Positions 1-64,000 of a stretch of 64,000 nucleotides of DNA are shown here, one piece after another. This stretch comes from Clavelina lepadiformis. Lineage: Eukaryota; Chordata; Ascidiacea; Aplousobranchia; Clavelinidae. The position numbers and the translations under genes are program-made. The notes beneath the pieces are model-generated. The model was given only the letters and a program-made list of their open reading frames with translations. It searched no databases and was not told where the DNA came from. The stretch spans positions 994,501 through 1,058,500 of the forward strand of contig NC_135246.1 of the NCBI RefSeq assembly GCF_947623445.1. Reading direction: 5' to 3'. Each line of letters opens with the position of its first letter. Within the stretch, counting starts at the first letter, position 1.

Positions 1-248
1 ATTTTCGTTTTGGTGCTAAATAGCACAAAGCCACATCACTCGTATTGGCCTATATATATGGCCGGCCTTACGCATGTATCTAAATTTCCTATAAAACAAA
101 CCAAAAAACGCCAATGTTTTTCAAAAAATAAATTGTATAGTGGGCGCAAGGGGCAAGCAAGGTATCTACAGTAGCTTCAATTCATAAACACAGGTGCATA
201 GTAGAATAGCAAACATAACAACAATTGAAAATTTAAACCGCATTGAGG

Positions 249-3218
249 CTATACTCCACGTGCGTCTGTGATTTCTATGGGCAATGTGAAAGTCACTCCT
301 TCCATTTCTCTGGTCACGTGAACTTGACAACCGAGTCGTGACCTGCAAGTTCAAGTTGTTTGATGAAAAGACAATAAACCCGTTGTATCCTGAATGTTGT
401 AGCATATAAATTAGACATTTAACAGTTTACTTGTAAAAAATAAAATACTGATACTAAGTATTCACTGAGATAACATTCTATTTAGATTTCATATTTCTGT
501 ACATTTGGAAAGGGCTACAAATACATTTATTCAAGTACAAAAACAAACAATATTACTAAAAACTTAGCAAATAAAAGAAATGATACTTCCATGAGCCTGA
601 CTGCAATTATAACCAGGAATTGCAAAGTATAAAGTACTTTGTGGGGGATGGTATGATATCGGACACAAGTCAAAAATATAGGTTTAATATCTAATCATAT
701 CATATCGTTCTATATCATTGCTGTTTCATATAATGTTCAGAAGGTGTGTTCACGAAGCTAATACCAACTGGCATAATTTTCTGTCTTCTCCGCACTTTTG
801 ATAAAAAAATAAAATGATTGATTGAAGTGTTTAACTTTATTTGTCCACAAATGCTGCGCAAGCAAAGTGCAGTTGGTAGAAATTGACGTCACTCTATCCT
901 TGTGTGAAGAATAGGAGTCTTGGACCATGTCATGAGCTCCTTGCTATTCACAGGAAACATCTGTTATCAAAATGGTCCAAAAAGGCAATGAAGTCTTCTC
1001 TCAGTAATGAGGAAGCAGTGTTGACTTAATTATTTGAATTCTGCATGAACTTCGATCATGGCGCTAAATATTCAGTAAACAAATTTTGCCTGAAAGTGCT
1101 TTTAAGTTATTTTTATAAACCTGGTCGTTGCAATCGGACGGCCAAAGAAATGCCGAATGCACAACAACAGTAATATGCTTGCTCCTGTATAAATATTTCA
1201 AAGCTTTCTAGTTAAGGAAAGTAAATTACTTGTGGCACAAATCTCTCTATTCTCCCAACTTGGCACCATATGACTTCTACTTGTCCAAGTCGCAACCCAT
1301 GCTGTCTTGAGTAACTTGAGTGACAATCTAATCACGGAACTGCTGGGAAAAGTGCATTAACTTCCAACTTGAAGAGGTTTTAAGCGAGCCGTGAATATTT
1401 TATTTTGCTTAAATAGGGTGGTTTAAAGCCATAGTCAAAAAATAAAATACATTACAGTAGATGGGCTTTGAAACAAAATTTAAGAAATGCATAATAATGT
1501 TGTGTTTTTTCATGTTAAAAGTTTGGATACTTTTCGAATAAACTTTCCACAGAAACTTAAAACTCTTTTTGGGTATAATTTCCAGCTAAGTCAAATTTTA
1601 AGAAAATTAACAAAATTTGTTAATTTTCATTTTAACATTATGTCTGGAAGAGCAATTCTTTGGGACAATCAGTGTAAATTTGTGAACAAATGTATACATG
1701 CCACAGTGAGGACGTCACTGTGAGGTTGGAAGAAAAACTGCATCTCTGTGTTCTATCATACCGCAGGAATTTTTAGATCTTAACGTAAAATTAATTGAGA
1801 ATAATAAATCGCTAACTCATAACAGTAAGAACCAAGCACTTCCATGATTAAGTATCAACTTACGTGTCCGTTAATCCGCAAGCTAGGTCAAGCATATCGT
1901 ACTCGTCCATTAACGGTTCCTCTAACTTGTCGAAAGTTGCTTGGTCAAGAATGACATGACAGGTAGAGCAGGAGATTGTGCCTTCACACACACCTGGACA
2001 CAAACCTTGTTCTTATTAAAAAGTGCTACGATGACAATCAACCCTTGGGAATGTTGACAGACATTGAATTCAATCAATGAACAGGGTTAATATAAATTAT
2101 TATATTTGTCTGTAAACATTCGCTTCAATGCTTGGGATAGTAATTTTATGAAGACGCTGCTTAGTTTATTCACGTTTTACCATAAGATTCAAAGTTCAGG
2201 TCATTATCTATCACAACATCCAGTAAAGTGTCACCGACAGTCGCTTTTGCTTCGTGAAGTTTTCCATAACGATCAACAAACTTTATATTCACCCTGAAAA
2301 CAAATATGTTATGGTGACAGTAATGTTTAAAGAAATGTTTAACTTACACTTTGCAAGATATATATTAACACAAGGCAGTGTTTACAAGCATAATTACATA
2401 CAGTACCGGTATAATGCTAATAATTGTAATTTTAAAATACTAATAATTGTAGTGTCCGTATTAGCGCCACCATGTGGTTACTATTTGTGTTATGTTGGAA
2501 ACACTGCGTTCTATGTTGTTCAGTTCAGTTCAGTTCAGGAAACACAGTTGTGAATAAAGTCATTCTTTTTGGAGCGTGCTACACGAACGAGTGTTACAAT
2601 AATTACTAGCCGATGGTAAGTAAAAACCGACTAAACAGCTTTCTTTGCCTGCCTTTGTATTGCTCACTAATATCTATTCTAAAGGTAAAAAATCATTATG
2701 TTGCCCACGTGCATGTCATCTTAAGTATTTCTCAATGCAAAGAAACATATTTTGTTTGTTAAAGGTTTTGTTTTAACCTACGCGAATTAAATCAGCATAG
2801 AAATATCATTTCAAACTTATCCTATACCACAGCCTGCTAATTCCCAGACATTGAGTAATGTAATTTTCCATCGATAAAATGTATTTTACCATAGTATATA
2901 GATCTTCTTTGTACACTGAGGTCAAACCTCACTTATTCTAGCATATTTTTTTTAACATATTTCAACTTCTAAGCAACAAGAAACGGAAATTACAACATAC
3001 TTGTTATTTTTTAACTCAGGCGAGAAATGAAAATTTCTTTTGCTGAAACATCTTGATGTCATCTTGATCAAGTTAATAGGTTCTGTGATTGAGTTTAATG
3101 ATTGAGTTGAGGTAGTTTTAAACATTTGGCCATGGCTTTGCACCTTTGCATTACTTAATCCACACATTTCTGATGATTTTAATGATAAAGAACGCAGCAA
3201 GCACCGTGTCACGTACAT
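249..3218 (-). CDS. FDX1: Adrenodoxin-type mitochondrial [2Fe-2S] ferredoxin (FDX1-like), 4 exons
   Basis: Electron carrier of the mitochondrial matrix that takes electrons from ferredoxin reductase to mitochondrial P450s and related enzymes. Exons on the minus strand: 3218-3001, 2293-2181, 1993-1864, 342-249; phases join exactly and give 184 residues, the length of human FDX1. Exon 1 holds an Arg/Ser-rich transit peptide. Cluster cysteines fall at 113, 119, 122 and 159, with the family spacing C-x5-C-x2-C-x36-C. Around them are CEGTISCSTCHV, DMLDLACGLTD and SRLGCQV. The AxGLTD stretch and the ITDAR tail resemble FDX1 more than FDX2, although the EMEGVTFTLP segment is closer to FDX2. The start chosen is the ATG at 3218; a possible splice acceptor lies about 20 bp upstream, so a 5' exon or trans-splice site is possible. 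The third intron is 1.5 kb and I see nothing in it. Bases 1-248 are downstream flank or 3' UTR. Confidence 0.93.
2448..2598 (+). mobile_element. Solo LTR (fossil LTR retrotransposon) in FDX1 intron 1
   Basis: A 151-bp block begins TGTAGTG and ends GTGTTACA, with a GAATAAAG polyadenylation-like signal in its second half, and is flanked on both sides by the 5-bp duplication ATAAT (2443-2447 and 2599-2603). This is the form of a solo LTR left after recombination. No internal region is present. The intact flanking duplication suggests a fairly young insertion. The family (Gypsy or another) cannot be told from the ends alone. Confidence 0.5.
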
Positions 3219-3482
3219 TTTGAACACAATAATTCCTGAAAAAACACCTAACTGCACAAGAAATTAGTTATGTTATAGGCTAGCCTATTATGGGCCTACA
3301 GCTTGTTAACAAGGTCCCCAACATTATTTGTCATTATATTTTACACTGTTCCAACGGAGAGTCTTCTTGATTAAACAAGCACACGATAGTCTGACATATA
3401 TGCTCTCTTTCTTAGACAATAATTTTTAAAACAACATTCTTTCACAATTCGAGTGGGAACCACTACATGCCAGCTACTGCTA

Positions 3483-5052
3483 GGGTCAATCGGCCCTATT
3501 GCGGGCACGGCGCTTTTGCGGCCGGTAAATTTTTTTCTGAAATTACCGAAAAATTTTACAACGAAAAATAATTTTTTTTAAATTAGCCTCATCTAATATT
3601 CCTAACAAACAACTCCAGCAAATTTCAGGAAGTTACTCCAAGTAAAACGTTTGTTATTACCGTTAGAACGTGACTACCTCAAACAGAGACCAGAACGATA
3701 TGAAAAACAGCCAAAAATTTTTTTTCACTCTGCAAACTAAACTGCTGTTTCTCCACCAAATGTTGCTCTTTTTTCATTCTTTTTTCGCACACGAGTAGCT
3801 GTATCCTTCTTCTGTGTATGTACAAAATTTTAGATGTCTATGTCTCTTTTTTAATGTTTTATTTTTATTTTTCTGTGTTTCATCACAATTACAAAACAAC
3901 CCCCTAAATGCGGACAGCATAACGTGGTCATTCTAGTTTATCAAATGCTTTGTTTGCACGTGATTATTTGCTTACTTTGGTCTACTTGCGCAATATGGAG
4001 TTACCAAGTAAAAAATCAAGGAACTCTTACGATCAAGTAATGCTAAATGCAGCTCTTTTAGCTATTTGCTAAAGTGGAAAAGAGGTCCGGTTGAACCGTC
4101 ATGGGTAGCTTGTGATTTCTGGGACCATACCAAATGCACCAACCTCAATATTGAGGTTAATGAAATTGAAAACTTGCAGTGGTATTGTGATATGTTTGTG
4201 TGAAAATGGTGCTGATAAAATTTTTCGGTTCTTTTTTCATTAGCATCGACTCTCAAGTGGTATTTTCTTGAATTGTTTCTTCTCGCATGAAATAAACAAA
4301 TACATTATCAGAAAACATGTTGTACCATAAAGTTTTAACATGTAGGCTACACGAGTATAAGCTTGCCGCCTTATTCCTTTGGAATTTTTCTTGTACTCGA
4401 TGCAGGCTAAGCGTAATGACTCACTTTTTATTTTGCATTACACTGTAAACATACGATAATCGTTACGATTAAGTTACGCTTATAGGATATGCGAGGTATA
4501 CTAAAAACGTTTAAAACTTGGCCCGTCCATTATATAAATGCAAAAGTAAAATCGAATCGAAGTGGTTGCGTATCGTTTTACACCAACCAAGTTACCTGAA
4601 TATTCTTCTCCCTTATTCTTACAATATTTATACATACATATATTTATTATACAGTTATTCGATGAATCAATGAATAAAAACAATTTATTTTGCATTGCTT
4701 GTAACTCCAATGTTCTTCTTCAGTCTTGCACACAACAAACGGCAATACTGTAAAAGGCTAAATTCTTCATAAAAATACGTCCGCAAAAGCAGGGAAATGC
4801 GGACGCATTTATGGAGATGTGTGGCCGCATTTGCAAGGAGTGTCCGCAATTACCCGGAAAAAGTAGTCTTGGAAGAAATCGTTTTGCTCCGTTTTTGCAT
4901 CAACAGAAAATAATATAAAATTATAGTAAAAAAGTAGATTAAATTCTGCACAATATGGTGAAAAAATTTTTTCGCTAGCCCCAGGCAAACGTATTTAACA
5001 TGAGATTTAAATCGCAAAGAAAAAATGTGGCCGCAATACCGCCGATAGACCC
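3483..5052. mobile_element. Non-autonomous DNA transposon with TA flanks
   Basis: The ends are imperfect inverted repeats of about 27 bp: the left begins GGGTCAATCGGCCCTATTG and the right, read on the other strand, GGGTCTATCGGCGGTATTG. A TA dinucleotide lies directly outside each end (3481-3482 and 5053-5054), the usual target of Tc1/mariner-like elements. The 1.57-kb interior is AT-rich with several GCGG/CCGC clusters near 4780-4860 and shows no transposase. A nested insertion cannot be excluded. Confidence 0.55.
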
Positions 5053-5060
5053 TATACTTG

Positions 5061-5334
5061 GTTGTTCTTGCTAGCTTGTATGCCATTGCCAACTACTACC
5101 AGCTGTTGTTCCTAGCTTGTATGCCAACTACTACTAGCTGTTGTTCCTAGCTTGTATGCCAACTACTACCAGCTTTTGTTACTGGCTTGTATGTCAACTA
5201 CTACTAACCGTTGTTCTTACCTTGTATGCCAACTACTATCAACTTTTGTTACTAGCTTGTATGCCAACTACTACCAGCGTTGTTCCTAGCTTGTATGCCA
5301 ACTACTACTAGCTGTTGTTCCTAGCTTGTATGCC
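5061..5334. repeat. 35-bp minisatellite, first array (about 7-8 copies)
   Basis: Tandem copies of a 35-bp unit whose core reads CTTGTATGCCAACTACTACC followed by AGCTTTTGTTCCTAG. Copies differ at a few positions (CAGCTG or CAGCTTT, CCTAG, CTGG or TTAC). The array begins seven bases after the TA-flanked transposon. Confidence 0.9.
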
Positions 5335-5744
5335 GGCGGTTCCGTAAACTGGGGTCCGTAAAGCGGTTTCAGAGGGTGGATGTAGTACACGACATGAGAG
5401 TTGCGCTATCAAAAACCAAACCAAACATTGATGAGTTAATTGCAGAATAACAAGTACACCTGTAGCGGCCTGGGTGGCATTTTTAATACCATTACATCAT
5501 TTCTTGGAAAAGTATTTTCCAGCTATTGATTAAAGTTTATGAACTTGTTTTTTGATAACACTTTAACTGTCGTTTGATATTTGGAAACTTGCTCTGAATA
5601 ACTTCGTGTGGAAACTCCTTTTAGTACGTTCCCAGGTTGTTTGCAAACACCTGTGCTGATAAGAAATCTTCATTGGAAATGCCCGCTTCCTAACTTTGTA
5701 CTGATTGTATTTATCACAGTTAACATAACATAAGTTAAGACAGA

Positions 5745-6017
5745 TATGCCAACTAATACCAGCTCTTGTTACTGGCTTGTACGCCAACTACTACTAGCTT
5801 TTGTTACTGGCTTGTATGCCAACTACTACCAGCTTTTGTTCCTACCTTGTACGCCAACTACTACCAGCTTTTGTTCCTAGCTTGTATACCAACTACTACC
5901 AGCTTTTGTTACTGGCTTGCATGCCAACTACTACCAGCTTTTGTTCCTACCTTGTATGCCAACTATTACCAGCTTTTGTTCTTAGCTTGTATGCCAACTA
6001 CTACCAGCTCTTGTTCC
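5745..6017. repeat. 35-bp minisatellite, second array (about 8 copies)
   Basis: Same 35-bp unit as the array at 5061-5334, from which it is separated by about 410 bp of unrelated sequence. Because 35 is not a multiple of three and the unit has few stops, all three forward frames stay open and give repetitive ORFs; these are artefacts, not genes. Confidence 0.9.
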
Positions 6018-9000
6018 ATTTGCTTGGTCAGTATTCAGTATAGGCCTAGTCAGTCAGTACGCTATGAAATACATTGTACTTAGCTTTAGCTAGCGGTATG
6101 TTAATACATTGTATTGGCGCTAGCTATTTCAACCAAAGTATGTCACACAGTTCATCGTTAAACATATACGTGTTAGAGCTTTTAGAACAGTTATAGAAGA
6201 TATGGTTCGCCAACACTTCATTTTATTGACTTAGGATTTTGACCTAGTTGAAATTGGATATAGCCTAGCCCTAGACTGCCATTGGATTTCGGTTAGGTTT
6301 AGGTTACTACACATTTAGGTCACATTTATGTTAGGTAATGAAAAACTGTAAAAAAGATCGCAGAAATTTTCTTTTAAAATACGTGGCCGTCTTAATATTT
6401 TCAGAATGTTCTTGTGTTTTATTGACAGAAAATTTCAATTAGGTCAGTTTGGTTCAGTGACTTCATACTCTCCCACGCTTACCGTAATTATTACATCACT
6501 GGCAATTTCGTTTTTATTACGTCACACGCTGTGCGTTGTAGAATTGTATTCACTAATTCTTGCTTCCTCTATTGGCTATTTTTTTTCTTACGATTTGACC
6601 ATCTGCTCCATATTGAATCTAACTTCAGCTGTAGTGGTGTAGTTATGTGCAATAAATAGTATCTAGATTCCCTTTTGTCTGTAGTTTTACGTGTTATTAT
6701 CAAGTGGTACATATAGCATTGCAGTATTGGTATAAATGACGTACTTGAACAATCTAGCTTTCAGTGCCAGACTTCGATATATTTTCTCCAATCAATCTCA
6801 GGGAACTTGTACCAAATATATCGTCGTACTGTTATGACCACCTTCCTGATTGTATGAGAAAATCTTACCAATTATTGCAGTAGTGCTTGTGTATATACTT
6901 GTACATACTGACAGTGTTCTCGTTCCACATTCATTCTGCTGGGTAACACAGAGTCGCTCAGAGCTGTGTACTACTCTTCACCTCTTAACTATGGCAATTT
7001 AAGAAATCCGACAATAGGCATAAAGTTGGAAATGGTTCTTCAGCAAGGTGACGTTGTAGAATGCGCAGAATCATTACAATGGATTACATCACAAAAGATG
7101 ACGGTGACGATAGAACAGCGTAAAAATAATCTGCTAATTCTACATGAGTTGATGAATCTGGCTGTGAAAAGGAATTTACGACCAGGGAATTGAGACTCAA
7201 TAACCTAGATAACCCAGTTCATTTACCAGCCACACAAAAAATAATCGTGATACTGGGATCATCAGGAAAATCATAACCAGCGATTCAAACATTACAATTT
7301 AATGGATAGTTATTGCTAAATATTAATGTAAATTTACTTTAAAGTAATGTGTTGTTATTTCAGAGGTATCTTTGATAGGCCTGATTTATTAAGACTGTTT
7401 CAGTAATAGTTGCAAATTAGACATGGTAAATGTATGTTGTTGTAATTGCTCTGGGACATGGAATATGTTTTAATCAACGACGTACCGGTATACGTACATA
7501 AGCCGAAAATCGTCTTTGAACTATACGAAGTTACAGCCTACTTGCACAACTTTGTCAGGTTTCCCCTTTGTGCTTTTCCAAATTCGGTAAACTAAAGATG
7601 GTGAAAGAGTCACATTGTTAACTAGGCTATCGGTTCGGTATAGCCGAGTGGTTAGTTGTTGACACCTATTATAGTAGCTGGTATAGGCGAGTCCAGTTAT
7701 TATAGCTGGTATATGCCAACTATTAGAGAGAAAGAATTACTAACATATATTATATACTAATATATTACTATAGAAATAATACTAATAACACAATAATTTT
7801 TGTTATAAAACTGTTTATTCTTCTGTTGTTTTTATTTTTTGTCATCTCAACTTACATCTTCAGTTATAATTATGTGCCCTCAGCTGGCATCTGACCCGGC
7901 CCACGAAATGTCAAAATCCAACCCACATATTTCAACTTGAGGCCACTTTAAAATACAGTGGTTGCCACCAGCAGGCATAATAACATCAAATACAAGGAAC
8001 AATCGGTCAAATACCGAAATTTACTTACGGCCACTATATTGGGATCCCTCTTTTAGTCGCATTTAGGTCATTTTGCGATGTGACTTGCTGTCTTGTTTTG
8101 TTGTTTGGTAGGCTGCCGCTAAGATAGTTAATGGATTGTGCCATGGCCAAATTAAGAAAAATGTTTGTTGTGTAACCTGACGAAAATGGCCACATTAAAA
8201 TTTATATAAATCTTAGCTTGACGCTTTAAGCCCTCGGGGCTTTCTGGGCTTTGCCGATTTTACCTGTTCGTTGATTTCTTGTGAGCGTATTTCTTGTTTG
8301 ACCAGTTTGCGATACTGCAACGAAATTACCACCTTGCTGTACCACAATCACTGTCGAAAAATAAACGATACGACATGTTAACAACTGTGGTGTCCACACA
8401 GTCATGTCACATCGCATAATCCCTTCAACTTTTCGGATTTCTCAGCGCATTCCTCACATGTAATTGTGATTGGGCATAAATGCTTGTGCTGACAGGATGT
8501 TACAGAATGTGTTAAGTTTCACGAGTTTAAGTAAGCGGTTTATTTTGAGACTTTATTCTACTGTTTCTCTACAATTAGTGCTGGCTGAGAAAGACACGTA
8601 ACTGTCATTGAAGTCAGGTGAAGGGGAGTTTAGTTATAGCGCAACGAAAGGACATTATGCTATAGATATATGGCCTATTGTTGAACTTTTCCTGATCCAC
8701 CACTGCGGCTAACTTGATATTATTTTATTGGCAAATAACATGCGCCGAAGCACAGGCATCACTTGATGTAGAGAAACGTCTCAAAAGAGCGTATGTATGC
8801 GTCCTTGTCTACAAGACGACTGAATCGAAATGCAAACAGGGAATAAAACTAAAACGCATTAATTCTTTGGGCAAATAAACGTAGTGCCTTGCCCCTACGG
8901 ACAGAGTCGTGAACGCTACATAGTGACAAAGACACGTGATCTACCAACTTGAGATGTTGTACCACTAACTGAAGGTCTGAACTGCACTTAACTTTTTATA

Positions 9001-9066
9001 TTCCTAATCTAAATTTTCAGATTTTGTTCTATAGCCTATGAACAGCCTAAAGATGATATGAATTAC
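6018..9066. other. Intergenic stretch, no supported gene
   Basis: I see no exon set here. A 75-codon ORF at 6966-7193 has somewhat protein-like composition but no recognised motif and no convincing splice sites. Degraded pieces resembling the 35-bp minisatellite (TATGCCAACTATTAG) occur near 7690-7725. Confidence 0.5.
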
Positions 9067-9166
9067 GGTCTAGCATACAAGTGCGCATGCTCGACCAGAT
9101 TCTGTCACCTGAGTGGCTGAGCGCAACCATCCTGTGGTTGTGCTTTTTGCACTTGCGTACCAGACC
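9067..9166. repeat. Short foldback element, about 100 bp
   Basis: The ends are inverted: GGTCTAGCATACAAGTGC on the left and, on the other strand, GGTCTGGTACGCAAGTGC on the right. Inside is a second hairpin, GCGCAACCA-TCCTG-TGGTTGTGC, at 9121-9143. It looks like a small MITE or foldback sequence about 400 bp upstream of the ADI1 start; no clear target duplication was found. Confidence 0.45.
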
Positions 9167-9588
9167 CATGAGTTCTTATATTTGTGCGATAAATAGTTCA
9201 TCATGAATGCTTTGTGATGAATTGCGATATAAGTAGGATCCACGTCGAATCTGGTTCGTCCGACCTGTCTTGTTTATATCTGGTTAATAGACTGGAATTT
9301 GTGTTTTGCTTGTAAAGTTGTAACCGGCTCAAGTATATATATATAATTGAAAAACTTGGGTTTGTTAGATAATTTTGTTAAATACGAAGTTTTTTAGTAG
9401 ATGATTGTACGCCTACAAGTTGTTTGAAAAGATTTTATCTCATATATTATCATATATCTCATTTTATCTCATATTTTATTACTAGTTCTGATTGTAGTTT
9501 AGAAGTGAATACCGTAACTGTTATTCATCCTCATGTGCACAGGTAAAGGGGATAAACGAAGCTCAGTGTTGTTAAATTTTGTTCAGTC

Positions 9589-11221
9589 ATGGTTCGAGCC
9601 TGGTACTTAGATGAGAAACTGGTGTCTCAAAACAAAAGCGACCCGTGCTTAACTGAAGAAAACGTTACATTGGACGATCTTCTGAAAATCGGAGTTGAGT
9701 ATTTCGAAGTAAGCTGCCTCTATTTTCTCTAAAAATCTTTCCCAATCACTTCCTTGTTCTTTACCATTGCACTAAAATCAAAACACTGAAAATTATTTAT
9801 TTGCTGAATTGTGTTTCTTGTAGTTTGTTAGATTTTCGAATTTTTGCTTTGTCATCTGTATAAACTTTTCCGTTTTCTTGTTACAGTGAACATATAGATA
9901 AAAAACAAACCTTTTTGTTTCACTAGTTTGATGCCGATGAATATGAAAACAATGAAGAGTATAATAGTCTTAAGAAAAAAAGGGGGTATAGTTATCAAGA
10001 TAACATCACCATTAACCGTTGCAGCATGCCAAACTATGATGAGATGGTATGTGTACTTTAGTGCATAATGTTGTTGAATATTTTTATTATGTATGTATGT
10101 GTTGAACTGTGCAAAATTTCACATCAAGGCAGGTTTTAAACCCTACCTGTCTTATTTTGTATAAAATAGACCGAACGATTTTTCAAAGAGCATATCCACC
10201 AAGATGAAGAGATTCGATTCATTTTAGATGGATGCGGATACTTTGATGTGAGAGACACCAATGACAGGTAAATAATAAACGGACCTTGGATTAGATTCCC
10301 ATTTATAATTTTGTTGCTATTTCAGATGGATTAGAGTTGAAGTGACCAAAAATGACCTTCTGGTGCTTCCCCCTGGGATATATCACCGATTCGCAATCGA
10401 CAATTCCGTGAGTAACACTTAATTCTTTCTTCATTTCATATCTCTTTCTACTTTTGAAATTACAGAACAGGTAAAGAAATTTGTTAGGTATGTTTGGCTT
10501 CAATGTAGTCACTAGTTGCAGCGGAACCCCGAACTCCCCGATAATGATTTTGACTGATAAAATGATAATGACAATAATGGTAAACAGATCGTCTTGCTCA
10601 AGCAATCGTTGTTCTGAGGTCCTGGACTGTGTTTTTGCAATCGAACTCTAATAACGTAACCACCTGTATTTATAAAATACTTGTTTTACGGTTCTAAATG
10701 TCGTATCACCATGTTCATCGCTAACATTGAATCTCATCGTTTGTGACTGAAAACGGACCAAAAAAGACTCGTTGATGCCATGACGTCCTGTTCTGTCTCA
10801 TAACATCAGGGGCAGTTGTCTAGCATCAGTTGGTGTTAAAACAATGGCAATATAAATCAACTTGAAGTCACCTTATTCTAATTTATATCGCGCCTTTGTA
10901 ATGGAGCCGATTTTATCGGAATCAAGGGTGGCTGTGGTACTGAGACTCATATGTTTCTATTTTTATGTAGGTTTCTAAGCTACCAAATTACATAATAACA
11001 TGTATTCTAAAGCTGATAAAAATGCTGGTGCTTGGAGGTTTTACTTTTTTACTGAAGGTCTTTATCTGGGAAATAAGTCTTCAACTGTTATTTTTGTTTC
11101 AACTTAGGATTATATCAAGGTTATTCGGCTGTTTCAAGGCGAACCGGTATGGACCGCATTTTTTCGACCGGCTGATGAGTTTGAGGAACGAAAGAACTAC
11201 ACCACGAAGTATTATACATAA
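9589..11221 (+). CDS. ADI1: Acireductone dioxygenase (ADI1), 5 exons
   Basis: Cupin enzyme of the methionine salvage pathway: it oxidises acireductone to formate and the 2-keto precursor of methionine (Fe form). Exons: 9589-9708, 9927-10046, 10170-10267, 10326-10407, 11108-11221; all donors and acceptors are GT/AG and the phases fit, giving 177 residues (human 179). The protein starts [10 protein letters not shown] and carries the metal ligands at the same positions as the human enzyme: His88, His90 and Glu94 in HIHQDEE, and His133 in PPGIYHRF. The C-terminal [18 protein letters not shown] is also typical. Introns are 218, 123, 58 and 700 bp. It stands alone on its strand with no close neighbour. 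The call is secure. Confidence 0.97.
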
Positions 11222-12598
11222 AAATGCAATTTTATCTATTGTCAATCCCCATTCCTTGTAATCACAACCTTGCATTGTACTACATGGGTGTTACTGTTAC
11301 CTACGTTTTTACATTTTATTGACATATTTCAATTAAACTGATTCCTGTATTCCAGACTGGCTCGTAATTTACTATTTACATAATGTTGACTTTTTCGTGT
11401 AATCATCTTGGCATGTTTGCTTACAAGTTTGGTGAATGCATTGCTTGAATAATTGAGACTTTAATCACGAAAATTAATTTCACTTGCAGTCAGTTTCTGT
11501 CATCAGTTTTACCATATTGCACATATGCATATGAGTCAAAATAACGCGGCCTAATTGCAAATTTGACCGTAATTGGTAGTCAGAGGTTTAAGCCGACGTG
11601 TTATGACTTGAAGTTTAATGAGACTAGGCTACCAATACTTAGCAAATGTTTAACTTGAGATTTTTTGCAAGAGTTGTTGCATGAATTTTTAACATCGTTG
11701 TTGATTAAACTTATAAGAAAATGATAAACTCTAGTGTATGGTAGTTCGGTAGGAGACCGCCTCGGTCAAAGACTATTCGTATTTCGTTTTTGAATGGTTT
11801 GTTACTTGTTTGTTACATTATAGTAACCTTGCTTATATAATCATATCTTTATTGCCATAAATTATTTTTAATTTCGACATTTCTTGTTGATATTCTGTCC
11901 ATTAAATGACTTCATTATCAACGTAACCAATCTTTCAACAATGTTACTGAATACAAGTAAAATTTAGAAAGCTGATTGGTTACAACTTGAAAAAGTGAGG
12001 GGCAAGTCCAAAAACTAGTTGGTCTTAAATCAACGAATTGTTGTCAGCAAACATACAGGAAAAATCATTTTGAAAGGTCTGTAGTGGTTATGCAGTTACT
12101 GTATCGGTTAGGTTAGGCTGGTATAGGTTGGCCAGGTTATTACTGATTAGGCAGTTACTGTATTACCAAAATCGTGTTCCAAATTCGGCTTTCTGTTGCG
12201 ATGAAGTGAAATCTGAGATGATTGATGACTGCCATTTAAATTAGCTATGGTGGTAGTTGTAAGCTAGCTGAAGCGTTTTATACCAAACTCTTCTTCATAA
12301 GTAGGTGTTTAGTAACAGATAAGGTTTCTTTCCAGCATAGGAATGTCACAGATGACAGCACATATACTGGTAAAGCATTCTTGGTATTATCGCAGTTTCC
12401 GGTACCGGATTAAGTTGGCGTCAACAGCCAAGAATAGCCAACACTTTCATTCGCCAGCACAAATACAGCAAAGGTAAGCCAGTTTAGGCTTGTTCAGTGC
12501 CCAAATAATTTTGCTATACGCTTTTGTTATAACTACTCACTTATTACTTTTCAGGCCCATAAAATATTCTATTCATACTTGACCCAAATACCTGAGTT
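11222..12598. other. Downstream of ADI1, no supported gene
   Basis: Presumed 3' UTR of ADI1 followed by AT-rich intergenic sequence. No exon set or repeat could be supported. Confidence 0.5.
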
Positions 12599-12800
12599 CT
12601 ATGTTCCCTCTAAGCTGCGTGCGTACGCAAATGCGCACTGCTGACACGGTCTCCGCGCACAAGAAAAGAATCCAGCCTGAATGGATGCGATGCTGGCATG
12701 ACCACGGTGAGTACGTCTAATATTGCTCACAGTGGTTCAAGGGACCGCTCAGTGAGTTAGTGTGTTTGCTTAGACTTGTGAAAAATTAGAGGGAACATTG
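12599..12800. mobile_element. hAT-type MITE, 202 bp
   Basis: Inverted ends: CTATGTTCCCTCTAA on the left and CAATGTTCCCTCTAA (other strand) on the right. The flanks are an 8-bp duplication with one mismatch, CCTGAGTT (12591-12598) and CCTGAGTC (12801-12808). The interior is a GC-richer stretch with TGCGTACGCAAATGCGCAC. No coding capacity. Confidence 0.8.
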
Positions 12801-15792
12801 CCTGAGTCGTCTTTGTTTTTATTGTGATGTAATAAGAGTCGCTATCACTACGTCTTAAAAGAGCCAAATTTGCGATATATTTTAGGCAATTGTAACGTTC
12901 GTGAATGTGTACTGCGCTACTGGACGTGTAACAGTAACGTCCGACAATGTTACAAGCCGACTTGTGGCTGTCATTGCTTAATCAAGCGAGTTGGAGGCTA
13001 AAGTTGATGTTATTTCGCGGCTACTCCTCGATATTTCATCTTAAAGCGTCAATTATGCTTGCTAGTAGAGTTGTCCTAGGAATGACTTACATACGATCAG
13101 ATAAATACATGTTAATTTCAAGTTGTTTTATTAGTTCGACCGTCCGAGTTAAAAAAGCTCGACATGTTGAAGTGGCCACTACGAAACGCTACATCTTTCA
13201 CTGTTGGAAAATTAAGTGTGTCAAGACAGATATACCCTATACATTGTTCATACAACTTGAGAGTAAATGCTTACGTAAGCACGGTTTGTAACCATATACG
13301 GCATGGTAATGTAACAAAGGGAATCACAGTGACGATTGCGTCACAAAATAACGTGGTGGTCCGTGGTCCTCACGTGGTGAGCGAGTCTGAATGTACGAAG
13401 TGCGCTTCTCGCTTGCGCAGGTGTTAACTGGCTGCGTCTGTTCTTTCGTGTCGTTTAATTTTACAAGTTAATGACTTAGGTGGGTCGAGTAGCACGGACT
13501 AGATGTTACCATTTTGAGATTATTATTGAGAGCTTTTTGTAGGAACCAAGTGTTTTGGTTTGTTTAAAACTTGTGTTTATTCGCAGATGATTATGTTTTA
13601 CCAGGGGGTCACATTTCCAGAATTTATAAACCAGATTTCAAAAAATTGCGTTGAATAAAAACATATATTCAGTTCCCAAAAAAATAGGGTTTACTAACAA
13701 AGAAATCAGTAAAATAAACAGTTTGTTTGTGACAGTTTGTTGATGGAATTCACGAAGCTAACAAGGCAAAATATGTTTTGTTTGCTGAAACACCTGCATA
13801 TAAATCTAAATTCAAATCCGCTTCAATTCTGAGTTAAGGATGAATATTTGTTAATAAATAATTTGTTCGAAAGAGAATTAAAAATGTTAATAATTTTTTT
13901 AATATGTACAATAGCTTAATACTTTTTCTTCAGTTTAAGATGTTTGCTTGTCATTTTGCTAAATAATGATTTCCTTGTTTGTTTGAACAATTTCATTCAT
14001 TTAGCGACCGTTTATGGCAGAGAAAATCGGAGTTCTTTACATTTTGTGGCAACAACAGTTTTAGTTAGAACAGGTTGGTCAGATTGGTCAGGTTTGCCGT
14101 TCATTAAATTTTCCCAAAAGTCGTGTTTGGACTTTGATTTTCTCTCGATTTATTTGGGTCAACTTTTAGAGTTTTGTTTTTTCTTGACTTTACCGTGAAC
14201 CTCACTAACCACAATGTTAGAGAGGACGCATAGGAAGGTGATTTTATTGACTAGTGCATGTGAATTTACAATATAATAATAATAATATAAATAAATTTAA
14301 TATATTAGGACAATAAATTATAATACAACGCAAATGAATTGTGAAACAAATGCGTGTTAAACCAATTCATGCAAATTTCACAGCATAAGCCTATATATGT
14401 CATTCGTGTGTGTGAACTTCTCGTTACTTGACAGGCACCTTGATTTCATTCATCTTATTGGGTTTTAAGTTGAATTTGTATGTTTGTTCGTTATTTGTAG
14501 ATTCGTGGCGATACATAGACGTATTGTTCGATTGGTATTTTTTTGTCGTCACGTGATATCTATTAATTTCATGTACTTTTGTGCAATGTTTTGTATTGAG
14601 TGAACGAAGCACTCCCTGTAGCACAGGGTGTAGAATTTAACGTCTCGGTTCAGTTTGTTTGGCCGCATAATGTAGTATTTTATTACAGAAGGAATTCCGC
14701 GCCGGTTACGCAACTTCCCTTGCCGTAAATATTGTCAAAATAAGCAGTCCAGTTGTGAGTGTTGGCAAGGCAACGGCTTTAATTCGTGCAGTTATTTTTA
14801 ACTGCGGTTTTGATTTGATTTTGCGGTGTTTTCCACTTCGGTTTCTACACTTTGCCTATCTTAGCTTTGAACTATAAATTGTTCTAAAAATATTTTTCTT
14901 CTCTTTTTGTCCGTGCACATTCCGTAAGACGCGAAGTGGAACAGCAAAGAACGGTGACGCTTTTGTTTCTTTCAACTGCGTGGTAATGCAAGAATCGAAC
15001 TTGTTTGTCTTTGTACGCACGTTGTTCTTGTCACGCCATTTGTCAGTACATAGGAATCTGCTATAACAGCAAGCGCCATCACAAAGCCTTATCCTGAATT
15101 ACAGTATTGAAGTATAACGCTTCATCAATACTTACTCATAGCAACATCAGTCGAACTAAAGAATCAAAATGCAAAACCATTTCTTCTGTCACAAAATTGG
15201 TTATAAAAAATGAAAACGAAACAGTTGGTTCTGTTTGCAACCTTTCTAATAGGTTTTGTTTTCAATACATATTGTGTATGTATATCGTTTTAAATTGTTG
15301 CACAGATGCAAATTTTGTAAAGATTGAAACTGAATTTTTGCGACCTCATGAGGTCGGGTGTACTTAAATTTGTCTGAAACTTGACGTAAGGATCGAGCAA
15401 TCTGGTGCGCAATTTGGTATATAAGGTTTCCTCCTCCGCACCACGTAGCTTGTACAAGGCGCACAGTTTGAATTCATTATTTCCACAAGCAATAAATAAT
15501 TAATGAGAAAAGTAAATAAAACAAATAAATAAATGAAATTCGAGACGGCACCAAAACATTTATCTTTCTTTTGTATGATCAAGGCTTTTGGTTTGGTGAA
15601 GACATTAGTTGGTGTTTTAATAAAACTCAAACTCTGTTTTATTTTTGTTTGCTCTTATCCTTAAATGTACTATCATGAACTACTTTGTTTCAAAAAGTCG
15701 CATCAATTTAGCTATTTTGAAACCCACGGGGTGCGTTATATTTTGTTTGTAGTAATCTCATTAGGAAGATTGATTTTTGTGATTCAAAGAAA
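12801..15792. other. Intergenic stretch before the repeat-exon gene, no supported gene
   Basis: Several ORFs of 60-115 codons occur on both strands (for example 12947-13291 plus, 14424-14624 minus) but none shows a known motif or sits between good splice sites. Nothing else recognised. Confidence 0.5.
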
Positions 15793-18700
15793 ATGAATTT
15801 GTGTTGCATTGCACTTGTCGTTGTCTGCTGTATACAAGCATCCGAGAGTGGTAAGTGTTTCATAAAGACACTTAGACCTACCGTGTGTAGTTTGGTTATA
15901 CCTATAGCAATTAGTTCCTTATTAGTTATTACGTCACAAAGTTCATTACCGCTTATCGTCATCGTTATTATAAAGTCTACTCGCCCAGCATGTACAGTAA
16001 AGTTCCATATACACGTAGTTATTTTAACCAGAAATCCCATTAACGTTTTAAGTTTTATGTAAAACACATGTAACAAATTTTATCTCTGTCTTTTGCAGAA
16101 ACGACGACAGGATCGGCCGAAGGAAGTAATGTTACTATACAACCGATAAGAAATTATTGTTCTTTTACATAAACATATTTAATTGGTTATTTCGAATGCC
16201 AGCTTTGTGTGATTTAGGCTTTATTGCAATATAGGATATTTTAATATATTACTGATTTCCCAAAAAACTCTGTTGATGGAAATATTGTTCAAGCAAAATC
16301 GAGCCCGTTTCAATAAATGTTTCGTCACCTGTATCTTTTGCTGCCGATATTTCATAATGACGTAGCCTAATAGTAATTTTGTTTCTCTGCTTAAGGTGGA
16401 ACGAACTCACCCACCGATGAAAGCGTTACAAGTAAGCCATGTTAAACACAGCTTTCAGTTTTTGTCGTTTGCAATTTTACACTTTCTTTTGGCCGCTCCC
16501 TTTACATTAATTCTGAAACCTCTTTTACGAAAGATGGAAACACTTTTACTCAGACTTTTACTGTACTTTGCACTTTTCCTTTTACTTTTACTGAAGTGGA
16601 AGCATTTATTTGGTAATTTTCGATAGCTTGCCAAGCGTATACAGTAAAGTTTCGTATAGACGTAGTTATTTTAGCCAGAAATCCCATTAACGTATCAAGT
16701 TTCACGAAAATCTCCTGTTACGAATTCTATCTCTGTATTTTGCAGATAGAATGACAAGACCGGCCGAAGGAAGTAATGTTACAATACAACCGATAAAAAA
16801 TTATTGTTCTTTTACATAAACCTATTTAATTGGTTATTTCGAATGCCAACTTTGTGTGATTTAGGCTTTGTTGCAGTGTAGGTTGTTTTAATCTATGACT
16901 GATTTCCCAACAAACTCTGTTGATGGAAATATTGTTCAAGCAAAATCGAACACTTTACAATAAATGTTCCGTTACCTATATCTTTTGCTGCCGATATTTC
17001 ATAATGACGTAATAGCAATTATTTTTCTCTGTTTAAGGTGGAATGAACTCAACGACCGATGAAAGCGTTACAAGTAAGTCATGTTACATACAGCTTTCAG
17101 TTTTTGTCCTTTGTAATTTTCCACGTTCTTTTGGCCGCTTCCTTTCCATTAATTCTGAAACTCCTTTTACGAAAGATGGAAACACTTTTTACTCAAACTT
17201 TTATTGTAATTTGCACTTTTACTTTTCCTGAAGTGGAAGCATTTATTTGGTAATTTTCGAGAACTTACCCAGCGTATACAGTAAAATTCCATATAGACGT
17301 AGTTATTTTAACCAGAAATCCCATTAACGTATTATGTTTCGCGTAAATCACCTGTTACAAATTCTATCTCTGTCTTTTGCAGATAGAATGACAAGACCGG
17401 CCGAAGGAAGTAATGTTACTATACTACGCATAAGAATACATTGTTCATTTTCATAAACATGTTAATTGGTTATTTCGAATGTCAACTTGGTATGATTTAG
17501 GCTTTGTTGCAGTTTATAACATTTTAATATATTACTGATTTCCCAACAAACTCTGTTGATGGAAATATTGTTCAAGCAAAATCGAGCCCGTTTCAATAAA
17601 TGTTTCGTCACCTGTATCTTTTGCTGCCGATATTTCATAATGACGCAATAGTAATTTTTGTCTCTCTGTTTAAGGTGGAACGAACTCACCGACCGATGAA
17701 AGCGTCACAAGTAAGCCATGTTACATACAACTTTCAGTTTTTGTCGTTTGCAATTTTCCACTTTCTTTTGGCCGCTCCCTTTACATTAATTCTGAAACCT
17801 CTTTTACGAAAGATGGAAACACTTTTATTCAAACTTTTATTGTACTTTGCACTTTTCCTTTTACTTTTACTCAAGTGGAAGCATTTATTTGGTAAATTTC
17901 GAGAGCTTGCCAAGCATATACAGTAAAGTTTCGTATAGACGTAGTTATTTTAACCAGAAATTCCATTAACGTATCAAGTTTCGCGTAAATCATCTGTTAC
18001 AAATTCTATCTCTGACTTTTGCAGATAGAATGACAAGACCGGCCGAAGGAAGTACTGTTACTATACAACCGATAAGAAATTATTTTTCTTTTACATAAAC
18101 ATATTTAAATGGTTATTTCGAATGCCAACTTTGTGTGATTTAGGCTTTATTGCAATGTAGGTTATTTTAATACATTACTGATTTCCCAACAAACTCTGTT
18201 GATGGAAATATTGTTCAAGCAAAATCGAGCACTTTACAATAAATGTTTCGTCACCTGTATCTTTTGCTGCCGATATTTCATAATGACGTAATAGTAATTT
18301 TGTTTCTCTGTTTAAGGTGGAACGAACTCACCCACCGATGAAAGCGTCACAAGTAAGCCATGTTACATACAGCTTTCAGTTTTTGTTGTTTGCAATTTTC
18401 CACGTTCTTTTTACCGCTCCCTTTACATTAATTCCGAAACCTCTTTTACGAAAGATGGAAACACTTTTATTCAAACTTTTACTGTACTTTGCACTTTTCC
18501 TTTTACTTTTACTGAAGTGGAAGCATTTATTTGGTAATTTTCGAGAGCTTGCCAAGCATATACAGTAAAGTTTCGTATACACGTAGTTATTTTAACCAGA
18601 AGTCCCATTAACGTATCAAGTCTTATTTAAAACTCCTGTAAAAAATTCTATCTCTGTCTTTTGCAGATAGAATGACAAGATCACCCGAAGGAAGTAATGT

Positions 18701-21700
18701 TACTATACAACCGATAAGAAATTATTTTTCTTTTACATAAACATATTCAATTGGTATTTTGAATGCCAACTTTGTGTCATTTAGGCTTTGTTGCAATATA
18801 GGATATTTTTATATTTTACTGATTTTCCAACAAACTCTGTTGATGGAAATATTGTTCAAGGAAAATCGAGCACGTTTCAATAAATGTTCCGTAAGCTGTA
18901 TCTTTTGCTGCCGACACTTTATAATGAACCAATTTTTATAAAATTAATTTTAGTAATTTTGTTTCTCTGTTTAAGGTGGAACGAACTCACCGACCAATGA
19001 AAGCGTTACAAGTAAGCCATGTTAAACACAGCTTTCAGTTTTTGTCGTTTGCAATTTTCCACGTTCTTTTTACCGCTCCGTTTACATTAATTCTGAAACC
19101 TCTTTTACGGAAGATGGAAACACTTTTTACTCAAACTTTTAATGTACTTTGCACTTTTACTTTTACTGAAGTGAAAGCATTTATTTGGTAATTTTCTACA
19201 CCTTACCCAGCGTATACAGTAAAGTTCCATATAGACGTAGTTATTTTAACCAGGAGCCCCATTAACGTATTAAGGTTGGCATAAATCACCTTTTACAAAT
19301 TGTATCTCTGTCTTTTGCAGATACGATGACAAGATCACCCGAAGGAAGTAATGTCACTATACAACCGATAAGACATTATTTTTCTTTTACATAAACATAT
19401 TTAACTGGTTATTTTGAATGCCAACTTTGTGTGATTTAGGCTTTGTTGCAGTCTATAACATTTTACTATATGACTGATTTCCCAAAAAACTCTGTTGATG
19501 GAAATATTGTTCAAGCAAAATCGAACACGCTTCAATAAATGTTTCGTTACCTATATCTTTTGCTGCCGATATTTCATAATGACGTAATAGTAATTATTTT
19601 TCTCTGTTTAAGGTGGAATGTACTCACCGACCGATGAAAGCGTCACAAGTAAGCCATGTTAAATACAGCTTTCAGTTTTTGTCGTTTACAATTTTCCACG
19701 TTCATTTGGCCTTGCCATTTCCATTAATTCTGAAACCTCTTTTAAGAAAGATGGAAACACTTTTACTCAAACTTTTACTGTACTTTGCACTTTCACTTTT
19801 CCTGAAGTGGAAGCATTTATTTGGTAAATTTGGAGAGCTTCTCCATGGAATACAGTAAAGTTCCATTTACACGTAGTTATTTTAACCAGAATTCCCATTA
19901 ACGTATCAAGTCTTATTTAAAACACCTGTAAAAAATTCTATCTCTGTCTTTTGCAGATAGAATGACAAGATAACCCGAAGGAAGTAATGTTACTATACAA
20001 CCGATACGAAATTATTGTTCCTTTACATAAACATATTTAATTGGTTATTTCAAATGCCAACTTTGTAAGATTTAGCCTTTGTTGCAGTCTAGGATATTTT
20101 AGTTCCATTGATAAGGATATAACCTTGGTATCTTTACAAACTCTGTTAATAGAAATCTTGTAACGTCCATTCGAGTACGTTTCAATAAACGTTCCGTCAA
20201 CTATACCTTTTGCTGCCGATATTTCATAATGACACCATTAATTTTTACAAAATTAATTTTATTAATTTTTTGTCTGTTCAAGGTGGAACGAACTCACCGA
20301 CCGACCGAAGCTTTACAAGTAAGTCATGTTACTTAGCATATTGCTCAACCACGCACTACGTCTTATCATGCTGGAGTACCGTGCGCATATAAGAAAATGT
20401 AATTTGTTGTTTCTCACATTTAGACAGTATTGCTGTTCTTACTATTTACTTGCAGTTAAGCATAGGGAGACGAAACTTTAAAGCGTTATAGTTGTATTTA
20501 TTTTTCACTCGAAATCTAACAATGTACACTTTAAAATATTTGCAATGTGTCTATACAGTCAGGTTTCGTGAAAGCACAAGTTTTCAAAGTACAAGAGATC
20601 CTGCCACTGGTAAGATTTGTTTTCAGTCACAAAAATATTTTGAAGATCATCCTGCTTGAGTAAGCAATAAATTCAAATCCAAACGCAATTAAACATTACA
20701 ACAAACTCCTTTTTTTGCAGGATACCCAGATAATCCAACAACAACAACAATGACAATTGAAGAATCATCAGCTTATACAGCAACCGGTAAAATGATTAAT
20801 TTTCTACAAAACTTATTGCAAGAGGTGAAGGAAGGTCATCCATTAACCACGCATTAAAGCTCTTTTTTTAATTAAACATGCTAGCACCACCAACGAGATT
20901 TCACATGGTCATAAAAAAATGTGCAACGAACCTTAAAAGTTCAGTTCTGTACTTCAGCTGTGGCCGGTAAGTGGCAAACGACCACTAGATCGGTAAATCG
21001 CAGTATAAGGTAAAGTTAAAAGTTAAATAGACCTTTACTTTACTTTTTACATTCAGGTCACTTCAGGTCATTACATTGTTACATCGGTCGCATCTGCACC
21101 AAGGAACATAACAACAAGAATTTATAAAAAAACAACGGATATGAAAGTGAAAAAAATCTTCCATCAATCTCTCATGTCACACTTATACAAACAGTTCCCA
21201 AATAACTGTATTTTAAGCGATGCTTCCCAGTTTTTAAAACATTCAATATTTTCCATGAGGTCCTCAAACCATATTTGCTTCAACTCCTTTATAAACTCCA
21301 CGCGCACGTCCAATGGCGACGACTTCACGCTTTGATGTCAACGGTTTACTCACAGAGAGAAACGTCAAAATACCCGAATAACATGCTTAGATTTTGGCAA
21401 ATTTACAACTACAGAGCATTTAGAACAAGAAGGGAAGAATCTTGAGTCCGAAAACAATGGCGGAAAAACGAGAAGTTTTAGGAAAAGTTACCAAATTTAG
21501 ATTTATTGTTTGTTAACAAAATTTAATATTCAAAATAAACGTACTAAGTAAAAGCGAGTCAAGTTCAGTCAGTTCTTTAAATAACAATCACCAGGGCGAT
21601 AGTTTGGAGAAGGATATAATTTAATTTTGGAAAATTCGATTTTTTTAAATTTCATTTTAAGTCATTTTTGATTTTTCCTTTTTTAAATTTAATTAAATTT

Positions 21701-22771
21701 TTTCCTTAAAATATAGTTTTTAAAAAATAGTGTTTATGGTTTAGAACTAAACAGAAAATATTCAACTTCAATTAGGATTTGTTTTGGTTTTATTTTGCTG
21801 TATTTTATATTTTTGTAGAAAACACCAGGTTTTCATTCGCAACAAGGCCTGAAACAACAACAAATACAACCACTGGCAAGTTTTTTCTATCGCCCATTTA
21901 ACTTGAAAAGGGTTTTATGCGGTTGTGCCCGGATTAAATATTAATTCGATTTGAATAAAAGGCTTTATTTTAGCCCTAATCTGTATTTGTCTCATATTCA
22001 ACAACTATCTGTTCATCTTAGATCCACCCGTTCCGGTCTGTCCTGTATTAAACAGCAATTGTGCCTCGGTGAGATACTCCACATGGCTTTGCGATCACAT
22101 TCGATGGAAAATAACGTTGATGGTTGACTGGCAGCCTGCATTTGAGTCTTGGTGGTAAGCTGGTTGCAAATCACAGCAACCAAATCTTTTCTTGATCGAA
22201 AACCTTGAAGCATGTCAATAATTTCAAAACTTAATTAAGTACAGCTAGTGTCTAACATATCTAACCACTCATTCAACTAAGCATTGTGTTGCGCCTTTGA
22301 CGTTCTGTGACCTAATTATATAAAAAAAACTCGGTAAAATATTACATAAAATATGATGTTTGTAGGAACGAAAACCAGTCCGGAAGTTTGCCTTTTCCCG
22401 CTTGCAATCACCTTGACGTGTCTTGCAAACATCCCGATGAATGGGACGTAGTGTTTGTTGGAAATGGATGTTTCATTCCATTTTGTAAAGATGGATACTG
22501 TAAAATTTTGATACAATTCGTGAAAAGTCAAAAAGCTTAGAACGAGAAAAACCTTAAAATAGTATTAATAAATAAATTAATCTTATTAGTAATTCAGTAT
22601 TGTACAATTACACCACATACAGTTTTTAAAATACAACTTACAATTTAATAAAAGAATGCTTTGTCATTAGATGAGACCGGAGTTAATACTGCCACCCAGT
22701 GGAAGGCTGACTATGAAGAATGGCGTCAGATCTTCAATAGATGGCGTCAAGCGCTTCGCAGCGAAATGTAA
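15793..22771 (+). CDS. Unrecognised secreted protein with tandemly duplicated exon pairs and Cys-rich C-terminus
   Basis: Exon 1 (15793-15850) encodes a clear signal peptide, MNLCCIALVVVCCIQASES. Seven exon pairs follow. The A exons are 27 nt: 16099-16125, 16746-16772, 17383-17409, 18025-18051, 18667-18693, 19321-19347, 19957-19983. The B exons are 36 nt: 16396-16431, 17038-17073, 17675-17710, 18317-18352, 18976-19011, 19613-19648, 20283-20318. Then come 20721-20786 and 21819-21875 (Thr-rich), 22022-22154 and 22366-22499 (seven Cys), and 22671-22771. Every exon through 21875 is phase 1-1. One pair adds 21 residues, for example NRMTRPAEGSGTNSPTDESV. With all exons the frame is about 329 codons, but A7 contains an in-frame TAA; leaving out this symmetric exon keeps the frame. 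Reading through the 22499 donor gives an alternative end at 22540. The intron after 21875 would start with GC. A mucin-like or otherwise secreted role is inference; I recognise no family. Confidence 0.7.
15980..20330 (+). repeat. Seven tandem ~640-bp units, each with exons A and B
   Basis: The spacing of successive A exons is 647, 637, 642, 642, 654 and 636 bp; of B exons 642, 637, 642, 659, 637 and 670 bp. Intron sequence is conserved between units almost as well as the exons, including CAGTAAAGTTCCATATA upstream of A, the 3' splice site GTCTTTTGCAG, and the TTTTGCTGCCGATATTTC block upstream of B. The last unit is the most diverged. This is recent segmental duplication of a two-exon cassette inside a gene. 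Confidence 0.93.
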
Positions 22772-25700
22772 ATTCCTGTCAAAGTTAATAGTAATAGTTT
22801 TCTTACTCAAATAACATCAAAACTGGACTTAAAATTATGCTGCTGTTAAAGGCCATGTCAAGTTGATAGAGGCAGGAAGTATAAATTTGCATCTTTCTTG
22901 CATCCCATGTTGTATTAATATTAAGTTAAAGTTATGATGACAATGGAAAAGCGTCACGCAAAAAGAGTTTGTCTTGTTAAATGCCATGCTATAAAATTTC
23001 ATTGCTATAGAGCAATGCCGTTTTGGTTTGTTGATGCGTTACTTTGTGAGAATAACTTTGCCGTATCATGAAGCCTATGAAGTTTGTGGGAGAGCTTATG
23101 TGTTAATTGATAGCAATTATACGTCAATGCTACTTTCTTATAAAACTATGGAAAAAAGTGTAATGTAAATTAATTTCATATCAATTTTGACCCCGCTAAT
23201 ACAATATATCAATGTACATGTGGTGCAAATCTATATTCTGTGCCATGCTTTTTTGTTGCTGCACCAAAAACGTTTATAATTTGAAATTATATGACGCAAA
23301 TCAAAGAAAATACACACGCGCCAAAAGCAGAAACAAGGCAAATGATTTAATTGAACCAGGTAATAATTTTTAGCGTTTTTCGATAAAACGCCACAACAAG
23401 GTTTTCAACGTTGTCTTTGACGTTGGACATCTTTGTGCTGCGCGCGACCAGAATATAATCATTTAATATGGCGACCGGAGTCACTTAAGTGACGTGCAAA
23501 AAAGAAAAAAAGCAGAATCTGATTATAATAAAACAAACAAATAATACAAAAACAGTTTAAAATGAAGCCAAAATCAAGTAACAATAAATAACATACAAAA
23601 GCAAACTTTTAATGGACCGAACGAAAAATGAGCTGATTTCAGAAACATCAAGAAGAAAAAGAAAGGAATTACATCACCGATGGCAACGCAAAGATGGACA
23701 AAACATTTTTGTCAGTATTGTGCTGATCAACCCAATTAAGATGTCTGGCCTGAGACGATTTAAACCTTTGGAAACACTGAATTTTGCAGAATCTAAAATA
23801 ATAATGAATGAATAAATAAATAAATAACTACATTCCATTGTCGACGCCCGACGAAATCGGCCCTACAGCGGCCTTTATGACATTAATGTTTTCGACTCTG
23901 GTTGGCGCTGTAGAGCCGCTTTGCGCCTTGTTGTAACAATTTCTATTCAACCAGTTGCTTGTCATTTTACTTTCATCCCACGATGCAGGTGTCCGAAGGA
24001 AGATTCTTGAATAAGCCTTAGCTGGGTTTATTTTCTTGATAAATATATGAAATACATTCTGAAAAGCAACAGCAGAAATCGTTAGATTACAAATTCCAAG
24101 ATCAGCCTCTTTCGATAATCTGTGTTTTGTTCAAAATGGACGTTTTGAACTACAGCTATAGATAGACCCATAGATAGCATTGACCCATATACTCTAGCAA
24201 CTCGTGTATGTTACGTTTGTGCGCAGCTTTCTCTGAATCAATTTCGGTTGTCATTGAGTTTTTCTTCATCTCGTCAGTGTAGGGATTATTTCTATGCTTG
24301 GTGACAAAAAATTATTTTTTAAAATTTATTATTTATATAAGAAAATTAGTATTTAAAAACATTATCATAATCTCACAACTGAGAAACTACAACGACGATA
24401 TGATACGTTCAAACCGATGCGTTTGTATTTTACAGTCACATGGTCAGAATTTGTTTTCTTCATTCCTTTTTATATTATATCGTTTACAAAGTTACACCGG
24501 AAAGTGTATTAATATCGAATTCGTCGCACCAGCCAATGACAAGAAATTTCCAAACACACGAGACATAAAACAGATAAAAAGTTTCCAAATTAAACGAAGC
24601 CGAACAAAAGGTTGTGAACTGTGAAGCAGATGCTTTTATAAAACTTTTCGCACACAGTGAATTTGACCTTTTCAAGGCAATTGAAATATTGAAACTATCC
24701 TTTGCTTCCTTAAACGTATTGTGAGAAGTTAAATAAAAGCATTTGTCCATTATGTGTGATTTGTCCAATTGCCCAAGAAATTATGAAATGATTTATTTAT
24801 AAACGTTTTTTTATCTCGCCAAGATTGCTACTTGACTGAAGCAATAATATAAACGGCGATGCCTTGGGCAAAACGTTTTGCCGTTGCTATAGGTCAAACC
24901 TATAACAAACCGCAAACTGTACATTTGTAAGCTGAACTTTTTTTCAAGTTGTCAGTGACATATTTCGCTGACGTATCATTGAAGCAAAAAAGTGATTTTG
25001 TTGTTAGTTATTGAAGATATTCCAACAAAAACCAATCATTTTATAATGAGTTTATTTTAGGTGGAGTCTTATAACAGGCGGTTTATTAACAGTTATTCTG
25101 GGAACACAAGATTTCTTAAAATCTCAGCTCAGTGTAAGACACAAACTAAAACAATTTCAAATACGTCATCAATTTCAATTGCGTGAAGTTTAGACGACGA
25201 CTATTTTTCAACCTGTTTGCACAGGGTTTTGCTCACTTCGATATTTCTATACATGAGCGATGATGCACTACAGCAAGTGAGTGTTTTTTGTCATGCTCAG
25301 ATGGGTACGTTTGACTACTTTTTTTCTTTATCCCTTTCTTACCGAGCATTTTAGCGATTGACATTGGCTTCTTGTACGACAGATAATCAGATTCGGGTAA
25401 GGCTTAGAAAGGTAAGTTGTGAGAAATGACGCACGTAATTGTTTTCCTTCTGTCGCAATTACTGAAGATTAATTCCCAATGTATACGTGGTAGTCATCCG
25501 ATCATGCCCTCATCAGGCCATCACTAGCATAACTGTGGGCGGTGTGACGTCACGAATATGATTCTAGGACAGAAACGCTCTAAAGACAGAACCCAGCTGA
25601 ATTACTTGATGGAAATTATTGGTATTTTTCTCTCATTGACAACGAATTAAACAAAGTTTACAGAAATATCGTTCGTAATTCAGCCAAAACTATACCGTTG

Positions 25701-26185
25701 TTCAGGTTGGAAATATAGGTTACAGTAGTAAGAGAATAAACCAGTGATAGGTTATAAATGGGATTAGTGATAAAGGTTAACGTTTACCATGAACAGTAAG
25801 CGGTAAGAAAGCAAATGTTAATGACCAGAAACATCAAAGGTTATTTACATTTTATTAAAAACAAATTTCTTCACGCCTCTGGCTGCAGTAGAGCAAAAGC
25901 GGAGACATTTTTAGCAATAAGTAAAAACACTTGAACAGAGGCATTGACTGCACAGTAGCTAATTTGACAAATGTTTATGGTGTTTGCTTCGGATATTTTA
26001 TTTTGATGATTATTCTGTGTGGAGGGATCAGATTTTGTTCAAAGCTTAACAAGTTGAAAATACAATTCTATATAAATCTGAGCATTGGTTGGAACCAAAT
26101 TCAAAAAATGTCCAGCAAATCAATATTCTTAGCTCTTTTGATTATTATATGCTTTGGATTTTGAACCACAGAAAGTATCTGGAAA
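22772..26185. other. Intergenic stretch with two tentative exons at 25.1-25.3 kb
   Basis: No complete gene is supported. Two short stretches on the plus strand look exon-like. 25061-25133 lies between TTTATTTTAG and GTAAGA and reads WSLITGGLLTVILGTQDFL in the open frame. 25225-25263 follows TTTGCACAG and would end GFAHFDISIHER then stop. Their phases agree (phase 0), so they could be the end of a small membrane protein whose start I cannot find. Equally they may be chance. Confidence 0.3.
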
Positions 26186-29100
26186 ATGGAAGAAAAGAAA
26201 AGAATTTGTCATATTCAAAAAGGTAAGGTTCTAAAGATCGAGACTTGTTTATAAGCAAACTCGAAAGCAGTTTAAAGCAGGTATTACTTGTTTTACAAGG
26301 TTCGAATGGTTTTGGTTTCATTTTGTGTTGCGAGAACGACACCACCGAAACCTACGTCTTGCACGTCATGAATTCATCCCCAGCCTGCGTGGCAGGTTTG
26401 AAGCCCGGGGACCGCATAATAGAGGTATAACAACCGTATAAGATCTGTTTTTACATGGTCAGTAGTTGATGTTTGGTTTAATACTTCCAACTGTGTTCGA
26501 TGAAACTTGCGTTTGTAACGTTCATAACAATGTTTGTTACATCAAAGTTTTTTTAGGTCAACGGTTTAAACGTGGAAAAAGAAACTCATAAAGACGTTGT
26601 ACAACGTTTACAAGGTAAAATATCATAAACAAACGGTTAAACGTCATACTTCGATATACTTACGCAGGATATGCGACAGTGCACAAATTGCAAACGTCAC
26701 TGACAGTTTTTCCTAATCTCAGGCTTACAGAGCATCCGTCTTCTTGTGGCGCACAACACAAGTGCTGAAAGTTACTTCAAGCAACCGAGCAACGGAATGA
26801 CTGTGAAACCTATAGAAGCATGCGATAATAGCCTGAGACCTAAACTCATAACCGTGACCAGGAACGATCAGGTAGTTTTTGTGCCAAGAATTCATGGTGA
26901 TGGGTCATTGAATTTTGAAAGTCTGTTCTCCAACGAGACTAACTATTACCTACGATTGTGTGGTATAATGGTGAGGGTGCTGTAGTTGAGGAGCTCACGA
27001 CCTGAAGATAAAACAACACAAGCGTTTTATAAATTTCACAGGAACCATAAAATGTTGATAAATGCAGCAAAATTTTTATCATTTTTGCAAGTTTTACAAC
27101 ATTATGATGAGTTAGGAGACATGAAATGTTAATTAAAAAACGTCCAAAAATGTTTGATGTTATGCTGTCTGCTAGAGTCAGTGCGTATAAGCTTAGGATC
27201 TGTTTTGACGTCACTGGTTAATCGTCTGAAGTGCAAATAAGCTTACGTCACAGATGCGATGCGAAAAATATGGATAATGTCAGTTTCATTAAGTTCGTGT
27301 TGACTATTATTATTTAACGTTGATTTTGCTGCTAATTTAATTAGATTTTCATGTTGTTGTCAATAACATTTTTGGTGCTATTTATAGTATTTTATAGACA
27401 CAAACGACAGATTAATTAGGCTACGCTCATACGCTGAGTGACGTAACAATCAACTACCAGTGCGCGGCATGAAGAGAGAATATTTAAACTTGTGCGCTCA
27501 AACTAAGGCACAAAAACTGCTTCTAGAGGCTATACGCACTTTCAAACTTTACACATTTTGTGACTTGACAAAGCTGCTTCAGTAGTGAACAATAAATGCC
27601 TGGTTGGTTGTGAGTCGGTTTCATGTTTAGCCATTAATGTAAACATTGCTATTAAACGCAGCCATTTATTGTAACATAACGAGAAAATTGTCCAGATAAC
27701 TGTCTCCATTGAAAGCAATTTGGTGACCCCCACTTGAAAATAAATACTAACATTTGTGGTTAGCTCCTAATCCGTCTGGGAATAAATTACGTGACCGAGG
27801 GAAATTCACTAAACTGGTTTAACTATTATCACAATTGGACCAGTGAGGCCAGTGAACCATAAATATCTCCCTTCCGTTCATCACTTAACAAAAATGAAGA
27901 AAACGTTTTGCAACGAACTTTACGACACCGTTTATATGGGCTCAAATGTTAACATACTTGTTGACGTTTGGTAGAAAATCGGCGAAAATGACTTGAAAAA
28001 GTTTTCATTTTTTTCTGGCAGGGCTTTGACTTCGTCCTGCAAAGTTTTGGCAAATCTCTTACAACTGCCTCAGGCAATCATCGGCAGCCAATGAAAGGAG
28101 TAGCTGGTACATAGATCTGTATGCCTTCTGTGCAATGTCTAATAAACTTTAATAGACTTAAATACTACAGCATGAAAAATCAAGTAAACAGCAATGAAAA
28201 CTTTACAAAATTAAGCTCTTTCGAAAACAATAACTACACCAAAATTTACATCCTAGCCTGGTTATTTAATTTAGTTAACGTTTGACATAACATAACATTT
28301 TTTATAGTTCAGTTACAGTAATGTTTTTCTAAATGGACGTTTATAGAGTTTTATTCTACAGTGTGTTTTTTTTATTTAATTTGACGTCTATACCTGATGT
28401 TCTTGTTATAATGTGATCATATTTTTCTTAAACACATCAGGTCATTTTGTGGAAAGCGTTCGTCTGGGTGGTGTGGCCCACACTGCGGGTTTGAGAAAGG
28501 GACATCGGATCATAGCAATCAACGGAACATCGGTTGAACAGGTGGGAACTTTGATACGATCAGCAACTTGGTCCTTATGTACCTTGTAGCTTACATTTTA
28601 CCGACCACCTTTTTCAGGAGACGCACGCCTATCTCATAGCCGCCATAAAATCGTCGACATCCATCGACATTCTAGTCGTCGATTACGACACAGATGAATT
28701 TTTTCGTCGGCATGGAGTCGCACCTTCATCTAAACATCTCACAGGCATTTTGGATTTCAGTAGTCGGTCGAAATCATCCAGTTCAACTGGTGGGTTATTG
28801 GCAGTTGGTGCCCTATATCTTAACTGATAAGTGGACCGCTTAACAATATCGTTTATATTTATTATCTATGAGTTGAAGTGTTTGTTTAATCGTTAAGTTG
28901 TTGTATGCAAAACAGTGCCAAAGTAGGTGACACATAAAAACAAAATGATTAGCTCAAGACTAATCAACTTCCCGATAACCACTTTCCACAAGGGACAAAT
29001 TGTTTTTCTTAAATGTTATGAAACCGATGGCAAAGACGCTTCGAAAAATTACGAACTTTCCTGTTCTGGAGTCTTGGTATTTCCAGTCGTAAATCTTGAT

Positions 29101-31583
29101 ATTTGTTGATCTTTTTATTTGATCGCTTCTGTCGCCGTCTTTGGCTTCTGTCCGCGATGTCGATAAATCGCTGCTTGTTGCAAGTCTCGGTATAAATCTC
29201 TACCGCCCGAATGTCCATGTCCCAGAGCAATGAGAGCATTTTCGCTTTGTCATTGTTCGTAACTGATTCGAGTAAATTCGGTACATTCGGTACTGATTCG
29301 GGTAAATTCGGTACATTCGGTACATTCAGTACTGATTCGGGTAAATTCGGTAGGCTACATTCGGGTACATTCAGTACTGATTCGGGTACATTCGGTACCG
29401 ATTCGGGTAAATGCGGTACATTCGGGTACATTCGGTACTGATTCGGGTACATTCAAGGCTATCTGGTGACTGATATGGTGTTTGCAGAAGCCTCGTTGGA
29501 TAAATGCAAGGATTTCGTTGTGTCGTTTTAGATAATCTGTCTGTGCGATCTTCTGGCAGTCGGTGAGGAGATGAGATTTTGTTTTATCTTTCCACTTGCA
29601 TAGTCGACACGTTGGAATGTTTGATATCTTGAGCACCTTTGTTTTGTGGCATTTGGAAATGCCAAGATTAAAACAGCTTGAATTTGAGCTGCTTCCTTTT
29701 CTATTTTGACGCCACACTGTTTCAACCAGGTGCTATCTACGTCCAGGTTTTCCTACTTACAAGAACTTACAACTTCTAATTATTTCTTCTATGCGTTGTT
29801 TCTTCCATACATGGACACATAGGCGTAGCCAGGGGGAGGGGGTGAAAGGTGCCATGCCCCCCCCCCCCCCAATTTTTGTGTCTATAGGCTTCTACATCAG
29901 GTGGCGGTGTCTTAAAATAAACACTTTGTAGTTCCCTTGAACTCATTAAATATTTGACCACCCCCAAATTTTTTTTATGGCTACGCCACTGCCACTGCAT
30001 GGACATTGCTGTCGGATGCGCCTAGCCATGGACGATTTGGTCCCCATCCTGTGTTTTATTCCATAGACATTCAGTACGTGTCGCTCTTTCATTTGTATTA
30101 TGGCAGTCTTTATGCTACTGAGTTTTCCTTGTCTGCAACCGACGTAGCAGCGGTGGACAGAACACCGACTTTTAGATAAACAGCGCCACGTAGCGTATGC
30201 GTCTCTCTGGTGATTTGGCCAAAGCTGTAAAAGCTTGTTTACCCGGAAAATTTCCGGCAGTGTAGCTCGCCACTGCAACTTACAACTCGCCACTTGCCAC
30301 TGGAACTTACCACTCGCCACGCCACTGATAAGTTGCTGAGTCGGCGTTGATGGCTTTTGTTTTGCGTTTCCCAGGAAATTTTAATTTCAGGAATTGGCGC
30401 AGTCTTTCCTGTATTTCTCTGCAATTTTCTTCTTAATCTTTATGGTCATATTCTCGTAATGCCGATGGATACCTATAAGTATACTTTGAATCTATGTGCG
30501 GTGTCTGGGAGACGAACAAGATAATTTAACAAGACAAACCTTCTTTACCTCAAATTTTTATTATTGTTATTATGCTATTGTTCGTACTGTTTTTTTTATA
30601 TCATCTTTGTTTTATTATTTTGCTTATTAATTGTTTGGTTTATTTGATTTTATTTAAGAAAGTATTACGAAACTGTAATGTACTTACAATTGTCATCAAT
30701 TAATCGACACCATGTTGATGTTGGATATGTTGCTTGACATTTCTCAGAAACTGAAGCGCAACCAACAGGCAAGAAAAAGAACAATCGAAGAATGGCGTCG
30801 TCAACGTCAGACACGAGACCACAGAGCGAATTGTCGATACTCAAGTCATTTCGAAACATGACCAGGGATCAGAGAAAATACGCTCGTTCGACTCCAGACC
30901 TCTCAAAACTGGGAAAAAATGACGCAAGGAAAGAGGAGAATGCTCCGGACGACAATCCCTTGCCCGACTTCAATCGGCACAAACGATCTAACAAGGCCAA
31001 GAAAGAAATCAAACGACAATTAAGCAAATTGGACAAACGCGGCCCAGCCAAATACCCCGGCAAGGTCTCGTTGTCAAGTGGCCGCAACCTGTACGATGAG
31101 GTGGTGATATCCGACGAGGAAGAACGAAATAAATCGACCCTGGGAAGCTCGTCTAGCTGCCGAACCGAGAGCAAGCCCCTAGATGTTCCTAAGAAGAATC
31201 CTTTAAGCACGAGGTACCACACGGTGCATAGCTACCTTGCAGCACTGTAGGCCTAACGTCAAAGTTTATTGGAGAAGGTTTTGTTGAATTTCGAATTTTT
31301 TTTATTCAGGTTGGCAGTCGAAGATGGCGATAGCGATTTGAAGATGAGGAAAGCGCGAACGCGTCTCAAAACTATCGAAGATGAACACATACCGGCAAAC
31401 GGCTCTCCATCCCCCGGGTACGAACCGCCCAGGGACCTCTCCTGTGTCGGCTACAACATCGACCTTGCGACTCTCAAGGACCGAGTCGGGCAAAAGACTC
31501 GCGAATCGAAATCGGGAGTTGCGAGGTCCAAGTCGAAACTTTCAGATTACAGTTTAGCTCATATTTACGTGAACAGTTACTGA
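26186..31583 (+). CDS. NHERF-like scaffold protein with two PDZ domains, 9 exons
   Basis: Exons: 26186-26222, 26300-26424, 26557-26614, 26723-26871, 28022-28106, 28441-28541, 28618-28789, 30748-31213, 31310-31583; phases fit throughout and give 488 residues. PDZ1 (about 6-85) starts RICHIQKGSNGFGF and contains GLKPGDRIIEVNG. PDZ2 (about 112-215) has the binding loop GFDF, then GLRKGHRIIAINGTSVEQ, and ends with LVVDYDTDEFF, a hallmark of the NHERF (SLC9A3R) family that tethers membrane transporters and receptors to the cortex. PDZ2 carries an unusually long loop between its second and third strands (residues about 128-155). Residues 244-488 form a Lys/Ser-rich, probably disordered tail; I do not see the ezrin-binding motif of NHERF1/2 at the end, which reads AHIYVNSY. 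The joining of exon 7 to exon 8 across a 1.96-kb intron rests on phase only; exons 8-9 could belong to a separate protein. Confidence 0.82.
29060..29720 (-). mobile_element. 3' fragment of a LINE (R2/NeSL-like C-terminus) in an NHERF-like intron
   Basis: On the minus strand, 29720-29460 encodes a CCHC zinc motif typical of non-LTR retrotransposon pol C-termini (CRLCKWKDKTKSHLLTDC) followed by YLKRHNEILAFI. Further along, 29260-29060 encodes KMLSLLWDMDIR, FIDIA and KINKYQDLRLEIPRL, matching the end of the restriction-like endonuclease region of such elements. The two parts are in different frames and separated by a minisatellite. No reverse transcriptase domain remains, so this is a dead 5'-truncated copy. 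Confidence 0.75.
29263..29454. repeat. Minisatellite expanded inside the LINE fragment
   Basis: Irregular tandem copies of blocks such as CTGATTCGGGTAAATTCGG and TACATTCGGTA. Read on the minus strand they encode repeats of NVPESVPN. The position corresponds to a Pro-Glu-Ser-Val segment just before the LLWDMDI motif of the LINE, so the array seems to have grown from LINE coding sequence. Confidence 0.85.
29818..29997. mobile_element. hAT-type MITE, 180 bp, with G/C homopolymer runs
   Basis: The ends share the inverted motif GGCGTAGCC (left CATAGGCGTAGCC; right, other strand, CAGTGGCAGTGGCGTAGCC). Perfect 8-bp flanks CATGGACA lie at 29810-29817 and 29998-30005. The interior has a run of 14 C at about 29857-29870. 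It sits in intron 7 of the NHERF-like gene. Confidence 0.8.
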
Positions 31584-34500
31584 ATATACGGACGACTTTG
31601 ATTGACAAAGCGTTGATGGCGGGAAACTTAGACATGGTCTGGCTTCGTGCTGTTTATATCTCCAGCTATTTTGCTGACTCACCTGCTGTAAAAGCAGAGA
31701 AGTGCTGCGTATGCTTTACAATGTATATAAGCATCGTTTATACAATCATGCCAAATATTGTTCAAGTAAAAAGTTCATCTTATTTTTGACTTTTGTTTTA
31801 ATTGATCCAAAAGGAAACGAGAATTTCTAATTTATGCTTCTATTGTAGAAGCATGGAACAGCTTCATTTGCCAACGGTGATGTGTTGGTCAAAAATATAA
31901 ATTTTCACGATAAATTTTAGTTACTGTTGAATATTTTAAAGCAGCTTTTTCAACAAAACTAGACTTATCAAAATTTATAATGTTTTTTCGTCTAAGTCAA
32001 GGCTAAACGAAGTTGCTTTAATGCAAAGTAGCAATTTATTGTTAAAAAGCCATATTGGACCTCAACATTTAACTGACAGAGAAAAATAATTAGACATGTA
32101 ATTTGCACTCATTTTCACCGTGAATTACTCTTCGTTCATCTTCACACACGGTCTCCTTATTTCCCCCTCTTCCTCCATTCCTTTGGGCATCCTGTATCGT
32201 GGTCTTGGTGGACAGCTCCGAAATCGTGCGCCTCAAAAAATTAGGTGACTCTTGGAATTTGCACAGAGACAAGCTCAGTGACCGGGTCAAGTATAATCTT
32301 TATCCTTGAACTCATCACTGAGAAAATTTCTGCACGAATCAAACTCGGCGGTGATTCTTCATCGTCCAATCTCGTGTTACTGAGCTAGCCTTTGTGCAAT
32401 TGTCACACATTTTGTTTTGCTGTTTTGCGTTGCTCACCTTGTCGTAAGATGAAGCATAACTTAGTGCAAAGCTTTCTTCATTCCGAGGATAATGATTATG
32501 ATAGACTACCATGCCATCCACACAGTATATACAAACTTATTGGATGGTCGAACAGATAAAAGAATTTACACCGGTTAACTGCATGGCGCCTCCTTGCGGT
32601 GACGCTTACGCTATTCAGACGACCTTTTCCCTTCTGTCACAAGAATTCCTGCTTCTTTCCTGCATAGTACAAAGCCATTCCAGTCTCCAGCTGTTTGGTT
32701 TTAACAGATCCGTGAGCGAACACACGTAGGTTATGGGATTTCTAAAAACACGAGTAGGCCCACACTGGCTGTCGCTTTGTTATCGTCTTGCTAAACGCTT
32801 AGCGTGTGTGCGTGATGGTAAGTGCGGAAAGAGCACAAATTGGCGCTCTTAAACGTACAGCTGGCAGCGAACAACAGACATGTCATTATTTTTCCTTTTG
32901 GCGGAAAGTCGCCAACACGAAGGTTTATTACTAAGCTTACTTGATAATGCACAGGCAACCATAAACCTAACACAGTGCAAATGACGAAATCTCTTAAATA
33001 TATATAATGTACGGGAAAATGAACGATAATTAAAATTGTGTCGCAAGAAATGACGCGGGAGAATGTTAATGCATATGTACAATTGTCTCTTGCGCTTTGC
33101 AACCGAATTCAAACGGAAATATAAAGTTTTCATTCGACGAAACAACAGATTTGATGACATCTGGGTCCACTACTAAGGAAATGGACGTAACGTCCTTAAC
33201 GTTCGATGCTCAAATGAAAATCAGACCTACTTGAAAGTAGGCCAGTAAACGGTGGTGGAAAAGTTAACAATCTTGGTGAAAATTGAGTGGTTTAAAATCA
33301 ATTAACGAGGCGTGGTCAGGGTAAACGGCTGATTAATACAGAAATGAAAGGCACAAATGGAAAATATAAGGTTAAATACAACCACGTGGAAACAGCAACT
33401 GATGCTACACCAGATAATGATAATGTTGGCAGAGATCAGTAAACTATCCGTGGCCGGTCCACGCCAGTATTGGGTCTTGTCAGGTCCCAGATAATGTTAA
33501 AGTCTGCATAACACGTTACACAGGCGAACAGGGAATGCATAGCAGCACCCGTTGCCTGAATTATTGCTACGGGGCTATTTATACAAAATGGAAACGAATT
33601 GATAGATAATTACTGTACTATAAATAACAATGCTTGTAAACAAAACCATTACGAAAAAAATCCCCACCGTAGGAAAGAAAACGAAAAAGGCAAAACCTCA
33701 GATCAAAGCAAACAAGTTCACCTTCACAATGACTGCCCCGTGCAGTTGGGGTGAGGAACAATTCTTCAATTTACAAACGTTGTTGTCGTCAGCAAGTGTG
33801 TCCACAGGTTTGTGTGCTAGGACAAATGAACGTAAACATCTAATAAAATTTACACCGGGGCCTAAGCTATGTGCAAATAAAAGTCAAAAAACGGTCAAAA
33901 GAACACGTCCTATTGTGTCACAAGTACGGTCTTATTTACAATATCTCGCATATTGTCGAAATATACACCGGTGTATTGTACTCCGGTTTTAAATAAAGTC
34001 CAAGGCAGCGTTTGTTCAACATCTTCATGTGGTTGGCCAACGTCTGCGTTGTGTCTATCGGTGTCTTGCGGGAAATTGTTTGTCGATATGTGGCCGATGT
34101 TTAAGAAATGCGCCTGCGAGAATATGCCATTATTAATTGTAAATATGTAACGACGTGCTTCTGACACGACGTGAAAGCACCGCACGACTGCCTAAAGTGA
34201 TTAAGGAAGTCCTAGGCGATACGTCTGTCATCTAATTGCGAGGGTACGTTTTAGTTTTTATAAACATCAGAATGACGTATGGGTATCTTTATTGCCGATA
34301 CAACGGCAAAACGTAGCCGAAAATTATGTTTCAAACAATAAAAACACTGTTGTTGCTAAGATCTGAATATTGGCGGATGGCTTTGCACAAGATGACACAA
34401 CCGCGGAATTTTAGAAGTCATTAAATTCAGATTGGCGGGTGTTTTACAAAGTCATTAAATGCTGTTTTTCCCTTTTCTAAAACGTGACCACTGCACAAAA

Positions 34501-35989
34501 ATCTACATCATGTGCAAACAGTGGCCGTATTGTGGTTCAGTGGGACGTTACTTCATTCCTTAAAATAGAGAGAACAGTATTATTGCAGAAGCATGATTCA
34601 ACAAAAAATACTCACATTAACCCACAGGCTTAAATGGATGAAAACGACTCCGACAAAAAAGCTTATGCTAAAGAGTGCGAAGAAGTGGAAAAGAATATGT
34701 CGCTCGTGACCCCTGGAATAAATGAAAAGCAAAAAATTAGCAATTAGACGTCAGCATTAGACAATCACGCAATAGCATGCATGCCCTTTATCCTTTGAAT
34801 CGATTGAATCAAAGCTACTTTAGTTTAATGTAAAAATCTTCTAGCCACATTCTATATTATTTTTAATATTCATAAACCACTAATTGATGAGAAAAATACC
34901 GTTTTGCGTATAAAGATCGGTAAAATGCTTCGATTAAGCTGTCGATATTTAATCACGGGTTACAACACAGCAATAACATCACGATCGACGTTATTAAACG
35001 ATATGAGACGTGCCCATCTGTCACGCTGCCAGGAAATCACGTGACGTGAGCGCCGGAAAATAAACATAAATCAGCCAAACGAGGGCAAGAAGTTCGGTGA
35101 TTTGGCGCAGGTCTCAGAGGTTGCACAAAGCACATACATATACTCAAATGCAGCTCGGCAAAACAACCACTGCACTGTATACGCACAACCTGACATTGGG
35201 ATGGTAAAATGTAGATCATCAGTGGTTGTTAAGTTAAATGCCTTTTGTAAACGTGGAACAATATACCCTACTTAACTATGGAAAATGATTAAAATTGATT
35301 TTATCTATGAACAATGTCGCTATGAACCTGATGCTGGAACGGAAGCGTTTCTTTTACAAGCTGGGCATTTCTAACATCCCATTTACAAACAGTATCTAAA
35401 CTATTCTAAATCTAACAGAAATATTTCAGATAGATTTCTTGCCAGGGGCATCTTACATGAAACAAATGTTTTCACACCGTAAACAGGAAAAATAGCAGAT
35501 TTCCATTAACAGTGAAAGCAGATGGTGACACAGGAAGGAAATAGGAACCCATAGAAGGATAGATGTTTCATATAAAGCAGACGCTGAAGATAACGAGCGA
35601 TTTTGATTCTGATTAAAGACAATCACTTTAAAGCATTCCTTTGAAGTACAATAATATATGCAGCATATATCTCTTTAACAGGGACGCGGTTAATTTTGTT
35701 TCGGTTAATACAAAACACAGAGAAGCATTGGAACGTTGCACACTTGGAAATACAATATGTAAAGAATATATTTCATCCTCATACATACCGTATACACCGA
35801 ATAAATACATTACATATTTATTCAATAAAATGCCGTCAATCAAACCGTGGGTAGGTTCAATTTTGTTTTATTCTTATGAGTGTGGGTACATGCATGCATG
35901 CATGCATAAAAATAAGGTACATGCTAGTGGTAATTTTGAATGCAAGGCTTTTCCCGTCTTGCCAATTTTTACAAGTTGTTCAACACATT
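31584..35989. other. Intergenic stretch with no confident gene
   Basis: Presumed 3' UTR of the NHERF-like gene, then unassigned sequence. ORFs at 33630-33992 (plus, 120 codons) and 33910-34185 (minus) have no recognised motif. On the minus strand 32495-32430 ends SYASSYDK before the good donor AAG-GTGAGC, so a stray exon is possible. A 37-codon acidic ORF at 34634-34747 (plus) starts MDENDSDKKAYAKE just after a possible acceptor; it could be a short protein or nothing. Confidence 0.4.
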
Positions 35990-35997
35990 GTCTAGCT

Positions 35998-36213
35998 CAG
36001 CGGTTCTTAAACTTTTTTGAGCGCGACCCAAATCTGAGTTTCATGATCACCTCACGACCCAAACCTATGTCGCGACCCATTTTAATGTCCTATAGACCTA
36101 TATTATATTATATTAACCTATGTCGCGACCCACCTATGTCACTATGTCGCGACCCATTTTCTGACCCTCCGCGACCCATGTTTGGGTCGCGACCCATACT
36201 TTAAGAACCCCTG
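35998..36213. mobile_element. hAT-type MITE, 216 bp
   Basis: Inverted ends CAGCGGTTCTTAAACTT (left) and CAGGGGTTCTTAAAGTA (right, other strand), with perfect 8-bp flanks GTCTAGCT at 35990-35997 and 36214-36221. The inside is built from repeats of GTCGCGACCCA, a composition shared by many hAT MITEs. The 187-codon ORF that runs through it is a by-product. Confidence 0.92.
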
Positions 36214-36789
36214 GTCTAGCTCATTGTATTCTGGTGCTTGAATGTTTGCGATATTTGATTAATAACCACATAGGCTAAATTTAGTACTTAAACGACTGAG
36301 CACACAACGCAAATGAGACATATACACACCCTTACATGATGACAAAACAAAAACGCCATTCTTTGGTAGGGGTCCATACGTTTTCAAGTAAATATTGCCC
36401 GTGACTTGTTGCCAATGAATTACTACAACCCCACATTTGTGAGAATCATTCACTCATACGTGGAAATATATTAGAATTTAGTCAAAACTGCACAGCATAA
36501 ATTTGTCTTATTAAGTAAAACCATTGATCATACGACCTTCTCTGTATTGGCGCAGATGGCAAGATATTAGCGTAAACAGCAAAGCCAGAAGCTTATGAAT
36601 AAAACATACGAACAAAACATAAGAGACATATTGCATTAACATTCATGCCCTGGTAACTTGGTTACTTAGTCATTCACATATGTATTCATATTGTATAAAA
36701 GGTATTCAGATACTCTTAGTCATTCAGGTACAGATTAAAGTGTTACTATATTGTTAAAGATACTGAAATCTTACATAAACTATATCTAC

Positions 36790-36956
36790 CTGATGCCGTC
36801 GTAAATTCTGTCAATGGCTTGCAAGGATTTCTGGAGCTGCGGTTTCGACTTCTTATTTTCGTTGGAGGTTTCGGGATGATTGGATTCCTCATTAGGTTGC
36901 ATCTTTTTCCTCACATTGTCTTCGTAATTTAATTCTTCTTCACCTGCTGCACTCAT
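36790..36956 (-). CDS. Orphan first coding exon of an unrecognised gene
   Basis: From the ATG at 36956 the frame reads MSAAGEEELNYEDNVRKKMQ and continues for 55 codons through a charged, low-complexity stretch to LQKSLQAIDRIYDGI. It stops at a good donor, ATCAG-GTAGAT, in phase 2. Composition, the acidic start and the donor argue for real coding sequence. The following exons, which should lie at lower coordinates, were not identified, and I do not recognise the family. Confidence 0.5.
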
Positions 36957-39900
36957 TTTAAGTAATTTGTTATCATTGACAGAAACGCTACTGTTAATTA
37001 CAACAATATGATGGTGGCACTGCAAAATATAGAGCAAATGAATTAAAGAAACTGCCTTACTGGTGCCAGATAATATTTATGTCTACATAGTAAAGTCCAC
37101 ACTGTCATCTAAACAATTTCACAAAAATGCAGCCTATACATGATCTGCTATGACAGATGATGAAGCACAAACTACTGTACCTGAAATCTTTTATAATATA
37201 TATATCTATATGGTTTGACAAGGTTGTGCTAAAGAACGTAACAGACATTAATCAGTGGCTCTTTCGCAGAGAATGGCTTCGACAACAAGATAACAACACC
37301 CTAAACCGAAACAATATCATTGTAGTAACACTCCTAATCAAATCCTTTGTAGTCTTGTGCTCGGGTGTAAGGATACAATACAAAGAGTAACGTGAAACCT
37401 TTCAGTAACATGACATCAAGGACACAGCTTAAAAGCTTTGGTCACACACACGGGTATAAATAAACATATATGTCTAGAATAGATAGGCTTATAAACATAC
37501 TGAAGTTAAGATCTATTGCTAGCATTTTGAAGGACATGGTTTGGCTGAAAGAGGTAATATACCATGAAATGCGTCAGTTATGTTTATCACAAACTAAAAT
37601 GGTATGAAACGTTTGCCATGGGCTCATGACAGTCTCATCATTACATTTTGGAATGCAGGAAGAAAAACTCAAAGCTATGTTTCTATAAGCTATATGATTA
37701 ATTGACTGCCATCAACACATTCCGTAGCTGCTTAGAGTAGAGGTAGGAGAAGGCAGGACGGCCTTTTATTTTGCAAACATTTCACTTTTTGACTCACAGT
37801 TTAGGAGGTCTTTTAAGCTTGAATGCATGGAAGTGACTCAAATTTACTGGGATACTTATATATTATTATTTGTATACATAGGCCTAAATAGCCTACGTGT
37901 TCATCGCAAAGGCTGGAACTGAATAAACTCAACAGAAAAAGTTTGCACACACACATACAGCTAAAATTTACTTGGTATATATTTTGAATATTCATTTACA
38001 ACTATAAAAAGTAGATACAAATGTGGTATTTTACAACTATCCTAGCTTTTGTTTTCATAATAGGAAACATTATGATATAGCCCTACCAGAAATTGTAGAT
38101 TTTATATGTACTGTATATATACATGGAGTATATAAAAATATACATTAAACAATTTGTATGTTGACAAAGCCCCAGTTCAACTGCCACAAACAGCATGTAA
38201 TATGAATATGCTCTCGGTATCAAAAGTTGTATAATATACAGAAACTGATTTGGAATTGCACAAGATCTTGTGCACACTGAAGGGAAATACCATAACCAGA
38301 GAGTACAAAAAATAAACATCTATCAGCTGCAATGGAAGAAAAGTTCTTTGTCACTCATACAAAGGTTTCACATACTCAAATATAGCAAAACAAAACGATA
38401 AAATATCCACAGGACCACACTTTAAACAAATAAGCTAGGCCTGGTACGAAAAAGTGGTCGTTATAGTAAATATCATAGTAAATATATAGTGGGGAACCTA
38501 CCACACCTACTTCAAAATCCATGGTACTGGTACAGCAGCACACGAAACATACGTTTCACTGATAATTCTACAGTTTACACTTTGTAGTTTATTACCAGCT
38601 GGTTGATATTTCCAACTTGAATAAATCCAAAAATTAGTTCATATATATATATATCTACATGTACATAAAGGGTATGAAAGAGAATATATCAAAAGGGTTT
38701 GTTGTTATTTGTAGACTTGTTACATTTCATATACATTCATTTTACAGTACACCTGAAGGAGCAAACTTATGCTTGCGAAAGCTCGTGTCGAAAAATATAA
38801 AGTTAACCTTCAGAGGGCCAAACTATACCCTGTTTCTTATTTTACTTTATTAATTTTACAATAATACCAAAAAAAATTACATAGTTATTATGTCATGAAC
38901 TGCAAACAATGAGGTTAACATGTCATTACTAACTAATGACCACTAAAGCTAAACTAGGATATTTTAACTTGTAACCATCAAAACGATTGATTTTTAAAAC
39001 TACATTTGGCATCTGTGTACACAAGCATAAATTTGCAAAAACATTCTAAATTGTGAATTTGGTCAGCAAGTTATTCCGCACAAAATATCCTTTGTAGTTG
39101 ACAATGATTTTTGACACTTTTCACCTAAGGTATATATATGGTATGTATGAAGTGTGGCAAACGGTGTATATTTACTCGAACAAGGATCATTAACGTGCAC
39201 ACCGGACTTATTCATGTTCAACAATTCATTACAAAACATTTCAATGGTTAAAATTTGGGGACTGGCATATTTTGCATCACATCAACGTCTAAATGAGAAG
39301 AATTCATGACGTATAAATATAATCTATGACGTAATAACCAAAAACTTTTGTTGTCCCGCATCCTGGGTTGATTGCTGGGGAAATACCAAATTACATTGTG
39401 ATAACTTTTTTCTCTATTACCTTGTAAATCTACCTACTCAGGTCAAAAGTGCGGTGGGGAAAAAAAACTCAGCCAGTTGTTATTAGCATGCGCTAATGAA
39501 TGGGAAAAGATGACAACGTCGAAAAGGCTTAGATGTTTTAAAAAAGTATAAGTATCGAACAAGCATAAGTACAAAAGACCATTATGGATTACCATAGTGG
39601 AAAGTATGGCAGCTGCACTCTCAACGTTATTTCAAGACTGAACTTGCTGCATGCGAACGTTTCACAATGTCCTTTCAAAAACTGAGTGCACAGGCTCAGC
39701 ATTTTACCACACCAGACTGCAAAATGCACCTGGTGCACCACTTTGCACCTCAGTTTTAGCCGTCCTGTCACCCCAATTCTGGACGTTCTGTGTCCGTGAG
39801 ATTTTGCCGAAAAGTGCCATGTTTTCCGTTTTCAATCCGGTCCGCTTATTCTGCCTATCAGGCTGCAATCAGATGTTACGGTAGTACTGCAGTATGATTC

Positions 39901-41182
39901 AGCTTCAGCATGATAACCTATTAACAAAACAAACTGAATTCTATACAGCTATGAGCTTTAACGTTGAAGACCTACAGCGAAAAAAACAGATGCAGTTTTT
40001 ATGATGGTAAATTCTGGCCTATGTAAATTTTCAACGTACGCTATAAACGTATTTTTAAGTTGGCGTATTTCTGAAAAACTGATTTTCATGTAATATTGAT
40101 GTTGGTGAAAATTATTTTGGCAGTTAGCATGAATCTTTGGCGGAAGAATTTTAACAATTCTAAAACTGTACTATAGTATGGTACCAAATACTAGTGTAGT
40201 ACCAAAACCTGTCCTCCCAACATGACATCATAAATTCCAATTAAATTGGGTTTAAAGGACCAAAAAACAAGTGCTAGTGCAGTTGGAATATTGAATATTA
40301 AACACAGACATATTTAATATTGAGACAAGTTGAAAATTAAAGTTGAAAGTTTTGATAACGTCTTCATAATAACTGCGTAAACGGTCAAGTTTATGCTCAA
40401 CAGTCAAACAGATACGAAATAGCTGTAAATAAGTCTAAACTAACAAACAACTATATTTCACAAAGCAGTCAACCATATTTACACCCATCAAAACTCTTGT
40501 ATTGTTAGAAAGAACTGTTAAGATCTCATGCCTACAGGTCTTATAAGAGGAAATGGAGGACGAAGTGCTCAATATCCCAACTCAGGCAAATTGCGCTAGC
40601 CATGCACTAGTCAGGTTGTACTGCTTCTATTCTGCTAGCCCAAACTATAATTTGATTGGACTTTATGATGTCACAATGGAGGGACAAGTTTTGGCTTTGG
40701 GGCAGGTTTTGGCAATACAACAATACTGATATAGCCTATGCCAGTCCTGTAGCCTATACGGCAGATGTGCATGGTCAGATGTTTGGCTAACACCATTTGC
40801 CTATAATACTAATTTAGCAATTTTGCATGTTGGGAACTGCAAAAACTTCATAAGGGCCTCGGTGCACAACTCCACTGTAGAGTAGGGTAGTTCTCAACAA
40901 GAAATTAGGCTTACACGTGCAAAAACGCAATATCTGGCGTGATGGCGAGCATACCGAAGCTTTAACTCTGCTTATTTTTGAAAAATTGGCGTTCAAACAG
41001 CCAGCTTCTCTATGTTTGTTTATTATAAATCGGTGTGCCCGTTGATAAATCTCATGCGTGCAGCTGCCACACTTTCCACTATGGGTGCACAGCAAGCAAA
41101 CCAACACACACCAGTCAAAATGTCTCGGTCAAGCCGCCACCACCAAAGTAGCTTACTTGCTTGCTAGCTAGCTTGAAATTAG
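36957..41182. other. Intergenic stretch, no supported gene
   Basis: AT-rich sequence with microsatellite TA runs (about 38642-38655) and no exon set on either strand. It may include the promoter and 5' UTR of the minus-strand exon at 36.8 kb. Confidence 0.45.
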
Positions 41183-41793
41183 GGGTTCTCAACCTGAGTC
41201 GCGGGTCACTTTCGTAAAATATTTCGTGGCCCACTTCACTACGTTTTGCACAAATGGGTTACGGAATTGTTAATTATAATGGAATGCCTCAGCCAGACAG
41301 TACTAAATTTACTTAACAGCCCATAAGGTCCGTCGCAGGTTAAATGCAAAAACAAAACAAAATTCTGAAATATAACATCTGATAGGCCTATAAAGAAATA
41401 GACTGAAATTTGATGAAAGCTCTGAGGCCCACAGGTTTAAATTGTTTCAAAACATGACTAGGCCCTTCGCTGCGGTCGCTCACGGCTTACACTCCCGTCA
41501 TCACTAAAGTCGCTTCGCCAATACCAACTTTGACGAGAGAACAAACATAAACATCACGCCCACAACGAAAGCTGTCTACGTCAGTATGTCAAAGGTCATA
41601 GTAACGAAGATTATTACTATAGGCTACACCAGCGGTACCAAACCACCAGTCAGTAATATCCGAAATAACGCCGTTTAATGTTGGACTTGAGTGATTTGTG
41701 CCTGTCTTATTGTTATATGGGTAATTCACATTTTCCGTCCGCGCAATAATAAGTATGCACCGGTCTGTGGTAAAAAAAATGTTGGAGACCGCT
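41183..41793. mobile_element. Degraded hAT-like sequence next to the MULE
   Basis: The left side reads GGGGTTCTCAACCTGAGTCG, a widespread hAT MITE end; the right side, on the other strand, begins CAGCGGTCTCCAACATTTTT, another hAT-type end. The two could be the ends of one element or of two different ones; no matching 8-bp flanks were found. Confidence 0.4.
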
Positions 41794-42602
41794 GGGCTAC
41801 ACCGTGACGCGACACCTGATCGAAAGACACTTTATCGAACGACACTTAATCGAACGACACTTTATCGAAAGACACTTAATCGAACGACACCTGATCGAAA
41901 CGACACCTGATCGAAACGACAGTTGATCGAACGACACTTTATCGAACCGAAAGTTGATCAAACGACACTTTATCGAACCGACAGTTAATCAAAACGACAG
42001 TTGATCGAACGACACTTTATCGAACCGACAGTTCCAGCAAGATTTTTGCGTGTTTCTCAAACATTGAAACAATGAGTCATTGTGATGTTCAGCTATCTGT
42101 CCATGTTTGTTTGATAAAGTTGGATTTTGTAATTTTTGAGATATTGTGATATTTATATAATTTTGCTCTCTCTCCGCATTGAAGCGTATTACTCATTTAC
42201 GCACCAATAACTTGACTAACTATTCTTTTTCGTTCTCTTTTCACAGCGGGGGCGCGGCGTAACAAGAAGAATTTATAGAAATGTGTCTAGAAACTAGAAA
42301 TACCTAATTTACACTAAATTCACTTTCTTTAGTTTTACAATTATGATGTATACAGGAAGCCAGATGATGTTTCTACTAACCTGTAATAATCTCATCAGTC
42401 TACGACGCATAGTTTTCTAGTAATTAACGATTGCAAATGTGTGTGCGGGGTTGGCCACACCTAGTTTTTTTAGTAAACTCGCGAGCCTGGTTAGGATAGG
42501 GTTAAAAGATCCACAATTTATCGAAACAACTGACGATATGCACTGTTAAAAGCACGACAACTGACGAAGTGCACATTTCAATCGCATTCATTTAATTACA
42601 AG

Positions 42603-42898
42603 TTGTGTGCAATTGCTCGAAGATAACTTTTTATGTCCATATTCGTTGAGTCATAATTTTCGACTGTGCTCTTCAGCCGTTGGTTGACAGCGTCGTAGCG
42701 CTTCTTCCGAGGTGGGCCATCGATTCCAGCACTCAATTGCTCAATTAACATTTCGTTGGAACCTTGTTCCTGCTTAATTTTTTTGACGAGTCTGCGAAGT
42801 GTCGGATGGGATATTGAGACACGCTTGCTGAACGCATTGTGCCATCCTTCAATGCTATTATTCGTTCGTGGAAGGTCATCTTGAACCCGGTGGAAGAC
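42603..42898 (-). pseudogene. MULE transposase, C-terminal remnant
   Basis: The minus strand reads DLPRTNNSIEGWHNAF, the conserved R-x-N-N-x-x-E-G-W-H signature of MULE transposases, followed by KKIKQEQ, GPPRKKRYDAVNQRLK and the terminal SYLRAIAHNL before a TAA. The catalytic DDE part is absent, so the element cannot move by itself. Confidence 0.88.
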
Positions 42899-42944
42899 AT
42901 TCCAATATCATTATTAATATCATATTCCATTCCAATTCCAAATA

Positions 42945-43031
42945 GGCGCCGGAAATGCGTGATCTTAGCTTGCTTTTCGTGAATTTCATTGTTGAAAATA
43001 TTTGTTCACATGTGTACGTGCTACCAAGCAT
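42945..43031 (-). pseudogene. hAT transposase C-terminal fragment inside the MULE
   Basis: The minus strand encodes MLGSTYTCEQIFSTMKFTK and then SKLRSRI, the dimerisation-domain signature of hAT/ZBED-type transposases (usually GSTYLCEQLFS-MK-NKS-RSR). A stop lies a few codons upstream. It abuts the MULE transposase remnant in another frame. Confidence 0.75.
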
Positions 43032-43675
43032 CGAAGCCATTTATTTTGCGCTGTCGGTCAAGCTGGGATAAAGACCACTTTCAAGAAGCTACTTTGTGTA
43101 AAAGTCAGGCAGCGACATGCCCCTTGCTATAAAATTTTGCCTTCAATTCCTTACTCTTTGTATCTATAATGACTAGTCTAGTCTACTGTACAGACAATCT
43201 CGTACTTAGTAATTCTCGTGCGTATTCTTGTGATATCTTATTAATATGTGGGCGGGCCGGCCGCCATGCGAAATCGAACACTTTATGATACAAATATAAA
43301 ATATAGATATAAAATATAAATCGTCAACTTTATGATATATACATCACAATTCATTAATGCACACCATTACAAAGACCGCACATCACAATGGCTCATTGTT
43401 TCAATGTTTGAGAAACACGCAAAAATCTTGCTTGAACTGTCGGTTCGATAAAGTGTCGTTCGATCAACTGTCGTTTTGATTAACTGTCGGTTCGATAAAG
43501 TGTCGTTCGATCAGCTGTCGGTTCGATAAAGTGTCGTTCGATCAACTGTCGGCTCGATTAACTGTCGTTCGATAAAGTGTCTTTCGATCAGCTGTCGTTT
43601 CGATCAGGTGTCGTTCGATAAAGTGTCTTTCGATAAAGTGTCTTTCGATAAGGTGTCATAGTACCGGGCTACACC

Positions 43676-44676
43676 AAGATTCAATTTCGGACAAACACCC
43701 TTGCACAAGCGATCGAAGATAGGGCGCTCTTCCCGAAACCAATGGGTTGAATGTAGGCTACATGACGAAGTTAAGTTGATGGGTTGTTATAATCCTTAAG
43801 ATATAAATCTAACTTTTGACTCCGAAGACTGCTGTTTTATATTTTCGCTCATTTATCAAATGACTGATGCGTTCATCTGTGCTTTGTCGAAGGCTGATGT
43901 GTCAAGAACTCACGACTTTAATAATATAACAGCCGAATCGTGGAATGAGTAATGCAGAATAAGTAGAGTGAAAAAAAACCTGCGCGCAGCGATTAAAATA
44001 CGACATTTTCATGCAAAACGCGAAATGGCTTAAGAGCGTCACCCAGCGTTAGACTAATAATGTCTCAATGGCCGCTACAGCTATAAACTGAATGATTAAG
44101 AAAGCATTGATCACGATGTAACTATAACCTAGTTATTAAAACGTAGTATAGGCCTATATTGCAAGTTAGACATTACAATAACTTAAAACATATAGGCTAT
44201 ATGGCCTATATTTCAATTGGCAACAAAGGATCTTCACTGGACTGGATCTGTGCAGTTCAAACACAATCTCCATTCGACTGCAACCTTCTCTCGTATAAAC
44301 AGTGATAGGTATTAACTGGTACGACACTGCGTTAAGCAGCATGCATGGACATAATATTGATTAAAAATCGGATTTATTTCTTTCCGTTTAAGACAATTAA
44401 AAGCGGTAAGTTGCAATGGCAGTAAAAAAAACGTAAACTGCAGCAAAAGCTTAATCAAGGTTCGCAACAACACGAACCGACACAAATACTGTATTACAAT
44501 TAACGTGAAAAAACGGGCAGTTGGACCAAAGCAAGACGCTGATTTGTACTAAATTAATTACATCACGAATTAAAGGCAATAAACAGTCCTCGGAGGAAAC
44601 CTGGAACACGATAAAGGAAAAAAACATCTTACATCCTTCATTATATACCGTGCACATTGCTGACGTCAATCTTAAA
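43676..44676. other. Between the MULE and the end of UPRT
   Basis: Presumed 3' UTR of UPRT near 44676 and intergenic sequence. The overlapping ORFs at 44451-44690 and 44521-44739 are on opposite strands and neither shows a motif. Confidence 0.45.
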
Positions 44677-47599
44677 TCAATCTGTACCAAAATACTTCTT
44701 CCCGAAATGTACAGGAACGACCGGATTCATTTCTGTTGACAATACTGTGATCTTCGAATGGGCAGAAGATAATGTATCAATGCCTGTAATAAACAATCCA
44801 GTTGTATACACCATTGATCAAGGAGACTGATAGAGTAACCCATGGTTAACTAAAAGTAAACATCTGTAACTAACTGTACCTTCCGGCGTCACGAACAAGG
44901 TTAAAAGAATGATCTTTTCATCTATTACCCCATGCTCGCGAAGAACTTCGATGGCTTTTAAAACAGTGTTTCCGGAGGCTAATTATACAATAATGGGATA
45001 AGATTGAATTCTTTTAAATCTTCCTGATGATGGAAGATGAATGACAAATGAGAATAGGCAGCAACCGTTTTGTAAGTTTTAGAGGAAAAAGATCAATTGT
45101 ACAGGTGCCAGATTTTTTCCTGGCTAACATACTATTTTATGGGTGAAATGTTTTAATTTCTAGTTTTACTTTGGTTTTTCTTAACCAATTCAAAACATCC
45201 ATTAGCAGATAAAATACGCAATTATTTTAAAAAGAATCCTTCGTTTTTTGATGATAGAATTAATACTTAATCCAACCACTGTTGCAAATTTCAACACCAA
45301 CTAAATCAAAAATCATACGACAAAATATTGCAACACTTAGGTTGATCTATGCCATACTTGGGGATTTAAAATTAATTGATTTCAAATTAATCATCGATCA
45401 TTCTACAATCAACCAACTTACATAAGATTGGGTACATAAGCAGAACGGTCCGCTTGGAAATATCCTTGGGCAATTTTGCGTAATAAACTTTTGCCTTATC
45501 TGTCTCTTCATCGCTTTGTATTAAGATTTTTCCAATTCGAATTGACCTGCAGCTTTCACGTAAAGCTTGTTCCATCGCTTCCCCTAACAAGTTAACACCA
45601 GTTAATTAACTAACTAATTAATTAACTAATTAACTTAGTTTAACTCATGGTAGAAATTATTTTAATTTGGTTCTAGAAAATGCCTGAGTATGCGCATGAT
45701 ATGTACAACGCATGAACTAGCACAGTTGTGAAATCTGCATAGTTTTCAAATGCAGCACACTTCTCTTGCGCTATGTGCCTTATCATGTAGTTTCATAATT
45801 GTGGATTGGTGAGTAGTAGCACCAGTAGTAAGAATCAATTTATTCGTGGTGCAGTGGGAGAGGTGGGCAGTCGGTACTTTGAAAGCACCGTCGTTAACGG
45901 TATCGGTACTTGGCAAAAAATTTACCGATGTTGCCGGTATTCGATACTATTTCAAAAAACGTTCGGTAGTTTGTCGATACTCGGTACCTGTACTTTTTGT
46001 GCAAAAAAATGCTGCTGTAAATGCAATATTTGCCGCAATTATGCCCCCTGTAAAGGTTACTCCAGCTCAAAACATATGTGACGTTAATCGCTTGCAATTT
46101 TACTTGTCATTGCTAGATTAAAAAATGTCAACAGATGCTAAAATTAGTATTAAGAATTAATTAACATACATTTTTGAAAACATACAAGTTAAAATTTTGA
46201 AATTATCGCGTGACCAACTGAATATTCTTAAAAAAACTAATTCGGTACTTTTTTACAGAAGTATCAACGGTACTGGTATCAGTACTGGAAAAGTACCATG
46301 GTACATTAATTCGGTACTGCCCGCCTATAGCAGTTAGTGCCGAAAATGCGTAGAGGGCGAATACATTTTCTTTTTGGATACAACGCTAAATAATGCTTGC
46401 TTTACAAAAATGTGCGTGTCTCCAAAACCAATATGCAGGTTTGCTTGGGTCAACGCTAACAATGAAAACTTTACTCAGACTGTGAATGAACAATTAAAGT
46501 GTTTACCAAGTAATCAAGAATGTGCTTGTAACACACATGATTTGAATAACCTGTCCAAATAATCAAAGTGAACCAGTATACTCCGGAAACCTCCATTTTT
46601 CCCTTGCATGTATATGTATGCAGTCATTTGCATTGACAAGATGCAAGGGAAAAATTGATGACTTCTATCGATGTTAAAATGTTTTAAACGTACCACTTCT
46701 AATGATACTGACACCACAGTTTCCTTTGTTGAATTTTATTCCATCATACTCATGTCCTGATGGAGTCGTCACAATGTGCTCTGAGAATGGAAGAAGATTG
46801 AGACCTTCTTCAATCACGAGACGAATAAGACGATCGGCACTGAAGACAAATTCACTTCGACTGACATTCCTGGAAAAAAGTTAAAAAACATTTAATTGCT
46901 GAAATATTGAAATTCATTTTGAGACAAAATATGAAAGTATGTCAACCTCTAAATAATACCTCTCACAAACAAACTGATTATATGCACATGATTTCATGAC
47001 ATTTATATAAAGATTTAAAATAATGGAAAGCTGACTTCATTACTTATTTAGCCTTAAATTATTATCATTTAATAATTATAATGTTGTTTATTTTCAATTA
47101 GTAATTGACAACAACTGTTACTAAAACAGTAATAACATGACAAATTAGCATCCAAAGCACACTTTGAGGAAGCAGTATATGTCATTACATTACGTGCTAT
47201 TGATTCAAACTGGCTTTTGAATGTCAGCTACGTGACAGATAGTTGATGACCGAAGATCTCTGTAAATATAAGCTTAGGCCTTTTTGACGTGGCGTAATAA
47301 AATGAAGTCACAAAAATCATGCATAAGTACATGCGGCAAAACATGAAAATTTACTTCAATTTAAATATATAGCCTAGCCTAAGCCCAAAACCAGTATGCA
47401 TAGAAGGCTCTACTTGTTATGAAAATAAAGCTTACTTGTCCCTTATTATGGTTTGCAATCTTCTGATTTGGTCATTCGTTGTAACAAGTTTAACTTTACT
47501 TGAACTTTCACCCGTGAAAATTTCGTCATCTCTATCATTTTGTGACATAGTCACGTTGTTATACTTGTCTCCCCCGCTCGCTTTTACAGTAGAAGGCAT
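44677..47599 (-). CDS. UPRT: Uracil phosphoribosyltransferase homologue (UPRT), 5 exons
   Basis: Member of the UPRT family, which in microbes joins uracil to PRPP to give UMP; activity of animal members is doubtful. Exons on the minus strand: 47599-47436, 46869-46694, 45583-45422, 44978-44880, 44783-44677; phases fit and give 235 residues (human UPRT 309, longer at its N-terminus). Conserved blocks in order: QIRRLQTIIRDK, EFVFSADRLIRLVIEEGLN, KFNKGNCGVSIIRSGEAMEQ, RSIRIGKILIQSDEE, VYYAKLPKDI, LLMYPILSSGNTV (PRPP-binding loop), ending HFGKKYFGTD. The second intron contains a MITE and an AT-rich TTAA run at 45595-45640. The gene lies head to head with the SLC43 transporter 3.6 kb away. Confidence 0.94.
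45850..46328. mobile_element. MITE in UPRT intron 2
   Basis: Inverted ends GGTGGGCAGTCGGTACTTT (left) and, on the other strand, GGCGGGCAGTACCGAATTA (right). Both ends continue into repeats of GGTACT/AGTACC (GGTATCGGTACTTGG; GTATCAGTACTGGAAAAGTA). Exact outer limits and the target duplication were not resolved; hAT is possible. Confidence 0.6.
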
Positions 47600-50500
47600 G
47601 ATAATTGCATGTTTTTGATAAAAACAACAACCGCCTACAGCAAATCGACGTCAGCCTATTTAATTCTTCACCAAGTAGCCTACTAAAACAAATTAAACTC
47701 ACCACACATTAAACGACTGCTGGTAGACTTTATGGCGGGAAATCCCCTAATACAAAATTACTTGTTATCACGGAGGAAATGTGATCTTATCATTAACAAC
47801 TTTACTGGAAACATCTTATTCTTACCCCACTCTCTCCCCCTATACGCAGGACAAATTTCAGACCAAAAGTGTTCACAAACTTTTAATAAACGTATTTTCT
47901 CATCGCAGCTGGGCGCTGTGTATTAGCTTTTTTGATGTTAAAACAAAGCAGATAAACTAATTTTTAAAAAAGGATCTCCAAACCACCACCCATGCAGCTA
48001 TATATATAGTGGTATTTTATAATTGTGATTTTATTTGTGCTTGTCGAGGATGCCACCATAGTTTGTATGCATTTGGTTCTTGTGTAATTTACTCGTGACA
48101 AAGTGCGGCTATCGCACTACGAAAGATGCTGAATTGACAAATTTGCAGACATTAAGGTTTCTGCCGATGTTGCAAGTCAGAAAGCACTCTTTGTTTGACA
48201 CACCAATTGCTGGGTTTTCAATCTTGCACTAGCAAGTGTACAACTGTACATTTCGCATTATGCATCATACGGGATAGTTAAGAAAATCTTTGTTGTTTTT
48301 TTGATTGACTTGTTGACTTAATTTTTGTAGGCTTGTCAGGATCAACGTTCTGAGGCAGCTTGACCTACTGTAAGCCTACGTTCGTTGTGTATTTAAATAT
48401 TTTTGATGAAAGCATTTCATTGAAAGTAATTCACGCAACCCACTGTTAACAATAGAGAAGGTCAGGTTATAGAATGGGTATGCAAAGTTGATCAAATAAT
48501 TTAGGGTTTAACAGAAATAGGAATTAGAATAAAAGACGGAAGTTAGGAATTAAGATCACTATGTTATAAAGTTCAAGTTAGTAGGTTAATAAGAAACTGC
48601 GAAAAACAGCTTGAAACGAACGGTTTTGTCTCGTGAAATAGCGACAGCCATTTTTTAATTGCTTGCAGTAGGCCTACATGCAATATCGATGCATATAGTG
48701 TAGGCTACGTGGATATACGCGTAGGCCAGAGGTTATCGGCCTACATTCTGATCATGATGTTCTTGCTAACTCTGGCATTTATGAAAAGAATAAGCAAAAA
48801 ATGGCTTTCCAAGATAGAAGGCGATATAGTTTTTGACGCTTTGTGGCTTGATTACAATACACATTGCAGCAGCAGGAAAAACGCAACATTTTCCTCTTTA
48901 AACCTTGACTTAACGAGGCTCTTTAAATGAATGGGGTTCAGACTTTGCCATCTATAGTCTCTCAACCAACATTTACATAAAACATTTAGCCTACGTAAAT
49001 TTCGTATTTTGGCAGGATTCATAATATAGTTTCGTGATATTGTCATTTATGGAAATTAGTTTTTGGGATGAAAGCGTTTGTAGACTCGATCAAATTTCCC
49101 AAATACCAAGCACAAATGTAATGTTGAAATGACAAGCCTTGTAAATGTGAAGTCGAAATACAGAAAATTAACACAGAGTGTAGGCCTCTGTATACGAGAC
49201 GAAGCGCAAACAGAGAAAGCGAAACTCTTGTTTTCTATTCCTCTAATCTTTTTCGATGATCCTTACCTGTTACAAAGACAAGAAAAGGATAACCGTAGTA
49301 ATTAGAACGCTACTATTCATTTAGAAATATTTCTTGCATAGCTACGCATAGAAACGTAGAAGACATAGCCTACATGACAAAGTTGTTAATGTGCAAATGG
49401 ATGGTTAAAGTAAAACCCCAAGGATAGTGTTTTCTGAGTTTCCTTATGCTAGGAATTAGGGCTTAGGCTATATTTTTTATCTACTTTGTAGTCTAAAGCT
49501 TATATTAAATGACGACTTATATATTTTTCGACGTCTCACAATGTCATCGAAATTTAACATAATAAATCTTAAACTGCCTGCTAACATAGATATTTTTATG
49601 AAAAATTTCATTTCGTTTTACCAACTTCTCCGGGTTTTCTTACAACGGAGTGCATTTGTTTTGTTACTTAGCTACTGATTCCTCAAAGCGTGTTCCGCAA
49701 AGACAATCTCGGCAGTCGGAGCTCAACCGGTAAAGACTAAGGAATCCTGGCCTGCTAACAAGTTTAAAATTCACTCAAAGAAATCCTTCAGGCTAACGAT
49801 AAAACATTGACACAGTGAAACAGTACAGAACCAGTATAGTATATTTGCAGCACCATACTGTATGATTTAATATGCCCTTGCGGAGTATGATATATTCCGC
49901 TTATTTGTCCTTCCCGCGTAATAGTTGCGAAAGGCGCGCTTGGCTGTGTGCAGGATGTATAGGATATCCTGCAGAAATGTGTGGCTAACTGGCTATGGAC
50001 AAAGGAGCTTTTCTCTTAAAGCTTCTTGCCCACGTGGATCGCGGTCGTTTGCCGTCCTCATGTCTTCGTTTCGACTTCTTTATCTTATTGATGGACCACG
50101 TGTGTAGGCGATGTCATCCTATCTAGCTTTCCCCTTCAGACTAAAGTGAGGAGATAGCTTGTCCTGGTTGATTGTCATCTGTAATGTTTCGTTAACATGG
50201 TGAAATCAGAAAGTTATAACAATATATCTGTATTGTATAGGATTGTTTGGGTTTCAGATCATTACACTCTGAAACATTAATTGTTTGTGAACTTAACGAA
50301 GCGTATTCCGGTAGGATTAGTAACCTGGCAGCTTTAGTTATTTAGCCGTTAGTTGAAAGTGTGACAGCAACTCACAGGATTTTCGCGCACACAGAATTTT
50401 TTATCTTTTTTTACTTTTTAATGTAGTTCCTGGTCCAGTGATCCAAGAGAAACTAACAGATAACTTCACATGGGTACATAATCTTGGATGGTCTGAATTG

Positions 50501-51227
50501 CAACAGGTGGGCTTTAACATTCCATTGCAAGAGTTGGAGATATGTCATGTTTTAGAATTTCATGAAATATTATAGCCTGAGACATACTAAAGTTGCGTAC
50601 AAAATTTCAGGGCGCTCAATGCGGGGTTTTTCGATTAATTGCCTGTTTAGTAATTTGACCTTACAATAACGCAAAGTAAAGCATTTTTACAAGCATATAC
50701 GGTATGTGACTTAACAATGCGTTAAATAGAGAACATATAATGACGTTATAAAGACAAGAAAAGGATAACCGTAGTAGTTAGAAGGCCACTAATCATTTAG
50801 AAATACTGCTTGCATAGCTGCGCATTATTTATTACTTACCGGGTGTTGTCTTATTTTGAGTAACGGGCATGCCAATGAAGCTTTTTAATGTAGTTCGTGG
50901 TCTAGTGATCCAAGAGATACTGACAGATAACTTCGCATGGGTACATAATCTTTGATGGTCTGAATTGCAACAGGTTATAAATTTATTACCTAAATAGTAT
51001 CGTATCTTACATACGTGGAAAGGTCTACTCCATTTTGCAGGATCATATATACTGTTTTTTGCTTAAAATTTAAAATTCTGTAGGCTTAGATTTTGAAAAG
51101 AAAGTAGCCCATAAATTCATTCTCGTTTGTTAATTCTGTTTCTAATATAGTGGTATAAATTAATTGTTCGTTTCTTTAGACACTGTACTTTTGGTAGATG
51201 ATTACTATCTGACCGTCTTATGTTAAG
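47600..51227. other. Divergent intergenic region between UPRT and SLC43, with duplicated pieces
   Basis: Two sequence blocks occur twice. One, AAAGACAAGAAAAGGATAAC onward, is at about 49275-49350 and 50752-50830. The other is an exon-like block at 50428-50507 and 50899-50972, each preceded by TTTTTAATGTAG and ending CAACAG-GT; the first copy reads PGPVIQEKLTDNFTWVHNLG and on without a stop, the second has one stop. They may be untranslated or lost exons upstream of the transporter; an acceptor TTTCTTTAG lies at 51180, 47 bp before its ATG. Confidence 0.45.
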
Positions 51228-52751
51228 ATGGCGTATAAATGTAAGTATTGGCTGAGTGCCGGGACCGCCGTCATAGAAGGTTTATTCTTCAGTGGAATAA
51301 TTTTCGGTTGGTCCTCAATCACTTGCGTGCTTAAAACAAAAGGATACTTCAGTTATTTGTGTGAAGATTCAGACGACAGTATTGTCTCGTTGTCAAATAT
51401 ATCTCAAGCCAATTCAACATCAGCCCCAGTGTCAAATTCTTCAACATGTTCGTCGTGTCGTGCTCAAGATGAATCCATCAACTTGGTTTTCACTGTAGCA
51501 AGTGCTGTGCTATCATTTTCTGCTTTCCCAAACGGATATGTCTTTGATCGCTTTGGCACTTGGGTATCTCGACTTATGGCAGCTATTCTTGTGACACTTG
51601 GTGGTATTTTAATGTCCATTTCGACAGTTAGCACATCTTGGCTGCTTTTTCCCGCCATGTGTAGCTTCGCCATTGGCGGGATTTTGCTTCTTGTCACAAA
51701 CATGCAGCTCGGAAATCTGTTCGGTAAAGCTCGATCGTCGGTGATCACCCTCCTAAATGGCGCACTCGATTCTTCTTCATTTGTTTTTCTTCTCATAAAA
51801 CTTGCTTACGAAAACGGAATAGACTTGACGACCATTTTTGTCTTCTTTTCTTGTTGCACGTTGTTTCTATGGATAAGAACATTCATCTTAATGCCTCGGA
51901 TGCATATTCCGTTCCCGTTGCCCAAAAAGGGAATTGAATATGGTTTGAAAGATTGTCGTTCGAAAAAGCAGAGTGATGAACACACCCTTTCTAACAAAGA
52001 GGAGGAGCGTGAAGAAATGATGTCAGCAGACGTGGATTTGAAGAAGAGTGAATCATACTGGACTTATCTAAAAACTGGGAAATTTTGGATGAATGTAATG
52101 CATTTTAGTGTTCTGCAATTAAGAAATTATTTCTTTCTCGGTACGCTTGTGAATTGGTTGAAATTTTTAATGTCTCCCGACTACAGTGATTTGGGTACTT
52201 ACCTAAATGCTTTTGGAGTTTGTCAGTTTTTTGGTGTTCTTACAGCGCCACTGAATGGAATGCTCATCGACAGCTGCATAAATTGGATGAAGAAATCGGA
52301 CGCTGACGAGTCGGTGGTAACAGCCAAAGCTGTTGCTCTTTCTGGATTTGTGACAACCACTCTTGGTGTAATCTTTTCCTTGGTTGTCATTATTCCATCA
52401 GTCAAAGTTCAGTACGCGTCTTTCATATTGCAAGTGCTTTTCAGGTCCTTCTTATATGGTGGTAATTGTAGCTTCGTAGCACTTTTATTTCCCAGCGAAC
52501 ATTTCGGAAAACTGTACGGAATGACAATGACACTAGCTGGCCTCGTCACTTTGTTTCAGTTTCCGCTCTTTAGTTTGGTGCTGCGGGTTTTTGAATCCGA
52601 CTTTCTTTTCATAAACGTAGCATTCATGGTGGTGTGCTTGCTAACTTACATTCATCCCGTCACTTTATACTATAGCAGCTGCCAACAGCAGAAGCAAAGT
52701 AAAAAGAGTGCTAACTCAGGAAAGAATGGAATATTACAAGCTGAGGCCTGA
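51228..52751 (+). CDS. SLC43-family transporter, closest to SLC43A3 (nucleobase transporter)
   Basis: A single uninterrupted 507-codon frame. It follows human SLC43A3 along its whole length: GIIFGWSSITCV and GYFSYLC near the start, QDESINLVFTVAS, FPNGYVFDRFGTWVSRL (major facilitator loop 2-3 motif), GGILLLVTNMQLGNLFG, ITLLNGALDSSSFVFLLIK, LMPRMHIPFPLP, the long charged central loop (about 240-275), FLYGGNCSFVALLFPSEHFG and LFQFPLFSLVL. Twelve membrane segments are expected. The first outer loop (45-80) has several N-x-S/T sites. Mammalian SLC43A3 moves purine nucleobases; SLC43A1/A2 move neutral amino acids, so substrate is inferred from the closer match. It lacks coding introns, unlike the vertebrate genes, which may mean retroposition or intron loss. 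Confidence 0.92.
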   Translation: MAYKCKYWLSAGTAVIEGLFFSGIIFGWSSITCVLKTKGYFSYLCEDSDDSIVSLSNISQANSTSAPVSNSSTCSSCRAQDESINLVFTVASAVLSFSAFPNGYVFDRFGTWVSRLMAAILVTLGGILMSISTVSTSWLLFPAMCSFAIGGILLLVTNMQLGNLFGKARSSVITLLNGALDSSSFVFLLIKLAYENGIDLTTIFVFFSCCTLFLWIRTFILMPRMHIPFPLPKKGIEYGLKDCRSKKQSDEHTLSNKEEEREEMMSADVDLKKSESYWTYLKTGKFWMNVMHFSVLQLRNYFFLGTLVNWLKFLMSPDYSDLGTYLNAFGVCQFFGVLTAPLNGMLIDSCINWMKKSDADESVVTAKAVALSGFVTTTLGVIFSLVVIIPSVKVQYASFILQVLFRSFLYGGNCSFVALLFPSEHFGKLYGMTMTLAGLVTLFQFPLFSLVLRVFESDFLFINVAFMVVCLLTYIHPVTLYYSSCQQQKQSKKSANSGKNGILQAEA

Positions 52752-54793
52752 ATTGGTGCCTGTTTAAAGCAAAGCTGTTACCATTTAATTGAAAAGTCTT
52801 CAAGTGCCAATACTTTAAAGTAACTTCATGTTTGCGGATTTTAAAGTTAATAAGGCATTAATTTTCGTTTTAAAGCTTGTTTTTTTACCCTTTAGCCATA
52901 ATTGACTTACTTCTGCCTATATTTAATTTTACATCTTTGGTTAATTTTGAGTTTAATAGGTTGAAATTTAGCCGCACGTTTTTTGTAAATTTTTTTAAAA
53001 TGTTTGATTTATGTAGGATGTTATTTGCTCTTGATGACTAGGTTATTGATCGTAAAAACATATTATTGACTTCTTATTAGGAATTATATCGCATGTCTTT
53101 GTATCCAGATGCTGTATATACTGTAGTACTGCTAAGATTTTTCGCTTGAAGTTGTAGTAATGTCATGGCAAGCTGTCACAAGCTTTCCATTCTCAGCTTT
53201 TTTCTGGTTCTCATTTTTTATGTGCTCATATCCACAGATAGGTGCTCCCTCTGTGTGAGAACATGGCAGCTTACATGATAGTTCCCCATCTAGATTCTAA
53301 CTTTTACAGTTACTAATATATTTAATTTATTCTAATTAAAACTGTGCATCCACTGTTTAAGTTCCATTGTTTTAGTAATACTTAGAAACCATCTATTTAC
53401 TGATTCACTCCTAATACACAATCTATTGATGCTGTTATGTTATTAGTGTGTGTAGTGTTTGATCAGCTTGGGTGAAACTTACTGTTGGTTTGTTGTTTTC
53501 CATTATGCTTAGTAAAATGTGATAAGTTTGTTTTCAACCAATTTTTCTGTGACTATTGACGTTAGTTAGTTATGACAATGCTGCTAATTTATTGTTTTCT
53601 TATGATAATAATTGCAAAAATTATATTCAAAGAATTATAAATACATTAGTTGGCAACCTACAGCCCAGTTCCACATAATGCCTCACTTGCAGTTTCGTAT
53701 GGATTTATCGCAATTCATAATACGAATATTTCTTAACACCTCCCCTTTGTTTGCAAATATAACTTGCAGATTAGCCGATGAAATTGTCTCTGTTCATTGC
53801 TGCCTGGTTCTGTGCAATCACAGTATCATATAATATTGTAGAAATTCGTGAAGATCTTTAATGTTTTTGAAAAGGTTGCCAACCTCCGTGTTAATAACCA
53901 CTCACAGTGGTATCAACAAAACAGATCCAGTTTTCCTGTGATGTAAAATTTACAGGACTCAACTTTGCGCTGTTTCAGTGTATATTTTGATAGCGAGTGT
54001 GTTTGTTGGATTGTGTAGGGTCTGTCTAGAAATTATTCGGTGCGCATAATACTTGGTAGTTCCAATTAAAATACGTAAAATTAAACTTTCTACAAATCAT
54101 TAGCAATGATTGCTATCTTGATATTACTGTTGTATACAGAAGGTCGCACTGTGCAATTAGATAAAATCTTAATTTACCTCAAATAATATTTAGTGTAATT
54201 TATATGTTTTGTATACTTCAGAGTGCGATTGTTGTTTGCGATTGTCAAAATGTTTGAATGCTGAAACCTACAGAACACTTTTTACTCACTATGTCACCTT
54301 ACTGTTTATGTTTGTACATAATTATGATTCACCAGGATAAAATGTATATATGTCAAGTGTGATAGAATTCTTTCACGAAACCCGTTAATGCCAAAGTTGT
54401 TGATGCTAATTGATTGCCCTACTCATACTCGTTACAAATTCTAGCTCACAATCAACGATAAGCCTGTCGCAAAGAAACGAAATTCATTTGAAGAACTTTG
54501 CATGTGTATTGTACATAATGTTTCATTTGATTTTAGGTAGTTAAGGTCGTGTAAGTTTAGTTTATCTGTACATAAGACTATAAGAGGTGAATATTATTTA
54601 ATAACTTTTTTCTCGTATCGTGTGAAACATCTGCATTCACTTCGAACAATGCTGTACTGAGAGTCGTATGAATGGGTCGATAAACAAGGGCAACTTTAAC
54701 AGAACTTGCAAGGTGAGACAATTATAAAAAGATGATATTTTACTCATATATATATATAATTGTTGAATATGCTATGTGTAACCACAGTTTATA
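52752..54793. other. Downstream of the SLC43 gene, no further gene seen
   Basis: AT-rich sequence, probably 3' UTR for some distance. No exon set, RNA gene or clear repeat recognised. Confidence 0.5.
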
Positions 54794-55595
54794 CAGACGA
54801 AATTGGTTAATCGTATACTGGTTAAACGTATCAATCGTTTTATGGTATCAAAATCTGAAATCCCAAACCAAATCCTATCTAATGTTAAGTAAAACCATCG
54901 GTTAATCGAATCACACTTAAAGGAATAAATTTTGATTATGGTATCAGGATTTGCTTCTCACTTGCATACTGCGGTCATTTAATCGTATCATCATCTTCGG
55001 CCAGATGTTCGGAAGCAAAGATGAGCCACGCATCTCATGCTTACCGATAAGCAAAAGGAGAATGCCTTTTTCGCGTAATTGTGTCTACGTTTAAAATCAA
55101 AGCGGAGATGAGGTCACGTGTGCGGTCAACTCAAACAACGAATTATATATTTTACAAAGACAGCACAAAGGAAAAAAAAGCAACTACAGTACCGGTATCG
55201 ATTACACTTGAAAAAAAGGCTGTGACGTAACAAAGACCATTCACGATAAAAGGAGAGTCCGATTAAAGTTTGCCGAAAAAATGCTTTATTCAACAACGTG
55301 CTCTTGGTCAATAGCTGGCAATGTAGCCAGCTGTGTTGCGTAACACAGTGCAATAGGCCACTACAGTAATAAACTCTACATAATTTAACCAGAATTGTAG
55401 TCAGCTGACGTTGTAGGATTCATAGAGTTGTACAGTGCTGTAATGCCCATTGCAACCGAGTTAGCTCATACACATTATCAACAATAATGCCTGTTCATGA
55501 TAAACATTTTTTTAACATATTGGTTAAACGGATCAATCGGATAATCGTATCAAAACGTCTGGCAAATAGGTGATATGATTCACCGATTTCGTCTG
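54794..55595. mobile_element. TA-flanked MITE, about 800 bp, upstream of RAB39
   Basis: Inverted ends CAGACGAAATTGGTTAATCG (left) and CAGACGAAATCGGTGAATCA (right, other strand), with TA directly outside each end (54792-54793 and 55596-55597), as for Tc1/mariner-type elements. Both ends continue with related motifs such as GGTTAAACG-ATCAATCG. No transposase. It ends 130 bp before the RAB39 start codon and so may supply part of the promoter. Confidence 0.75.
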
Positions 55596-55728
55596 TATAT
55601 GGCACTGTTCCATAAACTTATTGCTTTATTTGTATCATTGGTTACTGCTGTTGTTGGTACGTACAATTAGTTAAGTGAGTTATCAGAAGTGACGATATTT
55701 ATTCTTGTCAACTTTCATTGTCTTCAGA

Positions 55729-58700
55729 ATGACCACCTTAATTGCACGATCTGATACAATTTGGGCATATCAATTCCGTATTGTTTTGCTTGGTGATTCG
55801 ACTGTTGGCAAATCAGCTTTGCTTCGAAGACTAACCGATGGTTGCTTTTTTGAAGTTAGTGTCATTGCTCAATTGTCAGTGCTTAATTGTCATTGCTTAA
55901 TTTATAATTGCTGTGTGGATGTACTTACTACAAACTTTATACACCAGGATTTCCCAAACTTTTTGGTCTAAGGACTCCTATTTGTGAATCTGTTATTTCT
56001 CGGAACCCCAGTGTTATGTCGAATCAAATTTTTCTGCCCCACTGGTGTGGAAGGATAATTAATACAAAAATAAATAGCACTGATTTATGTTTATTAACAA
56101 CATTGATGAGACAGATGGGGTAGCTTATTTGATTGCAAAAACTTACGAAATGATTTCAATTACGAATCACTGCAACAGTTATCCATGTCTCGCTTTTTGT
56201 ATTTTTTGTTATCGTCACCTATCCCTAGTGGTTCGTGGGCCCTAGTTTGGGGAACCCTGCCATACACTGCACCGGTAACTAAGTTTTAAACGCTGATGTG
56301 TATAGGAAGTAAGAATCCATGTTTCACTGATGACCAGGGTTGGAGCGATAACATCTGCCAAATAATCGAGTAAACGGTTATGTAAATGGTTTTATTCGAT
56401 TTGTAATCAGTCTTTTTAGACTATTGTGACGAATAAATGGAATAATTATGCCAAAACCCAAGCAATATTCGATTAGATGATAATCGATTTTTCTTAGATT
56501 TTGGTCAGTTAGTTCGAATAAACTGTGTGTTTTGGACCATTAAATTAATAACTTTTCATACACTTTCCAGAGTTTGGATGATTACTTCTAGAACGTCAAT
56601 TGAACAATCAGTCGAGAAAAGCGATATTTTTGACTCCAAAACAACTGATAAAATTGCTACATTAGCTTCGAAATAACCTAAAATATATTTAACTAAGTTT
56701 TGACTGCGACAAGTTTTACATAAATCACACGTAGACAACTATGTGCATCGTTTTAAATATATTAAAGTGGATAAACAACTGTAAACTGAACCCAGTCTAA
56801 TAGTTTTGCCGTTACAATTCACAATTATGCAGTGCACGACGCATGTTGTTCTACATTTACGTTATTGTGATGTGTCGATGGCATTGTTCGCTACAATGAA
56901 AGATGCTTGCTTGACCGTGCAGTTTGTAAAGTGTTGAAAAACAACTATTGTTGGCTGCGCAAAACTACCAAGTAGTCAACGATTAATTCTATGTGGGATG
57001 AAATTTAATCATTAAGTATGACTGGAAAATCGATTGCAATTTGAATTAAGAGCAAAGTTTTTACGATTAAAATCGATCATTTTTTACTTTGGTTCCCTAA
57101 AACTCGAATCATGAATCGATTACTATGTCTTTGTTGCCTTAACAATCGGGTAATCAACCGGTTAATAAAGGTGAATCCCGAATTTATTCGAAAAAAATTC
57201 AATTATCAATTAAATACTAACGATTGACAATCGATTACGAATAACAATTACCCCAACTCTTCTGATGACTTCCATATATTGGTTAATTTCGTCATGTTCA
57301 TTTAGGTGTCAGATCCAACTGTTGGTGTTGATTTTTATTCGCGCTTGATTGAAATTGATCCTTGCACGAGAATTAAACTTCAACTGTGGGACACGGCTGG
57401 ACAAGAAAGGTTTAGGTATGATGTCTCCAATTCCTACTCCATTTTAACTTAAAGTATAGGCTTATGTTGGTGCGAGGAATTCATGTATATCAAGGACTAC
57501 TACTACTAGTATAAAGGGCATCATGTGTTTTGATTTTGCACTCATTGACATCATGATCACTGACAATCACATTATAATGTGTGCCAATTTGCAACGGATT
57601 TTCGGCCTGACCAGTAACCACTAAATAAGTTCTTATAAATAATAAGTACCAACATTTTTACTTCATATTGAAATAAGGCGCATTTGTGAGCAGTGGCCCC
57701 ACCAGTTATATAGAATGCTGCGGTCACATTAATCACAGCACTCATAATGTCATCCCGGTATAAAATCATAGAAATTCCAGTTCTTGACACACAGTTCAAG
57801 TTCAATCAATCACAGTTCTTGTAAAATATATGTTATATTTTTCAGGTCAATAACCCGCTCATATTATCGTAACTCGGTCGGGGCAGTGCTGGTTTACGAC
57901 GTGTCAAATCGTCAGAGTTTAGAGAACATCATGGAGTGGGCGGACGAGGCACAACTCCACGTTGCTCCGAGGAAGATGAGTTTTATCTTGGTCGGGCAGA
58001 AGAGTGATGTTGGGGAGAGACAGGTCTCACTACTTCATAAATTTTATAGAAATGGAAAAAATCCTTCATGAGAAATTCGATATTTTTCTTAATGCTTTCT
58101 AAGGCATATTGCTTAGTCATGTCAATGTAACATAGGAAAATGATAATGGTTATGCTTGATAGTTTTTTGAAAGAAGTCTCTATAGTTTTATGGAAAATTT
58201 GCTTAAAATCTCTGATATTTGAACAATTTTACTGGCTATGCAGATTTCGACAGAAGAGGGCGCTGCATTTGCCCGAGCGCACAAAATTCCCTTCGTCGAG
58301 ACTTCAGCAAAACTTGGAGTAAATGTGGATCATGCGTTCGTGACCTTAACTAAGCAAATCTTCAGGTAATTTTGCTACAGGCAAAACTCTGCTAACTCGT
58401 TCTATGAATTGTCACCGGTTACTGAATAAGATTTATTTAGAAACTTTAGTATATAATGTTGGCAACATTTCCAGGAACTATTGTTTGTGTTTGGTCCACT
58501 TTGGGTTTCAACCAGGGCTTTGGAGCAGGCATAAATATTAAATTGCTCCAGCTCCGGAGCCCTCTTTTATCATATATCAGCTCCGGCTCCATTACGTCAA
58601 AAACTGAGGTTTAAAGATAAACGCTCAATTTGGAATATCTAGCGTTTCAAAATAATCACAAAGAAACTAACACAATCAATGAACACAAAATATTTGATTC

Positions 58701-59141
58701 TGCACAAAGAAGTGTTCAAAAACCATTCGTACGAAGGAATAATATTGCCTCCATCAAGTCTTCTTTCATCGAACATCTTAAATCTTATGAAATACCTCGG
58801 AGCTGGAGCTATTTTTCAAACAACTGGCTCCAGCTCCAAAGCCCTGGTTTCAACTGTTGGAATTGGAAAACTGCAATTTGTATTAAAGTTAATGAATAAA
58901 AGTCAATGTTAAAAAGTTGAAGTTAAATTTTAAAATTAATTTTAAATTTTAATTATATAATTTTTAGATTTAGTTAATTTAAGTTAAATAATTAATTTCA
59001 ATTAAAAAGTTGTGTGGCCTTAGGTTGGTGAAATCTGGCGAGATAACACCAGAGGATGGTTGGGACGGAATAAAATCTGGACTCGTCCCGAGCACCGTTC
59101 AAACACTTGATGTCGCTGAAGAGAAACGGAGCTGCTGTTAA
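55729..59141 (+). CDS. RAB39: RAB39-like small GTPase, 5 exons
   Basis: Vesicle-trafficking GTPase; RAB39 proteins act in endosome-autophagosome traffic. Exons: 55729-55854, 57306-57415, 57846-58023, 58244-58365, 59024-59141; phases fit and give 217 residues, the length of human RAB39A. Motifs: P-loop GDSTVGKS (22-29), switch [13 protein letters not shown] (45-56), [10 protein letters not shown] (70-79), [18 protein letters not shown] (157-161) and a C-terminal Cys-Cys for geranylgeranylation. The guanine-specificity motif, normally NKxD, reads QKSD (130-133); mammalian RAB39 also departs from N here. The stretch between P-loop and switch I is four residues shorter than in RAB39A. Introns 1 and 4 hold MITEs. 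Donor GTCTCA after exon 3 is weak but required by the frame. Confidence 0.93.
55945..56259. mobile_element. hAT-type MITE, 315 bp, in RAB39 intron 1
   Basis: Ends CAGGATTTCCCAAACTTTTT (left) and CAGGGTTCCCCAAACTAGGG (right, other strand). Flanks TTATACAC (55937-55944) and CCATACAC (56260-56267) agree at six of eight positions, consistent with an older 8-bp duplication. Confidence 0.78.
56335..57261. mobile_element. hAT-type non-autonomous element, 927 bp, in RAB39 intron 1
   Basis: Starts CAGGGTTGGAGCGATAAC and ends, on the other strand, AAGAGTTGGGGTAATTGT. Perfect 8-bp flanks CTGATGAC at 56327-56334 and 57262-57269. The interior is rich in AATCGATT-type motifs and codes for nothing recognisable. 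Confidence 0.85.
58513..58846. mobile_element. hAT-type MITE, 334 bp, in RAB39 intron 4
   Basis: Inverted ends CAGGGCTTTGGAGC on both sides, continuing into GGAGCTGGAGC-type repeats, with perfect 8-bp flanks GTTTCAAC at 58505-58512 and 58847-58854. ORFs of 77-89 codons that cross it are by-products. Confidence 0.92.
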
Positions 59142-60583
59142 TATCACCGCAACCATCTTGCAAGCAATGAAATACTTTTCGTTAAAACTGCTTATTTTTT
59201 TTTAGTTTATCATATTCATTCCTCAAACAGATAATATTAATTATGCTTGTTTGTATTAAAATGTCATGTTCTGACCTACGGAGCCACTCAGTTGTTGTTT
59301 CTAATACTGATACGAATACTCATAATAATACTAATTAACTCAACTAATACCACGATTTTTTGCTGGTTTGTGTTGGTGGTTAACTGCCTTTGCACGTTAT
59401 CTTTATGAACCCAATTTTGCACGTTTATGATATTGTTTATGTCACTGTAGTATTATTTCACTAAACAGCTGTTAGCAATAATATTTCTATAGGGTTACAA
59501 GTAATCTACTGAGCTTTTCCAAAAACTGTTTGTTGTAAGGTTGTCACTTGTCTTTGAAGTGTGAATTTCTCAAATTTTATCGGAGTAATTTTCGTTTGTG
59601 ATTAAATGAATTTTATTCTCAACAACATGAGTTTAATTATGCTCAATATAATTTACTGGTATTCACCTTCTTGATAGAAATTATTTTTAACGTGGTTTAT
59701 TAACTGCGTCGTCTCACGCCGTTACTTTTATCTTCTGAACATGAGATTTTTATAATTTGTAGTGCAAATGCATATGTGTAATTTTTTTTTAGTTGCTCAA
59801 TCTTAAACCAGTGCTGTGTTTAGTATTAGTGTTACGTATTCAAATGTAGTGTTGAAATCTTATTTGTACGGTTATGTTTATTACACAAAATGGAAGATTT
59901 CTATCCAATTATCCATAAAATATCCTTTTTCTAGCTGCTGCATGCATTTGCAACTTTCTTATGTGATTATTGTTTACTTTTAAATCTATGTTTGCGTCTT
60001 TCCAATAATCTTATTGTAAGTGTCATTAATGCCTTAAAGTTGCTGTCTTTGAACGCTTTTACTGGTGATATACTTAGCGAAAAATTTGTTTCCCTGTTCT
60101 TGGTGCAGCCATTTTCTACTTCTTCAATATCTTTAATTGTAATTATCAGCTAAATCAACTTTCTATATGCAGAAGCAGTTTGTTATTTGCGTGGTATATG
60201 CACTGTACATATCTTCATGGCCATCATGGTAAGCTGCATAAGACAAGCCTGGTGCTCTCTGTATTTTTATGTTGTACAGTACTTGGAGATTTTTGCACGT
60301 TGTGTGTCGTTTATGTCAGTCACTGGTTTAGTGGTGAATACTGTGTTGTGAGGTTGATATATGATTTGCTGTCAAAATTGAAGGTTCATTCGGTGAATAT
60401 GTATGTAAATTTCACATTCAATTCCAAACGAACCGTTACTGTCCTCTAACTGTTTTGTTTTCAATCTTAAGGATTGAATAAAGACAAACAGACTGAAATA
60501 CTCTTGCTAACATGATGAAATGCCATTTTACATTTAGCTTTCTTTTTCAAACAAACAATAAATATGCAGACCACAAAAAAAGT
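59142..60583. other. Convergent spacer: RAB39 3' UTR and end of COQ3
   Basis: A canonical AATAAA lies at 60477-60482 in plus orientation and would suit a RAB39 3' UTR of about 1.35 kb. The 89-codon ORF at 60180-60449 has no motif and is taken as UTR. No other gene seen. Confidence 0.5.
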
Positions 60584-62181
60584 TCAAACATTGACCGCTT
60601 CAACATTCTCTTCATCTAACACCTCATCCTCCAGTTGTTTGGTCGCGTGGAAGATGTAGTTGATGTCTTTGTCACTACTCCACGTCCATTTATCTTGCAA
60701 CGGGTTGTACCTCATCCCTAGCATCTTACGCAGGTGACAGTTGGCTGCAGCGTTCCACAATTTAGAAACTGAGTTATTCTGTTTTCAACCCCCTAGGTCA
60801 CAATTCCACTACTGAGACTTACCATTTGCGAGAAAACCGTTGACTTCTGTTGGCGTTATAAGCTTGTTCCAATCGTGCGTTCCTTTTGGAACGATGTTCA
60901 GAATTTTTTCAGCAACAAAAATTCCCAAAAGATATGAAATTTGCGTTCGGTTGATTGTGCTTGCAAAAAGTGATCCACCCGGCTGGTTGAGGGAAAATAA
61001 TTTAATTAACAACTATAGACGCAAGTGCAAACCGGCTGGACAATGCTATTTTTATTATATGATAAATGTAAATATTTACCTTAAGAACGTTTGTGCACAT
61101 CTTGATAAAATCCTCTGGATTATTGACGTGTTCAATCACCTCAGATGCTATGACGCAATCAAACTTTAGAGTTCCTAGCGCTACAATGTCTTCAAGCCAG
61201 AAGTCAAGGTATTGTAGATCTTCGAGTTCTGTATCATTGCCCCTGAAAAGGAAACACGACAATCGAGTTATGTTTCCAGCAGTTGGCATATCGAGCTCAT
61301 TGTGTTAAAGACAAAAATTTGCAAAACATTTTCACATAAAATAACGTTGGAACATTTACTGAAACAATGAGCAATAGTAGAAATATGGTGGTTCTATATT
61401 TTGCAAGTAACTTTTATATTTTACGATTTCACTAAATCGGCTAAATCATAGATTTCTTTCGATGCAAAAAGGCTTAAATGCATATTAATGGGAACCTATG
61501 ACTCTTTGCAACGGTCAAAACTTCCTTGCTAGAGTCAAGACCAACAACTGAGGCTCCAAGTCTTGAAAGCGGCTCCGACAAAATTCCAGCCCCACAACCA
61601 ACTTCTAAAATCTACAGGAAATTAAAAAAAACGAAGTTATAAAACGGTTAATAACAGTCTAAAACTCAATATCAGAAGACAGCAGCAGAAAAATTTGTGG
61701 AAATTTTGCACTCACTGAAACGCCTGAAAGTGGTTTTGATGTGTGACTATTTCCATGGCCTTGAAGAAGCAAGTTGTCTCGGATGAAAGGCACACGAAGC
61801 TTATTCATACTGTGGAGTGCTTTCATGCTGCCTTTTGTATCCCACCAGCTATTAAGATTAACAAGTTGAAATGTTTTGTTGCTAAAAACCTCGTAAATGT
61901 TCAAAAATTAATCACCTTTTGGCAAGTTGTGAAAATCTTTCAGTTTCTTCTTCTGAAACTGAGCTTGAGTGTTGTAACCTCACATTTGCAACACGGGTCC
62001 TTTCGCTTCCAACTTTAATCGCTCGTGTGTTTTCAGGTGGGTATAAACTCCACACAAGTTGTGTATTTTTGGTAAAGAAACTTCTTAATGACACTGAAGC
62101 CGCGGCAGCTAATTTCGGCACTGCTGTATATTTTGTTCCAGATATCAGATGGTGGCAATCTCTACAAGTTACTCCTAGCAT
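60584..62181 (-). CDS. COQ3: COQ3, ubiquinone biosynthesis O-methyltransferase, 6 exons
   Basis: Mitochondrial SAM-dependent enzyme that performs both O-methylations of the ubiquinone head group. Exons on the minus strand: 62181-61916, 61881-61716, 61611-61496, 61242-61080, 60982-60823, 60744-60584; phases fit and give 343 residues (human 369). Key blocks: LHSMNKLRVPFIRDNLLLQG, the SAM loop ILEVGCGAGILSEPLSRLGA (from residue 145), VVGLD, FDCVIASEVIEHV, PGGSLFASTINRTQISYLLG and IVPKGTHDWNKLITPTEV. The N-terminus is Ser/Arg/Ala-rich as for mitochondrial import, though it begins with an odd CRDCHH. The first intron is only 34 bp. An acceptor (TTTTTAG) stands 12 bp before the ATG, so a 5' exon, a trans-splice site or a fusion with the upstream gene is possible. 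Confidence 0.94.
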
Positions 62182-62459
62182 TGTGAAATTTGCCTAAAAA
62201 CAAAACGTTTTAAATAAGGTTTCTTAAATTTCTGTAACAGTCGGTGTGAAAAATGACAAATCAAAAACAATTCCTTTCAGCAAAAAGTGCACTTCTTAAC
62301 AGAAAACAGACAGCAACAACAAAAAAATTTTCTTAGATATGTGCCAAGCTACAAATTAGGTTCTGTGAAAGTGATCTTTTTCTACAACAAAAGTTACATT
62401 TGTCATACTCGAAGTGATTACTTTTCTGTCGTTGACAGCCAAAGTTAAAAAATATAAAC

Positions 62460-62618
62460 CTGACCAAAATATCTTTCAATAGCACGGCCAATACTTTTCA
62501 ACTCATCATCTAATGCTATGTCGAAGATGGGAGTGTTTTTGCAAGCAAGTTTTTGAGAGTTTTTACACAGATTGTCCCACAGTAAAACGCGTGTCATTTC
62601 TTTGCTCCCATGTTGAGG
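62460..62618 (-). CDS. Candidate exon between the unknown gene and COQ3
   Basis: On the minus strand a 53-codon open block lies between a strong acceptor (TTCACTTCATTTCAG) and a donor (GGTCAG-GTTTAT), phase 0 at both ends. It begins PQHGSKEMTRVLLWDNLCKN and ends SIGRAIERYFGQ. The same frame extends upstream to an ATG at 62666. It could be the last part of the upstream gene (via a 66-bp intron), a 5' exon that reads in frame into COQ3, or a separate start. Not recognised. Confidence 0.5.
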
Positions 62619-62675
62619 CTGAAATGAAGTGAATTTGAAGCTGTCAGACCTCTTGGTCACAAACATTTTCTTTTG

Positions 62676-63724
62676 TTAGCCAACATCTGAGAAAGCACAA
62701 GTCAGTTTTTCTAAAGAGTCCCTCGCTTCACTTTCAGGGAGTTCTTTGAGGCAATCAAGAGCCAACATCCGATGCTTGCTCCCAACGTCTCTGCATTTTT
62801 CCATTATTGATGAACTTTCACGTACGTGGGAATTCAGCTGCAATTATTAATGGTTAGTTAACGAGTTAGTAAGTTGATTAGTTTTGAATAATTTTAATTG
62901 ATTAAAGCCAGCAGTGAAATAACTTAAATTGAGTTGGACAAATTAAACATTCTGAACAAAAGCAATATTTGAAAATATTCAATTCATTGAATGTTATGAT
63001 TCCGCACATGGATGCAGATGACTAAGAATTTGAAAATTTGTTTGTTCACGTGACTGTAACAAAAATCAAAACCGATGAAAAAACACAAAAAATTTCCAAT
63101 AATTAACGACATTAAATCTAAATTTGGTCTAAATGCTCACTTCTTCTGTCATGAGAATCAATCTTCCGTCTTTTTCGGACTTTTTCAGAAATTGTTCAAA
63201 CCATTTCCTGCCACCGTTGTCATGAGCAGCGATCACGACAGGCAAAGCGCAAAGTTCAGACGGGGCCAAGTTTATTTTGCCATTGTTGCTGTGGTCAAGT
63301 TTAGAAATTCGTTGGAAATCAAAACTAGCCTTCGTACACAAAGTTACAAATATTCACAAAACTTATTGAAAAAAATTTCTTCAAAGCAAAAATTAAACCA
63401 AAATTGCTGATTTTACTGAAATCGCATTTAATTGCAAAAATCAAACCTGGTGTGCCAAAGTAAAATGTTTCCCAAAGTTGCTGCAAACATCTCCGTACTT
63501 ATCTCCCATATCTACAAATTCAGTAACAGACCTGCACGCCTGTGATCAGAATTTGTTTAAATCTGTTACCAAATACACGAGAACTGAATCCAATAAAATG
63601 ACTGATAAACGTAAAAAAACACCCACGTTTGACAACAAACTTCCATATGCAAGGCACATAACATCTTCCCATTTCTCTGTAGAATCTGGCAGATCATCAA
63701 GAGAGGCCATAGCTGAGAACTTGC
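62676..63724 (-). CDS. Unrecognised multi-exon gene upstream of COQ3 (partial)
   Basis: Four consecutive exons fit in frame on the minus strand: 63724-63627, 63539-63447, 63329-63141, 62837-62676. They read GKFSAMASLDDLPDSTEKWE; CRSVTEFVDMGDKYGDVCSN; PVVIAAHDNGGRKWFEQFLK then SEKDGRLILMTEE; HVRESSSIMEKCRDVGSKHR then LKELPESEARDSLEKLTCAF, with a TAA at 62676-62678. All junctions within it are phase 0, and the first exon needs more sequence upstream. The acceptor of the third exon is weak. The stretch looks like a soluble, helix-rich protein; I recognise no family. If the TAA is removed by a 66-bp intron, the frame continues into 62618-62460. Confidence 0.55.
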
Positions 63725-64000
63725 CTGACTCGGGTAAAATAAAGAATCCATGCGACATGTCACTAATGGCCTTTGACATCAGATTAACGACCTACATGAG
63801 CAATTCATTAGTTTCATTCTTGTTTAACCAGCATGCAGCAAAGGATAGCTTTGCAGTAGCCACGCTTTGCAAATATATAGACCGGGGGTGTTCAAATGGC
63901 GGATCTCGATCCGGATCCGGATCTTTTCAACTTTTTGTGTGGATCTTCCAATGTAGTCTTGAAACAATCTTACAGCTGTAGCACACTTCACTTTTGACTT
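63725..64000. other. Window edge: possible further exons and start of a hAT-like repeat
   Basis: Minus-strand coding of the unknown gene may continue here but no clear exon was found. From about 63886 the sequence GGGGGTGTTCAAATGGCGGA resembles the end of a hAT-type element, followed by TCCGGATCCGGATC; it runs off the window. Confidence 0.35.

Follow-up and report, generated by a model that had tools for sequence, protein, structure and literature searches.

How does a tunicate gene come to carry the same pair of very short exons seven times in a row, and what would this repetition mean for its protein? The question is raised by a locus on chromosome 7 of the ascidian Clavelina lepadiformis, which we analysed within a 64,000-nucleotide stretch of DNA (hereafter the window; C7:994501-1058500 in the searched genome of 209 Mb and 95 contigs) with 36.3% GC and no Ns. 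The exon chain read from its sequence makes up a 20-exon gene on the plus strand, from an ATG at 15793 to a stop codon at 22771. We consider it likely that this nuclear gene encodes a secreted, mucin-like protein of about 320 residues, whose stalk could change in length with the number of exon pairs and in which one exon of each pair, exon A, is probably optional. The predicted protein would begin with a signal peptide, continue with a stalk rich in Ser and Thr and end in a Cys/Trp-rich domain that is common to eight other genes found in the same genome.

Gene model and reading frame

The gene runs from a signal-peptide-like exon, through seven units (cassettes) of two short exons, A (27 nt) and B (36 nt), to two Thr-rich exons (T1 and T2) and a Cys/Trp-rich domain divided over three exons (C1 to C3; Table 1). 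An earlier note on this DNA had described seven two-exon cassettes of 27 plus 36 nt, all in phase 1-1, and we could confirm this layout: AG and GT are kept around all seven A and all seven B exons (28 of 28 cassette splice borders), every junction upstream of C1 is in phase 1 counting from exon 1, and the full chain from 15793 to 22771 comprises 990 nt, a multiple of three. Symmetric exons of 27 or 36 nt make up 14 of the 20 and account for 441 of these 990 coding nt. The end coordinate given in the same note, 22771, implied a last coding exon at 22671-22771, which proved correct; reading through exon C2 to 22539, considered as an alternative last exon, was dropped once the conserved C3 exon had been recognised. 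No known RNA or tRNA genes were found in the window.

What had been overlooked, despite the correct exon layout, was an in-frame TAA in A7, together with weak donors in the A exons, a paralogous gene family and how little proof of coding is to be had from conservation. With A7 included the reading frame terminates at this TAA; without A7 the chain is 963 nt long and yields 320 residues, 185 of which form a stalk with 44 Thr, 27 Ser, 17 Pro, 17 Glu and no Lys (38% Ser+Thr, 9% Pro). The stalk is probably O-glycosylated, and it probably holds the C-terminal domain off a surface or spaces it in a secreted matrix. The guess of a secreted protein made previously fits this picture, as the product is probably secreted and Ser/Thr-rich, with a stalk assembled from symmetric exon pairs, so that gain or loss of units keeps the frame.

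The A-B junctions create an EGSG motif, of which there are six copies with A7 omitted. Glycosaminoglycan sites are described as typically Ser-Gly with nearby acidic residues (PMC8418075), and the likeness of EGSG to such a site is a resemblance too weak to be claimed as one.

Table 1. Positions in the window of the exons and of the repeat array.
Feature	Position	Strand	Remarks
Exon 1	15793..15850	+	Start codon; signal-peptide-like MNLCCIALVVVCCIQASES, signal peptide judged by eye only; phase 1 end at G|gtaagtg
Seven-unit array	15932..20345	+	Unit: half intron, exon A, intron, exon B, half intron; units start at 15932, 16579, 17216, 17858, 18500, 19154 and 19790; spacing 636-654 bp
Exon A1 (27 nt)	16099..16125	+	
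Exon B1 (36 nt)	16396..16431	+	
Exon A2	16746..16772	+	
Exon B2	17038..17073	+	
Exon A3	17383..17409	+	
Exon B3	17675..17710	+	
Exon A4	18025..18051	+	Donor gtactg, the weakest among the seven A donors
Exon B4	18317..18352	+	
Exon A5	18667..18693	+	
Exon B5	18976..19011	+	
Exon A6	19321..19347	+	
Exon B6	19613..19648	+	
Exon A7	19957..19983	+	In-frame TAA inside
Exon B7	20283..20318	+	Clear likeness to other units stops ~17 nt downstream
Thr-rich exon T1 (66 nt)	20721..20786	+	Phase 1-1
Thr-rich exon T2 (57 nt)	21819..21875	+	Phase 1-1; GC donor (gcaagt)
Cys-domain exon C1	22022..22154	+	
Cys-domain exon C2	22366..22499	+	Weak donor gtaaaa
Last exon C3	22671..22771	+	W-x6-W-x6-W segment and stop codon

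Coding evidence in the cassette array

The seven units are in register and pairwise 78.9-92.1% identical. When units 1-2 were used as query, at least six genomic matches including self were obtained, all within this locus; a transposon origin of the unit was rejected, no further genomic copy having been found in this search, whose match count is a lower bound. In the phase-1 frame, all seven B exons and six of the seven A exons are open, A7 with its TAA being the exception, and the joined cassettes contain one stop in 146 codons, compared with 7 and 11 stops in the other two frames. Retention of the A-B intron to give one longer exon was also rejected: such an exon would measure 328-362 nt between the A acceptor and the B donor, a multiple of three in two of the seven units, and would contain 4-10 stops in each frame.

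Introns had been described as nearly as similar as exons, and this is indeed the case, identity being 0.859 in A, 0.902 in B and 0.847-0.908 in the intron parts, with 67%, 72% and 64% invariant columns in A, B and introns respectively. Moreover, 42% of 27-column stretches are conserved at least as well as A, and 24% of 36-column stretches at least as well as B. Exons are thus barely above introns in conservation, and the array by itself is no proof of coding. Among 32 differences from the consensus one is a stop, and random changes yield a stop in 4.8% of cases (~1 in 21), so that this is close to the expectation without constraint. Values of pN and pS were 0.130 and 0.143 in A, and 0.079 and 0.158 in B, and pN/pS was 0.66 overall and 0.50 in units 2-6. 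For A and B taken separately the ratio was 0.9 and 0.5, the counts in each class being tiny, at 0.9-2.6 differences per pair. The credit of the cassettes as coding sequence comes mainly from place and phase, in frame between the signal exon and the conserved domain.

Conservation that is nearly flat over exons and introns would agree with a non-coding tandem repeat in one long intron that separates exon 1 from T1, with the cassette exons arising by chance. We hold this to be very improbable, given that exons A and B both have lengths divisible by three and share the phase of exon 1 and T1, that the cassette frame has a single stop where the other two have 7 and 11, and that the Ser/Thr-rich segment occupies the place where the paralogue L019 (with candidate mini-exons) and three of six clustered paralogues (with at least 12 tetrapeptides) have Ser/Thr/Pro stalks.

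Splice-site asymmetry of exons A and B

Splice sites were ranked using a weight matrix derived from 17 donors and 16 acceptors of the paralogues, with the 3,882 GT and 3,141 AG in the window as percentile scale; since the matrix is small and built from exons called in this analysis, the ranking is only a guide. A acceptors lay at the 98-99th percentile and A donors at the 48th (the 16th in unit 4), whereas for B the acceptors ranked at the 58-84th percentile and the donors at the 99th. When the reference donors were left out in turn, the lowest of them scored 3.2; the scores of the A donors were -1.0 or -4.1. Exon A therefore combines a strong acceptor with a donor resembling random GTs, and exon B is the reverse, with middling acceptors. 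This asymmetry points to the A-B intron as the weak link and to A, which is also the site of the nonsense codon, as a doubtful or optional exon. B acceptors are themselves weaker than A acceptors, an observation that runs counter to this assignment.

Because their donors are like random GTs, the A segments may not be exons at all. Coding sequence in the cassettes would then be limited to the B exons, followed by T1 and T2, with the A segments as pseudo-exons that have good acceptors and no usable donor; the product would be a 266-residue protein with a 12-residue repeat, for which the A7 stop is irrelevant. The A donors, at the 16th-48th percentile of window GTs, would fit such a gene, as would pN close to pS in A compared with half of pS in B, and the chain without A stays in frame with no stops. 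However, every one of the seven units has a strong A acceptor but a middling B acceptor, and splicing from a B donor should therefore favour the A acceptor that follows; the A segments are symmetric, in phase and open in six of seven cases; and the pN/pS contrast rests on the tiny counts given above. We find exclusive use of B unlikely, and favour a gene in which exon B is probably used regularly and exon A, with its near-random donors and one nonsense copy, is probably optional or decaying.

A Cys/Trp-rich domain shared with paralogous genes

A search with the Cys-rich exons, as proposed in the earlier note, revealed that the domain occurs in eight other genes of the genome, with no significant match in Pfam or among solved structures and no Pfam model at its cut-off. 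Of the 12 genomic matches to C1-C2, two are exons of the present gene; L019 (C2:1.39 Mb) and L020 (C2:5.94 Mb, minus strand) likewise account for two exons each, and the six cluster loci at C2:23.84-23.91 Mb for a single match apiece. Local searches of the cluster loci identified exon C2 in all six and exon C3 in five, the C3 exon of L027 not being found at E 0.5; C3 was also found in L019 and in L020, where the match was weak (E 0.066) and the exon was recognised by eye. The C1 donor is in phase 2 and at the same place in all nine genes, and the C2 donor is in phase 1 in all nine, that of the cluster genes lying one or two codons further on. Alignment of six of the nine sequences gave 14 invariant columns, including five Trp and four Cys. 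L020 also encodes two CUB domains (PF00431, E 1.7e-24 and 6.1e-24), which marks it as an extracellular gene product. The division of this domain at matching places in the eight other genes found supports the gene model.

The present gene deviates from its relatives in two respects: its C2 donor is gtaaaa compared to gtaagt, gtgagt or gtgaga in the other eight genes, and it lacks the terminal Cys that is present in the aligned paralogues. Along with the nonsense codon in A7 and exon conservation hardly above that of introns, these count against our explanation, as they would also suit a gene in decay, in which the stop in A7 and the weak donor of C2 reflect lost constraint and any transcripts end at A7 or are degraded. 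Nonetheless, C1, C2 and C3 are all open and retain the 14 columns invariant among the six aligned members, and AG and GT are intact at every cassette splice border. Decay seems to us distinctly unlikely, and a gene for a stalked, secreted protein remains our preferred reading.

Exon C3 contains W-x6-W-x6-W in the present gene, L019 and L020, and W-x6-W-x6-Y in the aligned cluster sequences. The WAT peptide of acetylcholinesterase T (PF08674) is likewise described as having W-x6-W-x6-W in a separate last exon (PMC5943944), and the cholinesterase T peptide was the first solved-structure match for the domain profile (E 0.28) and for the exon profile (E 0.45), neither being significant. PF08674 gave at best 6.8 bits against the domain (cut-off 25), in one of six members; Pfam gave no match with the last exon alone in any of five exon sequences, and no cholinesterase domain in the present protein. 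The Trp-heptad last exon may drive oligomerisation, and is a lead to that effect and no more.

Stalks of the paralogues

Paralogues were scanned for phase 1-1, Ser/Thr/Pro-rich candidate exons, which were thus selected on those features and without a chance-hit control. The scan returned four candidate mini-exons in L019 (48, 48, 42 and 39 nt; 62-80% Ser/Thr/Pro; phase 1-1 by the terms of the scan), of which the 48-nt pair lies within direct copies of ~2 kb, spaced about 2 kb apart, and the last, just before the Cys domain, has a GC donor, as does T2 here. Four candidates were also identified in L020 (63, 42, 42 and 60 nt), the two of 42 nt being located between a CUB domain and other exons and not preceding the C-terminal domain. 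In the cluster genes the stalk is a single exon, that of L023 being a 12-nt satellite with 33 copies; the tetrapeptides before the C-terminal domain in the six genes number 0, 33, 12, 12, 1 and 0. Stalks thus differ in length between paralogues, which points to stalk length as a labile trait across the family.

Origin of the array

Homology between units begins within intron 1 (~15984) and ends ~17 nt past B7, and these limits inside introns imply intronic duplication breakpoints. The stalk would thus have grown by tandem duplication of a block containing two symmetric phase 1-1 exons. The subsequent history of the units is not tree-like: units 1-6 have 48 informative sites, with 55.8% of site pairs incompatible, a value reached in none of 200 tree-like simulations on the best tree (mean 27%, maximum 54%), whose alignments averaged 25 informative sites compared with the 48 observed. 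Exchange or conversion between units is supported by these data. A spatial recombination test revealed no clustering (p = 0.52 for units 1-6 and 0.66 for all seven), so that either the tracts are short or fully intermixed, or some of the incompatibility stems from parallel changes. Of the recent unequal exchange proposed previously, exchange or conversion is upheld by the incompatibility and finds no echo in the spatial test, and "recent" applies only in a relative sense, as units differ by 8-21%. In the mechanism that we favour, exchange or conversion would continually reshuffle the units, and because their exons are symmetric, the number of units and the length of the stalk could change with the frame intact. 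We infer from this arrangement that stalk length may vary between individuals.

Comparison with known genes

The statement in the earlier note that no family with this layout was known is not supported. In SmPoMuc of Schistosoma mansoni, tandem genomic repeats of ~1 kb are described that each carry a 27-bp exon and are more than 93% identical, along with Ser/Thr/Pro repeats (PMC2576457), and the phase logic is shared by the schistosome micro-exon genes (MEGs) and by tropoelastin. As in the seven units here, the SmPoMuc repeat consists of an exon with its flanking introns, and the exon has the same 27 bp; Ser/Thr/Pro repeats follow exon 1 and precede 3' exons (the signal peptide of the present gene being judged by eye); the genes form a multigene family with highly similar unit introns; and unequal crossing-over and gene conversion are discussed there too (PMC2576457). 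SmPoMuc differs in having one exon per ~1-kb unit rather than two per ~640-bp unit, and a unit identity above 93% compared with 79-92% (PMC2576457). Its host is a flatworm and not an ascidian, and the likeness is one of layout. Moreover, variability of genes and transcripts has been demonstrated for SmPoMuc (PMC2576457), whereas the present gene is known from one haplotype and from genomic sequence alone.

MEGs of schistosomes resemble the present gene in a first-exon signal peptide, in symmetric micro-exons at the centre, in products that for some members are rich in Thr, Ser and Pro, and in the possibility of frame-safe skipping; they differ in that micro-exons here, which make up nearly half of the coding sequence, are near-identical tandem copies followed by a large Cys/Trp domain (PMC10526429, PMC4671649). 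Tropoelastin (ELN) has two alternating kinds of exon with phase 1 borders, and its single exons are alternatively spliced, but the hydrophobic composition and the Lys cross-links described for it have no counterpart in a stalk with no Lys and led by Thr and Ser (PMC3458006, PMC7947355). For elastin and WAT membership alike, one tested feature was absent. The Ser/Thr-rich composition of a mucin-like glycoprotein in the broad sense is present. The gene would appear to work like SmPoMuc, the MEGs and tropoelastin, by analogy and not as a proven member of any of them.

In limited literature searches, this arrangement was not found for an animal so close to vertebrates, although it may still be reported in tunicates; these searches returned no mucin paper on Clavelina lepadiformis and no micro-exon gene among the tunicate matches listed. 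The layout is real and has precedents in principle; its unusual features are the two-exon unit and the host.

A fuller analogy would make the gene a chordate counterpart of the schistosome polymorphic mucins, with a stalk whose length depends on the cassette number of the individual and, from transcript to transcript, on optional use of exon A (a strong acceptor in A, a weak A-B intron and a strong donor in B), and a new Cys/Trp domain oligomerising like the cholinesterase tail; in this complete form we regard it as conceivable, if doubtful. Were transcripts to confirm the model, the SmPoMuc/MEG route to length-variable secreted proteins would have arisen separately in a tunicate, and one family in one genome would have lengthened its stalks in three different ways, namely with two-exon cassettes in tandem, with symmetric mini-exons that are scattered, and with a 12-nt satellite inside an exon. 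The analysis also yields an extracellular domain that falls below all Pfam cut-offs here. Finally, for this species public RNA-seq data (ERR10908613) and an alternate haplotype (GCA_947623165.1) are reported as deposited (PMC10884593), and the gene provides a concrete locus at which to ask whether polymorphic secreted coats are maintained in filter-feeding chordates.

Paralogues of the cassette gene on C2

Six genes clustered on C2 (loci L021–L029) all carry the Cys/Trp-rich C-terminal domain of the window's cassette gene, with between 0 and 33 stalk tetrapeptides ahead of that domain per gene, and the proteins from two of these loci, L024 and L026, are identical across the parts read. At L019, the paralogue locus at 1.39 Mb on C2, retroelement pieces lie upstream of the candidate mini-exons; two open frames were scanned there, and one matched reverse transcriptase (PF00078, E 3e-18).

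5′ end of the cassette gene and other features of the window

An acceptor-like stretch seen by eye, tatattttgtttgtag, lies 40 nt upstream of the cassette-gene start codon; it may act as the acceptor for trans-splicing or mark where a 5′ UTR intron ends. Elsewhere, a 512-aa stop-free open frame matched MFS transporters (PF07690, E 2e-16) and may be SLC43-like. The inverted ~15-nt-unit arrays, whose best arms (190 nt, 95% complementarity) flank a 1291-nt spacer, resemble a foldback or MITE-type element. The ~21-nt repeat is covered by two open frames that overlap in different phases, and one of these reads it as a Pro/Val/Glu/Ser-rich peptide.

Coordinates of the features described (window positions unless marked)
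Feature	Position	Strand or arrangement
Paired arrays, much the same 35-nt unit in both	5087–5334; 5745–6017	gap ~400 bp
Acceptor-like stretch	15737–15752	
~21-nt tandem repeat	29276–29454	within the open-frame region
Overlapping open frames	29009–29732	minus
Inverted arrays, ~15-nt unit	41810–42088; 43380–43657	opposite orientations
MFS transporter frame	51213–52751	
Retroelement pieces	L019 1284–4699	minus
Paralogue cluster	C2:23.83–23.92 Mb
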